Of a stretch of 51,772 nucleotides of DNA, positions 1 through 51,772 are shown in pieces. The translations under genes and the position numbers were made by a program. Source of the stretch: Bhargavaea sp. CC-171006 (GTDB lineage: Bacteria; Bacillota; Bacilli; Bacillales_A; Planococcaceae). The stretch lies in contig NZ_QUZH01000025.1 in NCBI RefSeq assembly GCF_009761675.1, positions 1-51,772 of the forward strand, in the 5' to 3' direction. The notes beneath the pieces were generated by a model. That model was not told where the DNA came from. It saw only the letters and a list, made by a program, of their open reading frames with translations, and made no database searches. The stretch's first letter is position 1. Each line of letters opens with the position of its first letter.

Positions 1-10
1 CCACATGAAT

Positions 11-53
11 GACAAAACGTACCCAGAAAGATTTCATCTGGGTACGTTTTGTC
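11..53. terminator. Bidirectional hairpin terminator at the left edge
   Basis: A perfect 17-bp inverted repeat (11-27 paired with 37-53) encloses a 9-nt loop. The stem has an A-tract on its outer 5' side and a T-tract on its outer 3' side, so it reads as an intrinsic terminator from either strand. It lies downstream of the minus-strand alcohol dehydrogenase and could also end a plus-strand gene left of the window. Confidence 0.7.
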
Positions 54-62
54 TACAGTCTG

Positions 63-92
63 ACCCGACAGGCAGTAGCCTGTCGGGTTTTC
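63..92 (+). terminator. Intrinsic terminator, plus-strand orientation
   Basis: An 11-bp GC-rich perfect stem (63-73 with 78-88) has a 4-nt loop and is followed by TTTT only on the plus strand. It therefore suits a plus-strand transcript entering from outside the window and facing the convergent alcohol dehydrogenase gene. Confidence 0.65.
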
Positions 93-103
93 CTATTCTA
101 TAC

Positions 104-1297
104 TTACTGATTCACACGCTCTATTGCCTGGTAATTGTAGACGATTTGATAAAGCTCAATGATTTCTTCCGCTGTCGGCACCTTCGGATTGTTTGACGGG
201 CTGCCGCTGTCCAGGGCGTCTTTGGCCATTTTTTCTCTGGCGTTCATGAATTCCACTTCATCGATACCCCATTCTTTCAGGTTCGGGATGTTCAATGAAT
301 GGCAGAGTTCCTTCACCGATTGAACCGTTCTTTCTGCTGCTTCTTCATCGGTCATTTCTTCGTCCGGCGAGAAGATCCGGCCGATGTCCGCCAGCCGCTC
401 CACGCAGGCATCCTTGCTGTATTCCAGTACTGCCGGCAGCAGCATCGCATTGGAGAAGCCGTGCGGGACGTGGAACAGTGCACCGATTGGTCGGGACATG
501 CCGTGGACCAGACAGACGGATGCGTTCGAAAAGGCCATTCCCGCCTGCAACGCTCCGAGCGTCATCGCTTCTTTCGCTTCGAGGTCTTCCGCATTATTGT
601 AAGACCGCTGGAGATTGGCCGCGATCAGTCGGATGGCAGAAAGGGCCAGCATGTCCGTCATCGGGTGTGCTTTCCTGGAGATGTACGCCTCAATGGCATG
701 GCTTAGTGCATCGACACCTGTCGCAGCGGTCACGTTTGGCGGCGTGGAGAGCGTCAGCAGCGGATCGACTATCGCGGCCTCCGGCATGAGCGCCGGCTGC
801 TTGATCATCATCTTCACCTGGGTCGTGATGTTGGTAATGACAGTCGCGTCCGTCGCTTCTGCTCCTGTTCCGGCTGTGGTCGGAATGGCGATATGCGGCA
901 CTGGCCGCTGTTCAGCCAGTTTCTTTCCGCCCATGTAGTCCCCGATATAGCCTCCGTTCGTTGCCAAGATCGATACCGCCTTCGCCGTATCGATACAACT
1001 CCCGCCCCCCAGCGAGATGACCAGGTCGCAGTGCTCCTCCCCGAAAATGCGCAACGTCTCAGCCACATAGTCATCGGTCGGTTCCGATGCCACTCCCAGA
1101 TAGATAGCGCTTTCAATTCCATCAATTTGAAGTAACTTTCGGCACTCGTCCACATAGCCAAGCTTATTCATAATGGCATCACTGATGATGAGGGCCTTGG
1201 TCCCCTTCAAGTTCAACGCCTGCTTGCCAACCTGCTGAAATGCCCCCTGCAGATAGACGATGGACGGCGGTGTCAGAAACTCCTTGCTTGCATTCAT
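104..1297 (-). CDS. Iron-containing alcohol dehydrogenase
   Basis: Cytoplasmic NAD(P)-dependent oxidoreductase of the group III (iron-activated) alcohol dehydrogenase family, which interconverts alcohols and aldehydes. The 397-aa length is typical. The nucleotide-binding GGGSCID motif is at about 97-103 and the PTTAGTGAE motif at 139-147. The four metal ligands expected for the family are all present: D196, H200, H265 and H279 (in HVPHG). The ATG is preceded by GGGGGAAAC at good spacing. It is monocistronic as far as I can see, closed by the hairpin at 11-53. The substrate is not identifiable. It may handle an alcohol or aldehyde related to the neighbouring acyl-CoA ligase operon, but that is inference. 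Confidence 0.93.
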   Translation of the reverse strand: MNASKEFLTPPSIVYLQGAFQQVGKQALNLKGTKALIISDAIMNKLGYVDECRKLLQIDGIESAIYLGVASEPTDDYVAETLRIFGEEHCDLVISLGGGSCIDTAKAVSILATNGGYIGDYMGGKKLAEQRPVPHIAIPTTAGTGAEATDATVITNITTQVKMMIKQPALMPEAAIVDPLLTLSTPPNVTAATGVDALSHAIEAYISRKAHPMTDMLALSAIRLIAANLQRSYNNAEDLEAKEAMTLGALQAGMAFSNASVCLVHGMSRPIGALFHVPHGFSNAMLLPAVLEYSKDACVERLADIGRIFSPDEEMTDEEAAERTVQSVKELCHSLNIPNLKEWGIDEVEFMNAREKMAKDALDSGSPSNNPKVPTAEEIIELYQIVYNYQAIERVNQ

Positions 1298-1367
1298 GAT
1301 GTTTCCCCCTTTTGTTTGGACGACGTTCTTAAGTTATTTTTCTCATCAAACATTTAGAGAGCAACCT

Positions 1368-1805
1368 TTAACCTCTCCATCCAATACTCCTTAAAGTATT
1401 TTCAATTATAGTTGCCTCACGAGACATTCCTATTCTACGGAGTTCGATTGCAAATAGTGGCCATGGTGGATGAATGGCCATATAAGAATTGGAATCAGGG
1501 CCAGTATACATTCCACCGCCTGGTCCCGTGTATAACCCTCCGCCTGGCCCTGTATATAGCCCTCCACCGGGCCCCGAATATAGTCCACCACCAGGGCCGG
1601 TGTACGCTCCTCCGCCTGGACCAGTATACATTCCACCGCCTGGCCCGGTATATGCTCCTCCGCCTGGGCCAGTATACATACCTCCTCCTGGTCCGGTATA
1701 TGCTCCTCCTCCCGGGCCAGTGTACATTCCACCACCTGGTCCGGTATATGCCCCTCCTCTTGGTCCGGTATACATATTTCTAACCCAAAGCCTTGCCTCA
1801 GACAT
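1368..1805 (-). CDS. Octapeptide-repeat protein with YTGPGGG units, function unknown
   Basis: A 145-aa protein I cannot assign. After a short MSEARLWVRN leader come twelve tandem octapeptides of the form [M/A/L]-Y-[T/S]-G-P-G-G-G. The middle copies alternate Ala- and Met-headed units, and three Leu-headed units follow. The non-repetitive C-terminus of about 40 residues has an HPPWPLF segment and a predicted helix. Glycine, proline and tyrosine dominate, so the repeat is probably flexible or collagen/elastin-like. No signal peptide is evident. I start it at the ATG at 1805 because AAGGAG lies 9 nt upstream; an in-frame longer start at 1826 has no such site. A possible promoter (TTGACT, 17 nt, TAGCAT) lies at 1853-1881. 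The opposite strand is also open with PPPGPVY repeats, a by-product of the repeat. Confidence 0.75.
   Translation of the reverse strand: MSEARLWVRNMYTGPRGGAYTGPGGGMYTGPGGGAYTGPGGGMYTGPGGGAYTGPGGGMYTGPGGGAYTGPGGGLYSGPGGGLYTGPGGGLYTGPGGGMYTGPDSNSYMAIHPPWPLFAIELRRIGMSREATIIENTLRSIGWRG
1450..1780. repeat. 24-bp minisatellite with partial 48-bp higher-order period
   Basis: Direct 24-bp repeats encode the octapeptides of the preceding gene. Units headed by Ala and Met codons alternate, giving a 48-bp superunit over about four dimers, and then the pattern changes to Leu-headed units. Third-position differences between copies show that the array is not freshly expanded, while reading frame and protein period are kept. 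Confidence 0.8.
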
Positions 1806-1923
1806 ATAACATTTCTCCTTCCACATTGAAGCGGAACATACGCTCCTAAATAATGCTAATTCTAATAGATAGAAAAGTCAATGTATTGATAATTATAAGT
1901 AAGCATTCTCTACCTATATAAAT

Positions 1924-1956
1924 AAAAAAACCACCTAGAGAGTCATTCTCTCCAGG
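1924..1956 (-). terminator. Intrinsic terminator of the TRAP operon
   Basis: On the minus strand a 9-bp stem (1948-1956 with 1934-1942, one G-U pair) has a 5-nt loop and is followed within three bases by seven Ts. It lies just downstream of the large TRAP permease stop codon. Confidence 0.8.
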
Positions 1957-1969
1957 CAGTTCCACTCCC

Positions 1970-3280
1970 CTATCCCGCCATCTGCTGCGGCAGATACAAG
2001 GCAATCTCAGGGAAGATATAGATTAGGATAATCAGCGTTAGAATCGGGATCATGAACAGGAAAGCACCTTTGAAGATGTCGGTGAGTTCCAGTTCTTTCG
2101 TGACGCCTTTTAGGACGAAGACGTTCATGCCGATTGGTGGTGAAATGAGTGCCATCTCGACAACCAATACGATGATGACGCCGAACCAGACCAAATCAAA
2201 TTCCAGCGCAGCGAGTACGGGCATGAGGATCGGGATGGTGACGACCATCATGGCGAGGGAGTCCATGAGTGCGCCCAGGATGATAAAGAGCAGGACGATC
2301 AGGGCAAAGATCATCGCTTCTGACAGGTTCGCGGACAGCAGTGCATCGGCGAGCATGTTCGGGAACCTCGTCAGTACCAATACGTAGTTCAGGATAAAGG
2401 CGCCGATGATGATGGCGAAGATGAAGCCGGTGGTCTGCAGGGTGCTGACCATGGCTTCTTTGAGTTTCGCCAATGTCAGTGTGCGCTTAATTACACCAAT
2501 AAGCATGGCGCCGAGTGCGCCGACACCGGCGGCTTCCGTCGCTGTGAACCACCCGAGATAGATGCCTCCCATGACTACTACGAACAGCAAGGCAACCAAC
2601 AGGTTACTTGGCAGCGAGGCGAATCGCTGTTTCCACGTGGATTTCTCCATCTGCTCCGTCTGGGCGAGTTTCGGATTGATCAGCACAGCCGCCCAGATGG
2701 TGATCATAAAGAACAGCGTGAGCAGGATTCCCGGTATGATGCCGGCGGTGAAGAGCGCTCCTACGGATTGTTCGGTGATCATCGCGTAGACGATGAATGT
2801 CGTGCTTGGCGGGATCAGGATTCCAAGGGCGCCGCCCGCGACGATCGTACCGCCCGTCAGGCTTTTGCTGTAGCCGCCTCTGCGCATTTCGTCGGTCGCG
2901 ATGACACCCATCGTTCCGGTCGTGGCAACGCTGGATCCGGCGGCTGTGGCGAACAGCGCGGAGGCACCGATCGTGGAGATGCCGAGACCGCCTTTCAGGT
3001 GGCCGAACCAGTGCTTGCATGTTTCAAACAGGCTGTTCGTGACGCCGGAGGCAAACAGCAGTTGCCCCATTAAAACGAACAGCGGGATTGTGCTGAGTGT
3101 ATAGCTGAAGCTCTGGCTCCAGACGATGCTGTTGACGGCGGCCAGTAGTGTATCGATTCCCCGGAGATAAATGATGCCAAGCGCGGCCGGGACGACCATG
3201 GAGATGGCGATCGGGATCCGGAGGAACATGAGGAAGAGGACCGCTAGGATGACGATGAGTCCAACGATTTCAGTCGGCAA
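1970..3280 (-). CDS. TRAP transporter large permease subunit (DctM family)
   Basis: The 436-aa hydrophobic protein has about 11-12 membrane segments and is the ion-coupled transport subunit of a tripartite ATP-independent periplasmic (TRAP) transporter. Length and the glycine-rich loops, for example AGGALGILIPPSTTFIVY around 145-165, fit the DctM family. Translation appears to start at TTG (3280) with GGGGAG 7 nt upstream. The start overlaps the end of the small permease gene by 11 bp, so the two are probably translationally coupled. It is the last gene of the operon and is followed by a terminator. Confidence 0.95.
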   Translation of the reverse strand: MPTEIVGLIVILAVLFLMFLRIPIAISMVVPAALGIIYLRGIDTLLAAVNSIVWSQSFSYTLSTIPLFVLMGQLLFASGVTNSLFETCKHWFGHLKGGLGISTIGASALFATAAGSSVATTGTMGVIATDEMRRGGYSKSLTGGTIVAGGALGILIPPSTTFIVYAMITEQSVGALFTAGIIPGILLTLFFMITIWAAVLINPKLAQTEQMEKSTWKQRFASLPSNLLVALLFVVVMGGIYLGWFTATEAAGVGALGAMLIGVIKRTLTLAKLKEAMVSTLQTTGFIFAIIIGAFILNYVLVLTRFPNMLADALLSANLSEAMIFALIVLLFIILGALMDSLAMMVVTIPILMPVLAALEFDLVWFGVIIVLVVEMALISPPIGMNVFVLKGVTKELELTDIFKGAFLFMIPILTLIILIYIFPEIALYLPQQMAG

Positions 3281-3746
3281 CGGTCTTCTCCCCTTTCAGG
3301 TCCTGCACCAGCTTGAGCAGCGCCTCGAGCCCCCAGGAGAGGAAGCCGAAGACGATGAACAGTTTGAACGGGACGTACGAGATGCCGAGCAGGTCGGAAT
3401 CTTGGGTTTTCAGGTGGGACAAAAACGCCCAGCAGACGAGCAGGCAGAACGCCAGCGTGAGCAGATGGGCGATAAAGTCCATCACGCGCTGCATCGAGGG
3501 CGAAAACTTGTCCACGAAAAGCCCGATCGAGATATGGGTGTTGGTGGCTTCGCTTAGGGACAGCGAGCCCATGATCAGGACGACCATCACGAACTGGACA
3601 AGTTCGATATCGCCGATGATCGGATTGCCCGTCGTCCGTGCGACGGCGAAGACGAACACGGCCGGGAACATCAAGCCGAGTGCGATCAGGCCGATCCATT
3701 TGTTGATGTTCGTCAGAAGACGGACCGGTTTCTGCAGGAGCTCCAT
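3270..3746 (-). CDS. TRAP transporter small permease subunit (DctQ family)
   Basis: The 158-aa membrane protein has four predicted transmembrane segments, as expected for the small DctQ subunit that partners DctM in the membrane. It lies between the solute-binding protein and the large permease genes, the usual order for this transporter. The ATG follows a GGGGG ribosome-binding site. Membrane-edge charged residues are moderately frequent, and the C-terminal tail (DLKGEKTVAD) is cytoplasmic-like. Identification rests on size, hydropathy and position more than on strong motifs. Confidence 0.9.
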   Translation of the reverse strand: MELLQKPVRLLTNINKWIGLIALGLMFPAVFVFAVARTTGNPIIGDIELVQFVMVVLIMGSLSLSEATNTHISIGLFVDKFSPSMQRVMDFIAHLLTLAFCLLVCWAFLSHLKTQDSDLLGISYVPFKLFIVFGFLSWGLEALLKLVQDLKGEKTVAD

Positions 3747-3781
3747 GCTTTCCCCCTCTTTCTATATCTGTCTTTCATCAA

Positions 3782-4840
3782 TTAATCCACCGGGTTATCG
3801 ATGCCTTGCTCTTCTAGTGTCTTGGTGAAGAAGTCCATCATTTCCTGGGCGTTTTCATAACCCCGCTTCTCGGCATGCTTCACCCAGTCTTCCCAGATCT
3901 GTTTGGCAGGAGCGCGGAATTCCGCAAGTGTTTCGCCTTCCGGCACAATGACACGTCCGCCCTTGTCGGCCACTTCTTTTTCAAACTGGACCAGGGCGTC
4001 AGCGGTGCCTTGCGAGTACATTTTCGAGTTCAGTTCGCTGAGCTTCGGTCCGAAGTCTTCCTCGAACTGCTTTTTGAGGTCGGCCGGCAGCTTATCGAAT
4101 GCGCGCTCGTTCATGAGGAACAGGAGCGTCGTCGCGCCGATATCGACTTTCGTCAGATAAGGCGCGGCTTCGAACAGGCGGAAGCCGTTCGCGCCGATCG
4201 CGGTGTATGCCGTCTGGTCGACGGTGCCGCGGTCGAGCGCCTGATAGTTCTCCTCGAGGCCGAGGGTGACGGGCACCCCGCCCCACATGCTAATAAGCTC
4301 GACGCGCTCTTTACCGGAGACGATGACTTTCTTGTTTTTCACATCATCCACTGTCTCGACCGGCTCCGTCGTAATCAGCTGGTAGGCATCCGTCGCGGAG
4401 ATGGCGAGCGGGATGCTGTCTTCAAACTCGTCCTGCATGAATTCATCGATAAATGGTTGAAGGACTTTTGGACTGTCCATCGGGTCGAGGATGGCAAACG
4501 GCAGGTCGCCGAGCGTCAGCGGGTAAGCCGGCGTGCTGGTGGAGGCACTTGGGCTCACGTAGCCGATGTCGTACAGCCCGCCTTCGATGTCTTCGTAGGC
4601 GCTGGCGAGGTTGCCGAGCGCGCCGCTGTTGTAGATTTCGATCTTCACACGGCCATCGGTCTGTTCTTCCACGTACTCCGCCCACGGGGCAACGACGTCG
4701 GTATGGAACTTGTGCGTCGCCGCGGGCTGGATATTAAATGAATACACATATTCCGCCTTGCCGCTCCCGCTTGCCGAAGCGCATCCGGAGAGGACGGCTA
4801 GCACGGCTAGCAGCATAATACCGAGGAGGCTCTTTTTCAT
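3782..4840 (-). CDS. TRAP solute-binding lipoprotein (DctP family)
   Basis: A 352-aa extracytoplasmic binding protein. The signal peptide ends in a lipobox (LSGC, Cys20), so the mature protein should be lipid-anchored outside the membrane. The body matches the DctP fold. At the position where family members usually carry a carboxylate-binding Arg in a K-[IV]-R-V context, this protein reads KKVIV (about 170-174), so that arginine seems to be replaced by Ile. The alignment was made by eye and is tentative. The gene starts 13 bp after the enoyl-CoA hydratase stop. Together with the CoA ligase and hydratase it suggests uptake of an organic acid or related compound that is then activated with CoA. 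Confidence 0.93.
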   Translation of the reverse strand: MKKSLLGIMLLAVLAVLSGCASASGSGKAEYVYSFNIQPAATHKFHTDVVAPWAEYVEEQTDGRVKIEIYNSGALGNLASAYEDIEGGLYDIGYVSPSASTSTPAYPLTLGDLPFAILDPMDSPKVLQPFIDEFMQDEFEDSIPLAISATDAYQLITTEPVETVDDVKNKKVIVSGKERVELISMWGGVPVTLGLEENYQALDRGTVDQTAYTAIGANGFRLFEAAPYLTKVDIGATTLLFLMNERAFDKLPADLKKQFEEDFGPKLSELNSKMYSQGTADALVQFEKEVADKGGRVIVPEGETLAEFRAPAKQIWEDWVKHAEKRGYENAQEMMDFFTKTLEEQGIDNPVD

Positions 4841-4853
4841 CGTTCGTTCCCCC

Positions 4854-5633
4854 TTATTTCTTCGCCTTTTCGAATCCGGCCATCTGGTCGGCGGTGCCGC
4901 CGGCCGTCATGACGGCTTCCTGGAGTTCTGCGTCGTAGTACAGGAGCGGGTCGATCGCCGGAACAGCGGCATTGACGATTTTCTTCGAGATGCGGAGCGG
5001 AGCGAACGACTTCGCCGTGAGCTTGCCGACGAGTTCATCGGTCGCTGCTTCCAGCTCTGCGAGTGGGACGACCTTGTTCACAAGGCCCATCTTCTCCGCT
5101 TCTTCAGCGGTAAACGTTTCACCCAGCATAATGAGTTCCTTCGCTTTCAGCGGGCCAACGAGGTTGACCAGTCGCGGCGTGCCGCCTCCGGAGAAGAACA
5201 GTCCGCGCTCGATTTCCGGCAGGCCGCCGTCCGCTTCCTCCGCAATGATGCGGAAGTCGCACACCATCGCGAGTGCCATGCCGGCGCCGCGCATCGGGCC
5301 GTTGATCGCCGCGACCGTGATCTGGTCGAGCGTGTCGAACTTGCGCAGGAACTCATGCCGCTGAAGCTGGTCTTCGCGGATCCAGGTCGTGTCGTTCGGA
5401 TTGTCTTTCAGGATCCCGCTCATTTCTTTCATGTCTGCACCTGCCGAGAACACCCGGCCGTTCCCCGTGAAGACGATGACCCGGTAGTCGTGATTTTGCC
5501 GCACGCGCGTGAGGATATCGTTGAGTTCTTGGTTCATCTGCGCGTTCATGGCGTTGGCTTTTTCGGGCCGGTTGAGGTTCACCCGCAGAACGGGCTTTTC
5601 GTCTATGACTTGGATGGTTTCGTAGTTGAACAT
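4854..5633 (-). CDS. Enoyl-CoA hydratase/isomerase family protein
   Basis: A 259-aa crotonase-fold enzyme. Visible signatures are the LNRPEKANAMN segment near the N-terminus, the oxyanion-hole region GRVFSAGADMKEM (about 60-72) and the second oxyanion segment GPMRGAGMALA (about 111-121). The Glu pair of classical hydratases is not clearly present at the second site, so hydratase, isomerase or another crotonase reaction are all possible. I start it at the ATG at 5633, behind GGGGGAG. It lies in the operon between the acyl-CoA ligase and the TRAP genes and probably acts on the CoA thioester that the ligase makes. Confidence 0.92.
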   Translation of the reverse strand: MFNYETIQVIDEKPVLRVNLNRPEKANAMNAQMNQELNDILTRVRQNHDYRVIVFTGNGRVFSAGADMKEMSGILKDNPNDTTWIREDQLQRHEFLRKFDTLDQITVAAINGPMRGAGMALAMVCDFRIIAEEADGGLPEIERGLFFSGGGTPRLVNLVGPLKAKELIMLGETFTAEEAEKMGLVNKVVPLAELEAATDELVGKLTAKSFAPLRISKKIVNAAVPAIDPLLYYDAELQEAVMTAGGTADQMAGFEKAKK

Positions 5634-5669
5634 TTGGTCTCCCCCTTTTCTTTGCATGTATGGAGCGTG

Positions 5670-5792
5670 TTGATTTCCACTTCAGGCGGACGCTTTCCGC
5701 GGGCATGGCCTTAGCTTCCTCGTCGCTACGCTCCTGCGGGATCTTCGGCTCATGCTATTCCCGCTGGAGTCGCCGCCTTCCGTTTCAATCAA
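5670..5792. repeat. 123-bp intergenic imperfect palindrome
   Basis: The ends form an imperfect inverted repeat: the sequence begins TTGATTTCCACTTCAGGCGG and its reverse complement begins TTGATTGAAACGGAAGGCGG. The middle carries GC-rich segments such as CGCTTTCCGCGGGC. I recognise this as the type of small non-coding repeat scattered in Bacillaceae and Planococcaceae genomes (from memory, not searched). It lies between the acyl-CoA ligase stop and the hydratase start, within one operon, so it would be transcribed and could fold into a long hairpin that tunes or processes the mRNA. Confidence 0.75.
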
Positions 5793-5807
5793 CTTCACAA
5801 ATAAAAC

Positions 5808-7364
5808 TCAGATCTGTCTTTCTTTCACTTTCCAGAACGGTTCACGCAATGCTTTCTTATCCACTTTGCCGTAGTTGGTGAGCGGGAATTCGTCGACGAT
5901 ATGGAACGCTTTCGGCACTTTGTATTTGGACATGTTGTCTTTCGAGAAGCGGACGAGTTCTTCGTCGGTGATGGTGTCCTTCAGGATGACGAACGCATGG
6001 ACCGCTTCGCCCCAGTCTTCGTCCGGCACTCCTATGACCGCGACCTGGCGGATGGCCGGGTGCAGTTGGAGGGCGTTTTCGACTTCCGACGAGTATACGT
6101 TCATGCCGCCGCTGATGATCATATCCTTTTTGCGGTCAAGCAGATAAATGTAGCCGTCCTCGTCTTTCGAGCCGACGTCGCCCGTATGGAGCCAGCCGTC
6201 TTCCGTCAGCGCCTCGCGCGTCTTATCCGGTTTGTTCAGGTAGCCGGTCATGTTCGTAACTGCCTTGACCAGGATTTCGCCAGGCTCGCCCGCCGGCAGT
6301 TCGTTCCCCTCGTCGTCGACGATCTTCACAGCGCTGAAGTACGCGGGCTTGCCGCAGCTGCGGAGCAGTTTGCCGCCCTTCAGGTGATCATCTTTTCTCA
6401 GCCATGTCGCAGCGCTCTGCGTTTCGCTCAACCCGTAGATCTGGGTAAAGACCGGACCGAACCGCTCCAGTCCTTGCTTGAGCCGCTCCGCGGTAATCGG
6501 AGCGGTGCCGTACTGGATCGTGCGGATCGAGCTGACATCGATGTCCTTGCCCTCCAGGTGATCCAGCAGTCGGTAGATGATTGTCGGTACCAGGCTCAGG
6601 AACGTGATCCGGTTTTCTTCGATGTGGCGCACGACCGTCTCCAGGTCGAACTTTTCTTCGATGAAGACCTGCGCCCCCATGATCAGCCCGGAATACGTAT
6701 AGAGCCAGGCCGCATGCGGGAGCGGTGTTGTGACCAGGATTTTCTCGTCATGATGCACGTCCGCATCGATGATGATCGACGACAGCGTAAGCAGAGTCCG
6801 TTCGCGTGTGTAGATGACGCCCTTGGGCTCCCCTGTCGTCCCGCCCGTGTACTGGATGGTTGTCATGTCATCCGGATCGTTGCCCACTTCCGGAAAAGCA
6901 GAAGACTCGCTGTCCTTGAATGCGTGCCAGTCCACATATTCTTCCGGCTGATCCGCCGGGCCGTTCAGGACGACGATTTGGCGCACGGTCGTGAGCTTGT
7001 CCTTCACATTTTCGATGATCGGCAGGTACTGGTGGTCCACGACCATGATTTCCGCACTCGAGTCATTCAGGATGTACTCGATATCTGTTTCCCGGAGCAT
7101 CGTGTTGAGTGCAACCTTCGTTCCACCCGAAAAATAGATGGCAAGTTCGGTAACTACGTATTCAATGCTGTTCGGAATGAGCATCCCGATCCGTGTGTTC
7201 CGGCCGACCTCCGCACGGATAAACGCATTCGCCAGTCGGCTGGATTCCGCAAGCAGATCCTCGTAATTAATCGACTCACCCGCCGCATGGAGTGCTGTTC
7301 TCTTTCCGTGAGTGGTAAACCGGTTTTTCAGGAATGTATTAAAGTCATTTGCAGGAGCAAACAT
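5808..7364 (-). CDS. AMP-forming acyl-CoA ligase (fatty-acyl/aryl-CoA synthetase family)
   Basis: The 518-aa ANL-superfamily adenylating enzyme makes an acyl-AMP and then an acyl-CoA. Motifs in order: the phosphate-binding YTGGTTGEPKG (172-182), the adenine-binding YGLSET (310-315), GWLHTGDVG (390-398), the hinge DRKKDMIISGGMNVY (410-424) and the C-terminal catalytic lysine in YGKVDKKAL (K500). There is no signal peptide, so it is cytoplasmic. The ATG has GGGAGGAAG upstream. It is the first gene of the TRAP operon and is divergent from lysR. Substrate chain length or aromatic nature cannot be told from the sequence alone. Confidence 0.95.
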   Translation of the reverse strand: MFAPANDFNTFLKNRFTTHGKRTALHAAGESINYEDLLAESSRLANAFIRAEVGRNTRIGMLIPNSIEYVVTELAIYFSGGTKVALNTMLRETDIEYILNDSSAEIMVVDHQYLPIIENVKDKLTTVRQIVVLNGPADQPEEYVDWHAFKDSESSAFPEVGNDPDDMTTIQYTGGTTGEPKGVIYTRERTLLTLSSIIIDADVHHDEKILVTTPLPHAAWLYTYSGLIMGAQVFIEEKFDLETVVRHIEENRITFLSLVPTIIYRLLDHLEGKDIDVSSIRTIQYGTAPITAERLKQGLERFGPVFTQIYGLSETQSAATWLRKDDHLKGGKLLRSCGKPAYFSAVKIVDDEGNELPAGEPGEILVKAVTNMTGYLNKPDKTREALTEDGWLHTGDVGSKDEDGYIYLLDRKKDMIISGGMNVYSSEVENALQLHPAIRQVAVIGVPDEDWGEAVHAFVILKDTITDEELVRFSKDNMSKYKVPKAFHIVDEFPLTNYGKVDKKALREPFWKVKERQI

Positions 7365-7511
7365 TGTTCTTCCTCCCTATATAAATATTCCGACATTAAA
7401 TCTTTTGAATTACACTACCATTAAGACTTCTGTCGGGCTAATATGTATTGAAGATGAAATGATATGTAACAGCTATCAATCAACCATTAACTTCCACCGG
7501 AGGAACCCGCT

Positions 7512-8405
7512 ATGGAACTGAGACATCTGAGATACTTTATCGCCGTCGCAGAACACCTGCATTTTGGCCGCGCCGCCAAGGAGCTGAACATGAGCCAGCC
7601 GCCCCTCTCCCAGCAGATCGCCCAGCTCGAAGAGGAAATCGGGGCCCAGCTTTTCTACCGGACCAATCGCTCCGTCCGGCTAACTCCTGCAGGCGAACAT
7701 CTCTTCCGCGAGGCCAAGGCCATCATGGGCAGCCTCGAGCGGGCGACCACTGAGGCACGGAAGATCCATAAAGGTGAAGCTGGCAAGCTCTCCGTCGGCT
7801 ACACGGGGATGCTGAGCAGCGGCATCATTCGTATCCTCCGCTCGTTCAAGGACCGGTACCCGGACGTCGAGCTCATCCTCCACCGGATGTCGAGCGCGAT
7901 GCAGAATGAAGCACTGGCCGAACGCCGGATCGACATCGGGTTCCTTTGCCCGCCGATCAACGGGGACGCACTCGGATTCTTCCACCTGTACGACTATCCG
8001 TTCGTCGTTGCCCTGCCGTCCTCTCATCCGCTGGCCGCCGACACCTTTCCGATCCGGCTGTCCGATCTCCAAGGCGAACCGTTTATCCTGCCGCCGCGGG
8101 GGGAAGAAGCCGGCTACTTTGACAACATCATCGCCCTCTGCAACCGCGTCGGGCTCAGCCCCGACATCCGCCAGGAAGCGGAAGGCGTCACGACCATCCT
8201 ATCCCTCGTTGCCGCAGGCATCGGTATCTCCATCGTGTCGACAGCAGCTGCTGAGACCCAGCGGGATGAGATCGTCTACCGGGAGATTAAGGGCGCAGAT
8301 GACGCCATCGGCCTGTATCTGGCATGGAACCGGCAGGATGCCTCTCCCCTTGCGGAGCGGTTCGCCCGGGCAGCGGAAGCATTTGTCCAAAACCCGGACA
8401 AATAA
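7512..8405 (+). CDS. LysR-type transcriptional regulator
   Basis: The 297-aa regulator has an N-terminal winged HTH (residues 1-60, with FGRAAKELNMSQPPLSQQI as the recognition region) and a C-terminal LysR substrate-binding domain. The start has GGAGG 8 nt upstream. It is transcribed divergently from the acyl-CoA ligase/TRAP operon across a 147-bp region, the standard arrangement for a LysR activator of that operon. A 6-bp inverted pair CCGACA/TGTCGG (7390 and 7431) lies in that region and might be part of its binding site (inference). Its 3' end overlaps the terminator arm of an antisense SAM riboswitch, described separately. Confidence 0.95.
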   Translation: MELRHLRYFIAVAEHLHFGRAAKELNMSQPPLSQQIAQLEEEIGAQLFYRTNRSVRLTPAGEHLFREAKAIMGSLERATTEARKIHKGEAGKLSVGYTGMLSSGIIRILRSFKDRYPDVELILHRMSSAMQNEALAERRIDIGFLCPPINGDALGFFHLYDYPFVVALPSSHPLAADTFPIRLSDLQGEPFILPPRGEEAGYFDNIIALCNRVGLSPDIRQEAEGVTTILSLVAAGIGISIVSTAAAETQRDEIVYREIKGADDAIGLYLAWNRQDASPLAERFARAAEAFVQNPDK

Positions 8406-8433
8406 AAAACGCACTCCATGTAGAAGAGTGCGT
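8404..8433 (-). terminator. SAM-riboswitch terminator (expression platform)
   Basis: On the minus strand the 8-bp stem ACGCACTC/GAGTGCGT (8433-8426 with 8416-8409) is followed by a run of six Ts. The 5' side overlaps the 8-nt element ACTCTTCT (plus-strand 8422-8429), which is perfectly complementary to AGAAGAGT at the end of the aptamer (plus-strand 8450-8457). This gives a classic mutually exclusive terminator/antiterminator pair. Confidence 0.9.
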
Positions 8434-8452
8434 GGCGATTTATCGGCGGACT

Positions 8453-8562
8453 CTTCTCATCTGCTGGGATCACTCCCACAGGAATTAGCACCGATACAAG
8501 CATTCGCCTGCCGGTTGCCGGGCATCGTCGGGCCAGTCCCTCCGCCGCTCTGGATAAGAAGT
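8453..8562 (-). promoter_or_regulatory. SAM-I (S-box) riboswitch aptamer
   Basis: Read on the minus strand, this segment carries the conserved S-box landmarks in order: the P1 strand TTCTTATCCAGAG, GAGGGACTGGCCC (plus 8530-8542), CCCGGCAACCGG (GGCAACC at plus 8513-8519), GGTGCTAATTCC (plus 8481-8492) and the closing P1 strand GATGAGAAG (plus 8453-8461). P1 pairs over about 8 bp. A terminator with a matching antiterminator follows. Such riboswitches normally repress methionine/cysteine genes when S-adenosylmethionine is abundant. Here the next sequence downstream is the antisense of lysR, so it lacks its usual target. Candidate promoter boxes lie upstream at 8562-8591 on the minus strand. Confidence 0.95.
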
Positions 8563-8591
8563 ATAAAAGTTTTAAGTTGTTAGTTAGTCAA
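8562..8591 (-). promoter_or_regulatory. Candidate promoter of the SAM riboswitch
   Basis: TTGACT (8591-8586) is followed after 18 nt by TTTATA (8567-8562), or after 20 nt by TATACT (8565-8560). Spacing is not ideal in either reading, but the position directly before the P1 stem of the aptamer is right for a transcript that starts with the riboswitch. Confidence 0.45.
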
Positions 8592-9163
8592 ACTATTTTG
8601 TAGTTTAGCACGTTAAAGTAGATGGGTCAACGGAAGTCGGCATTAGTTAAACTTCTTTAGACATCAGTCCTATTTAACAATTCTCGCAAGCTCTGCTAAT
8701 ACCCGATCCCCTTCGTTGTCCTACATACAGCCACCGGCTCCTTCAGCCCAACCCATTCCATAGTGGGGCAGCATGTACTCGATTCCATTTTATGATATCC
8801 AGAAGTTGAACATCCCTTCCGTCAGGGACGTCTACGGCAAAAACGGCCACAGGATCGTATTTACAAGCCCTACCGGAATCCACTGCTCTTCTGCACCTGA
8901 AGGAAACCGAACAAAAGAGCGGAAACGTAAAAATGATCACCTTACAGAGTAACGAAGACAAAACACTTCCGGTATTCCGGAGGATGGATCGTCTTTTTAA
9001 TGTTTGATCACGTTCTTAATAGCTTCTCCAGAAGTACTGAAGGTACCCCCTAACCTAGGATTGTTCATCACTCGTTTTCGGAAAGCATTCATAAGGCGGG
9101 GAGTTAGGTATCGATATACTAGGTTCCCGTTTCTTCCCCCGCACGCACTAATCATCCCGATCA
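8592..9163. other. Intergenic stretch without a supported gene
   Basis: Between the riboswitch and the CDF transporter I see no gene I can support. A 59-codon plus-strand ORF (8773-8952, beginning MYSIPFYDIQKLNIPS) has no convincing ribosome-binding site and no family I recognise; it may be a gene remnant. A 60-aa minus-strand ORF (8997-9179) overlaps the end of the CDF gene and is doubtful. The part from about 9028 to 9180 can be cut into 20-25-bp pieces that weakly resemble the degenerate arrays at 18.2 and 48.9 kb. Confidence 0.4.
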
Positions 9164-10078
9164 CTAACCTTCCCCACATCCACCATCTAAGTTTACTCTC
9201 CTTCTCTCCCCTCCTGGCTCAATATGGATGAATACTTTTGTATACGGCTTTGCTTTTCGCATCTTGCTGTCAATCTCTTCGGTGATTTTATGGCTTTCAA
9301 CGACATTAAGGTGGGGATCCACCGTTATGGTCATGTCCAATAATGTCATGTTGCCGTGCATCCGGCCCTTGAGATCGCGGATTTGATCGACACCTTGTAC
9401 GGATTCCGTCAGTCGTTTGAGCATTTCTCCTTCCTCTTCATCAAATCCGTCGGTCAGCGCATAGACGGCTTCTTTAAAGATTGTGCCGGCTGCAAGTATG
9501 ACAATGATTGCGATGATGAGCGCCGTGATAGTGTCAATAATCGGAAATCCAAATATGGCACCGCCAATCCCAGCCGCTGCTCCGAAGCTGACCAGTGCGT
9601 CTGCCCGGTTGTCCTGTGCTGCTGCGTGGAGAGCCGAGCTTCCTATTTCCTTTGAGAGTCGAACATTGTATAAGTAAACCGTGTACATCACCATACCGCT
9701 GGCGAGTGCGACAATCCCAGTTAATGGAGAGGGATGACCTGCGCTACCAGCATAAATTGAGATGACCGCTCCGATCAGAATCTGAAGGCCGACCACCGCC
9801 ATAATAAATGAAGCGATGAGCGAGGCGATGGTTTCGGCACGGAGATGGCCGTATCGGTGATTTCGGTCGGGTGGTTTTTGGGATATCCTCAAACCAATCA
9901 GGACGGCAATCGAGGCAATGACATCCGTCGTATTGTTCAGTGCATCTGCCTTTAGTGCTTCTGATGCCCCCGCTATTCCAGTGAGGAATTTGACTGCGCT
10001 GAGCACTAGATAGATGGTTATGCTAAGCCATGCACCACGTTCTCCCTTTTTCAGATTTGAATAGATTTCAGTAGCCAT
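9164..10078 (-). CDS. Cation diffusion facilitator, probable Mn2+ exporter (MneP/MneS-like)
   Basis: The 304-aa CDF-family protein exports divalent cations in exchange for protons. It has six predicted membrane segments and a C-terminal cytoplasmic domain of about 80 residues. The transport site appears as NNTTD in TM2 (N48 and D52) and DNRAD (a DxxxD motif) in TM5. This Asp/Asn-rich site is typical of manganese CDFs, in contrast to the HxxxD site of zinc CDFs. The HRYGHLRAE segment after TM2 is also family-typical. The sequence resembles Bacillus manganese exporters as I remember them. The ATG follows GAGAGGCG, and it lies 37 bp downstream of the next permease gene, so co-transcription is possible. 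Confidence 0.9.
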   Translation of the reverse strand: MATEIYSNLKKGERGAWLSITIYLVLSAVKFLTGIAGASEALKADALNNTTDVIASIAVLIGLRISQKPPDRNHRYGHLRAETIASLIASFIMAVVGLQILIGAVISIYAGSAGHPSPLTGIVALASGMVMYTVYLYNVRLSKEIGSSALHAAAQDNRADALVSFGAAAGIGGAIFGFPIIDTITALIIAIIVILAAGTIFKEAVYALTDGFDEEEGEMLKRLTESVQGVDQIRDLKGRMHGNMTLLDMTITVDPHLNVVESHKITEEIDSKMRKAKPYTKVFIHIEPGGERRRVNLDGGCGEG

Positions 10079-10115
10079 TGTCTAAAGTCGCCTCTCTTTT
10101 CCGTGCAATCGAAGT

Positions 10116-11462
10116 TCATACCGCAAGCAGGAGATGCACCACATAAATCAGCATCGTATGGATTCCGATCAATAGAATGGCATAACGCAAGTTCCATTTC
10201 AGAATCACCCGATACACATTGACCTTTAATAAATTTGAGGAAATCACATTCATAGGTGCAACGGGTGAAACCACACTTCCGATAGCCCAAGCACTCAGTA
10301 AAATCATGGCAAATGTTATGTCATCGATACTGATCATCACTGGTGAAACACTGGCGAGGATAGAGCTCACAACTACAATCTGGTGGATTCCTATAAACGC
10401 AAAAGCCGAAATGAGGACAATCGTAAAGAGGATTAACAAAAATACCGAGACGTCGGCTAGCTGCTCCCAGATCAAGTTCAGATGATCCGCCACAGCGGTC
10501 CCCGACAGAACCACACTGAAAAAACCCGCAGAAAAAAACAAGGAGATTTCATTTGATTGTCTCGGAAGGATGTTCGACCGGAATTCGTCCATATCTTTAA
10601 GGAATCCTTTAAAGCGTTTCTGAAGAACACTCCAAAGAACAGAGAAAACCATCAGCGTAATAGTGACCAAGACACTGACACCTACACGAACAACAGGCTC
10701 TAGTGTGATAATCACTCCGATCAGGCCAGCGAACACTAAACTCAATTCTGTGAGCTTTCTGCCTCTGACTGCAGTTGAAGCATCAGGAAGACACACCGTC
10801 ATAGATGGCGCCTCTCTTAGTGAGAACAGTACAGTGGATAAGAGAATTTGAAAGAAACTCAATAACAGTCCATACGGCAAAAAACGGGTTATCGGAATGT
10901 CTAAATAATAGATGACCAACAGAACAGAAGCGAAATAAGGAGACCATGTATTAATTGAAGAAAAACCACGTGTATAGACTTTGGCCAAGAACTCCTTAGA
11001 CAGTTTTAATTGGTTCATCATGGAATGAATGATATGGATGGAACCCAAGTTGGTTATCGGCCCAATAAAATTAAAGAGCATCAGAAGAAATGAGAAAAAG
11101 AGCGTTATACTTCCCTTGAATGTGGCCACCAGTGAAAAGATCGCTTCATCGTACTTTCCCTGTCTGATCGGGATCGAAAGGATCGGAGCCACAATGATCA
11201 GACAAACGATGGGCATATTTTTAGTGAGCGCTTCTTCCCAGACATCCCAGCCAGCCTGCTGATTCAAGAGAATCAAAGATCCTATGGCAATCATCACTGT
11301 ACTGAACCATTTCGGGAGTTGCCTGCTGTAGATCAAACTGATCAACATCACAATCAGAGAAAGCCCGGACAATGTCCAATCGAGAAATGTGAGGGTGAGG
11401 ATTTGACTGACGAGGAACAGCACAATCATGAATAGGACAATGAAATTACTCCATGTTTTCAT
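10116..11462 (-). CDS. Polytopic membrane transporter, ion-transporter (IT) superfamily-like
   Basis: The 448-aa protein has about 11-12 hydrophobic segments. The paired motifs FNFIGPITNLGS in the first half and GSVVSPVAPMN in the second, plus the IGIHQIVVVSSIL segment, resemble the re-entrant-loop halves of IT-superfamily carriers (DcuC/CitMHS/ArsB types). I cannot name the substrate. The ATG has GGGG upstream. A terminator separates it from the upstream URO-D operon, so it belongs with the CDF gene or stands alone. An organic-acid or metal-organic-acid carrier is a fair guess only. Confidence 0.6.
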   Translation of the reverse strand: MKTWSNFIVLFMIVLFLVSQILTLTFLDWTLSGLSLIVMLISLIYSRQLPKWFSTVMIAIGSLILLNQQAGWDVWEEALTKNMPIVCLIIVAPILSIPIRQGKYDEAIFSLVATFKGSITLFFSFLLMLFNFIGPITNLGSIHIIHSMMNQLKLSKEFLAKVYTRGFSSINTWSPYFASVLLVIYYLDIPITRFLPYGLLLSFFQILLSTVLFSLREAPSMTVCLPDASTAVRGRKLTELSLVFAGLIGVIITLEPVVRVGVSVLVTITLMVFSVLWSVLQKRFKGFLKDMDEFRSNILPRQSNEISLFFSAGFFSVVLSGTAVADHLNLIWEQLADVSVFLLILFTIVLISAFAFIGIHQIVVVSSILASVSPVMISIDDITFAMILLSAWAIGSVVSPVAPMNVISSNLLKVNVYRVILKWNLRYAILLIGIHTMLIYVVHLLLAV

Positions 11463-11480
11463 GGCAGACCCCTTTACATC

Positions 11481-11517
11481 AAAAATAATGAGCTTCGTCT
11501 CAAACCGAAGCTCATTA
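11481..11517 (-). terminator. Intrinsic terminator of the gntR-ABC-URO-D operon
   Basis: A perfect 12-bp stem (11506-11517 with 11486-11497) has an 8-nt loop and is followed on the minus strand by TTTTT. It begins 9 bp after the URO-D gene stop, closing the operon that starts near 17.9 kb. Confidence 0.88.
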
Positions 11518-11525
11518 AAAGGTAA

Positions 11526-12560
11526 TTAGGCAATGACCGTTTGGACTGAAGGATAAACGGCTCTACGGGCTGCGTAAAGGCTCCTCTCAGGGGTTTCCTG
11601 GTCAATCACACAACCCGGTCCGAGAATGAGTCCCTTTCCATCGACGGCATCAATGGATTCCCGCACGTGATCTTCGATTTCTTTTACCGTTCCATCAATC
11701 AAAAGGCTATTTCTGACGAATTTATTGTTTTCATCATAATACGGAGCCTCTCGAATGCCGCCTAGCAGGCATTTATCCGTTCTCTTGCGGGCTTCCGCCA
11801 AGGAAGGGGATACCCACCGGTCATGCCAATTCAGGCAATTTACCGGATAATCGGCTATGAGATTAAACATCACCTTATCTCCGTGCATGTGTGCAATGTT
11901 CAAGAATGTCTCTTGCTGATAACTGTTGATCACCTTCAGGTCATAAGGGACGCCGAATGTCCGGTACTCTTCTTCCGTCATCAGTTCTTCGGTTGCACAT
12001 TGTGTTGCAAAGAAGAAGCCATCCACCCCTGCTTCAATATTTGCTTTCACAAAGTTGATGGTGGTTTCGGTGATGACGTCAAGTGCCTGCATGACCAGTT
12101 GCGGGTTCATTTTCATATCGAGAATCAGCCGGTCTCCTGCCAACTTTCTGGCCACAGTCAGCGGACTGAAAATGGTCTGGACAAAAGGAATTTCACCTTT
12201 CACCTCTTTGCTCACGTACTTTGCATACTGCAGCTGTTTCCCGTATGTTCCATAGATCGCAGGAAGGACTTCAAGCCTGCCCCAATCTTCAACAGTTTCA
12301 ATGCCGGGCTTCACGACTACTGGAGGGCGGTTCGGTGTGCTGTAGTACTCCACAGTTGCGCCCCAGTCTTCTACACAGTAAAGGCCGAATGGCATGAGCT
12401 TGATGAAATCAAAATCGAACTTTCGGCTTTGGGCGACTTGTGATTCGGCCAGCCCGCGCGGATTAATATCGTTTGCAGAAAGGTGCATCCAAAGACTCAT
12501 GGGCACTCGGTCGACTTCCTCATGATTCAACGCTGCTTGGATCCGCTCAAATTTATTCAT
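11526..12560 (-). CDS. Uroporphyrinogen decarboxylase (URO-D) family protein, MtaA-like methyltransferase candidate
   Basis: The 344-aa protein belongs to the URO-D superfamily branch that includes methylcobalamin:coenzyme M methyltransferases and related TIM-barrel methyl-transfer enzymes rather than HemE. The N-terminal NKFERIQAALNHEEVDRVP is typical of this branch. In MtaA-type enzymes a zinc site uses an HxC motif and a later Cys. Here the corresponding region reads HMHGD (His instead of Cys) and a later GPGCVI keeps one Cys, so zinc binding may differ. I start it at the ATG at 12560, which has AAGGAG at 9 nt; the ATG at 12566 is too close. It is the last gene of an operon with a C-S-lyase-type PLP enzyme and an amino-acid importer, which suggests methyl or sulfur metabolism (inference). 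Confidence 0.85.
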   Translation of the reverse strand: MNKFERIQAALNHEEVDRVPMSLWMHLSANDINPRGLAESQVAQSRKFDFDFIKLMPFGLYCVEDWGATVEYYSTPNRPPVVVKPGIETVEDWGRLEVLPAIYGTYGKQLQYAKYVSKEVKGEIPFVQTIFSPLTVARKLAGDRLILDMKMNPQLVMQALDVITETTINFVKANIEAGVDGFFFATQCATEELMTEEEYRTFGVPYDLKVINSYQQETFLNIAHMHGDKVMFNLIADYPVNCLNWHDRWVSPSLAEARKRTDKCLLGGIREAPYYDENNKFVRNSLLIDGTVKEIEDHVRESIDAVDGKGLILGPGCVIDQETPERSLYAARRAVYPSVQTVIA

Positions 12561-12589
12561 TTGCATCGACTCCTTCTAAAATATGATCT

Positions 12590-13282
12590 TTAATATGCCT
12601 TTCTTAGTCTCAATTCGTAACGGTTAATCAAAGCAGTGAGAATGGCGCTAATCAGCCAATAGATCAACGCTGCCGCAACAAATGCTTCCAGATACCTGAA
12701 GCTCATCGCCCCCATGATCTTCGCCTGCGCAAAGATATCGACCACTGTGATCAGGAAAGCGAGTGATAGCGCTTTGATGATAACCATATAGGAGTTCAGG
12801 AAATCCGGAAGTGCTTCCATAAGAGCTTGCGGCATAATGACACGTGACAGTGTTTGCATGAAGTTATATCCAAGAGAGTGCGCAGCTTCAATCTGACCTT
12901 CACTTACAGACATAAACGCCCCTCTGATAATCTCCGACTGAAACGCAGACATGGTGAGCGAGAAAGTCACGATGACAACAACGACGGGATTTAAATTATG
13001 GGGATTGAATTCAACCCCCACTATTTTCAGTAACAGATGTGCGATTTGCGGCAATGCATAGTACATCAGGTACAGCAGCACGACCGCAGGGGTACCTCTC
13101 AAAAAGGACTTGAACACTTTCACAACCTGTACAACGACGGGAATCCGATATTGCTGAATCAGCGCAATGACTCCTCCAAGTATTGTGGATAGGAAGAGGA
13201 TGAGAATCGCCAAAAGGAGGGTTTTGGGAACAACCATCAGAATGCCTATAAAATCTTGAGCCATTACATCAAACTTGAACAT
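12590..13282 (-). CDS. Polar amino-acid ABC transporter permease (HisM/GlnP type)
   Basis: The 230-aa membrane protein has five predicted helices and the EAA-type cytoplasmic loop around EAAHSLGYNFMQTLSRVIMPQA, the ATPase-docking motif of binding-protein-dependent permeases. It pairs with the preceding permease to form the membrane channel. I start it at the ATG at 13282, with AGAAGGGGG 7 nt upstream; a TTG two codons earlier is less likely. It begins 2 bp after the preceding permease stop, so coupling is probable. Confidence 0.93.
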   Translation of the reverse strand: MFKFDVMAQDFIGILMVVPKTLLLAILILFLSTILGGVIALIQQYRIPVVVQVVKVFKSFLRGTPAVVLLYLMYYALPQIAHLLLKIVGVEFNPHNLNPVVVVIVTFSLTMSAFQSEIIRGAFMSVSEGQIEAAHSLGYNFMQTLSRVIMPQALMEALPDFLNSYMVIIKALSLAFLITVVDIFAQAKIMGAMSFRYLEAFVAAALIYWLISAILTALINRYELRLRKAY

Positions 13283-13284
13283 AG

Positions 13285-14034
13285 TCAAACCCCCTTCTGA
13301 ACCAAGATTCTCATTTTACGTTTCGCCTTTTTCTTCGGAGCAATACCGTTGCTCAAGTTATATTTCGCTGCCCTCTTCTCAAAGATTCTTACCATCGTAT
13401 CCGCGGAGAAGGTGATTGCCCAGAAGAGAAGCGCTATTGTCAGGTAGATTTCAATTTGATGGGCACCATATGAACTCGAGATCAGAGTATTAGCAACCCC
13501 CATAATATCCGCTACACCGATCGTAAAGATAAGGGACGTATCATGAATCAGGTAGACTAGGGCATTCCCCCATCCCGGAAGTGCAATTGGAATTACTTGA
13601 GGCGCGATAATACGCGTGAATTTCTGAAAAGGGGTATAGCCGAGTCCATCTGCCGCTTCATGTTGTCCTTTTTCTACGGCAAGGTATGCCGGACGAAGTA
13701 CCTCTGATAAGTAACCTGCATTGTAAAGGGTCAGCGCCAAAACGGTAGCGGCTGCTGCACTAAAATCACTTACATGGATTCCAATCATGGACAATAGGAA
13801 CGGGAAACCGTAATACATAAGGAATAGTTGCAGGACAATTGGAACACTTCTCGTAAACGAGATGAACAGATCCATGACCTGGCTGAGGTATTTCACCTTT
13901 TTGATCCGGATTGCGGTAACCAGAATGCTCAAGCCTAAACCAAGGGCTGAGGATGCGATCAGAATGATCAGGGTTACATGAAGAACACTAAGGAGCGACG
14001 GAGTGATCTCCAGCATGTATTTAATATCGAGCAA
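13285..14034 (-). CDS. Polar amino-acid ABC transporter permease (HisQ type)
   Basis: The 249-aa permease has about five membrane helices and the conserved EAADGLGYTPFQKFTRIIAPQV loop for ATPase contact. The start appears to be TTG at 14034, because AGGAGG lies 7 nt upstream and no ATG is better placed. It forms a heteromeric channel with the next gene. It is separated from the binding-protein gene by 169 bp that contain a GC-rich hairpin, so the permeases are probably expressed at a lower level than the binding protein. Confidence 0.93.
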   Translation of the reverse strand: MLDIKYMLEITPSLLSVLHVTLIILIASSALGLGLSILVTAIRIKKVKYLSQVMDLFISFTRSVPIVLQLFLMYYGFPFLLSMIGIHVSDFSAAAATVLALTLYNAGYLSEVLRPAYLAVEKGQHEAADGLGYTPFQKFTRIIAPQVIPIALPGWGNALVYLIHDTSLIFTIGVADIMGVANTLISSSYGAHQIEIYLTIALLFWAITFSADTMVRIFEKRAAKYNLSNGIAPKKKAKRKMRILVQKGV

Positions 14035-14122
14035 GGAGCTTCCTCCTTTCCTTGGATTACAAAGTGAGTTTTTGGGTATACTAAATGCAGCTCTCTATGT
14101 CACTGGCAGAAGAGTATGGGGG

Positions 14123-14144
14123 AAGCAGGCGTGCAGGCCTGCTT
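14123..14144. repeat. Intercistronic hairpin after the binding-protein gene
   Basis: A perfect 8-bp stem AAGCAGGC/GCCTGCTT has a 6-nt loop and outer G/C-rich flanks, without a T-run on the minus strand. It lies between the abundant-type solute-binding gene and the permease genes. This position is common for mRNA-stabilising or partial-termination hairpins (inference). Confidence 0.55.
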
Positions 14145-14203
14145 GCCCATTTTCATCGTTTGATACATTTGTGCATGAATGTCCTTTGATTTTGTGTAAC
14201 TTT

Positions 14204-15019
14204 TTATTCACTGAATTCGAAGACATCCTCACCGTAGTATTTGAGGGAGAGTTCTGATAGCTTCCCTTCCTCTTTCAATTCGGCCAGCGCTTCGCTGATA
14301 TCGTCTTTGAGCGCAGCATTTTCTTCATCTTTATAAATCATAAAATACGTCGGGAATACTTCTACCGGCTCGGTGGTGACAATCTGCATATCCTGACTTT
14401 CAATAATTTCATTTTGTCCCAGGTTGGAAGGGAGGATCAGAGCATCATATTTTCCGGATTCCACTTCACGGAGCCGGTCCGCATAAGACAGACCTGCGTC
14501 TGAAGTCTGGAATTCAATCTCATGGTCAGGATTCTTTTCATTCCAACCCATAATGAAGTTAAAGACTCCACCAGTAGGGGTGGTCGGCACGATTTTCTTC
14601 CCTACCAAGTCTTTCATGTTCTCAATGTCATCAGAGTCACTCCGTTTATAGATCCGCATGAGGCTCGCACCATTATTTTCATCGGGAATCAGGTACTTCT
14701 CAGCCCTCTCCTCACTTTTGAAGAGACCCTGTGCAATCATGTCGTACTTGCCGGTATCCAAGCCGATTTCTGCAGCACTATCGGCCACTCCCACTAAATC
14801 GAACTCATAGTCTTCAAGTTTTTCATCCACAAGCCGAAGAATATCAGGCTCGTAGCCTGTCAGTTTGCCGTTCTCCTCCCAGCTCAATGGCTTGGATGTC
14901 GGTGGAACTGCTACGGTCAATGTTCGGACTCCAGCTTCATCTGTAGAAGCTTCTCCATCGCTGCAAGCACCCAAGAAAAGTAAACCCGCCAGTGTAATAA
15001 AGCTCCATTTTTTGTTCAT
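14204..15019 (-). CDS. Amino-acid ABC transporter substrate-binding lipoprotein
   Basis: The 271-aa extracytoplasmic protein has a signal peptide ending in the lipobox LGAC (Cys19), so it should be lipid-anchored. The mature part matches the bacterial type 3 solute-binding fold used for polar and sulfur amino acids, with features such as GYEPDILRLVDEKL and a lobe-II GKYDALILPSNLG. The ATG follows TAGGAGG. It is encoded right after its ATPase and before two permeases. The adjacent PLP enzyme suggests a sulfur amino acid such as cystine, a methionine derivative or an S-alkyl-cysteine (inference). Confidence 0.93.
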   Translation of the reverse strand: MNKKWSFITLAGLLFLGACSDGEASTDEAGVRTLTVAVPPTSKPLSWEENGKLTGYEPDILRLVDEKLEDYEFDLVGVADSAAEIGLDTGKYDMIAQGLFKSEERAEKYLIPDENNGASLMRIYKRSDSDDIENMKDLVGKKIVPTTPTGGVFNFIMGWNEKNPDHEIEFQTSDAGLSYADRLREVESGKYDALILPSNLGQNEIIESQDMQIVTTEPVEVFPTYFMIYKDEENAALKDDISEALAELKEEGKLSELSLKYYGEDVFEFSE

Positions 15020-15043
15020 GTTTGACCTCCTATTTAATATTAT

Positions 15044-15808
15044 TTATACATTGGCTATTGCCAGATCTTCTTCTGCTTCGTAATACTCTTTCAAGAACTG
15101 CCTTGTTCTGATATGGGTTGACTTTTCAAAAATCTCTTCCGGGGTACCCTGTTCAACAATATGACCCTGATCCATAAAGACCACTTTCGATGAAATGTTT
15201 TTAGCGAATCTCATTTCGTGCGTGACGAGCAAGATTGTCATGCCGGATCTCGCGACGTTTTCAATGACCTTAAGAACTTCTCCGACCAATTCAGGGTCAA
15301 GTGCGGATGTCGGTTCGTCGAACAGAATGACTTCCGGTTCCAATGCCAATGCCCTGGCAATGCTCACTCTCTGCTGTTGCCCTCCGGATAAGCGCGAGGG
15401 GTACATATCTTTCTTATCCAGAAGGCCTACCTTTTCCAATTCCTCGCAACTCTTCTCATAGGCCTCTTTTTTCGATTTCTTTTGGATCGCGATTTGGGCA
15501 TCCATCACATTTTCAACAACCGTCTTGTGCTTGAAGAGATTAAATTGCTGAAAGACCATGGCCGTTTTTCTCCGGAGTCTTAAAATGTCTTTTTTATTTG
15601 CAGACTTAAACTTAATGCCTACATCCGACAACATCACCTCCCCATCGCTTGGTTTTTCAAGATAATTGATAGATCTCAGTAAGGTGGTTTTACCGGTTCC
15701 GCTTGGCCCGATAAACGTGACGACTTCCCCTTTTTTGACGGTTATATCAATTCCTTTCAGCACTTCGTGATCTCCGAAAGCAACCCGTAGATTTTTGAGT
15801 GTCAGCAT
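15044..15808 (-). CDS. Amino-acid ABC transporter ATP-binding protein
   Basis: The 254-aa ATPase is of the GlnQ/HisP class. Walker A GPSGTGKTT is at 34-42, the Q-loop in VFQQFNLF at 85-92, the signature LSGGQQQR at 140-147, Walker B ILFDEP at 161-166, and the switch His in LLVTHEM. It drives uptake through the two permeases encoded downstream. The ATG has GGAGGGG upstream. A small palindrome with an adjacent T-run (15863-15885) separates it from the PLP-enzyme gene and may partly attenuate transcription. Confidence 0.95.
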   Translation of the reverse strand: MLTLKNLRVAFGDHEVLKGIDITVKKGEVVTFIGPSGTGKTTLLRSINYLEKPSDGEVMLSDVGIKFKSANKKDILRLRRKTAMVFQQFNLFKHKTVVENVMDAQIAIQKKSKKEAYEKSCEELEKVGLLDKKDMYPSRLSGGQQQRVSIARALALEPEVILFDEPTSALDPELVGEVLKVIENVARSGMTILLVTHEMRFAKNISSKVVFMDQGHIVEQGTPEEIFEKSTHIRTRQFLKEYYEAEEDLAIANV

Positions 15809-15862
15809 TCGGTCCCCTCCAGTTTTCGTTTTATGATTTAGAACATTCCGATAATTCTCTCT

Positions 15863-15885
15863 AAAAAATTTTGATTCTGAATCAA
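15863..15885 (-). terminator. Weak attenuator-like palindrome between PLP enzyme and ABC genes
   Basis: TTGATTCAGAATCAA is a 6-7-bp perfect inverted repeat with a 1-3-nt centre and is followed on the minus strand by AATTTTTT. The stem is AT-rich and short, so it would terminate poorly. It could equally be an operator. It sits in the 102-bp gap between two otherwise co-directional genes. Confidence 0.4.
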
Positions 15886-15910
15886 CATAGTCTCTCTTGA
15901 CGGTACGAGT

Positions 15911-17113
15911 TCAATTTTTAATCGGGATAGCACTTGCTAACAAAAGTGCCTGATTTATGTCCTCAATGATATCTTCTGCGTCCTCGAGCCCTACCGACAA
16001 CCGGATAAGTCCTTTTGAAAGGCCGAATTCATGGAGCTGACTTTCAGGAATGGATGAATGTGTCATGGATGCAGGGTGTTGTACAAGCGTCTCCGGATCA
16101 CCCAGGCTAAATGAAATCATTGCGACTTTCAATGCGCTGATGAAATCCTTTCCGGTCTGCACATCCCCTTTTACTTCAAAAGCGACAATCCCCCCCATAT
16201 TCTTCATTTGCTTTTTCGCCAGGCTGTGCTGCGGGTGAGAGGGCAGCCCAGGATAGAATACCCGCTCGACCATGGGATGCTGTTCCAGATACTCCGACAC
16301 CTTCTGAGCATTCTTACAATGCTGTTCCATACGGATTCCCAGGGTCTTGATTCCTCTCAGGATTAAGAAAGATTCCCAAGCATTTAAATTCTGGCCAAGG
16401 TCCCCCATCATGTCTTTGCGCATGTACTCGATGTCTGCCTTGGAACCGCAGATGATACCGGCAATCACATCTCCATGACCGTTCAAGTATTTCGTAGCAC
16501 TGTGAACCACGATATCTGCTCCCAATTCGATTGGCCTTTGAAGGTATGGTGTCATAAACGTATTGTCGACAATCAGCTTTAGGCCATGGCGTCCTGTAAT
16601 GGTTGCCACCGCTGCAATATCAATCAGTGTTAGCGTTGGGTTGGATGGAGTCTCGATATACACCGCCCTTGTATTCTCTTTAATTGCACCTTCAATGTTT
16701 GAATAGTTTGTGCAATCTACAAAATCATACTCAATTCCATAGCGTGTCGCAATATTAGATAGGAATTTATGAGTGCCTCCATACACATCTTTAGTCACAA
16801 CTACGTGATCTCCGCTGCGCAAGAATGCCAACAAAGCAATACTGATGGCAGCCATCCCACTACTTACCCCAAGGGCGTCTTCAGCACCTTCCAAAAATGC
16901 TACCTTATTTTCAAGTGTTCTCGTCGTCGGGTTTCCATACCTTCCATAGTACCGGCCTTCTTTCTTGCCTGAAACTACATCAACAGCGGACTCTGCATCA
17001 TCAAAACAATAAGCCACTGCCGGAATGATAGACTGTGACACAGCCCCGGATTTCTCATCTGGGCATTGTCCCGCGTGAATGGCGGTTGTATTGAAACGTT
17101 GATTGCTAGTCAT
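15911..17113 (-). CDS. PLP-dependent trans-sulfuration enzyme (cystathionine gamma-synthase/lyase-like)
   Basis: A 400-aa cytoplasmic enzyme of the Cys/Met metabolism PLP family, which acts on cystathionine, homocysteine, cysteine or related thioethers. The Schiff-base lysine lies in SATKYLNGHGD (K208). The phosphate-binding SSGMAAI is at 84-90, and the active-site tyrosine region reads VYGGTHKF (110-117). Methionine gamma-lyases have a Cys after this Tyr-Gly pair. Here it is Gly, which favours a cystathionine gamma-lyase or synthase type. I start it at 17113, with AGGAG 10 nt upstream. It lies 36 bp after gntR and before an amino-acid importer, so its substrate is probably the imported compound. 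Confidence 0.9.
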   Translation of the reverse strand: MTSNQRFNTTAIHAGQCPDEKSGAVSQSIIPAVAYCFDDAESAVDVVSGKKEGRYYGRYGNPTTRTLENKVAFLEGAEDALGVSSGMAAISIALLAFLRSGDHVVVTKDVYGGTHKFLSNIATRYGIEYDFVDCTNYSNIEGAIKENTRAVYIETPSNPTLTLIDIAAVATITGRHGLKLIVDNTFMTPYLQRPIELGADIVVHSATKYLNGHGDVIAGIICGSKADIEYMRKDMMGDLGQNLNAWESFLILRGIKTLGIRMEQHCKNAQKVSEYLEQHPMVERVFYPGLPSHPQHSLAKKQMKNMGGIVAFEVKGDVQTGKDFISALKVAMISFSLGDPETLVQHPASMTHSSIPESQLHEFGLSKGLIRLSVGLEDAEDIIEDINQALLLASAIPIKN

Positions 17114-17149
17114 GAATAAACCACTCCTGTTCATTGAATTTGTCTCGTT

Positions 17150-17821
17150 TCACCAGGTTGCTTGCTTGCTGCTTTCATAGATTCGAATAGCATCCACAGC
17201 GGAATTTAGGCTGTTCTCAATATGTTGTTTCATGGCCAATCCGGCCCCCTCTGCATCCCTATTCGCCATACACCTGACAATCTGATGATGTTCCTTCCCC
17301 TCTTCGATTGTCCGCTCCAATTTATGATTTGGAACCAGTCTCCGGTATCGATGGATGTGATCGTTCAGTTGGCTGATAAAGTTGTTCACTGTACGGTTCC
17401 CACTTAGTTGGTAGATGTAAGTGTGAAACTTAGACCCGTACTTTAAAATCTCTTCGAGGTCCTTTGACTGCAAAGCTTCATGAATCATATCGGCGAGTTG
17501 GGCTAGTTCGATTAAGTCCTGCTCTGTTGCATTTTCTGTTGCTTCACAGACAGCAATTTCTTCGAGCTTGGATCGTACTTTAAAAATCTCTTTGACTTCT
17601 TTTATAGAGATATTCGAGATTCTCAGCCGCCCATTCTCTTGTCGTTCAACCAGTTTCTCAATTTCTAGTCTTTGAAGCGCAGCCCTTAAAGGGGTCCGGC
17701 TGATCTTCAACTTTGCTGAAATTTCTTCTTCGACCACTGGTTGCAATGGTTCCAGTGTCCCTTCAATAATCCGTTTCTTAATCTCACGATAGGCATATTC
17801 TTGCGCTGTAGACCTTACCAT
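17150..17821 (-). CDS. GntR-family regulator with FCD domain (FadR subfamily)
   Basis: The 223-aa protein has an N-terminal winged HTH (about 5-70, with ISRTPLRAALQRLEIEKLVE as the recognition part) and an all-helical FCD ligand-binding domain (about 85-215) rich in conserved Asp/His/Arg positions. I start it at the ATG at 17821, which has AAGGAGG at good spacing; an upstream in-frame extension lies in the promoter and operator region and is unlikely. It is first in the operon and three GTATAC/GTACAC-type sites precede it, so autoregulation and control of the downstream PLP/ABC/URO-D genes is the natural reading. Confidence 0.93.
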   Translation of the reverse strand: MVRSTAQEYAYREIKKRIIEGTLEPLQPVVEEEISAKLKISRTPLRAALQRLEIEKLVERQENGRLRISNISIKEVKEIFKVRSKLEEIAVCEATENATEQDLIELAQLADMIHEALQSKDLEEILKYGSKFHTYIYQLSGNRTVNNFISQLNDHIHRYRRLVPNHKLERTIEEGKEHHQIVRCMANRDAEGAGLAMKQHIENSLNSAVDAIRIYESSKQATW

Positions 17822-17837
17822 CAGAGAGCCTCCTTTC

Positions 17838-17909
17838 TGTACACAATATTTGTATACAAAGTTTGAAGGTAAAAAAATACGAAAACTCTGTATACAATTT
17901 CTGTACACA
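17838..17909. promoter_or_regulatory. Operator cluster for the FCD-GntR regulator
   Basis: A perfect 12-bp palindrome TTTGTATACAAA (17849-17860), a second TGTATACA (17889-17896) followed by ATT, and related TGTACA cores at 17837-17842 and 17902-17907 lie between the -10 box and the gntR start. They fit the yGT-N-ACr operator pattern known for FadR-subfamily GntR regulators. Assigning them to the adjacent gene product is inference. Confidence 0.7.
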
Positions 17910-17910
17910 A

Positions 17911-17939
17911 ATCATAAGCGACCATGAAAGCGCTGTCAA
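17911..17939 (-). promoter_or_regulatory. Sigma-A promoter of the gntR operon
   Basis: TTGACA (17939-17934), a 17-nt spacer and TATGAT (17916-17911) give a near-consensus promoter. The transcript would start near 17904, just upstream of or within the operator cluster. Confidence 0.88.
17924..17938. promoter_or_regulatory. cre site overlapping the -35 box (CcpA)
   Basis: ATGAAAGCGCTGTCA fits the cre consensus WTGNAANCGNWNNCW at every fixed position. It covers most of the -35 element and part of the spacer of the gntR promoter, a position that predicts carbon catabolite repression by CcpA. Confidence 0.8.
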
Positions 17940-18180
17940 CACATTTTTCGAAATATTTATTAATTATTCTGTTCTAACCCTATCTTCCGATCCTTTAACC
18001 GAATAATTGCTGCATCGCTCTATGTTAACACTCACTTTTGCAAGGTACACTCGTCCTTGAATTTATCGGGTTAGCCACGCGTTTCCGGTAACCTTCCACT
18101 TGGCTTTCCCGCTTGCGCGGCGTGTCTGACAATTGGGTAACCGGCTAGTAAGGTATTTCTCATGTGGGTAAATTTTTTAA

Positions 18181-18308
18181 GTAACCACTCACCCCCAAAA
18201 GGTAAAAACTCATAAACCCGCCGTAGCGACTCACTATCCGAAGGTAAGAACCCAGGCACCCCTTCGTAAGAACTCAAGTACCCCCAGGTAGGGATTCAGC
18301 CCCAAAAG
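18181..18308. repeat. Degenerate 21-22-bp tandem array (array A)
   Basis: Six head-to-tail units begin at 18181, 18202, 18223, 18244, 18266 and 18288, each 21 or 22 bp. The shared pattern is GTA[A/G][A/G/C][A/G]A[C/T]TCA followed after 1-3 bases by a C-rich half ending in AAG or TTC. No copy is identical to another. The period is not a multiple of three and the region is non-coding. The same pattern recurs at 48876-49050. Confidence 0.7.
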
Positions 18309-18310
18309 CG

Positions 18311-18337
18311 AAAAAAGCAGCCGCTCCGGCTGCTTTT
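18311..18337. terminator. Bidirectional terminator after the YjiH-like gene
   Basis: An 11-bp stem (18313-18323 with 18327-18337) has a 3-nt loop, with A and T tracts on the outer sides, so it can stop transcription from either direction. It closes the regulator/aminotransferase/permease operon. Confidence 0.88.
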
Positions 18338-18353
18338 CTCCATTCACCACTAT

Positions 18354-19721
18354 TCAAAACACAAACAAATGCGCAATGACCACAATGATTGGCAGCGTAA
18401 TGATCGTACGCTGGATGAAGATCACGACGAGATCCAGGAAGCTGACCGGGATGTTGGAACGCAGGATCAGGATTCCGATTTCCGACATGTAAATCAGCTG
18501 TGTCAGCGACAGCGTACCGACGACGAACCTTGTCAGTTCACTTTCGATGCCGCTTCCGATAACTGATGGGAGGAACATGTCGGCGAAGCCGACGAGCATG
18601 GTCGGTGCAGCAGCCGCGGCTTCTGGGAGGCCCATCCATGTGAGGATCGGTACGAGCGGGTAGGAGATCCAGTTAAAGATCGGTGTGAACTCGGCGATAA
18701 TTAATGCCAATGCACCGAGGCTCATGACGAGCGGGATCAGTCCGAGCCAGATATCCAGGACCGTGCTGACACCGTCTTTAACAAGACCTTTCGCGCTTTT
18801 CGTCGTCTCTGCTTTCTTAAGTGCCAGTTTCCAACCCCAGCTTACAGCGGTTTCTCCTTCAGGGATGGCTTCATCATTTTCCTGCCGAGCGCTGCCGTCA
18901 AAGTACGTGTCGGGTTTGCGCGAGAGCGGTGGAATCCTCGGCATGATGATGGCGGCGGCGATGCTCGCGACGCTGAGTGTGAGATAGAACGGGACAAACA
19001 GATGGCCGAGTCCGATGACTTTGGCGACGACGAGGGAAAACGCGACAGATGCAATCGAGAACGTCGTTGCGATGACCGCGGCTTCCCGCCCAGTGTAATT
19101 GTTTTCATCGTATTGTTTCATCGTGATGACGACGCCGACCGGTGCCGCTCCCATCCACGAAGCGAGCGTGTCGATCGAGGAGCGTCCCGGAAGCGTGAAG
19201 ATCGGGCGCATGAACCGCGTCAGCAGTGCGCCGAAGAATTCCATCAGGCCAAACTCCACCAACAGTGGCAGCATGACACCAGCGAACAGGAACCAGGTCA
19301 GCAACACCGGTGCCAGGTCGAACAGCACAACTCCGCCCGTTGCACGGGAAGAAATAAATGCCGGACCCACTTCAAAGTACGCCATGACCCCTACGGCAAA
19401 TCCGAACAGTCGTGTAATGATGCCGAACGGCCCGACGACGAACAGGTTCTTCAAAAACGGCCGGTCCATCACAAACGCAGGCTTCACCAACACCGCAACC
19501 AGCGTCACCGCCGCCGTGAATCCAAGCATCCAAACCAGGAACGCCGGAATCCACTCACTTCCCCATCCAAGCAGCGCGGACGCCATGACTCCGATTCCGA
19601 TTGTGATTTCCCCGTTCCACTTGATTGGCACAAGGAACAAGAGCACCCCGATCAAAGACGGAATCAGAAACTTCCAGACGGCTCCTTTAGAAATCGCCTG
19701 CTCTCCTTTAATGACTGTCAT
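18354..19721 (-). CDS. YjiH-type membrane protein with nucleoside-recognition (Gate) domains
   Basis: The 455-aa polytopic protein has about ten membrane segments and two repeats of the Gate/nucleoside-recognition fold, for example around TRFMRPIFTLPGRSSIDTLASWMG in the first half and PTMLVGFADMFLPSVIGSG in the second. The family is annotated as YjiH; transport of nucleosides, amino acids or similar solutes is assumed for relatives but often unproven. The ATG follows AGGGGGAAAAG. It starts 21 bp after the aminotransferase stop, so it may import or export that enzyme's amino substrate. The substrate is unknown. Confidence 0.8.
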   Translation of the reverse strand: MTVIKGEQAISKGAVWKFLIPSLIGVLLFLVPIKWNGEITIGIGVMASALLGWGSEWIPAFLVWMLGFTAAVTLVAVLVKPAFVMDRPFLKNLFVVGPFGIITRLFGFAVGVMAYFEVGPAFISSRATGGVVLFDLAPVLLTWFLFAGVMLPLLVEFGLMEFFGALLTRFMRPIFTLPGRSSIDTLASWMGAAPVGVVITMKQYDENNYTGREAAVIATTFSIASVAFSLVVAKVIGLGHLFVPFYLTLSVASIAAAIIMPRIPPLSRKPDTYFDGSARQENDEAIPEGETAVSWGWKLALKKAETTKSAKGLVKDGVSTVLDIWLGLIPLVMSLGALALIIAEFTPIFNWISYPLVPILTWMGLPEAAAAAPTMLVGFADMFLPSVIGSGIESELTRFVVGTLSLTQLIYMSEIGILILRSNIPVSFLDLVVIFIQRTIITLPIIVVIAHLFVF

Positions 19722-19742
19722 CGCTTTTCCCCCTCTGTCCCT

Positions 19743-21068
19743 TCAGTTTCCGCGTTCCTGAAGCACTTCTTCAAGCACTCCGAGTCCGTCGTTGATTTGT
19801 TGTTTCGTCACCGTGAGCGGCGGAATCATCCGGATGACTTCGCCGGAGTTGCCGCACAGATAAAACAGGACACCCTTCTCCAGGCAGCGGTCCAGTACAT
19901 CCATGACCGCCGCTCCGTCCGGCTCACCCGTCTCCGGATCGCAGAGCTCGATGCCGATCATGAGCCCGAGCCCACGGACATCCCGGATCACCGGATAACT
20001 GTCCTTCATCTCCAAGAGACGCTCCATTGCATACGCCCCGGCCTCACGGGCGTTCTCAAGCAATTTCTCTTCTTTCATGACTTCCAATGATGCAAGTGCC
20101 GCCGAGCAGGCGATCGGGTTTCCGCCGAACGTTGTCCCGTGCGATCCGAGCGGCCACTGGTCCATCAGTTCCTTCGACGCGACGGTCGCGCTCAGTGGCA
20201 GACCCGCCGCGATTCCCTTTGCGATTGCCATGATGTCGGGCGTTACACCAAAGGTTTGCGCCGCAAACCAGTTCCCCGTGCGGCCGAACCCAGTCTGGAC
20301 CTCGTCAAAGATCAGCAAAATCCCGTGCCGGTCACAGATCTCGCGGATCTTCCGCAGCCACGCCTTCGGAGGGATGATATAGCCGCCCTCACCCATCACC
20401 GGCTCAATGATCATGCATGCCACTTCTTCCGGATCCACCTGATGGCTGAACAGCCGGCGGGCATCCTTCTCCAGCTTTTCCGGGAAGAATGCTTCTGGGT
20501 CCGCCCCTTCCGGCAGATCTTCCGGCAACGCATACGGCAGCTGGTACGTCAGCCAGGATGGCTGCTGGTATTTTCGGTATTTGCTTTTTGACGTGGTGAC
20601 ACTCAATGCACCAATCGAGCGTCCATGGAAACAGCCCGTGAACGACACGGCATACGGTCGCTTCGTCACATGCTTCGCAAGCTTCAGCGCCCCCTCGATC
20701 GCCTCCGTCCCGCTGTTCGCGAAGAAGAAGTTGTCCAGATTCGGAGGAAGCACCTGCTGGAGTTCATGCGCCAGCTTCAGGATGGACTCATAGATGATCA
20801 CACCGGACGGCCCGTGCACGAGATGATCCGCACTGTCCTTGATCGCCTGCACGACCTTCGGATGCCGGTGCCCCACGTTCTCCACCGCAATCCCCGACGT
20901 AAAGTCCAAGTACTTCTTGCCATCTGTTCCGTAGTAATAGCACCCTTCCGCCTTTACCACCGGAAGGTTCGGATGGTCCTTCGCCATGCTCGGGGCGAGG
21001 AAATTGCCGATGTTCGCGACCATCCGGGTCCACTCCGGCTGTGTAGCTTGCTCAAGCTGTTTTGTCAT
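19743..21068 (-). CDS. Class III PLP aminotransferase (4-aminobutyrate aminotransferase-like)
   Basis: The 441-aa cytoplasmic fold-type I aminotransferase moves an omega-amino group, typically to 2-oxoglutarate. [13 protein letters not shown] is at 119-131, the PLP-aspartate lies in [13 protein letters not shown] (D255) and the Schiff-base lysine in [12 protein letters not shown] (K284), all canonical for the GabT/ornithine aminotransferase class. I start it at the ATG at 21068, with GAGGAGG 7-8 nt upstream. The upstream activator gene and the downstream permease suggest a dedicated amine or omega-amino-acid catabolic operon. GABA is the most familiar substrate of this set, but beta-alanine or others cannot be excluded. 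Confidence 0.9.
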
Positions 21069-21139
21069 GATGACGTCCTCCTCGTTCTTTATTGGAAGAA
21101 GAGCGAAACGGGTTTGCTCCGGTCGGTCCCGGTTCACCC

Positions 21140-22492
21140 TCACTCTCCCTCATACTTCTTCAGCTTCCGGACGACCGACGGCTGGCTGATACCCAGTTGT
21201 TTCGCCATCTCGGTCGTCGTCCCGTATTTTTGCTTGGCCGCCATCAGTACCCGCTTTTCCACACTCTCCAGGATGCTCGGCAACGGCCTGCCGTCCATCT
21301 CAATCTCCGACAGGGAATCGCCCGCCGGTACGCGGTATTCCATCGGCAGGTCATCTGCCGTCAGCAATTTATTCCTGCCGCCAATGACCAGCCGCTCCAT
21401 CACATTCGCCAGTTCATCGATATTGCCCGGCCATGGACACTCAAGCAGGTATTCAAACAGCCCTTGGGATAGTTCCTTCCTGACCCCGTGCTTTTCGCAG
21501 AATCGATCCAGGAAAAGCGGGATGAGCGAGGACAAGTCCTCTTTCCGATCCATAAGCGGGCGCAGTTCGATCGGCACAAGATGGATCAGATAAAACAGCT
21601 CCCGGCTAAAGGCCCCGTCCTGTACTGCACCGGACAGATCGCCCTCCGCGGATGCCATGATCCGGACATCAAACGGAACTTCTGCCCCTTCCATCGTCTG
21701 GTACTTCTTCTCTTTCAACCAGCCGGCCAGCCGGTTTTGAAGATACGGCGACAGCCGGTCGATCCCCTCAAGATACAATGTGCCGCCTTCCGCAATCGAC
21801 AGCATTCCGATCTTCCCGTCCGAATCACCCGTCAGCTCCCGCTCAAACAGTGCTTCCGGAACCGTCCGGCAATCCAGTGTCAGGAACGCCTCTTCGCTGC
21901 GGCGGCTGTGTACATGGATTTCACGCGCAAGAGTCGCCTTTCCGGTCCCGTGTTCCCCGTACAGGAGGATCGGCACATCCAGTTCCGCCGCTTCCAGCCC
22001 TCCCGCAAACGCTTCTGAAGTCGACCTGGATGCGAGCACCAGCCCTTCCGGAACCGCCGCCTCCCGACGAAGCAGACTCAGCTCCTCCTTCATCCGCGCC
22101 ATCTCCGCTTCCATATCGTTCAGGTAGTCTTGGATGACGACTAGCTCCGACCATTCGCACGAGTAGCTGATGACATGCTCTACCTCGCCCGCTTCATCAA
22201 ACAGCGGAAACCCGATGATCAGTTCACGGGTCCCATTCGGCGTATCTTGCACCAGCACCACTTTCTTCTTTTCTTTCAAAACGAGCGGCGTAATCGCCGG
22301 CACAAACACCTTCTCCTGCTCCAAGTCATAAACCGAACGGCCAAGCAGCGACTCCGGTGTCACCCCATAATGCCGCCCGCTGATCCTTGACGCCTGGACA
22401 ATTACCCCGGCCCGGTTCGTCACAATCAGATCTTCATCAGTCGAATCAATGATTTCAAATTGGGTATCCGGATTGATGGAAAAGATGGACAT
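21140..22492 (-). CDS. PAS-AAA-HTH transcriptional regulator, degenerate sigma-54 activator type
   Basis: A 450-aa regulator with a PAS sensor (about 10-115), a coiled linker, an AAA+ domain (about 150-375) and a Fis/TyrR-type HTH ([22 protein letters not shown], about 424-445). Walker A is present as GEHGTGKA (179-186), but several activator signatures are lost. The GAFTGA loop that contacts sigma-54 is absent, since the segment reads [12 protein letters not shown]. Walker B reads [10 protein letters not shown] where DE is usual. The FREDLYYRL region reads FSRELFYLI, lacking the arginine fingers. It therefore probably does not activate sigma-54 polymerase and may act TyrR-like at sigma-A promoters (inference). 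The start at 22492 has AGGAGGTG upstream. Confidence 0.88.
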
Positions 22493-22532
22493 GCGGCACC
22501 TCCTGTTAGATAAGTATTCGTATTTGAATAAG

Positions 22533-22561
22533 ACTATACAGAGTGGCAAGAACGAATGCAA
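22533..22561 (-). promoter_or_regulatory. Sigma-A promoter for the PAS-AAA-HTH regulator operon
   Basis: TTGCAT (22561-22556), a 17-nt spacer and TATAGT (22538-22533) form a good sigma-A promoter about 40 bp before the regulator start, with an AT-rich stretch upstream. No -24/-12 (TGGC/TTGC) sigma-54 promoter was found before this gene or before the aminotransferase gene. Confidence 0.7.
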
Positions 22562-22727
22562 TTAATAATTTGATAATTTAAAATGATTCCTGCTAGTTGA
22601 ATTAGCGTTGAGTCTGAACTGGTTATAGAACCAATTATTCATAGTTGATGTACTATTCAATAATGAATATAACTATACAACGGACTGCATAATATTACAA
22701 TGTAGAATTGCAGGTTAATTTTGTATT

Positions 22728-22835
22728 TCATACAGCAAAAAACGACACCTCAACAGGTGCCGCCAGCAGATTACACTGGTGGATATCCTCCGCTGTCATG
22801 TCGATAATTGTTGTATAGCCAGCGATGTAATCCAT
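22728..22835 (-). pseudogene. Possible remnant of a fumarylacetoacetate hydrolase-family gene
   Basis: A 35-codon reading frame encodes DYIAGYTTIIDMTAEDI, which resembles the core GYTxxNDxTARD segment of the FAH family as I remember it. The sequence then departs (HQCNLLAAP) and stops. An in-frame extension upstream (GVDEM) also fits, but the frame soon enters the SDR terminator. A GGGAG site precedes the ATG at 22835, so a short peptide could still be made. Its own terminator follows at 22735-22760. The most likely reading is a relic of a deleted gene. Confidence 0.35.
22735..22762 (-). terminator. Second intrinsic terminator downstream of the FAH-like remnant
   Basis: On the minus strand GGCACCT and AGGTGTC pair over 7 bp (one G-U) around a GTTG loop and are followed by CG and six Ts. 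It lies about 100 bp beyond the SDR terminator and would end transcription of the remnant. Confidence 0.7.
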
Positions 22836-22856
22836 TTCATCCACTCCCCCCAAAAG

Positions 22857-22881
22857 AAAAAAGCAGCCGCGCCGGCTGCTT
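22857..22881 (-). terminator. Intrinsic terminator of the SDR/symporter/peptidase operon
   Basis: A perfect 9-bp stem AAGCAGCCG/CGGCTGCTT (22861-22869 with 22873-22881) has a 3-nt loop and is followed on the minus strand by TTTTCTTTT. It is located about 60 bp after the SDR stop codon. Confidence 0.85.
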
Positions 22882-22938
22882 CAATACTAATTAATCACTT
22901 ATCCAATTCCAACGTCTCATTGTTTTGACAAATACATG

Positions 22939-23688
22939 TTAAGACGACAGTGACGCCAAGACACTCATCCCACCACAAACATAGATAACCTGTCCTGTCG
23001 TGAACCAGTTCTCTTCATCTGCAAAATATTCGACGATGTTTGTGACCTGCCGTGGAGTTCCGACTTTGCCCATAGGTTGACTGTTCATCCGAAAGCTGAC
23101 TTCTTCTTCAGTGCTCTGTTGGTGCAGCGGAGTATCAATCATTCCTGGTGCTACACAATTCACAGTAATACCCATTCTTGCGGTTTCTAAAGCAAGCGAT
23201 CGTGTCAGGCTGACAATTCCACCTTTGGATGCGGCATAATTGCTCTGGGCTGTACCGCCTAGCCAACCTCTTGAGGAGATATTGATAATCCTCCCATATC
23301 CTTTCTCCTTCATGATCTTGATTGCTTCCTTGCAACACAGAAAATACGATTTCAGATTGACTTCTAAGATGTCATCCCAGTCTTCTTCTTCCATCTCGGT
23401 AATAGGTCTATTGCGCATGGTTCCTGCATTGTTGACTAAAATATCAACGGTTCCATAGGTTGAGAGCACTTTCCTGAATAAGGCCTCGCACTCTCTCGCC
23501 TGGGAGACATCAGATTGCACGAAAATCGCTTCCCCACCACCGGCTTTGATAGAATCTACGATGCGGTTACCACGTTCTATATTTCTTCCGACGACGACCA
23601 CTTTGTAATTACCCTGGCCGAACTTGACTGCAATATCTTCCCCGATGCCAGAGGTACTGCCTGTGATCACAGCTACCTGTTCCTCCAT
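22939..23688 (-). CDS. Short-chain dehydrogenase/reductase (SDR)
   Basis: The 249-aa classical SDR has the cofactor motif TGSTSGIG near the N-terminus, the structural NNAG, the catalytic Ser in NISSRG and the Tyr-Lys pair in YAASKGG. It should be a soluble NAD(P)-dependent oxidoreductase of FabG-like build, substrate unknown. I start it at 23688 (MEEQVAVITG), where the family normally begins. The longer frame from 23718 would start inside a 9-bp GC hairpin. It is the last gene of the operon that begins with another SDR at 28.8 kb. Confidence 0.88.
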   Translation of the reverse strand: MEEQVAVITGSTSGIGEDIAVKFGQGNYKVVVVGRNIERGNRIVDSIKAGGGEAIFVQSDVSQARECEALFRKVLSTYGTVDILVNNAGTMRNRPITEMEEEDWDDILEVNLKSYFLCCKEAIKIMKEKGYGRIINISSRGWLGGTAQSNYAASKGGIVSLTRSLALETARMGITVNCVAPGMIDTPLHQQSTEEEVSFRMNSQPMGKVGTPRQVTNIVEYFADEENWFTTGQVIYVCGGMSVLASLSS

Positions 23689-23715
23689 CTTCACAATCCA
23701 CCATCCCAACATGTT

Positions 23716-23744
23716 CACCCGGGGAATTGTGCAAACCCCGGGTG
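23716..23744. repeat. Intercistronic GC-rich hairpin
   Basis: CACCCGGGG and CCCCGGGTG pair perfectly over 9 bp around an 11-nt loop, between the symporter stop and the SDR start. Neither side has a convincing T-run, so partial termination or mRNA protection is more likely than full termination. Confidence 0.6.
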
Positions 23745-23785
23745 TTTATATTTCTTTATCCGTTCATTTTGAAGTTAGTCAAACC

Positions 23786-25327
23786 TTACTCATTTACCGT
23801 GCCGACCTGTGCAATTGCGGGTTCCTTACGCTTCTTCGGATCTTTCATTTTTTCACCGAAGAACATTTCAATGATTTCGTCATCCGGCTTTCGCGTACAA
23901 AGGGCCACGATGACGAAGGCGGAGACAGAAAGAATTAAGCCCGGGAGGATTGGGTGTACCGCCCAATCTGGCAGCAAGGATGGGAAGATGTACATTGCCG
24001 CAGTTGAAGTGAAACCGATCACCATACTGGTCAGGCATGCTTTAGAGTTAGCCCGTTTCCAATAGAATACTCCTATCAAGGAAGGCAAGACGCCCGCTCC
24101 CATCATTGCAAATGCCGAAGACCACAAGAAGAAGATACCTTGTACCGTCTGTGCGAAATACGCAATCAGGATTGAGATAATGGTACAAACAACCATCGTA
24201 ACCCTTGAAATTTTGACTACGGTTTTTTCCGAAACATTAGGGTTTATTAATTTCTGGTAGATATCATAACCGGTACATTGCGCCGAGATAATCAACATCG
24301 TTGAAGCAGTGGATAAAACTGCAGCGATAATACCTACAAGGACAATCGCAGCGACAATTGAAGGAAGGCTTCCCAGGACGACTGAAGGGAATGCATAGTC
24401 AATTTTATCAAGGTTCGGATAGGTTACCCGAGCATACGCAGCGATGATCAAGCCACCGATCAAGATAATGCAGTTAGGAATGAGAATGAGTGCGACTCCG
24501 CTAATTGCCGCCTTCTCATCTTTAGCAAGATACACCCTCGTCATCTGATGAGGTTGTGAAAGATTCCCCATCGACCAGACAAGGAAGAACGAAATTACCA
24601 TGCTAAGGGACAAGTAACTGTTTGTTGAAGAGACTAGTTCCGATCCTCCAACCCACGGTTTACCCTCAGGGACGGTCGCTTGGCTGTATGCTGTTACTAG
24701 ATTGGTGAATCCGCCACTATTGTAGAGCGCCACGCTCACCGAGACTACAATCGCAAATATCATGATGACAAGGCAGGCTGTGTCTGTCCATGCAACCGCT
24801 CTCGCTCCGCCCCAGAGAGAATAAAGCAATACCGCCACAGCTCCGATAATGATGCATGTCATATATGACAAGTCGGTGACCAGACTTAATACTGTGAAAA
24901 TCCCAAGATACATAGCGGCCATTCCTACCGTATAAATTAATAGGATTAAGATGGAGTAGAATCCACGAGTGAATTTTGAAGGATAGCGCAGCGCGATTAG
25001 GTCCGGCATAGAACGGGCTTTATAGTAATATCCGATCCTCCAGAACTTTTTAGCGAAGAATGCCGCTAAAATGAACATCGGCAATAACGTAGCATTGAAA
25101 TTCCAGATCTGCGCCCATCCCGTAGAATAGTTTGCACCCATCTGCCCGATAAACGTGCCGGCACTCATAAAACTTGCTCCATACGTTCCTGCCACTACCC
25201 ATTTGTTCATACTTCTGCCTGCCACATAATAATCATCAACAGTTTCTTCACGTTTTTTCGAAGCCAAGTAACCAAGTACAATCAGAAACAATAAATATAG
25301 TAAAAATACAACAACGAAAATATTCAT
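23786..25327 (-). CDS. Sodium:solute symporter (SSS family)
   Basis: The 513-aa membrane protein has about 13 transmembrane segments and the SSS-family features GASFMSAGTFIGQMG near TM2, the SQPHQMTRVYLAKDEKAA loop after TM6 and VLSTASTMLIISA near TM8 (sodium-site region). It probably imports a carboxylate, amino-acid or peptide-like compound with sodium. I start it at 25327, with GGGGAG 7 nt upstream; the longer frame lacks this. A 38-aa single-helix ORF lies directly upstream, resembling the small partner peptides of some SSS symporters. The neighbouring M20 and M24 hydrolases suggest the solute is an amide- or peptide-type compound. Confidence 0.93.
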   Translation of the reverse strand: MNIFVVVFLLYLLFLIVLGYLASKKREETVDDYYVAGRSMNKWVVAGTYGASFMSAGTFIGQMGANYSTGWAQIWNFNATLLPMFILAAFFAKKFWRIGYYYKARSMPDLIALRYPSKFTRGFYSILILLIYTVGMAAMYLGIFTVLSLVTDLSYMTCIIIGAVAVLLYSLWGGARAVAWTDTACLVIMIFAIVVSVSVALYNSGGFTNLVTAYSQATVPEGKPWVGGSELVSSTNSYLSLSMVISFFLVWSMGNLSQPHQMTRVYLAKDEKAAISGVALILIPNCIILIGGLIIAAYARVTYPNLDKIDYAFPSVVLGSLPSIVAAIVLVGIIAAVLSTASTMLIISAQCTGYDIYQKLINPNVSEKTVVKISRVTMVVCTIISILIAYFAQTVQGIFFLWSSAFAMMGAGVLPSLIGVFYWKRANSKACLTSMVIGFTSTAAMYIFPSLLPDWAVHPILPGLILSVSAFVIVALCTRKPDDEIIEMFFGEKMKDPKKRKEPAIAQVGTVNE

Positions 25328-25417
25328 CTTTTCTCCCCCTTCGTTGTAGCGGATAACAGTTTTCAAACCTTAATTATTTGATTTGCCAAGTTCAATAACC
25401 ATTCAGCACGTCGTTTT

Positions 25418-25534
25418 CTACTCCCTTTCATCTTCCAACGCGCTGACTGTTCTTGCCGACAACACTGCGCAAATAATCGCAGAGACGATGGCCTGAATAA
25501 TCAGGATGGCTGTCATCCAATAAACGTCCCCCAA
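25418..25534 (-). CDS. Small single-pass membrane peptide, probable symporter accessory subunit
   Basis: The 38-aa ORF starts at TTG 25534 with GGGGGA 6 nt upstream and encodes GDVYWMTAILIIQAIVSAII and onward: one hydrophobic helix of about 20 residues and then a short charged tail (SALEDERE). Codon choice looks like that of its neighbours. It lies 19 bp after the M20 hydrolase stop and before the SSS symporter gene, in the place where small accessory membrane proteins of sodium symporters are often encoded. An ATG at 25516 is an alternative start but has no clear ribosome-binding site. Confidence 0.7.
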   Translation of the reverse strand: MGDVYWMTAILIIQAIVSAIICAVLSARTVSALEDERE

Positions 25535-25553
25535 TGATGCTCCCCCTCTCGCG

Positions 25554-26768
25554 TCATTCGTTATATTTCCCAGAGTGGACTTCCGCTATTTGATCGGGTT
25601 TAATCCCTAACACTTCAAGTACCATCCGTGCTGCAAAAGCAGTCCTTACAGCAAAATGGTCGGTGTTAATATATTCCTTTCCTGGCTGGTGGACAAAGTC
25701 ACCGCTCATGCCCATTCCATCTAGTGTCGGACAACCTACGGAGGCTGTGAAATTGCCGTCACTTCCGCCCCTGGTGACAATTCCATTCATTTCGAGCCCT
25801 AACTCAGATCCAACTTCAATTGCACGTTCATAGAGATCTTTGTGGATTGGATTCTCTTGATCGAACGGCGGTTTTTCGATGCCACCAATTGTCTTAATCT
25901 TTACTTGATCGTTAAACGGCTTTAGGTTTTGAAAGAGAAGGTCGTATTCTTGTGCGAGTTCTGCTGATGCGAACCTCGCATCAATGGTCAGTTCCCCATC
26001 TCCAGGAACTGTCGGCCATCCGGCATTGCCGCTTTTCAGACAAGTGCAAGCGACAACGACTCCTTTGTCCATGTCTGTCAGGCTTTCCAGATAAACCGCT
26101 TGCCGTGCGAGTTCTTTTAAGCCACTTTGTGCATTTTCAGGTTCTTGTCCTGAATGGGCTGGCTTTCCTTCTGCGACAAATGTATAGTTCCCCCTGCCAA
26201 AGCGTCCGATTTTCAGTCCACCGACGTCATCGCCCCTCGCGCTTTCCATTACAAAAGCAGCATTGCTTTTCTTTGCTTGTTCTTTGTAATGCTTATGGGA
26301 AGAATAACTTCCCGCCTCTTCATCTGAGCTCAGGAAGAACACGATTTTCTTGTTTTCCGGCAACAGATCCAACTCTTTTAAAGCCTTGGCAATCATGTAG
26401 ACTTGAACATCTCCTCCTTTCATGTCAAGGACTCCCGGTCCCCATACTTTATTGCCCTCTTGACGCCAAAGTGGTCCAAAAGCACCTTTTTCATAAACAG
26501 TGTCGTAGTGACCCACAAACAGGACTTGCTCGTCTCCGGTGCCGAGCTCCATAAGCAGATGGTCACCATATCGGGCATCATTACTCGGAATGATCCTGCA
26601 GGAAAAGCCGATTTTGCTAAAGAGATCTTGGAAGTAGTTGCGACAGCGTGTCAGATCTTCTTTATCTCCCTCTGTAGGAGTTTCAATCTCAACAACCTCT
26701 CTTAAAATACGCAAAAATTCATTAGTATGACGCTCCATATAGTCGAGAAGTCTTTTGGCCTCTGTCAT
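25554..26768 (-). CDS. M20-family metallohydrolase (carboxypeptidase G2/ArgE-like)
   Basis: The 404-aa cytoplasmic dizinc amidohydrolase or peptidase cleaves amide bonds such as those of N-acyl amino acids or C-terminal glutamate. Metal and catalytic residues are visible: GHYDTV (H87, D89), GVLDMKGG (bridging D115), SSDEEAGS (E150 general base, E151), MESARG (E175) and the late HQPGKE histidine. A dimerisation domain interrupts the catalytic domain, beginning around GNYTFVAEGKPAHSG. It overlaps functionally with the M24 enzyme encoded 19 bp upstream. The substrate is probably the compound imported by the neighbouring symporter. Confidence 0.92.
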   Translation of the reverse strand: MTEAKRLLDYMERHTNEFLRILREVVEIETPTEGDKEDLTRCRNYFQDLFSKIGFSCRIIPSNDARYGDHLLMELGTGDEQVLFVGHYDTVYEKGAFGPLWRQEGNKVWGPGVLDMKGGDVQVYMIAKALKELDLLPENKKIVFFLSSDEEAGSYSSHKHYKEQAKKSNAAFVMESARGDDVGGLKIGRFGRGNYTFVAEGKPAHSGQEPENAQSGLKELARQAVYLESLTDMDKGVVVACTCLKSGNAGWPTVPGDGELTIDARFASAELAQEYDLLFQNLKPFNDQVKIKTIGGIEKPPFDQENPIHKDLYERAIEVGSELGLEMNGIVTRGGSDGNFTASVGCPTLDGMGMSGDFVHQPGKEYINTDHFAVRTAFAARMVLEVLGIKPDQIAEVHSGKYNE

Positions 26769-26787
26769 GATTTCACCCTTCCTTTTT

Positions 26788-27981
26788 CTATTTCAACAAC
26801 AGCCGTTCTTCATATTCAGTCTTTGTCAACAGCTCAAAGCCGTCTTCGGTAATCGCGACCATATCTTCAATTCGGACACCGCCGACACCGGGAAGATGCA
26901 CGGACGGCTCTATACAGAAGACCATTCCAGGCTCAATGATCCATGGTTTTTCTCCCTTCGCAGAAACCTCTCCGATAATCGGGGATTCCTGGAGAGCGAG
27001 ACCGGTGGCATGGCCCGTCACGCCAAAATACCAATACTTCTCGTATCCGGCCCTGCTCAGCACCTCCCTGGATGCCCTGTCTATTTCAGTGGTCGGAGCG
27101 CCCGGCCTGCACGCTTCCAACGCCGCCATCGTCGCATCGTAAACGGCCGTGTACACCTTTTTTTGTTCATTGTTCACCGGATTGCCCGCCAATATCGTCC
27201 GACAGTAATCACTGTGATAGCCGTTATAACAGCACCCCACATCCATCAAGACAAAATCGCCGTTACGGATGATGCGTTCGGTCGGGAACCTGGTCAAAGT
27301 GACCGCATTCTCTCCGGAGTTGACCTGTGTGGGATGGGTATGCCCCCCCTCAGATCCCCTCAGCAGCATCTCATTATGAATCATCGCGGATACTTCGATT
27401 TCGGTTAGGCCTGGGCGCATATTGTCGATCGCCACTTGTGTCCCTGCTTCCGCTATCGCACACGCCTTTTTGATTAACCCGATTTCTTCGGCAGACTTGA
27501 TCGCTTTTGCTTTTGCGAATGTGTTGCGCCCATCCACGAATATGTAATCCGGGAACTGCTCGGTGAACACTTGGAAGAGTTGGAACCCCATCTCATCAAT
27601 CCCAATCCTAGATCCTTTAGGAAGGGAAAGTTCTTCAAATATTTCTCTAAACCTCTGCACACTTAGCATCGAATCCATTGGAAGCGGCTTCACTTTTCCT
27701 TGCAGCCACGGCATCTTCGTCATCGCCCGGTCAAAATCTCCACTTGCCACTAGCGCCCACGGACTTTCCCCAACCGCTTTCACCGATGCATACCGGAAAT
27801 AGTAAAAGAGATTTGGGCTATTCGGCCGGAAGCTGGTCAAGTAGCGCACGTTATCCACACGCATCGTCAGGATACAGTCGAGCTCATCCTCCTTCATCTG
27901 CTGATCGATCCGGTCCAGCCGGAATTTCCTCATCTTCTCCATGTCAATCTGCTGTTCAAAATCGAATTCCGCCACTTTCAT
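26788..27981 (-). CDS. M24-family metallopeptidase-fold protein (Xaa-Pro peptidase/creatinase-like)
   Basis: The 397-aa protein has an N-terminal creatinase-type domain (about 1-160) and a C-terminal pita-bread domain. All five metal ligands of M24 peptidases can be seen: D in LMDVGC, D in HSDYCR, H in TGHATGL, E in CIEPSV and E in RIEDMV. It is therefore probably an active dimetal hydrolase (prolidase or aminopeptidase P type) rather than a metal-free creatinase. The ATG at 27981 follows a GGGGG run closely, and a GTG at 27975 is better spaced, so the exact start is uncertain. It is second in the operon. Confidence 0.9.
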   Translation of the reverse strand: MKVAEFDFEQQIDMEKMRKFRLDRIDQQMKEDELDCILTMRVDNVRYLTSFRPNSPNLFYYFRYASVKAVGESPWALVASGDFDRAMTKMPWLQGKVKPLPMDSMLSVQRFREIFEELSLPKGSRIGIDEMGFQLFQVFTEQFPDYIFVDGRNTFAKAKAIKSAEEIGLIKKACAIAEAGTQVAIDNMRPGLTEIEVSAMIHNEMLLRGSEGGHTHPTQVNSGENAVTLTRFPTERIIRNGDFVLMDVGCCYNGYHSDYCRTILAGNPVNNEQKKVYTAVYDATMAALEACRPGAPTTEIDRASREVLSRAGYEKYWYFGVTGHATGLALQESPIIGEVSAKGEKPWIIEPGMVFCIEPSVHLPGVGGVRIEDMVAITEDGFELLTKTEYEERLLLK

Positions 27982-28029
27982 TCCCCCTCTATCGCCTATC
28001 CTGTATATGTAAAAATTCAACACGATGCG

Positions 28030-28812
28030 TTACGCCATGATCGCTCCGCCGTTGATATCAAGCACTTCTCCGGTAATGTAGGAAGATTCTTCCGCAGCCA
28101 GAAATACGATTGCATTCGCCACTTCCATAGCCGTCCCAGGCCGCTTAATAGACAGGCGGTTGAACACTCTATCCATATCTTGTGTCTGATTCCAAAGATC
28201 TGTGATGCGTTGGCTAGCCTCGATATATCCGGGCGACACCGAATTTACACGGATTCCGAAGTCCCCCAACTCCCTTGACAGGTATCGTGAAAATTGATCA
28301 ATTCCTGCCTTCAGGCTGGAGTATGCGACATTCGTATTGTCACCTGCGGCTCTGCCAATCAGAGATGAGACATTGACAATGCTCCCGCCGCCCCGTTCCT
28401 TCATCCCTGGCAACACTTCTTTGCAACATAAGAAAACATTTTTCAAGTTGAGTTCATAGACGGCATCGAAATCACTTTCAGTCATTTCAAACACGGACTT
28501 CCTACCTGTACTGCCGCCAGCCACATTACAAAGAATGTCCACCCGTCCGAAATGCTCCAGACACTCCGCGAATGACTGACGGATGGCCTCAGCATCAGTC
28601 ACGTCTGTTGACCGGTAAGTACAATCCACGCCATACCCCTCACAAATCCGCTGCGTTTCCGACAATTTCTCTTCATCACGACTCATCAGAAAAAGAGAGG
28701 CGCCGTTACTGGCCAATAATTCAGCCGTTGCGCGCCCGATTCCGCTTCCTGCCCCAGTAACAACTGCCACCTTATCTTTCAAGCTAGGAAATACCCCCAT
28801 GGTTTGATTCAT
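28030..28812 (-). CDS. Short-chain dehydrogenase/reductase (SDR)
   Basis: The 260-aa classical SDR has TGAGSGIG for the cofactor, NVAGG, the catalytic Ser in NVSSLIG and the YSSLK pair. It is the first gene of an operon with M24, M20, symporter and a second SDR. The ATG at 28812 has GAGGGG upstream. The substrate is unknown. Two different SDRs in one operon suggest two oxidation or reduction steps on the imported compound or on the product released by the hydrolases. Confidence 0.88.
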   Translation of the reverse strand: MNQTMGVFPSLKDKVAVVTGAGSGIGRATAELLASNGASLFLMSRDEEKLSETQRICEGYGVDCTYRSTDVTDAEAIRQSFAECLEHFGRVDILCNVAGGSTGRKSVFEMTESDFDAVYELNLKNVFLCCKEVLPGMKERGGGSIVNVSSLIGRAAGDNTNVAYSSLKAGIDQFSRYLSRELGDFGIRVNSVSPGYIEASQRITDLWNQTQDMDRVFNRLSIKRPGTAMEVANAIVFLAAEESSYITGEVLDINGGAIMA

Positions 28813-28826
28813 AGATTACACCCCTC

Positions 28827-28847
28827 AATTAAGAAGTTAACTTAATT
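28827..28847. promoter_or_regulatory. Nested palindromes upstream of the SDR operon, candidate operator
   Basis: AATTAAG and CTTAATT form a 7-bp inverted repeat with a 7-nt centre that itself belongs to the perfect palindrome AAGTTAACTT (28834-28843). It lies about 20 bp before the first gene of the operon, in the leader. No regulator gene is adjacent, so the cognate protein is unknown. Confidence 0.5.
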
Positions 28848-29061
28848 GTTCTAATAATAAAGTCCCCACTATTAAAATAATTATAATTATTCTGCATATT
28901 TTTTTCCTTTTACATTTTGTTAACTCTACAATAGTAAATTTGGACTTTGTGTCTTGATAAAACGGAATAAAGCTATCTTCATAATCAGAGGACTCGGTAA
29001 AACACTGGTGAGAAGCAACTCGGAAGATCACTTGGAGACCCAAAGGGTTTCCATCCCAACA

Positions 29062-29098
29062 ACAAAAATGGATTGCCCCATTACCGGACAATCCATTT
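29062..29098 (-). terminator. Intrinsic terminator downstream of the HAD gene
   Basis: On the minus strand AAATGGATTG pairs perfectly with CAATCCATTT (29089-29098 with 29066-29075) across a 13-nt loop and is followed by TTGTTG after further Ts. It is the first convincing minus-strand terminator after the HAD phosphatase gene. Confidence 0.6.
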
Positions 29099-29192
29099 CC
29101 TTTCTGCTCAGACATCGGCGATACTCGCCGCTAGCTTGTGCTTTTGCGCTCAGCAGGGATTACTAAAAGAATGCTTGATGAAGAGAAATATT

Positions 29193-29228
29193 TAAACGGT
29201 GCCCTTGTTAACTCCCCTGCACCGTTTA
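29193..29228. repeat. 10-bp inverted repeat
   Basis: TAAACGGTGC (29193-29202) and GCACCGTTTA (29219-29228) are perfect complements around a 16-nt loop. AT-rich flanks extend the pairing imperfectly. It may be a weak terminator or the relic of one. Confidence 0.5.
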
Positions 29229-29422
29229 GTTAAATATTTTCTTATCCAATTTCCAACGTCTTACTTTTACCTTGCTTAGTATAACGTTAAGGTCGTCGAA
29301 AGTGGTTCGCATAAATAGACACGTAGACTTTACTCCAGATGACTCTTCTTTAAAGATTCTTATTCCGTCTCTTCTCAATTAAAACCACCCAGAGCATCCC
29401 TCTCCAAGCGACTACTTAAAGA

Positions 29423-30043
29423 TCATAAGTATAACTTCTCCAACTCCCTCACACTCTCAATCCGCTCATCATAACCTTCCGGCTCCCCAAACCCATAAGC
29501 CGCAAAAACAAACGGAATCCCCGCAAACACTGCAGCAGCCCGGTCTCCTTCAGTGTCCCCCACGTATACGGGCTCACTCAGTCCATTCCGCTCCATGACC
29601 AGTTGGATATTTTCACCTTTGCTGAGTCCGGTTCTGCCGGGATTTTCGAAGTCTTCAAAGAAATGGCCGAGTCCATGGTAGGCGTAGAATGATTCGATAT
29701 AGCCTTCCTGGCAGTTGCTGACGATAAACAGGCGATACTTTTTGGAGAGGGCGTTCAGAGTTTCTTCCAGCCCTTCATACAGTTTGCCGCCTTCTTGTTC
29801 AAGGTCAACGCGTTCCTGTTCACAGCACGCTAGGATCAATTCCATCCGTTCTTCTTTACTCAGATCATCAAAGAGGATATCTGCGATGTCCGGGATCTGA
29901 AGGCCCATGGTTCCTCTCAGGTCATTCTCTGTGATTTCTCTGCGCTTACAGTTTGCGTCTTTCACGACACGCGTCCATGACTTGGCAACGGTTTTTCTTG
30001 AATCCCACAATGTTCCGTCCAGGTCAAAAATGATACTGTCCAT
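29423..30043 (-). CDS. HAD-superfamily phosphatase
   Basis: The 206-aa hydrolase has the four HAD motifs: DLDGTLWDS at the N-terminus with the nucleophilic and acid/base Asp, VSNCQEGY (motif II), a Lys in SKGEN (motif III) and GDTEGD (motif IV). An inserted helical cap (about 18-85) places it with the phosphoglycolate-phosphatase-like group. I start it at 30043 (MDSIIFDLDG) because GAGGAGG lies 8 nt upstream; the longer frame runs into the preceding hairpin. It follows the KDPG aldolase gene and may dephosphorylate a sugar phosphate from that pathway, or be separately expressed. Confidence 0.9.
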   Translation of the reverse strand: MDSIIFDLDGTLWDSRKTVAKSWTRVVKDANCKRREITENDLRGTMGLQIPDIADILFDDLSKEERMELILACCEQERVDLEQEGGKLYEGLEETLNALSKKYRLFIVSNCQEGYIESFYAYHGLGHFFEDFENPGRTGLSKGENIQLVMERNGLSEPVYVGDTEGDRAAAVFAGIPFVFAAYGFGEPEGYDERIESVRELEKLYL

Positions 30044-30066
30044 TCCAACCGCCTCCTCCATATTAG

Positions 30067-30106
30067 AACAACCCGGATCATGTATTGTTGCATGATCCGG
30101 GTTGTT
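30067..30106 (-). terminator. 16-bp stem hairpin after the KDPG aldolase gene
   Basis: AACAACCCGGATCATG and its perfect complement form a 16-bp stem (30067-30082 with 30091-30106) with an 8-nt loop, starting 9 bp after the aldolase stop. The T-run on the minus strand is poor (TTGTTCTAAT), so it may be a leaky terminator that lets the HAD gene be expressed at a low level. Confidence 0.7.
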
Positions 30107-30114
30107 GGTATCCA

Positions 30115-30756
30115 TCATTCATTACGTGCAATCTGAATCTGTTCCATGAACTGCCGTGCTCTTTCGGTGATTTTCTCGTAGCCTTCGATCTCCGGCTTAC
30201 CGATCAGGCTTCCGCCTGCTCCGACAGCGACTGCGCCGGCCCGGATCCAATCACCTACGTTTTCAATGCTGACGCCTCCGGTCGGCATCAGGTTCGCCTG
30301 CGGAATTGGGCCCTTGATCGCCTTGATCACTTTCGGTCCCATCAGTTCTCCCGGGAATACTTTGAGTACTTCAGCTCCGCATTCCATGCCCTTGACCACG
30401 TCCTTGATGGTCATGACCCCCGGCATGTAAGGGATCTGATACCGATTGCACAGGCGTGCAGTCTCTTCATCGAGATAGGGACTGACGACGTATTTGGCTC
30501 CCGCGAGAATGGCGATCCTGGCTGTTTCCGGATCCAATACGGTCCCCGCGCCGACAATCAGGTCTTCCCCGAATTCCGCACTAAGTTCACGGATGACTTC
30601 GGTCGCTCCAGGAACCGTATAAGTGATTTCCATGGCTGCGGCGCCGCCCTTCATCGCCGCTTCCGTGATTCGCTTGGCCTGGTCGGCATTTTCGGCACGG
30701 ACAACCGCGACGAGCCCGCTGTCTTCAATTTGGGTTAAGATTTCTCCCTTGCGCAT
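30115..30756 (-). CDS. 2-Dehydro-3-deoxy-phosphogluconate (KDPG/KHG) aldolase family
   Basis: The 213-aa class I aldolase (Eda family) cleaves 2-keto-3-deoxy-6-phospho-sugar acids, or the related 4-hydroxy-2-oxoglutarate, to pyruvate plus an aldehyde. The Schiff-base lysine lies in VLKVFPGEL (K132) and the catalytic glutamate in AMEITYTVPG (E43). GAGTVLD and PTGGVS are also typical. I start it at 30756 (MRKGEILT), with AAGGGGAG upstream. It is the last enzyme of the lower sugar block and indicates that at least one branch ends by releasing pyruvate. Confidence 0.92.
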   Translation of the reverse strand: MRKGEILTQIEDSGLVAVVRAENADQAKRITEAAMKGGAAAMEITYTVPGATEVIRELSAEFGEDLIVGAGTVLDPETARIAILAGAKYVVSPYLDEETARLCNRYQIPYMPGVMTIKDVVKGMECGAEVLKVFPGELMGPKVIKAIKGPIPQANLMPTGGVSIENVGDWIRAGAVAVGAGGSLIGKPEIEGYEKITERARQFMEQIQIARNE

Positions 30757-30770
30757 CTGCTTAGCTCCCC

Positions 30771-31349
30771 TTACTGCTGCCACTTTGGATTATCGATGAT
30801 TTCCGGCTTCCCGTTTCTCTCGACGACCAGCTTGCGGTAACCCTTTGTTTCAATGGATCCATAATCATGGCCGGCATCTGCACGGAATGTAAAGAACGTC
30901 ACCAGCGGCTCGTTACCCGTATTGATGCTCCGGTGAGCGTAGCGCGGAGGCACTTGAACGGCACGTCCAGGTACCAGTTCCTCGATCTCCCACTCGCCTT
31001 CCGGGTTTTCCATCAGCATGTAACCTTGTCCGCTCATGCAGAAGTAAACTTCTCCGGTCTCAAGGATTTCGTGGAAATGACCCTTCGTCATGTAATATTC
31101 TCCGCCAAGTGTGCCCGGATAAACGATGCTTGTGCCGTATTGGATATCGCCTTCGGTCTTCGGCAAATCAAGTGCGTAATATTCATAGATCATCGGGTTG
31201 TTCCCGGCGTCCAGTTCCTTCTGCAGGGTTTCAGTATCGTTAAACAGCTTTTCCATATCGGTCAAAAATCGTTTTTTCGAAGTTTCTTCTTCGGACAGGC
31301 CCGTTTTCAAGTCAAACAGTGTGGCATTTGCAAGTTTAGTCATAGTCAT
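30771..31349 (-). CDS. Cupin-type glucose-6-phosphate isomerase
   Basis: The 192-aa protein belongs to the cupin phosphoglucose isomerase family, best known from archaea, which interconverts glucose-6-phosphate and fructose-6-phosphate. The metal-binding cupin motif is complete: GHFHEILETGEVY (H91, H93, E98) and the second motif histidine in PPRYAHRSINTG (H139). I start it at 31349, with GGAGGG 7 nt upstream. It starts 27 bp after the SDH-like gene. In this operon it may act on the phosphate of another hexose. A sugar-sensing or other aldose-ketose isomerase role is possible. Confidence 0.88.
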   Translation of the reverse strand: MTMTKLANATLFDLKTGLSEEETSKKRFLTDMEKLFNDTETLQKELDAGNNPMIYEYYALDLPKTEGDIQYGTSIVYPGTLGGEYYMTKGHFHEILETGEVYFCMSGQGYMLMENPEGEWEIEELVPGRAVQVPPRYAHRSINTGNEPLVTFFTFRADAGHDYGSIETKGYRKLVVERNGKPEIIDNPKWQQ

Positions 31350-31376
31350 AATAGTTCCCTCCAAAATATTAATTGG

Positions 31377-32318
31377 TCAGCGCATTTCGCTCGAGATTTT
31401 CTCAATCCGGTCAAACCGGTCACCGATGATCGGCAGATGGAACACTTCCGAGATGACCTGTGTCCAGCCGTGCAGGAAATAGATCCACCCGTCCTCGACG
31501 TGAAGGTTTCTCTCTTCTTTTTGTGCCAAGGCATGGTACATGAATTCTCGTTCTCCCCTGTAATTCAGCTCCCAGACGAGGCTGTCCGCCGGGAATTGTG
31601 CCTGTTCGGGAAGCGGAGAGCCCGGGCGGTCTTTCCCCATGCCAGTCGCATTGATGACAAGGGAATACGGCTTTAGCGCTTCAAGCAGCCGGCCGTTTTC
31701 GTCTGCACCGGAAATCAGGTGATAGTCCACACTCGCATCCGGATTGACCTTTTGGATAATCTGTTCGATTTCCGTCAACCGATGTTCATTGATGTCTGTG
31801 ACCGTCACCTTGGACGGGATATTGTTCCCGTACTTTGTATCAAGAAGCGCAGATGAAATGGCAATGGCACTTCCTCCCGCTCCAAGCAGGAGCAGCTCAC
31901 CACCGTGATCGGCCCAATACGTTTCAGGAACAAACCGCTCCAGGGCCAAGGCGCTTGAAATCGGGTCTTTGGCATGGCCGCACAGTTTCCCGTCCTGCTT
32001 CGATATCGAAGACAGTTCTCCGAACATCTCGGCATATGGATCCAGGTAGTCAAACAGGTCTTTGGCCGCCTCGTAGAGATCAATTTTATGGGTCGTCACA
32101 AGGGCGCCGAGGGACAACTCATCTTCTTTGATGAAATTGACCACTCGCCGGTATTCTTCCGGATCCGCATGTATTTCAAGATCAATCCCTTTCAGTACCG
32201 CGTCGTCCAATCCAAGTGCCTTTGCCCATTCCGGAAATAGTTTCATGATGGAAGACTGAGTGGTCGTGACGCCGATAAAGTACATCGTCGGGACCGTTGC
32301 TTTTTCAATTTGGGTCAT
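31377..32318 (-). CDS. Shikimate dehydrogenase-like oxidoreductase
   Basis: The 313-aa protein has the two-domain AroE fold. The catalytic lysine of the family appears in LVTTHKIDLYEAAKD (K78), and the partner Asp is kept in GHAKDPISS (D118), where AroE has NTD. The Rossmann loop reads GAGGSA (146-151) and the NATGMGKD segment corresponds to NATPxGM. It is longer than housekeeping AroE (about 270 aa) and has C-terminal extensions, and it lies in a sugar-acid operon, so it probably oxidises or reduces a hydroxy acid resembling shikimate or quinate. The start at 32318 has AGGAG upstream and overlaps the preceding gene by 14 bp. Confidence 0.82.
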   Translation of the reverse strand: MTQIEKATVPTMYFIGVTTTQSSIMKLFPEWAKALGLDDAVLKGIDLEIHADPEEYRRVVNFIKEDELSLGALVTTHKIDLYEAAKDLFDYLDPYAEMFGELSSISKQDGKLCGHAKDPISSALALERFVPETYWADHGGELLLLGAGGSAIAISSALLDTKYGNNIPSKVTVTDINEHRLTEIEQIIQKVNPDASVDYHLISGADENGRLLEALKPYSLVINATGMGKDRPGSPLPEQAQFPADSLVWELNYRGEREFMYHALAQKEERNLHVEDGWIYFLHGWTQVISEVFHLPIIGDRFDRIEKISSEMR

Positions 32319-33300
32319 GGTGAAGCTCCTTTCTATGTATTCTTTTGCTGTAGGCACGTGCAGGGTTGTGCGTCATCATTTTCTCGATTTGCGACTCGGT
32401 TATGCCTGTTTCACGAAGCAACGGCAAAAATGCACCGATCAGGTGGTCAAGCCCGATCTCACCGCCATAGCTCTTCATCCTCTTCCGGGTCGTGTCCAAG
32501 CCCAGCAGCAAACGGTCCTCATGACCATGATCGAGAAGCAAGCGAATGAGTTCAGCTTCCTCTTGGTCTGAGTGGTACTTAAAGCGGCCGATGGTATCCA
32601 ATTCCAGATAAACACCGGTATCCGCCACCCTGAGCATGTCTTCGGCATTTTCCATTCTCCTGTCCAGATGACAAAGAATCAGCCTGTCCTCGGACACACC
32701 ATGCTTTATATAGCACCTGACCTGATCCATTGCATGCTCACCAAGTTCCGTGTGGCTCATGATCGGTGCCCCGGTCTCAACCGAAGCGATGGCAGCCGCC
32801 TGGAATAGCTCGGCATACCGGCCGACGGGGCCTTCGGAATCAGCCGCAGTCTTGATGAGCCCGGCTTTTGCCGGGAGCCTGCGTTCAGGCCACGCTTCCT
32901 CCCCGTCTGCAAATAGGCCTTCATTGATCTCTGAGATGAACAGATCTGCCAGATCCCGAACCGGACGCTCGTGAATCCAATGCCGATCCGGATAAAACCC
33001 GAACTTATGGAAACCAGTTGAAGCCAGGACATGGACCCCGGACTCCTCCGATAACTTCAGCAGGTTTTTCGCATCACGTCCGCTTCCGACCGGCTGGGCA
33101 TCGACGATTGTGCGTCCGCCGAGTCTCTTAAACAACTCTACTTCAGACTTGGTCTTTTCATAGTCATCCAATAGTAACGCCGGATCTAACTTCTCCGGCT
33201 GCCCTTTCTTGATAAACAGATGTTCATGGCTATGGCACAGCCCGATTTCCGATGGGCTGATGGCTCCCCTGACCGTCTCAAGCACTTTTTCTTGGGTCAT
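32305..33300 (-). CDS. Phosphotriesterase-family metal hydrolase, candidate sugar lactonase
   Basis: The 331-aa amidohydrolase-superfamily TIM barrel has a binuclear metal site: HSHEH (H25, H27), the bridging lysine in GLIKTA (K150), H183 (SHTELG), H211 (CHLDRR) and D269 (GLDTT). Relatives (COG1735) include lactonases and sugar-lactone hydrolases. In this operon, next to a 2-hydroxyacid dehydrogenase and a KDPG aldolase, hydrolysis of an aldonolactone is the likely job (inference). The ATG overlaps the preceding stop by 4 bp, with AAGGAGAAGG upstream. No signal peptide. Confidence 0.85.
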   Translation of the reverse strand: MTQEKVLETVRGAISPSEIGLCHSHEHLFIKKGQPEKLDPALLLDDYEKTKSEVELFKRLGGRTIVDAQPVGSGRDAKNLLKLSEESGVHVLASTGFHKFGFYPDRHWIHERPVRDLADLFISEINEGLFADGEEAWPERRLPAKAGLIKTAADSEGPVGRYAELFQAAAIASVETGAPIMSHTELGEHAMDQVRCYIKHGVSEDRLILCHLDRRMENAEDMLRVADTGVYLELDTIGRFKYHSDQEEAELIRLLLDHGHEDRLLLGLDTTRKRMKSYGGEIGLDHLIGAFLPLLRETGITESQIEKMMTHNPARAYSKRIHRKELHHDPN

Positions 33301-34247
33301 GCATTTACCTTCTCCTTCAGCATGGACAGGAGGTTTCTCGTAGAGGTGATCGCCATCCGCTCCACGGCTTCCTGTGTGAACGCGCCAAGATGCGGTGTCA
33401 GGATAAAGTTCGGAAGTGCTACGAGCGGATCGCCTTCTTCCGGCGGTTCTTTCGAGTATACGTCCTGAGCAGCTACGGCAATTTCGCCTTTGACGAGCGC
33501 CTCGTATAAGGCTTCTTCATCCACCAGTTCGCCCCGCGCTGTATTGATGAGAATCGCTGAGGATTTCATACTCGAAAAGACTTCCGCATTCATCATCTGG
33601 CGGGTTTGGTCTGTCGCGGGAAGGTGCAGCGTCATCACATCCGCCTCGGAGGCGAGTGATATGAAATCTTCCGAACGCTCAACACCGTATTCGCCCAGGA
33701 ACTCAGCATCCCGGAAATACGGATCGTAGAGAGTGACCTTCATCTGCAGTCCGCGAGCGCGTTTGGCCACTTCTTTACCGATTTGTCCGCCGCCGATTAC
33801 CGCCAGGTGCTTTCCTGTCAGTTCGGTTCCCATTACGCGATCCCAGCCGGAGCCTTTTACAGTCTCGATATGGCGTGCCAGCAGACGAGAACTTTCAAAC
33901 ATGAGTCCGATCGCCAGTTCCGCGACGGATATGCTGTTCGTGCCGACTGCGTTCATAACACGGATATCGCGCGCCTTGGCGTGTTCCAGATCAATATTGT
34001 CCATTCCGACCCCGTACTTCGATACGGCCTGCAGATCCGTGCATGCATCGAGCACTTCCGCACTAATCGGGTCGACACCAACAATGATGCCTTTCACCCC
34101 GTTACGGGCTGTCTCGATGATTTCCTCTTCCGTTAACGTCTTCCCGGATGTATTGAGGATGACTTCGTAGCCCTCCGCTTCTAGCATGCGGAGCGGCTCC
34201 TCTTTGTACTTGTGAAACGACTTTGGAGTGATGAGCACTTTATTCAT
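33297..34247 (-). CDS. D-isomer-specific 2-hydroxyacid dehydrogenase (SerA/GhrB-like)
   Basis: The 316-aa NAD(P)-dependent oxidoreductase reduces 2-keto acids or oxidises D-2-hydroxy acids. The Rossmann motif GGGQIG is at 152-157 and the catalytic triad is Arg in NTARGE (R239), Glu in SKEPPEE (about E268) and His in TPHLGAF (H286). I start it at 34247 (MNKVLITPKS), behind GAGGTGA. It heads a sub-block that has its own candidate promoter and palindromic operator immediately upstream, and it overlaps the lactonase gene by 4 bp. A 2-keto-sugar-acid is the probable substrate. Confidence 0.9.
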   Translation of the reverse strand: MNKVLITPKSFHKYKEEPLRMLEAEGYEVILNTSGKTLTEEEIIETARNGVKGIIVGVDPISAEVLDACTDLQAVSKYGVGMDNIDLEHAKARDIRVMNAVGTNSISVAELAIGLMFESSRLLARHIETVKGSGWDRVMGTELTGKHLAVIGGGQIGKEVAKRARGLQMKVTLYDPYFRDAEFLGEYGVERSEDFISLASEADVMTLHLPATDQTRQMMNAEVFSSMKSSAILINTARGELVDEEALYEALVKGEIAVAAQDVYSKEPPEEGDPLVALPNFILTPHLGAFTQEAVERMAITSTRNLLSMLKEKVNA

Positions 34248-34285
34248 TCGTTCACCTCGTTTTGATGATTCCACTTTAATGGTAC

Positions 34286-34304
34286 ATTATAATGTCATGA
34301 CATT
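34286..34304 (-). promoter_or_regulatory. Perfect palindrome overlapping a TATAAT box, internal promoter/operator
   Basis: AATGTCATGACATT (34291-34304) is a perfect 14-bp palindrome. On the minus strand it runs straight into TATAAT (34291-34286), about 40 bp before the 2-hydroxyacid dehydrogenase start. No good -35 box is visible at 16-18 bp (TATTGG is only 13 bp away), which suggests an activator-dependent promoter or chance. The 113-bp gap is the widest inside the lower block. Confidence 0.6.
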
Positions 34305-34360
34305 CCAATAGGAGGAAGGACATAACCGGGAAGGTTCCCCTAAGTCATGCCTGCATGATG

Positions 34361-35389
34361 TTAATTGCTTGTTTCCATATCAATAATGACTTTCATAACC
34401 CGGTCTTTTTCATTGTCGATCAGGGCATACGCATCTTCGTATGCTTCAAATGACACATGGTCGGTAATCAGCGGAGTCAGCTGTACCTTACCTGCTTGGA
34501 TCAATTCTACAGCGTTGTCAAAGTCGCCGGATTGATACATGGCAGTGCCCATGACTGTCAGCTCATGATCCTGGACAAACCCCATGTTGACTTCCGTGAG
34601 TGCTGACACAACACCGACGACCACCACCGTACTGCCTTTCCTCGCCATTTCTATGGCCTGTGCTACGGTGTAGCTGGAGCCGACACATTCGAAAATCACA
34701 TCTGCTTTGCGGTCTCCGAAATGGCGGGTAATGCCATCTTTCAGGTCTTCTTCTTTGCTATTGATGGTCTTCAATCCTACTTCTTCTGCCATATTGAGCC
34801 GTACTGCGCTCAGTTCCGAAACGGCGACTTCACCGGCTCCGAAAGCTTTTGCAGTCTGCGCGACGAGGTTCCCGATCGGACCGCCACCGATGACGAGTAC
34901 GTTCTTCCCCCCCAGTTCTCGGACCCGACGGACTGCATGCACTGCAACGGCAAGCGGCTCAACCATTGCACCCTCATCGTGGCTGAGTCCTTCAGGAAGG
35001 CGGGTCAGTCGGTCTGCATCCACGACGAAGTAATCACTGGCCATTCCGGTCGTTTGAAAGCCCATGACTTTCAGTTCTTCGCATACATGGTACATACCAT
35101 TTTGGCAAGGGAAACAGCTGCCGCAAACTACCTGTGGCTGGACGGTAACCCGGTCCCCTTCTTGGTATTCCTTCACTCCGGGACCCAGCTTCGTAACCTC
35201 CGCAGACACTTCATGTCCCTGAACGACTGGATAGGATGTGTACGGATGCTTGCCATGATTCACATGGACATCCGAGCCGCAGACGCCGATTTTCTTGATC
35301 TTCAGCTGAACCTGGTTCTCGCCGGGTTCCGGGACATTGACTTCCCGAAACTCGATTTTTCCCGGTTCGGTCATGACTGCCTGTTTCAT
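34361..35389 (-). CDS. Zinc-dependent medium-chain dehydrogenase (sorbitol/threonine dehydrogenase-like)
   Basis: A 342-aa MDR enzyme. The catalytic zinc site is C and D in GVCGSDVHV plus GHE (QGHEVSAEV), and the structural zinc cysteines are complete (VVCGSCFPCQNGMYHVC). The cofactor loop is GGGPIGNL. It oxidises a polyol or sugar alcohol to a ketose, or a related secondary alcohol. I favour the ATG at 35389; an upstream TTG (35395) is better spaced from GGGGTG and cannot be excluded. It lies 23 bp after a second MDR gene, suggesting two successive or alternative oxidations. Confidence 0.92.
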   Translation of the reverse strand: MKQAVMTEPGKIEFREVNVPEPGENQVQLKIKKIGVCGSDVHVNHGKHPYTSYPVVQGHEVSAEVTKLGPGVKEYQEGDRVTVQPQVVCGSCFPCQNGMYHVCEELKVMGFQTTGMASDYFVVDADRLTRLPEGLSHDEGAMVEPLAVAVHAVRRVRELGGKNVLVIGGGPIGNLVAQTAKAFGAGEVAVSELSAVRLNMAEEVGLKTINSKEEDLKDGITRHFGDRKADVIFECVGSSYTVAQAIEMARKGSTVVVVGVVSALTEVNMGFVQDHELTVMGTAMYQSGDFDNAVELIQAGKVQLTPLITDHVSFEAYEDAYALIDNEKDRVMKVIIDMETSN

Positions 35390-35412
35390 ATTCAACGGTG
35401 TCACCCCATCAG

Positions 35413-36444
35413 TTAAAAAGTAATGATGACTTTCTTCGACGTTTTCCCTTCCAGGTACCGCGAGAAAGCATCCAATGCATGTTCAAAGCCTACAATTTCA
35501 GAGATGAATTCCGATAGGGACAGCTTCCCATCGTTCGCCCATTGAAGCACCTGATCATGGCATTCCGCTTCTTCTTCTTTGTACGGCATCTGCTGGAAGT
35601 TCAATTTCCAGTTATATGGTGCGCGGGACCAGTCCAGCTCCATCACATTCACTTTCGGAACGCCGTAGCATAAGACTTCACCGCGGTCTTTCAGCAAACC
35701 TAACGCCTCATTCATGATCGCCTCTGAACCGACGGCATCCAGCACATACTTGGCGCCTTCCGGATAGAAATTCCGGACCGCCTCAGGAACATCCGTTTCA
35801 CGGCTGTTGATGCAGCGGACGGCACCAAATTGGTGCATCAGCTCCGCTTTCTCTTGGCTCCGTACGACGGACACCACCTCAGATACACCGGAAAGGCGAA
35901 GCAGCTTTACAAATGCCATAGCTACTGGTCCGCTTCCGTAAACAATCACCGTTTCATCCTGAGCAATATCGAAATAGCGGATGGTGCTGAGCACTTCCCG
36001 AAGCGTCACGAGCACAGGCGCTTCCCGTGGATTAATCGCTGCCGGAAGCACCTTCTGGGCAGATGCAGCTTCCGGTGCTTCTCCCTCGGGATAGGCAGTG
36101 GCATCATCTACAATGCCATATTCGCTGAACGCGCTCCATCCTGACCCAAGCGGCCGGCCATTTTGTTCCGGAGCGGAAACAAACGGGAGAATGACCCGGT
36201 CCCCCTTTTTGTAACGGGTGACCAACGAACCTGTCTCTACCACTTCCCCGACGCCTTCATGTCCTAGGACAAGGGGATAGTCATCCGGGTTAAACCCTTT
36301 GAACGACTGGCGGATGATGGTGGCGTCTGTTCCGCAAATACCGCAGCTGAGCATCTTGACAAGTGCCTGTTTTTCGTTGATTTTCGGCATGTCCATCTCC
36401 TCGATTTGCAGACGGCCCTCCGGATTGACAACCAATGCTTTCAT
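35413..36444 (-). CDS. Medium-chain dehydrogenase lacking the structural zinc lobe
   Basis: The 343-aa MDR protein has a conserved catalytic region (CGICGTDATI and LGHEGVGEV) and a Rossmann loop GSGPVA. The loop that normally holds four structural-zinc cysteines reads PFVSAPEQNGRPLG and contains none. Related zinc dehydrogenases without this lobe occur, for example in the glucose dehydrogenase and sugar-alcohol groups, so it is probably active on a sugar substrate. The ATG has AGGGGG upstream. It immediately follows the ABC permease gene (12-bp gap), tying it to import. Confidence 0.9.
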   Translation of the reverse strand: MKALVVNPEGRLQIEEMDMPKINEKQALVKMLSCGICGTDATIIRQSFKGFNPDDYPLVLGHEGVGEVVETGSLVTRYKKGDRVILPFVSAPEQNGRPLGSGWSAFSEYGIVDDATAYPEGEAPEAASAQKVLPAAINPREAPVLVTLREVLSTIRYFDIAQDETVIVYGSGPVAMAFVKLLRLSGVSEVVSVVRSQEKAELMHQFGAVRCINSRETDVPEAVRNFYPEGAKYVLDAVGSEAIMNEALGLLKDRGEVLCYGVPKVNVMELDWSRAPYNWKLNFQQMPYKEEEAECHDQVLQWANDGKLSLSEFISEIVGFEHALDAFSRYLEGKTSKKVIITF

Positions 36445-36456
36445 GGAAGGTCCCCC

Positions 36457-37446
36457 TTAAATCGTGCGGTCTCGCTTGCTCGTTAGAATCTGGAGCAATA
36501 CCGCAGCGATGATGATAACCCCTTTGATGATGTCTTGCGGATAGGACGGAACGGCCATCAGGTTCATGATGTTACCGATCAGTCCAAGGATGAGGGCACC
36601 GGCAACTGTATTCAGGACGAAGCCGCGACCGCCCATCAGGCTGGCACCGCCAATGACCACCGCAGCAATCGCATCAAGTTCCTGTCCCATACCGACCGTC
36701 GCGCTTCCCGTAGAAGAACGGGCTGCGACAAACACACCGGCAAGAGCGGCGAGCGCACCGGACAGCGCATATGTGGACATGACATATTGCTTTGTACGGA
36801 CCCCGGCAAGCTTGAGTGCAGTCTCGTTGCTGCCGATGGCGATGACTTTACGGCCATAGCCGGTGTACCGGTGAATGATCGTGAACACGATGATGAGAAG
36901 AATCGTGATCCAGATGATCGGATACATAAAGTCTTTGCTGACAAGTGTGCTGATCGTGCCCGCTTCAACTTTTACCGGGCGTCCTTCTGTCAGGACAAAT
37001 GCAACGCCCCGGGCGATGGTCATCGTCGCAAGGGTCGCCACAAAGCCTTGAATCCCGGCATAGGCGACCAGAATTCCCGAGAACAGTCCGAATGCAAGAC
37101 CAATGATTACTGCGACTCCGATGGACATGGAGAAATGCATTCCCATATCCGTAATGAGGATCGCTGAAACCGTAGCACCCACTGCCATGATCGAACCGAC
37201 TGACAGGTCAATGCCCCCTGCCAAAATGACAAATAGCAGCCCAATCGCCACCAATATCGGCCCCGCTTGCTGCAGAAGGATGTTGCGCAAGTTCATAGTC
37301 GTAAGGAACGTATCAGATAAAAAGGCACTGACGATAATCAACAGCAGCAGAATGATGAAAGTGTTGTTGTTGATGATGAATTCTTTCCAGTCAAATTTCC
37401 TTCTAGTTGCGTCCATCGATTTAATCTTTCTCTCAGTCGCTTCCAT
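36457..37446 (-). CDS. Ribose-type sugar ABC transporter permease (RbsC family)
   Basis: The 329-aa permease has about 8-10 membrane helices. Family features are AGGIDLSVGSIMAVGATVSA in the first third and GGASLMGGRGFVLNTVAGAL in the last. It forms the membrane channel of a CUT2-type importer with the ATPase and binding protein encoded upstream. The ATG is preceded by GGGGG with a longer gap, and it starts only 5 bp after the ATPase stop. Confidence 0.95.
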   Translation of the reverse strand: MEATERKIKSMDATRRKFDWKEFIINNNTFIILLLLIIVSAFLSDTFLTTMNLRNILLQQAGPILVAIGLLFVILAGGIDLSVGSIMAVGATVSAILITDMGMHFSMSIGVAVIIGLAFGLFSGILVAYAGIQGFVATLATMTIARGVAFVLTEGRPVKVEAGTISTLVSKDFMYPIIWITILLIIVFTIIHRYTGYGRKVIAIGSNETALKLAGVRTKQYVMSTYALSGALAALAGVFVAARSSTGSATVGMGQELDAIAAVVIGGASLMGGRGFVLNTVAGALILGLIGNIMNLMAVPSYPQDIIKGVIIIAAVLLQILTSKRDRTI

Positions 37447-37451
37447 CGATG

Positions 37452-38933
37452 TTAAACCCCCATCGCCAGTTTGATTAATTGATTTTCAGACAGATTTTCC
37501 TTCGGCACTTCCCCGGTAACCCTGCCTTCCCTCATGACAATCGCCCGATCACAAGTTCCAATGATTTCTGCCATCTCGGACGAGATGATGATCACACCGA
37601 CACCATTCTCGGCCAACTCGTTGATGATCTGGTAAATTTCCGTCTTGGCGCCAACGTCAACGCCCCGGGTAGGCTCATCCAGAATGATGACCTTCGTATC
37701 AACGGCAAGCCACTTTGCAAGGGCCACCTTCTGCTGATTCCCGCCGCTCAGACTGTCCGCATTATCTTCAGTCGACCCATATTTTGTCGAAATCCGCGCC
37801 AGCAGTTTCCGGACTTCTTCTTGTTCCTTTTTGTGATTGATGAATCCGTTCCCCTGCCTGGATACGAGCGTCGCATTGTACCGGATCGGCTGCTTCAGCA
37901 AGAGGCCTTGCGATTTCCGGTCTTCCGGAAGCAATCCGATTCCTTTCCGGATCGCCTGCTTCGGATTTTTAAAGTGGACTTCCTCACCAAAGTAGAGAAC
38001 TTTTCCGGAAGTTTTCTTGTCCGCTCCAAAGATCGCACGCATGGTCTCGGTACGACCCGAACCGACAAGGCCGCTAAATCCCAGCACTTCACCTTTCCGA
38101 AGCGAGAAGGACACATCCTCCACGAGATCTCCGGTCCTCAGGTTTTCAACACGAAGAATCTCTTCTCCAATTTCCGCGTTTCTTTCAGGAAAAAGCTGTT
38201 CGATTTCCCGTCCAACCATCATGGTAACGAGTTGCTCTTTTGTAATGGATGCCGTCTCAACCGTGTCGACATACTTTCCGTCTTTCAGTACTGTAATTTT
38301 GTCACTGATTGCGAACAGTTCTTCCAGCCGGTGGGAGATATAAAGAATGGTGACGCCTTCCGCCTTCAGTTGCATGATGAGCTCCAGCAGTTTTTGAGTC
38401 TCCGAGTGGGTCAAAACAGCTGTCGGTTCGTCAAATACCAGCACTTTTGAATCCTTCGCGAGGCATTTACAGATTTCCACGATTTGCTGATAGGCAACGC
38501 TGAGTTCACCGACTCTTTTTCCCGGATCGATATGACCGAAGCCGATTTTTTGAAGCTGCTGTTTCGCACGACGCTTCAGGTCTTTCCAGTTGATGAACAT
38601 ACCGGATTGCTGCATCTGATCGATAAAGATATTTTCTGCAACCGTCAAATCCGGAGCCAGCATAAACTCCTGATAGATGACAGATACGCCCATATCGATC
38701 ATGGCACGCGGTGTTGCCGTAGTCGCTTCCACCCCATCAATCACGATCGTTCCTTCATCTTTCGGATAAGCACCCGCCAAAACTTTCATCAATGTCGACT
38801 TACCGGCGCCGTTTTCACCGATTAGGGCATGAATTTCACCGCGTTCTACGTTTAAGTGGACATCCTGCAGGGCTTTGACGCCCCCGAAGTGCTTGGATAT
38901 ATGATTCATCTGGACAATATAGTCAGGAGCCAT
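37452..38933 (-). CDS. Ribose-type sugar ABC transporter ATP-binding protein (RbsA family)
   Basis: The 493-aa tandem ATPase has a first Walker A GENGAGKST (39-47), with Walker B VLVFDEPTAVL. The second domain shows GLVGSGRTE in place of a full P-loop, LSGGNQQKVALAKWL and VIILDEPTRGVDVG, the usual asymmetric CUT2 pattern. I start it at 38933 (MAPDYIVQMN), with GAGGCGG upstream; an earlier in-frame start would run through the upstream hairpin. It energises uptake of the island's sugar or polyol. Confidence 0.94.
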   Translation of the reverse strand: MAPDYIVQMNHISKHFGGVKALQDVHLNVERGEIHALIGENGAGKSTLMKVLAGAYPKDEGTIVIDGVEATTATPRAMIDMGVSVIYQEFMLAPDLTVAENIFIDQMQQSGMFINWKDLKRRAKQQLQKIGFGHIDPGKRVGELSVAYQQIVEICKCLAKDSKVLVFDEPTAVLTHSETQKLLELIMQLKAEGVTILYISHRLEELFAISDKITVLKDGKYVDTVETASITKEQLVTMMVGREIEQLFPERNAEIGEEILRVENLRTGDLVEDVSFSLRKGEVLGFSGLVGSGRTETMRAIFGADKKTSGKVLYFGEEVHFKNPKQAIRKGIGLLPEDRKSQGLLLKQPIRYNATLVSRQGNGFINHKKEQEEVRKLLARISTKYGSTEDNADSLSGGNQQKVALAKWLAVDTKVIILDEPTRGVDVGAKTEIYQIINELAENGVGVIIISSEMAEIIGTCDRAIVMREGRVTGEVPKENLSENQLIKLAMGV

Positions 38934-39001
38934 ATTCCGCCTCTCTCCTTTCTCAGAATCGGCTACTGAACACGGGAGTTCCGCCCATTTCGCAAAGAAA
39001 C

Positions 39002-39020
39002 CCTCCCGGGAGCCGGGAGG
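39002..39020 (-). terminator. Attenuating hairpin after the sugar-binding protein gene
   Basis: CCTCCCGG/CCGGGAGG forms an 8-bp GC stem with a 3-nt loop and is followed on the minus strand by GTTTCTTTG. It lies 30 bp after the binding-protein stop, a position suited to partial termination that yields more binding protein than ATPase. Confidence 0.65.
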
Positions 39021-39052
39021 ATTCAACTTCACTAACGTTTGGAATCCGGAGA

Positions 39053-40123
39053 TCAGAATCCGAAATCGTAATACTCTTCCACATTATCTTCAGTGATCGC
39101 AGCCGGCTCCGTCAGCGTCACCTCATCATAACTTTCCGGATCTTTGCCATCTACCAGGATTTCCTTTGCGATCTCAACTCCTTTTTCAGCAACGAGAGTC
39201 GGGCTATTCAGTCCTGTTGCAAAGTAGCTGCCATCTTTGATGAGATCGAATGCCTCAATCGCTCCATCAGCCGCAGCCACGACATCCACGCCTTCAACGC
39301 CTGCATTCTGGAGTGCGGTCATGGCACCAAACAGCATCTGATCGTTTTCACCAAGTGCCGTTGTAAGATCAGGGTTGGCGGTAACGAGGTCTTCCGCAGC
39401 CTTCAGGCCTTCCTCTTCAGTCCAGTTCCCCCAGCCTTGGCCGACAACAGAGAACTTAGCTTCTTCGTTGGCCGCTTTACCTTTCGAGCTCAGTTCGGCC
39501 TCAAATTCTTCAGCCAGCTTCCAAGCTTCATCTTCTGAAACGCCTAGTTTTCCTTCAATAATTCCTGCGAAGAGTCCGGTACGGCGCTCGTACCCGGCAA
39601 CGTTCCCTTTGGCACCGCTCAGGATAATCGCTTTAATCTCTTCGTCACCGATTTTTTCTGCATAAGCCAATCCGACCAAACGGCCGTTTTGCTTGTTATC
39701 CGAGTAAACTGTAGTCACGTCATTCGCTTCTTCTGCTACGCCGCTGTCAAGGTTGATGACAGGGATTCCGGCTTCTGCCGCGCTGTCGATGCTTGGTACA
39801 ACTGCATCCGGCTCGATCGCATCAAGGAAAATCAGGTCCTTGCCTTGCGCGATGAAGGTTTCCATATTGGCCGCTTCCTGCTGAACATCTCCGCCGGCAT
39901 CTAGTACCGTCACTTCCCAACCATGTTCCTCAGCGTATTCTTCTACTTTCTCAGCAAGAGAGACAAAGTAAGGAGAGTCCTGTGTTTTTAGAGCGAAGCC
40001 CACCTCAAACTTTTCTTCTCCATCCCCACCGCTTCCGGAAGATTCCCCTTCCGCATCTCCGCATGCAGCCACGAACATCGATGTCGCCAGGACTGTCGAT
40101 GCAAAAACAAAACGCTTTTTCAT
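39053..40123 (-). CDS. Sugar ABC transporter substrate-binding lipoprotein (periplasmic-binding-protein type I, RbsB-like)
   Basis: The 356-aa lipoprotein has a signal peptide with the lipobox VAAC (Cys21), a Ser/Gly-rich linker and a type I binding-protein domain of the Peripla_BP_4 kind used by ribose, galactose and polyol importers. AINLDSG-like strand-turn patterns (for example PVINLDSGVAEEAND) are typical. I start it at 40123, with GGGGGAAAC upstream. It is first in the lower block and has its own promoter with a cre site, so it is probably the main regulated entry point for substrate. Confidence 0.93.
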   Translation of the reverse strand: MKKRFVFASTVLATSMFVAACGDAEGESSGSGGDGEEKFEVGFALKTQDSPYFVSLAEKVEEYAEEHGWEVTVLDAGGDVQQEAANMETFIAQGKDLIFLDAIEPDAVVPSIDSAAEAGIPVINLDSGVAEEANDVTTVYSDNKQNGRLVGLAYAEKIGDEEIKAIILSGAKGNVAGYERRTGLFAGIIEGKLGVSEDEAWKLAEEFEAELSSKGKAANEEAKFSVVGQGWGNWTEEEGLKAAEDLVTANPDLTTALGENDQMLFGAMTALQNAGVEGVDVVAAADGAIEAFDLIKDGSYFATGLNSPTLVAEKGVEIAKEILVDGKDPESYDEVTLTEPAAITEDNVEEYYDFGF

Positions 40124-40161
40124 TTTTGTTTCCCCCATTCGTAACTTTGTAATGTAGTAAC

Positions 40162-40174
40162 AATACAATGTATT
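40162..40174. promoter_or_regulatory. 13-bp palindrome in the binding-protein leader
   Basis: AATACAATGTATT (6-bp arms, 1-nt centre) lies just downstream of the -10 box and about 40 bp before the binding-protein start, a suitable repressor position. The GntR/UTRA regulator encoded at 47.0 kb is a candidate ligand-responsive partner, but no matching site is obvious at its own promoter. Confidence 0.45.
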
Positions 40175-40177
40175 AAT

Positions 40178-40206
40178 AATATACAATCAACTGTTAGCGT
40201 TTTCAA
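40178..40206 (-). promoter_or_regulatory. Sigma-A promoter of the sugar ABC block
   Basis: TTGAAA (40206-40201), a 17-nt spacer and TATATT (40183-40178) precede the binding-protein gene by about 55 bp. Its -35 box is shared with a cre site. Confidence 0.85.
40192..40206. promoter_or_regulatory. cre site over the -35 box of the sugar ABC promoter
   Basis: On the minus strand TTGAAAACGCTAACA fits the cre consensus WTGNAANCGNWNNCW at all fixed positions. Overlap with the -35 hexamer predicts CcpA repression of the transporter and lower-block enzymes when preferred sugars are present. Confidence 0.82.
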
Positions 40207-40265
40207 GAGAATTATTAAAATCTTTTTAAGAAACCGTTAATAATAGATTAAGGTTCAAACATGGC

Positions 40266-41042
40266 TCATACGATTGTGAACCCGCCGTCGACTACCAGTT
40301 CAGCGCCCGTCGTGTATGATGCCGAATCCGACAGCAGATAAATCACCGCACCGGCCAGTTCTTCCGGTTTCCCCAGGCGCTGCATCGGTGTCCACTCTGC
40401 CCATTTCACCCGCCAGTCTTCCCGTACGAATGATGTCAGCTCCGTAAAGATATAGCCCGGACTGATGCAGTTGACCCGGATCCCATGTTCTGCCCACTCA
40501 TAGGCAAGCGACTTGGTCAGATGGGTCACGCCTGCTTTCGATGTATTATAGGAGGCCTGCAGCTGCGGGTAGTTGACGATGATGCCCGACATCGACGCGG
40601 TATTGACGATCGAGCCCTTGATCCCGTTTTCAATCAGGTACTTTCCGAAAAGCTGTGCGACATAATAAACGCCGTTCAGGTTGACGTCGATCACCTTGTT
40701 CCATTCTTCCGGTGTCGATTCAATGACCGGCTTCTGGATGACGATGCCCGCATTATTGAAGAGAAGCTCAATCTGTCCCATCTCTGCCACCGCTTCATCT
40801 AATGCCTGACGGACCGCGTCGTAATCAGTGACATCCACTTGGCGCGAGAATGTCTTCCGTCCATATTCAGCCGCAATCTCCTTTGCGGCAAGCTCCGCTT
40901 TTTCTTCCTGCAGGTCGAAAATCACGACATTGGCTCCCGCTGCCGCGATATGATTGGCGACTTCACGCCCGATTCCTTGTGCGCCCCCGGTGACTAAAAT
41001 CGTTTTCCCTTCCAAAGAAAACAATGTTTTCAGAATATCCAT
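40266..41042 (-). CDS. Short-chain dehydrogenase, polyol/sugar dehydrogenase type
   Basis: The 258-aa classical SDR has TGGAQGIG, NNAG, the catalytic Ser in NTASMSG and YNTSKAG. The overall pattern, with a family-typical GAELVVDGG end, resembles D-arabinitol, sorbitol and gluconate dehydrogenases. I start it at 41042 (MDILKTLFSL), with GGGGAG upstream. It is the last gene of the upper block and lies before the promoter of the ABC block. It could oxidise a polyol to a ketose or interconvert a keto-sugar. Confidence 0.88.
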   Translation of the reverse strand: MDILKTLFSLEGKTILVTGGAQGIGREVANHIAAAGANVVIFDLQEEKAELAAKEIAAEYGRKTFSRQVDVTDYDAVRQALDEAVAEMGQIELLFNNAGIVIQKPVIESTPEEWNKVIDVNLNGVYYVAQLFGKYLIENGIKGSIVNTASMSGIIVNYPQLQASYNTSKAGVTHLTKSLAYEWAEHGIRVNCISPGYIFTELTSFVREDWRVKWAEWTPMQRLGKPEELAGAVIYLLSDSASYTTGAELVVDGGFTIV

Positions 41043-41086
41043 GTCAGTCTTCTCCCCTATTTGTTCTTCGTTTCCCAACCGCTCTA

Positions 41087-42016
41087 TTACTCACCAATCC
41101 GTTCAACTAGGATGGCCTGATACAAGCGTTCGACCTCTTCTGTCTCAACAAATCCTGTTTGTTCGGTCAATGTGTTGGCTGCCGAAACCGCGACGGAGCG
41201 GCGAAGCATCTCATCCGGATCCGAGCCTTGCAAAAGTCCGATTGAAAGCCCTGCAACCATGGCGTCTCCTGAGCCGACTGTATTGACCACATCGAGCTTC
41301 GGCGGCCGGGCGCGGAAACTGCCTTCCCTGCTGACAAGCAGAGCTCCTTCGCTTCCAAGCGATACAACCACATATCGGATGCCCGCCTGTATGTAGGACC
41401 GGCAAAAATCAATAAGCGCCTGATCATCCAAATCCGATCCGGCAAGCTGAATCATTTCATCCCGGTTGGGCTTGATCAGTGTCGGCATGGCTTGGAGCCC
41501 TTCAGAAAGCCATTCACCGCTCGAATCAAGGATTACCGGCTTTCCTGCCTCTTGGGCAACCTCTACCAGACGGGCATAGATGTCTTTCGGCATCCCCTTC
41601 AGACCGCTTCCGGAGAGCGTAATGACCTTGGCCGCTTCCGCCAGAGCTTTAAAGTGGGTAATGAACGCCTCTACAATCTCTTCGTCTACCGAGTCCCCCG
41701 GCTCGAGCAATTCAGTTGAGGCGCCGGCGTCATCAATGATGTTCAGACAGATCCTCGACTCGATCGGCACCTCAAGGAAGTCGGACTTGAGCCCCTCTTC
41801 TTTCATCAGGTCCAGGATCCGCTGACCGTTACGGCCTCCGATCATACCCGTTGCCAGGATCTCTGCTCCGAGTAAACGCGCCACCCGCGAGACGTTGAGG
41901 CCTTTTCCTCCCGCGCTCGGTGTCACACTGACCACCCGGTTCACTTCTCCGGATAACATTTTATTGAGCCGGTATACCTTGTCGATGGCCGCATTCAGCG
42001 TGACCGTGAGAATCAT
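41087..42016 (-). CDS. PfkB-family hexose-phosphate kinase (1-phosphofructokinase/tagatose-6-phosphate kinase-like)
   Basis: The 309-aa ribokinase-fold kinase has GGKGLNVSR (36-44) for the sugar, KPNRDE (182-187) and GSGD (248-251, with D251 as base). This subgroup phosphorylates ketohexose-1- or -6-phosphates to bisphosphates (FruK, LacC, PfkB). The ATG overlaps the dehydrogenase stop by 4 bp. The class II aldolase encoded in the same operon would cleave its product, so the pair forms a bisphosphate branch. Confidence 0.92.
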   Translation of the reverse strand: MILTVTLNAAIDKVYRLNKMLSGEVNRVVSVTPSAGGKGLNVSRVARLLGAEILATGMIGGRNGQRILDLMKEEGLKSDFLEVPIESRICLNIIDDAGASTELLEPGDSVDEEIVEAFITHFKALAEAAKVITLSGSGLKGMPKDIYARLVEVAQEAGKPVILDSSGEWLSEGLQAMPTLIKPNRDEMIQLAGSDLDDQALIDFCRSYIQAGIRYVVVSLGSEGALLVSREGSFRARPPKLDVVNTVGSGDAMVAGLSIGLLQGSDPDEMLRRSVAVSAANTLTEQTGFVETEEVERLYQAILVERIGE

Positions 42017-43080
42017 CGTCCATCCTCTCCGTCTCCGCTGTCGATCAGGATTTTGCCCCTGACCGTATTCGGTGTCTTGAACATCCGGAAGGCATCGGAA
42101 ATCTCCTGCAGAGGAATTACTTTAAACAGCAGGGACTCATCGATACGGATGGCGCCCGAACGGATCGCATCGGCGGTTTCCTTCCACTCCTCACCGGGGA
42201 AGCTGGCACTGTAAGACATCCAGGAACCAGTCAGGGTGAACTCTTTCCGGTTCAGCGCTTCCCACTCGTGTACCGAGAAGGTCAGCTCCTTCGTCGGGGT
42301 CCCGATGAGGCAGACGGCACCTTTCTTTTTGACCAGTTCAAATGTCAGCTTGATCGTTGCAGTGTTTCCGGCAGTTTCATAAACAAAGTCAAAGCGCCGC
42401 GGCTCTCCTTTTTCGTCCTTTAATCGATCAAGGAAATCCGGATCACCCGTGTTGATGCATTGATCCGCTCCGAACTGCCTGGCGAGTTCGAGCCGCTCTT
42501 CATTGATGTCAAACACGGTCACCGAACCGGCACCGAGTGCCTTCAGCCATTGCAGCGTAAAGAATCCGATATTGCCAATGCCAAGGACTGCAACAGACGA
42601 ACCGGGCTCAAATGCCAGCCGGCGGATTCCGTGGAGCGCCACGGTGATCGGCTCAAAAAACGCCCCTTTCCAGTAAGGGACCGATTCATCAAAGCGGATC
42701 GCATTTTTTTCGGGGATGACGACATATTCGGCAAAGCTGCCGTTCCGCCTTGATCCGACAAAGCTGTATTCGTTGCAAAGTGCATAGTCCCCGTCTTTGC
42801 ATGATTCGCACTCCATGCACGGAAGGAGCGGAGCGCCTGCGACGCGGTCGCCCGCCCGCAATGAAGTGACAGCTTCCCCGACTTGCACCACTTCACCTGA
42901 AAATTCGTGTCCGAGGATGATCGGATAATAATGGGCCGCTTCGCCATTGACGCGGGGAATGTCGGAACCGCAGATTCCCGTGTATTTGACCCGGACCAGT
43001 ACATCACCGGGACCCGGAACCGGAGTTTCCACTTCTTCATAAACCATCTGTTCTTTGCCGTGCAGGACACCGGCTTTCAT
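42013..43080 (-). CDS. Zinc-dependent medium-chain dehydrogenase (galactitol/sorbitol dehydrogenase-like)
   Basis: The 355-aa MDR enzyme has complete catalytic zinc residues (GICGSDIPR, GHEFSGEV) and a structural lobe (CMECESCKDGDYALC). The cofactor loop is GIGNIGFF. Resemblance to galactitol-1-phosphate and sorbitol dehydrogenases is general, not decisive. ATG at 43080 has AGAAGG 7 nt upstream; a GTG two codons before is less likely. It starts 33 bp after the kinase stop and overlaps the PfkB gene, so it is tightly coupled to the kinase branch. Confidence 0.92.
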   Translation of the reverse strand: MKAGVLHGKEQMVYEEVETPVPGPGDVLVRVKYTGICGSDIPRVNGEAAHYYPIILGHEFSGEVVQVGEAVTSLRAGDRVAGAPLLPCMECESCKDGDYALCNEYSFVGSRRNGSFAEYVVIPEKNAIRFDESVPYWKGAFFEPITVALHGIRRLAFEPGSSVAVLGIGNIGFFTLQWLKALGAGSVTVFDINEERLELARQFGADQCINTGDPDFLDRLKDEKGEPRRFDFVYETAGNTATIKLTFELVKKKGAVCLIGTPTKELTFSVHEWEALNRKEFTLTGSWMSYSASFPGEEWKETADAIRSGAIRIDESLLFKVIPLQEISDAFRMFKTPNTVRGKILIDSGDGEDGR

Positions 43081-43113
43081 ACACACGCCTTCTTTCTTTC
43101 TTATTTCTGACGA

Positions 43114-44598
43114 TCACTGAAAGACTTGTTCATCCAGCAACTTGGACAAACTCATGTAAGTCTTCATTGACGGCTCATAGTTTTTCCGATTTTCCGCATC
43201 CGGATGATGCTCACGCTGGATGGTGACTGTCCGGTCTACTGCTTCCTCAAAATCACGGTAGACGCCGACACCGACACCCGCAAGCAGAGCCGCCCCAAGT
43301 GTGGTCGCGGTATCCGAGCCCGGCACTTTGATCGGGCAGCCGGTCACATCTGAATACATCTGAATCCACAGTTCACTGTTCGCCGCTCCGCCCATGGCAT
43401 GAATGTCCAGCTCTTGAATGCGGACACCCGCTTCCTCTGCCGCCAGCAGATTGTGGTAGACCGAAAAGACCACGCCTTCCAGCACCGCCCGGGTGACATG
43501 GGCTTTTGTTTCCTTATAGCTCAAGCCGTAAAAGACCCCTTTGGCTTTCGGATTCCAGATTGGGCTCCGCTCACCCGATAGATACGGCAAAAATACGACC
43601 CCGTCCGATCCTTCCGGTACGGTGGAAGCCAGCCGGGTCAATTCATCGAAACTGAGTTCATCGCCAAACTCATCCCTGAACCAACGGAGCGCCCCTCCGC
43701 CCCCGACCGTCCCGCCCTGAAGCAGATACCGATCCGGTATGACATGCGGAGAGAAGATCAGCTTCGGATGGGTTTTCGGTTCTTCCAGGCAGATGCTGAC
43801 GCCGCCTGCCTGGCCTCCTTGGAGCTGGGTTTCATAGTGACGGATGACGCCAGCGCCCAATGTTCCGCAGGCGGCGTCCAGTCCGCCCGCCACGACCGGA
43901 ATGCCTTCCGTGAGTCCGGTTTGGAGAGCCGCTTCAGCCGTGACGGTCCCGATCACGTCATGACAAGCGACAATGTCAGGCAGCTTTTCAAGCGGGATGC
44001 CGAGCCGCTCCGCCATTTCAGGGTCATAGTCGAACGTTTCCGGATTGTAAAAGTGCCAACCGTAGCTCTGACTCCGGTCGGAAGTCATCCGGCCGGTCAG
44101 CTTCATTCCGATGAAGCCGTTGCTCTGCAGAAACCGGTAGGTCCGCTCGAAGACTTCAGGCCGCTCTTCCTTGAACCAGATTGCTTTTGGCGTCGAATAG
44201 GACGGTGACCACGAATTGCCCGAGAGCGCAAAGACTTCCTCATCTAAAATCTTATCCTTCAGCCGGTCCACAATTTCCGAAGCCCGTGTGTCCATCCAGA
44301 TCGGAGTCCGGTGCAGCACCTGTCCGTCCCGGTCTACCGGAATCGCAGACCAGCCCTGTCCGGCCAAACCGATGCCAGCGATCTGGACCGGATTGATGGG
44401 CCCTTCGCTGAGGCAAGTTTTCACCGAACGGCATACCGCTGTCCACCATTCTTCGGGGTCCTGTTCAACCCATCCGGCTTCCGGTGTGTAGAGTGGGTAA
44501 TTTGAAGAGGACTGGGCCACTACGCGCCCGTCCTCCTCGAATATCGCGACTTTACACGACGATGTCCCGATATCAATTCCGAGCAACAGCGGTTTCAT
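43114..44598 (-). CDS. FGGY-family carbohydrate kinase (xylulokinase/gluconokinase-like)
   Basis: The 494-aa two-domain kinase begins with the phosphate-binding GIDIGTSSCK, has the conserved GLAGQGWS and TPIWMDTRA region that binds sugar, AGGLDAACGTLGAG in the hinge and the C-terminal HAMGGAANSELWIQM signature of the FGGY family. It phosphorylates a ketose or sugar acid. I start it at 44598 (MKPLLLGIDIG). This lies 26 bp inside the end of the aldolase gene, so the two are translationally coupled. Substrate cannot be assigned. Confidence 0.93.
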   Translation of the reverse strand: MKPLLLGIDIGTSSCKVAIFEEDGRVVAQSSSNYPLYTPEAGWVEQDPEEWWTAVCRSVKTCLSEGPINPVQIAGIGLAGQGWSAIPVDRDGQVLHRTPIWMDTRASEIVDRLKDKILDEEVFALSGNSWSPSYSTPKAIWFKEERPEVFERTYRFLQSNGFIGMKLTGRMTSDRSQSYGWHFYNPETFDYDPEMAERLGIPLEKLPDIVACHDVIGTVTAEAALQTGLTEGIPVVAGGLDAACGTLGAGVIRHYETQLQGGQAGGVSICLEEPKTHPKLIFSPHVIPDRYLLQGGTVGGGGALRWFRDEFGDELSFDELTRLASTVPEGSDGVVFLPYLSGERSPIWNPKAKGVFYGLSYKETKAHVTRAVLEGVVFSVYHNLLAAEEAGVRIQELDIHAMGGAANSELWIQMYSDVTGCPIKVPGSDTATTLGAALLAGVGVGVYRDFEEAVDRTVTIQREHHPDAENRKNYEPSMKTYMSLSKLLDEQVFQ

Positions 44599-45472
44599 TG
44601 CCGATCTCTGCCTTCCACCATGCTGCAGCCTGACCGTGACTGCCACATGTCCTCATTTTCTCAATTGCGACCTCTTTCACCCGGTCACGCGCATAGCCGG
44701 TGAACTTCTTCGGATCTACAAAGTCCTGTTCCAGGCCAAAATACTCCTTGACTGCCTCGGTAAAAGCAATCCTGAGTTCTGTCGCATAGTTGATTTTGCT
44801 GATTCCGTTATTAATGCAGTTTTTCACGTCCTGTTCAGTCAGACCAGATGCTCCGTGCAGGACAAGCGGTACATCAAGTGCATCGCGCAGCGCACGCAGC
44901 CGCTCCAGATCAAGCATCGGCTCGCCATGATAGACGCCGTGCGCTGTCCCGATCGCCACCGCCAAAGAATCCACGCCGGTCTGTTCGACAAACGCCACCG
45001 CCTCGTCCACTTTTGTATAGCCGTCCGAACCATATTCCGGGTCGCCCGGCTTCCCTCCGACATTCCCGAGCTCCGCCTCAACCGATACACCAACCGGCTT
45101 GGCCAACTGGACGACAGCCGCAGTCTGTTTCATGTTTTCTTCAAACGGCTGCTTGGAGGCATCAATCATTACGGACGTATAGCCGGCACGGATCGCCCTC
45201 TGCGCCAAGCCGGTTCCATCACCATGGTCCAGGTGAAGCGCCACAGGCACATTCACTTGTTTCAAGGCTGCTGATACCATCGCCATATACATGTCCATCG
45301 CCGCATACTTCACCGTGTTGGCCGATGTCTGGATGATGACCGGAGAACCGGTTTCCTCTGCTGCAGCAACCACTGCCTGGACCATTTCCATGTTCTCAAT
45401 ATTAAAGGCACAGACAGCGTATCCGTTTTCCTTCGCATGCCGGAGAATATCATTTGTTGTCACGAGTGTCAT
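44573..45472 (-). CDS. Class II ketose-bisphosphate aldolase (fructose/tagatose-bisphosphate aldolase family)
   Basis: The 299-aa zinc aldolase cleaves ketose 1,6-bisphosphates to dihydroxyacetone phosphate and an aldehyde phosphate. Catalytic D82 and the zinc ligand H83 lie in LHLDHGDG, E134 in VEAELGNVGG, H178 in GTAHGVYHG and H206 in LHGASG, all canonical for FbaA/GatY/KbaY. The ATG overlaps the upstream kinase stop by 4 bp with GGGGAG upstream. The PfkB gene in the operon can supply its bisphosphate substrate. Tagatose- versus fructose-bisphosphate specificity is not decidable here. Confidence 0.93.
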   Translation of the reverse strand: MTLVTTNDILRHAKENGYAVCAFNIENMEMVQAVVAAAEETGSPVIIQTSANTVKYAAMDMYMAMVSAALKQVNVPVALHLDHGDGTGLAQRAIRAGYTSVMIDASKQPFEENMKQTAAVVQLAKPVGVSVEAELGNVGGKPGDPEYGSDGYTKVDEAVAFVEQTGVDSLAVAIGTAHGVYHGEPMLDLERLRALRDALDVPLVLHGASGLTEQDVKNCINNGISKINYATELRIAFTEAVKEYFGLEQDFVDPKKFTGYARDRVKEVAIEKMRTCGSHGQAAAWWKAEIGNETAVARN

Positions 45473-47007
45473 CCGATCATCTCCCCTTCTGACTGATGTT
45501 GTTCAAAGACCGGACGCAGGGCGAAATACATATCATCAAACCGTTTTTTCGCCCGGTCATAGACCTCCCGGTGTTCCGGGTTGTGTTCGACGGTCTTGCT
45601 TACATCGAGGAAACGATCCACCACGTGGAAATCCTCGAACAGACCGGCCCCGACACCTCCAATAATGGCCGCTCCCATGGAGCCTGCCTCATCCAGGATG
45701 GTAGGAATCGTTACCTTCAGGCCGAACACATCCGCGATAATCTGTTGCCACTGTTCACTTTTCGCCCCGCCGCCAATCAGCATCAGTTCATCAATTTCGA
45801 TATGGCTCTGCAGGATGTCGAGAATGATACCGAGATTATAGGTGACTCCTTCCATTACACTACGGAGGAGCTCTGCCCGAGTCGTTTCGGAAGTAATGCC
45901 GATATATGACCCTTTGGATGCCGCATCCCATCTAGGCGCCCGTTCGCCCAGCAGATAAGGGAGGAAAAGGAGCCCGTTGGAACCGGCCGGTGCCTGTTCT
46001 ACCAGCTCATTGATCAGGTCATAGACTTTCCGTCCTTCAGTATCCGCAGCTGCCTGCTCCCCCGTGCAGACGGTTTCTTTCATCCAGTTAACTGCACCAC
46101 CGGCATACTGCATCGTTCCATTTGGGGCGTAATAGCCGGGAATGGCATGCGCCCAGGTAACGGTCCGCATTTCCGGGTCGAAGATCGGCTCTTTTGCTGT
46201 CGTCGTCACCCAGGCGGATGTACCAAGTGAACAATACGTCTTTCCTTCTTCCACCGATCCCGCACCAATGTTCGCCGTCACCCCGTCTCCGGCACCGATG
46301 ACAACGGACGTGCCTACCGCCATACCTGTTGCGGCGGAAGCCTGCTCCGTCACGCCGCCCGCTATGTAGGTGGATGGCTGAAGCGCAGGCAACTTTTCCG
46401 GATTGATGCCGCTTGCTTCAACAATCCGGTCCGACCAGGTCAGGTTGCTCAGGTCAAAACAGCCCATGCCGTTCGCATCGGAATAATCGGTGACAAACTC
46501 ACCGGTCAGCTTATAGACGATATAGTCTTTTGCATTGAGCACCTTGTGGGTCTGTTCATAGATGTCCGGTTCGTTGTCACGGATCCACATTAACTTCTGG
46601 ATCCCGTAGGACGGCGTGTTGCGGTGGCCGACGATATGATAGAACTCCTTCTGGCTAAGATGTTTCTCGAGATCCTTCACTTGCTTCACCGCGCGCTGGT
46701 CCGCCCAGATGATCGAATCACGGAGCGGCTGACCATCCTTGCCTACACATAGGCACCCCATCATCTGGCCGCTGAAGCTGACGACTTTAATCTCCGAAGG
46801 ATCAATCCCCTGTTCGTCGATCAATTCTTTCGTGGAGCGACAGACCGCCTCCCACCAGTCTTCCGGATTTTGCTCCGCCCACTTCTCGTTAAAGTAACGG
46901 GTTCCATATGCAGCAATCCGGCTTCCGACCATTTTCCCCTCCGCAGTAAATAAGGAAGCTTTGTTTCCTGATGTTCCGAGATCATGTGCCAAAATATACT
47001 GTGCCAA
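45469..47007 (-). CDS. FGGY-family carbohydrate kinase (xylulokinase-like)
   Basis: A 512-aa kinase distinct from the second FGGY kinase in the operon. It has HDLGTSGNKASLF at the N-terminus, SFSGQMMG, IIWADQRA, GAGDGVTANIGAGSV in the hinge and MLIGGGAKSEQWQQI at the C-terminus. Both domains look intact. The start is TTG at 47007, with GGGGG 7 nt upstream and no suitable ATG. It is the first enzyme gene after the GntR gene, 22 bp away. Xylulose, L-ribulose or another ketose are possible substrates. Confidence 0.92.
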   Translation of the reverse strand: MAQYILAHDLGTSGNKASLFTAEGKMVGSRIAAYGTRYFNEKWAEQNPEDWWEAVCRSTKELIDEQGIDPSEIKVVSFSGQMMGCLCVGKDGQPLRDSIIWADQRAVKQVKDLEKHLSQKEFYHIVGHRNTPSYGIQKLMWIRDNEPDIYEQTHKVLNAKDYIVYKLTGEFVTDYSDANGMGCFDLSNLTWSDRIVEASGINPEKLPALQPSTYIAGGVTEQASAATGMAVGTSVVIGAGDGVTANIGAGSVEEGKTYCSLGTSAWVTTTAKEPIFDPEMRTVTWAHAIPGYYAPNGTMQYAGGAVNWMKETVCTGEQAAADTEGRKVYDLINELVEQAPAGSNGLLFLPYLLGERAPRWDAASKGSYIGITSETTRAELLRSVMEGVTYNLGIILDILQSHIEIDELMLIGGGAKSEQWQQIIADVFGLKVTIPTILDEAGSMGAAIIGGVGAGLFEDFHVVDRFLDVSKTVEHNPEHREVYDRAKKRFDDMYFALRPVFEQHQSEGEMIG

Positions 47008-47029
47008 CTGGCATCCCCCTCATTGCAGT

Positions 47030-47770
47030 TTATTTTGCAGTAATGACGATTTCAAAACGGTTCTTATCTCCCCGATACCGGGCAACGGAGTACTCAATCG
47101 GCTCATCCTTTAAGTTGTATCCGATGGACAGGAACTTTTGAATGGCACTTCCTTTTTCTACATTCATATACTCCTGTTCATACTGGCTCGCTTCGACCGC
47201 TTCAATAAACCGCCGGATTTTGTTGATGGACGTTTCCTCGTGCATACCAAGCACCGGGTAGAGTGACTCCTTGACCAGGTCATGGTTGAGAACGAAACTG
47301 CATCGGTCGTACGGCAAGTACGTCTTGACCATGACAATCGGCTCGTTGTCCGCAAACCGGCGGCGGTGGATATAGATGACTTTGTCTTTCTGCTGAAGCT
47401 TCAGCTGTTCAGCTACCTGTTCCGGCGCAGAAATCACCTCGAAATCAAGCACCTCAGTGGAAGGCGTCATTCCGAGCGCCCGAATCTGGTCGTTAAACGA
47501 ACCAAGCGCCTGGATGAAACTCTGTGAAATCTTCGGGGTACGCACGAACGTGCCCTTACTTTTCACCCGGTACAGCCACCCTTCCTGAACCAGTTCTGTG
47601 ATTGCCTGCCGGACCGTTGTCCGGCTGATGTCATAGATCTCGCTCAGCTCTTTTTCCGTCGGGATCGCATCCTCGACCTGGTAAGTCCCATTCTGGATGT
47701 TGTTCAAAATCAGTTCTTTCAGTTGAAAATAAAGTGGAATTGGAACACTTTTATCTAATTTGCCGTTCAT
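47030..47770 (-). CDS. GntR-family regulator with UTRA domain (HutC subfamily)
   Basis: The 246-aa regulator has an N-terminal winged HTH (about 8-75, IPTEKELSEIYDISRTTVRQ with GTFV at the wing) and a C-terminal UTRA ligand domain (about 95-235). Such proteins typically repress sugar or sugar-phosphate operons until the sugar phosphate binds. The ATG has AGAGGTG upstream. It heads the upper block and shares the intergenic region with the divergently transcribed epimerase, so it probably controls both. Confidence 0.93.
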   Translation of the reverse strand: MNGKLDKSVPIPLYFQLKELILNNIQNGTYQVEDAIPTEKELSEIYDISRTTVRQAITELVQEGWLYRVKSKGTFVRTPKISQSFIQALGSFNDQIRALGMTPSTEVLDFEVISAPEQVAEQLKLQQKDKVIYIHRRRFADNEPIVMVKTYLPYDRCSFVLNHDLVKESLYPVLGMHEETSINKIRRFIEAVEASQYEQEYMNVEKGSAIQKFLSIGYNLKDEPIEYSVARYRGDKNRFEIVITAK

Positions 47771-47817
47771 GATGCACCTCTACATTACTCAAAATTTAAA
47801 TGATATAATTTTCAAAC

Positions 47818-47847
47818 TTGACTAAAAGATATCGTTTTCATTATTAT
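47818..47847 (+). promoter_or_regulatory. Sigma-A promoter of the epimerase gene
   Basis: TTGACT (47818-47823), an 18-nt spacer and TATTAT (47842-47847) lie about 65 bp before the epimerase start on the plus strand. The spacer contains the cre site. Confidence 0.7.
47827..47841. promoter_or_regulatory. cre site between the divergent gntR and epimerase genes
   Basis: On the minus strand ATGAAAACGATATCT fits WTGNAANCGNWNNCW at every fixed position. It lies in the spacer of the plus-strand promoter and just downstream of the minus-strand -10 box, so one CcpA dimer could repress both directions. Confidence 0.82.
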
Positions 47848-47870
47848 ATCACTTAGTTATTACATCGCAA
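47843..47870 (-). promoter_or_regulatory. Candidate promoter of the gntR/upper sugar block
   Basis: TTGCGA (47870-47865), a 16-nt spacer and TATAAT (47848-47843) read on the minus strand towards gntR. TGATATAAT at 47801-47809 and ATTATATCA at 47843-47851 are exact 9-bp inverted copies 33 bp apart and may be paired operator half-sites (inference). Confidence 0.6.
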
Positions 47871-47912
47871 TATCATAACAAAGATACGTAAGAGAAAAAA
47901 GAGGAGGGGAAT

Positions 47913-48785
47913 ATGATGAAGTATGGTGTGTATTTTGCCTACTGGGAGAACGAATGGGATGTGAACTTTGAACCCTACATCGAAAAAGTAAAGAAACTGG
48001 GATTCGATGTCCTGGAAGTGGCTGCCCTCGGTCTCGTGAATCTACCCGACAACAAGCTTCTTCGATTGAAAGAAGTGGCAGAACAACATAGCATCACTCT
48101 CACAGCAGGCATCGGGCTCCCGAAAGAATATGACGTCTCGTCTTCCGACGAATCCGTCCGTACCAAAGGGATTGCCTTTATGAAGAGAGTGATGGACGCC
48201 ATGCATCAAGCCGGCATTGACCGAATCGGCGGGACCGTCTATTCTTATTGGCCGGTGGATTACTTAGAACCGATCGACAAAGAAACTGCCCGTCGGAACA
48301 GCATCAATAGCATCCGAGAACTGGCCCAATACGCCAGACAATACGAAATCACGCTGTTAATTGAAACTCTGAACCGCTTTGAGCAATTCCTTCTGAACGA
48401 TGCACAGGAAGCGATTGACTATGTAAAAGAAGTCAACGAACCGAACGTCAAAGTCATGCTGGATACCTTCCATATGAATATTGAAGAAGACAACATTACA
48501 GAGGCCATTCGCCTCACCGGCAAACATCTCGGACACCTGCATATCGGCGAAGCCAACCGGAAAGTACCCGGCAAAGGCTCGCTCCCATGGAAGGAAATCG
48601 GAAGTGCCCTCCACGACATCGGATACAAGGACTATGTTGTCATGGAACCGTTCGTCAAAACCGGCGGACAGGTCGGACAAGACATCAAGGTCTGGCGGGA
48701 TCTTTCGGGAAATGCTTCGGAAGAGCAGTTGGATCGTGAACTCGCTGAGTCTCTGGAGTATGTTAAATCGGTGTTTGAGAGGTAA
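47913..48785 (+). CDS. Ketose 3-epimerase (D-psicose/D-tagatose 3-epimerase family)
   Basis: The 290-aa TIM-barrel epimerase interconverts C3 epimers of free ketoses, for example D-fructose and D-psicose. The metal site and acid-base pair are intact: E151 (IETLNRFE), D184 (VMLDTFHMN), H210 (HLHIGE) and E245 (VMEPF). YYAYWE-type N-terminus (YFAYWENEW) and YSYWPVDY are close to the Clostridium and Agrobacterium psicose epimerases as I remember them. Two adjacent ATGs (47913, 47916) follow GGAGGGG; either may be used. It is the only enzyme of the island on the plus strand and shares a cre-bearing control region with gntR. Confidence 0.92.
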   Translation: MMKYGVYFAYWENEWDVNFEPYIEKVKKLGFDVLEVAALGLVNLPDNKLLRLKEVAEQHSITLTAGIGLPKEYDVSSSDESVRTKGIAFMKRVMDAMHQAGIDRIGGTVYSYWPVDYLEPIDKETARRNSINSIRELAQYARQYEITLLIETLNRFEQFLLNDAQEAIDYVKEVNEPNVKVMLDTFHMNIEEDNITEAIRLTGKHLGHLHIGEANRKVPGKGSLPWKEIGSALHDIGYKDYVVMEPFVKTGGQVGQDIKVWRDLSGNASEEQLDRELAESLEYVKSVFER

Positions 48786-48810
48786 GACAACTCTACTGAA
48801 ACGGATATTC

Positions 48811-48856
48811 AAACTAGACGGTGCCATGGTTTTCTCCATGGCACCGTCTAGTTTTT
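48811..48856 (+). terminator. Strong intrinsic terminator of the epimerase gene
   Basis: A perfect 19-bp stem (48811-48829 with 48836-48854) has a 6-nt loop and a TTTTT tail on the plus strand. The A-rich 5' flank gives it some activity on the other strand as well. Confidence 0.93.
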
Positions 48857-48875
48857 CAATAACGTCTTGTAATTA

Positions 48876-49050
48876 GCAAAAGTCTCATGTCCCCCTCGTT
48901 AGACTCACCCCCGCTAGTCTGAGCCCACTGCCTATACTGGTTAAAACTCAGGTCCCCCTTCGTAGGGATTCGCATACCCGGAGGTAGGGACTCGGATAGG
49001 TAAAGGTAGGAGCTCAACTCCCCCTTAGGTGGGGACTGGGGCGTAGCCAC
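48876..49050. repeat. Degenerate 19-23-bp tandem array (array B)
   Basis: Eight head-to-tail units begin at 48876, 48898, 48917, 48940, 48962, 48984, 49006 and 49029. Most are 22 bp and start GTAGGGA or GTTAAAA, then CTCAGG-like, then a C-rich half ending TTC, GAG or TAG. The consensus matches array A at 18181-18308. Copies are diverged, the region lies between the epimerase terminator and a TTG-started gene, and no ORF with a ribosome-binding site explains it. Confidence 0.7.
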
Positions 49051-49148
49051 TCTCACGAATCCGGAGTATTCATTCCCCTCATAGTCCATCCACCAAACGA
49101 ATACAATTCATAAGGCCATGCCATAACGGTAAGGAAGGAGTCGGGTAG

Positions 49149-49922
49149 TTGGGGTATACGGATCGTTACGAACGGGATGCGTACGGGATTATCGCGTTTT
49201 GGCTGCAAAATGATTATGACCACGGCCGGTTTTTTGACCGTGAGATCAGTCATTATGAAACGGAATTGGCCCGTGCGAACCTGAACAATATCGAACGTTT
49301 GGGGAAGGTGTATGAGAAGGCGGTCAAGAAGCAGGGCGATGTCGGCAAGTTGATTGATGAGGCCCGGCATGCGACGAAGGAGTTCCATAGTCTGCTTGCG
49401 TACACGATGGATAAGTCACTTCATTGTGAGGTCATCATCTCCACGCCGGTTTCTCTCCTGGACCATATGGTCAGGGAATCCGAGGAATCTCAGAGGGTCT
49501 ATAAATTGATTGAAAGCGGCACCCAGATCTCCCCGTCAGACGCCATCATCCATGAGTGCGTCTTTTGGCTGAGGCAGATGGCCGATCACCTCGGTTATAT
49601 TCGCCATTATCTGGATATCTCGAATTACGAACTGAATTTCAAGGTCACGGAGATGACGCAGAAGTTTGAACGTCTGCTGTTGCAGGCTAATGCCTTGCAG
49701 ACCATGATCCGGACACCAAGAAATGAAACCCTGCCGGTCCTGACTCAATTTAAGAATATGATCATCAAGGAAGCGAAAAGCCTAGAGGAGTTTAAGCTAG
49801 AACTGGACGATCTGGTCAAACAATGCGCCGCCGTTACTACGTCGCCGCCTGATTTGCTGGAACACATCGCCCGGGAAGCCCATCATCTGTGGAGGAATCT
49901 CGAGGAAGAGATCATCACGTGA
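49149..49922 (+). CDS. DUF2935-like helical-bundle protein
   Basis: The 257-aa soluble, mostly helical protein has two similar halves, with HGRFFDREIS in the first and EHIAREAHHLWRNLEEE in the second plus central HECVFWLRQMADHLGY. Repeated His/Glu positions on helices suggest a metal- or dimetal-binding four-helix bundle, as in the DUF2935 family. No membrane segment or signal peptide. The start must be TTG at 49149: AAGGAAGGAG lies 8 nt upstream and an in-frame TAG directly precedes it. Function is unknown, and it is not linked to the sugar island. Confidence 0.75.
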   Translation: MGYTDRYERDAYGIIAFWLQNDYDHGRFFDREISHYETELARANLNNIERLGKVYEKAVKKQGDVGKLIDEARHATKEFHSLLAYTMDKSLHCEVIISTPVSLLDHMVRESEESQRVYKLIESGTQISPSDAIIHECVFWLRQMADHLGYIRHYLDISNYELNFKVTEMTQKFERLLLQANALQTMIRTPRNETLPVLTQFKNMIIKEAKSLEEFKLELDDLVKQCAAVTTSPPDLLEHIAREAHHLWRNLEEEIIT

Positions 49923-50171
49923 GTTTGTTGAAAGGAGCTTCCGACAAACCCAAAAGTGATCAGCCTTCCTCTCATCTGGTAAGGCCCATACACGACAAAG
50001 GCCATTACGAACCACTACGGGATTGCAGTCAATGCCCAGCAGCAGACCTTTGTTCTGCAGCCAAAGTCCAGCAGAATAACTAAAACAAAACCCACCTTGC
50101 TGTGATATGCTCCCTTCAAAGCAGACAGAGGAAAAAACAAAACTCTGTTTACTTTGGAGGGAGCTTTTCCT

Positions 50172-50849
50172 ATGGCTTACAAAGGATATTCTCTTGAAGA
50201 AAAGATGAAGGTCATCCGAGCTTATGAGAGTGGAATCTCGAAAGCCCGACTCTGCCGGCAATTTGGATTGTCAGAAAGCACATTAAAACAGTGGCTAATC
50301 CTATATAAATCGTTTGGAGAAACCGGTCTTAAGCCCCGTTCGAGATGGAATTCTTATTCAAAGGAACTGAAGCTCTCGGCAATTAAGGATTACTTAAGCG
50401 GTCGACTGACACCCAGTGAAATTGTTATCAAATACAGTATCAGCGACCGTTCTGTTTTGAGGGATTGGCTGAAAAAGTATAATGGTCATGGAGAAGTCCC
50501 CAAGGGACTTAAGGAACGGAGGGATCCCATGACCAAGGGAAGGAAGACGACCTTAAAAGAGCGGGTTGAGATTGCCCAGCAATGTATCGCATCCGGCAAG
50601 GACTATCAGGGAACAGCCGAAACCTACAAGGTTTCCTATAATCAGGTCTACCAGTGGGTGAAGAAATACGAAGAAGGCCAGGAAGAGGCACTGAAGGACG
50701 GACGCGGACGCAAAAAGGCAGACGAAGAGCTGACCAGCGAGGAGCGTCTGAAGTTGGAGATCAAGCGGATTGAGAAGGAGAATGAGCGCCTTCGGGCTCA
50801 GAATGCACTCCTAAAAAAGTTGGACGAAATCGAAAGGAGGCGTTTCTAA
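50172..50849 (+). CDS. IS3-family transposase OrfA (helix-turn-helix)
   Basis: The 225-aa DNA-binding component is long for an OrfA because it contains three HTH-like units (around 10-55, 60-100 and 115-160), each of the form helix-GxS-helix-WLxxY, as in IS150-type elements. It ends in a leucine-zipper-like helix (LKLEIKRIEKENERLRAQNA) for dimerisation. The ATG at 50172 has GGAGGG upstream. A slippery A AAA AAG at 50813-50819, in the correct phase, precedes its stop and should direct a -1 shift into orfB. Confidence 0.9.
   Translation: MAYKGYSLEEKMKVIRAYESGISKARLCRQFGLSESTLKQWLILYKSFGETGLKPRSRWNSYSKELKLSAIKDYLSGRLTPSEIVIKYSISDRSVLRDWLKKYNGHGEVPKGLKERRDPMTKGRKTTLKERVEIAQQCIASGKDYQGTAETYKVSYNQVYQWVKKYEEGQEEALKDGRGRKKADEELTSEERLKLEIKRIEKENERLRAQNALLKKLDEIERRRF
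50813..50819 (+). promoter_or_regulatory. Programmed -1 frameshift site (A AAA AAG)
   Basis: The heptamer lies so that AAA and AAG are zero-frame codons of orfA. After slipping back one base the frame stays open through 50849 and into orfB, producing the OrfAB transposase. This is the standard IS3-family recoding device. Confidence 0.85.
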
Positions 50850-50923
50850 GCGGGGTCCGGCAGGAAAACTGTTATCTGGCTATCCGCGAGGTCCATGAGT
50901 CGGAAGGACATCCCATTGAATTA

Positions 50924-51727
50924 TTGTGTGAACTCGCTGGCATTGGCCGATCTTCCTACTATCAATGGCTGAACCGAGTTCCCACGGAAGAAGAGCAATT
51001 GAACCAGGAACTCCTTACAGACATCCGGGAGATTCACAAGGAGCGCAAAGGCATCTACGGATACCGCCGAATGAAGATGGTACTTGAACGCAGGCATGGC
51101 CGCAAATTCAATCACAAGCGGGTATACCGCCTGATGAGACTTGGTGGAATCCAATCGGTCATCCGCCGTAAAAAGAAACGCTATTTTCTATCCACTCCGC
51201 AACACGTGGCGGAGAACATTCTGAACCGGGAATTTCTTGCGGACAAGCCCAATCAGAAATGGGTCACGGACGTCACGGAGTTCAAGTACGGTGTTGAATC
51301 CAAGGCATACCTGAGTGCAATCCGTGACCTCCATGACGGTTCCATCGTTTCTTATGTCCTGGGCCGTTCCAACAACAATGCATTGGTATTCGAGACATTG
51401 GATCAAGCCCTGCGGGCTGAACCAGGTGCCCAGCCGATTCTCCACAGTGACCGTGGATTCCAATACACCAGCAGGCAATTCAAGATCAAACTAGATCAGG
51501 CTGGCATCACGCAAAGCATGTCCAGGGTTGGCCGATGCATCGACAATTCGCCGATGGAGTCTTTTTGGGCTGCCTTAAAATGCGAAGAGTATTATTTGAG
51601 TACATATCAATCGTTTGATGAGCTTAAGAACGCCGTTGATGCATATATCCGTTTTTATAACCACGACCGTCTTCAGGAACGACTAAACGGCCTCAGTCCC
51701 ATTGAATACAGGACTGAAGCCGCTTAA
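50924..51727 (+). CDS. IS3-family transposase OrfB (DDE catalytic domain)
   Basis: The 267-aa rve-type integrase core has the first catalytic Asp in KWVTDVTEF, the second in LHSDRGFQYTS and the Glu in NSPMESFWAALK, the D-D-E arrangement of IS3 transposases. The N-terminal part (HTH-21-like, GRSSYYQW and GYRRMKMVL) is also typical. As a separate frame it would start at TTG 50924, but the frame is open upstream to the slippery site, so the functional product is probably the OrfAB fusion. All three acidic residues are present and no frameshift is seen, so it may be active. Confidence 0.92.
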   Translation: MCELAGIGRSSYYQWLNRVPTEEEQLNQELLTDIREIHKERKGIYGYRRMKMVLERRHGRKFNHKRVYRLMRLGGIQSVIRRKKKRYFLSTPQHVAENILNREFLADKPNQKWVTDVTEFKYGVESKAYLSAIRDLHDGSIVSYVLGRSNNNALVFETLDQALRAEPGAQPILHSDRGFQYTSRQFKIKLDQAGITQSMSRVGRCIDNSPMESFWAALKCEEYYLSTYQSFDELKNAVDAYIRFYNHDRLQERLNGLSPIEYRTEAA

Positions 51728-51772
51728 TCAATTTTACTTATTTCCTCTGTCTGCTTGACCGGGTGCAGTTCA

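Follow-up and report, generated by a model that had tools for sequence, protein, structure and literature searches.

Riboswitches that act by antisense transcription form a small class, of which only two had been described before 2023 according to the survey of Serrano-Gutierrez and Merino, who computed 56 antisense SAM riboswitches compared to 8,039 sense SAM riboswitches and listed regulator genes as one target group of the computed antisense-acting riboswitches (PMC9943018). In Listeria monocytogenes, the AspocR riboswitch gives a 230-nt RNA in the presence of B12 and a 1,400-nt antisense RNA that inhibits pocR in its absence (PMC8079631). In Clostridium acetobutylicum, a SAM-I riboswitch at the 3' end of the ubiG-mccBA operon drives an antisense RNA at low SAM (PMC9943018, PMC7154746). 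The main text of the 2023 survey contains neither LysR nor Bhargavaea nor any word beginning with Planococc-, and among the open-licence papers listed by the literature searches, no antisense pair of a SAM riboswitch and a LysR-type gene was seen.

The window analyzed here is a stretch of 51,772 nucleotides from Bhargavaea sp. CC-171006, in which a SAM-I riboswitch (S-box) on the minus strand lies directly behind a lysR gene on the plus strand. This S-box appears to be an addition to the small class of antisense-acting riboswitches. The arrangement resembles that of AspocR, in which the riboswitch is also behind and convergent with a regulator gene, the metabolite causes an early stop while its absence gives a long antisense RNA, and the regulator controls a catabolic operon (PMC8079631, PMC7154746). 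However, AspocR responds to B12, which is a cofactor of the pathway concerned, whereas the predicted ligand here is SAM. PocR is an AraC-type regulator, and the regulator here is LysR-type. The 3'-end SAM-I riboswitch of ubiG-mccBA has the same anatomy as the lysR S-box, but there the target is an operon for sulfur metabolism that carries a T-box as well, whereas the gene facing the riboswitch in Bhargavaea encodes a regulator beside an organic-acid operon. SreA of Listeria is likewise a SAM-I riboswitch that does more than control the gene downstream of it (PMC8079631), but a sense operon lies behind SreA and none is near the S-box of the window. The first-pass annotation of this DNA had called the locus excludon-like, which is fair as a description, although AspocR is the closer published parallel (PMC8079631).

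The lysR gene (7512-8405, plus strand) encodes a LysR-type regulator of 297 aa with Pfam HTH_1 and LysR_substrate domains. The canonical S-box that the first-pass annotation had placed on the minus strand at the 3' end of lysR was confirmed by a full-length match to Rfam RF00162 at 8454-8560 (model positions 1 to 108; 81.1 bits; E value, 1.3e-17; gathering score, 44.4), which was the sole Rfam match at the gathering score inside the window and was also supported by the orthologues and their alignment. The aptamer is separated from the lysR stop codon by 48 nt, and the terminator lies within this interval. From the sequence, the terminator scan, and the alignment, the intrinsic terminator consists of a minus-strand stem-loop (8433-8409), the 5' strand of which carries ACTCTTCT, and a T-tract of six residues (8409-8404) that shares 2 nt with the 3' end of the lysR stop codon (TAA, 8403-8405). 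Read on the plus strand, the hairpin is without a T-tract. The antiterminator, as the annotation had also proposed, pairs AGAAGAGT (8457-8450, minus strand), which overlaps the 3' strand of P1, with ACTCTTCT in the 5' strand of the terminator (8429-8422, minus strand). Both 8-mers are intact in the window and in all three intact orthologues. The antiterminator pair is invariant among these copies, and neither it nor the terminator varies in a way that would reveal covariation. Thus, the element has both the full-length RF00162 match above the gathering score and the terminator/antiterminator platform (a stem with T6 and an 8-nt pair) of the SAM-I class.

No methionine, cysteine, or SAM gene follows this S-box. 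As had been noted at first pass, the next minus-strand coding sequence past the aptamer is that of the acyl-CoA ligase, and its ATG is ∼1.09 kb on, across all of lysR. Comparison of four orthologues revealed no conserved antisense open reading frame between the aptamer and the ligase, and there is thus no nearer sense target gene. A hidden small protein past the terminator was rejected, because the antisense frames are broken at differing places in the four orthologues; a frame that is open for 301 codons in one relative (G007) has stops in the other three.

The genome contains 14 S-boxes, and the S-box of the window is the only one without a nearby sense gene. The remaining 13 precede 12 sense genes, with start codons (which were the analyst's choice) 61 to 186 nt from the aptamer for 12 of the 13; the thirteenth (L003) is the upstream member of two tandem S-boxes that precede one of the 12 genes, which is SsuA-like. 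The genes under sense S-boxes code for a methionine-biosynthesis PLP enzyme, an SsuA-family lipoprotein, an acyl-CoA-dehydrogenase-fold protein, an NtaA/DmoA monooxygenase, a luciferase-like monooxygenase, an O-acetylhomoserine sulfhydrylase-family enzyme, an FMN reductase, a CMD (carboxymuconolactone-decarboxylase-like) protein, MetK, and two ATPases that are closest to MetN, both below the cut-off of that model. The twelfth gene (L013) had no NCBIfam match at 1e-60 and is transporter-like by its letters. The tandem pair (L002/L003; G000:C20:9656-9946) comprises two complete S-boxes, each with its own terminator, before the SsuA-like lipoprotein gene, and is also present in G003, G005, G006, and G007.

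A likely promoter for the S-box (TTGACC-17-TAAACT, with TG before the -10 hexamer) was detected on the minus strand at 8630-8602, just beyond the interval in which the first-pass annotation had placed the riboswitch (8404-8591). The consensus scan found one promoter-like site, compared to a mean of 1.2 in shuffled sequences, which is not significant alone, and two terminator-like sites, compared to 2.2 expected in shuffles. Because neither result was above the shuffled expectation, the weight rests on conservation. All 12 bases of the promoter hexamers are kept in each of the three orthologues, and the 17-nt spacer keeps 15, 13, and 11. For two of the three relatives, DNA similarity to the window stops at 8630, where the -35 box has its outer edge, and for the third (G007) it reaches 8670. 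Between 8408 and 7200 the scan gave no terminator-like site on the minus strand, nor did it find a plus-strand terminator between 7200 and 9200; given the latter result, lysR mRNA may run into the complement of the S-box. The ∼530 bases between the S-box promoter and a CDF-type transporter gene (8631-9163) had no DNA match to the flanks of the relatives beyond 8630 (8670 in G007) and contain no open reading frame of 90 aa or more.

Eight genomes of the genus were compared. The lysR of the window is kept in four of them, its own genome and G003, G005, and G007 (91 to 92% identity), and the same four hold the ligase orthologue. In all four genomes with lysR, the S-box is on the opposite strand 47 to 48 nt behind the lysR stop. 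The other four genomes gave only distant LysR matches (best E values, 6e-39 to 1e-22; identities of 32, 31, and 26% in three of the four, among the matches listed) and no ligase match at 1e-80. In no relative was a met gene seen behind this S-box, the genes that follow the closest S-boxes in G001, G002, and G004 being outside this comparison. Identity between the window and the three relatives was 94 to 98% for the aptamer and 90 to 92% for the platform. By the same measure, 12 sense S-boxes had identities of 91 to 100% for the aptamer and 74 to 100% for the platform; L004, which has no orthologue in G003, G005, or G007, was left out of this comparison, and L001, L005, and L013 entered it with only two, two, and one orthologues, respectively. 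The fourfold sites of lysR were identical at 98/141, 98/145, and 92/142 positions (65 to 70%). Conservation of the aptamer and platform is thus close to that of the sense S-boxes and far above that of the lysR fourfold sites. The element is conserved and very probably functional.

Two of the relatives, G005 and G003, also carry a 5'-truncated lysR remnant together with a truncated S-box (L095 9027-9472 and L046 10774-11137). The G005 remnant is ∼1.7 kb past the intact pair and consists of a 5'-truncated lysR end, the terminator region, and little over half of the aptamer. The G003 remnant is ∼46 kb from the intact pair, and its tblastn alignment is interrupted by a stop and by gaps. Both remnants have lost both antiterminator 8-mers, and neither was reported by cmscan at the gathering score. 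S-box columns matching the window numbered 88/109 and 114/139 in the remnants compared to 149/156, 147/155, and 148/155 in the intact copies, or 202/248 compared to 444/466 when pooled (n = 3 intact orthologues); the P value of 1e-8 for this difference is only descriptive, because the columns are not independent. The direction is clear in that the switch appears to have lasted only with an intact lysR, as judged from two remnants that may share ancestry. The G003 remnant is ∼2.2 kb from a CDF-type transporter gene, a close relative of which flanks the lysR/S-box pair in the window; the close form of this gene (82%) was found only in the genome of the window and G003 among the eight genus genomes.

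The first-pass annotation had offered a relic left after a rearrangement as the alternative to function. Such a relic, and a recent one in particular, is disfavored by the conservation of the S-box beside lysR in four genomes and by the fact that the switch has decayed in both copies with a dead lysR. The same observations support the antisense placement and functional role that the annotation preferred, with the exception of its suggestion that the read-through RNA serves as a leader for the neighboring operon.

Among the S-boxes of the genome, the one nearest to that of the window is the second member of the tandem pair that serves the SsuA-like gene, with 71% identity over aptamer and platform compared to 45 to 61% for the other 12. 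BLAST gave 77% over the aptamer and terminator, and the similarity spans the terminator and ends at 8400, beside the lysR stop. In two other genera, one represented by G164 and the other by G210 and G236, a lysR gene is divergent from a ligase-crotonase-DctPQM-CMD cluster, with LysR identities of 49 to 50% for G164 and G210. Genes of these clusters were identified by Pfam (LysR, ligase, crotonase, and CMD of G164; LysR of G210; CMD of G236), by search match (DctP of G164 and G210; LysR of G236), or by alignment (CMD of G210), and the remaining genes were assigned by size, order, and first letters. No S-box at the gathering score was found in the 19.0 to 19.5 kb around the three clusters or in the 19.5 kb around five more homologues (DctP in G104, G110, G116, and G167; LysR in G041). 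Of the 14 DctP matches at 1e-60, 4 are from Bhargavaea and 6 others were scanned, with G115, G145, G157, and G205 left out. A lysR relative at an E value of ≤1e-85 was present in 14 of 261 family genomes, the same 261 that the order-wide search covered; the 4 from Bhargavaea have the S-box, and none of the 10 loci from other genera has one within ∼1.5 kb. A low-threshold RNA scan of the 2.7 kb around lysR in L099 gave only matches far below the gathering scores. Because these three genomes have the cluster but no S-box, the switch is probably a later addition, and the simplest history is that an aptamer-terminator unit was copied behind a pre-existing lysR in the Bhargavaea line.

LysR-family regulators usually act on a divergent operon. 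The intergenic region between lysR and the ligase (7365-7511) is conserved in the alignment and would be expected to contain both an operator for LysR and a promoter for the operon itself. The operon, on the minus strand, comprises Pfam-supported genes for an AMP-binding acyl-CoA ligase (5808-7364), a crotonase-family hydratase/lyase (4854-5657), and the TRAP transporter proteins DctP (solute-binding protein, 3782-4840), DctQ (small permease, 3270-3746), and DctM (large permease, 1970-3280); DctM was also above the cut-off of NCBIfam TIGR00786, and the assignment of DctP was supported by its PDB neighbors. Together, these genes point to the import of an organic acid, possibly a hydroxycinnamate, and its activation with CoA. 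The PDB neighbors of the ligase include FadD8 and a feruloyl-CoA synthetase entry, and the closest solved structures to DctP are 7nsw and its relatives, which we take to be lignin-aromatic binding proteins of the TarP kind. The best NCBIfam model for the crotonase is that of hydroxycinnamoyl-CoA hydratase/lyase (HCHL, PRK09120), but its score of 156.7 bits is far below the cut-off of 276 that would mark a feruloyl/p-coumaroyl-CoA enzyme. The crotonase of DMSP demethylation (DmdB/DmdD) has two catalytic glutamates. In alignment with 5zai, the window crotonase has Ala at the first of these positions (GAGMALAM) and keeps the second (GLPEIERG), and this active site does not support a DMSP/methylthiopropionate pathway as a direct link to sulfur. 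Between DctM and an Fe-dependent alcohol dehydrogenase is an open reading frame of 152 aa (1368-1826, minus strand) made mostly of YTGPGGG(M/A/L) repeats, which had no Pfam or NCBIfam relative and only a PDB match with an E value of 0.75.

The ligase/TRAP cluster ends with a two-domain CMD gene in all three of the other-genus genomes examined (G164, G210, and G236). This gene is rare (9 of 61 genomes at 1e-60). Six Bhargavaea genomes have it, and an S-box is just in front of it in five; the CMD gene of G001 has no S-box within 1.5 kb. In the other three genomes with the gene, an S-box is in front in G014 and none is in G027 or G046. The CMD protein of the window's genome, which is under a sense S-box, is 66 to 67% identical to the G164 and G210 copies. 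CMD loci are L012, L099 (12367-13035), L100 (6894-7577), L178 (8366-9040), and L155. A CMD homologue under a sense S-box would be expected to be on at low SAM, which would fit induction of the pathway at low SAM and hints at a place for it among the low-SAM genes.

The reading that we favor, with somewhat better than even confidence, is that the element works as a SAM-I riboswitch and thereby governs an RNA antisense to lysR. In the sequence of events that we infer, transcription would start at the minus-strand promoter at ∼8602-8630. At high SAM, the aptamer would bind SAM and hold P1, the terminator would form, and the RNA would end at the lysR stop after ∼190 nt. At low SAM, the antiterminator would form and polymerase would read on through lysR, and either the complementary RNA or polymerase collision would lower LysR output. 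If LysR acts on the divergent ligase/crotonase/TRAP operon, uptake and activation of the organic acid would be damped at low SAM. Several points count against this reading. The S-box/lysR pair was seen in one genus only, the antisense RNA could be terminated prematurely by Rho or another factor, and the CMD gene gives a hint against the proposed sign, that is, an operon damped at low SAM.

The CMD hint instead favors a different reading, in which the S-box is a long SAM-controlled leader. Read-through would cross lysR antisense and continue into the ligase/TRAP operon, so that low SAM switches the operon on, and the antisense RNA to lysR would be either incidental or a further means of taking the operon out of LysR control. 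The lack of a minus-strand terminator-like site in the scan from 8408 to 7200 would permit this, and the gene that closes the cluster in all three other-genus genomes has its Bhargavaea homologue under a sense S-box. However, an untranslated leader of ∼1.09 kb would be very long compared to the 61 to 186 nt behind 12 of the 13 sense S-boxes, the operon has its own conserved divergent region (7365-7511), and three genomes from two other genera have the cluster but no S-box. A leader seems unlikely, although its chance is appreciable. We give a smaller chance to one SAM-controlled RNA with two roles at low SAM, antisense silencing of LysR followed by service as the mRNA of the divergent ligase/TRAP operon, which would move the operon from inducer/LysR control to SAM control. 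The gene geometry would allow such an excludon, in which one long RNA is antisense to one gene and mRNA for its neighbor, and the scan found no terminator-like site en route.

It is improbable that the short SAM-terminated transcript is itself the product, acting on other mRNAs or on the lysR 3' untranslated region, as SreA acts on prfA (PMC8079631); the lysR mRNA may enter the S-box complement, as there is no plus-strand terminator at 7200-9200 in the scan, but an antiterminator is useless to a purely terminated RNA and is nevertheless invariant in all four intact copies. That the S-box is a nonfunctional copy, duplicated from the tandem pair and hitchhiking with lysR, would agree with the second tandem S-box being its nearest relative in the genome (71%, with the other 12 at 45 to 61%; 77% by BLAST). 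However, conservation far above that of the fourfold sites and similar to that of sense S-boxes, invariant promoter hexamers, and an antiterminator kept in four copies with intact lysR and lost in the two without it make a nonfunctional copy very improbable. There is an equally slim chance that the element is mainly a boundary at which the terminator or convergent transcription ends the lysR mRNA, with SAM sensing secondary. The terminator hairpin abuts the lysR stop, the scan found no other lysR terminator, and a Listeria lysine riboswitch is reported also to end its upstream gene (PMC8079631), but the hairpin has no T-tract on the plus strand, and a boundary does not need the conserved aptamer and antiterminator.

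An antisense riboswitch facing a regulator gene is a rare arrangement with very few tested cases. The natural controls available here, namely, intact copies with lysR, dead lysR copies with a decayed switch, and clusters without a switch in relatives, offer a clean setting for testing whether such riboswitches act via regulator genes. If a single RNA both silences LysR and serves as the operon mRNA, the organic-acid pathway would be an unrecognized part of the low-SAM (sulfur or methyl-group) response. The probable history of the locus suggests that an established regulator-operon pair can acquire a riboswitch when an aptamer-terminator unit is copied to a site behind the regulator gene.
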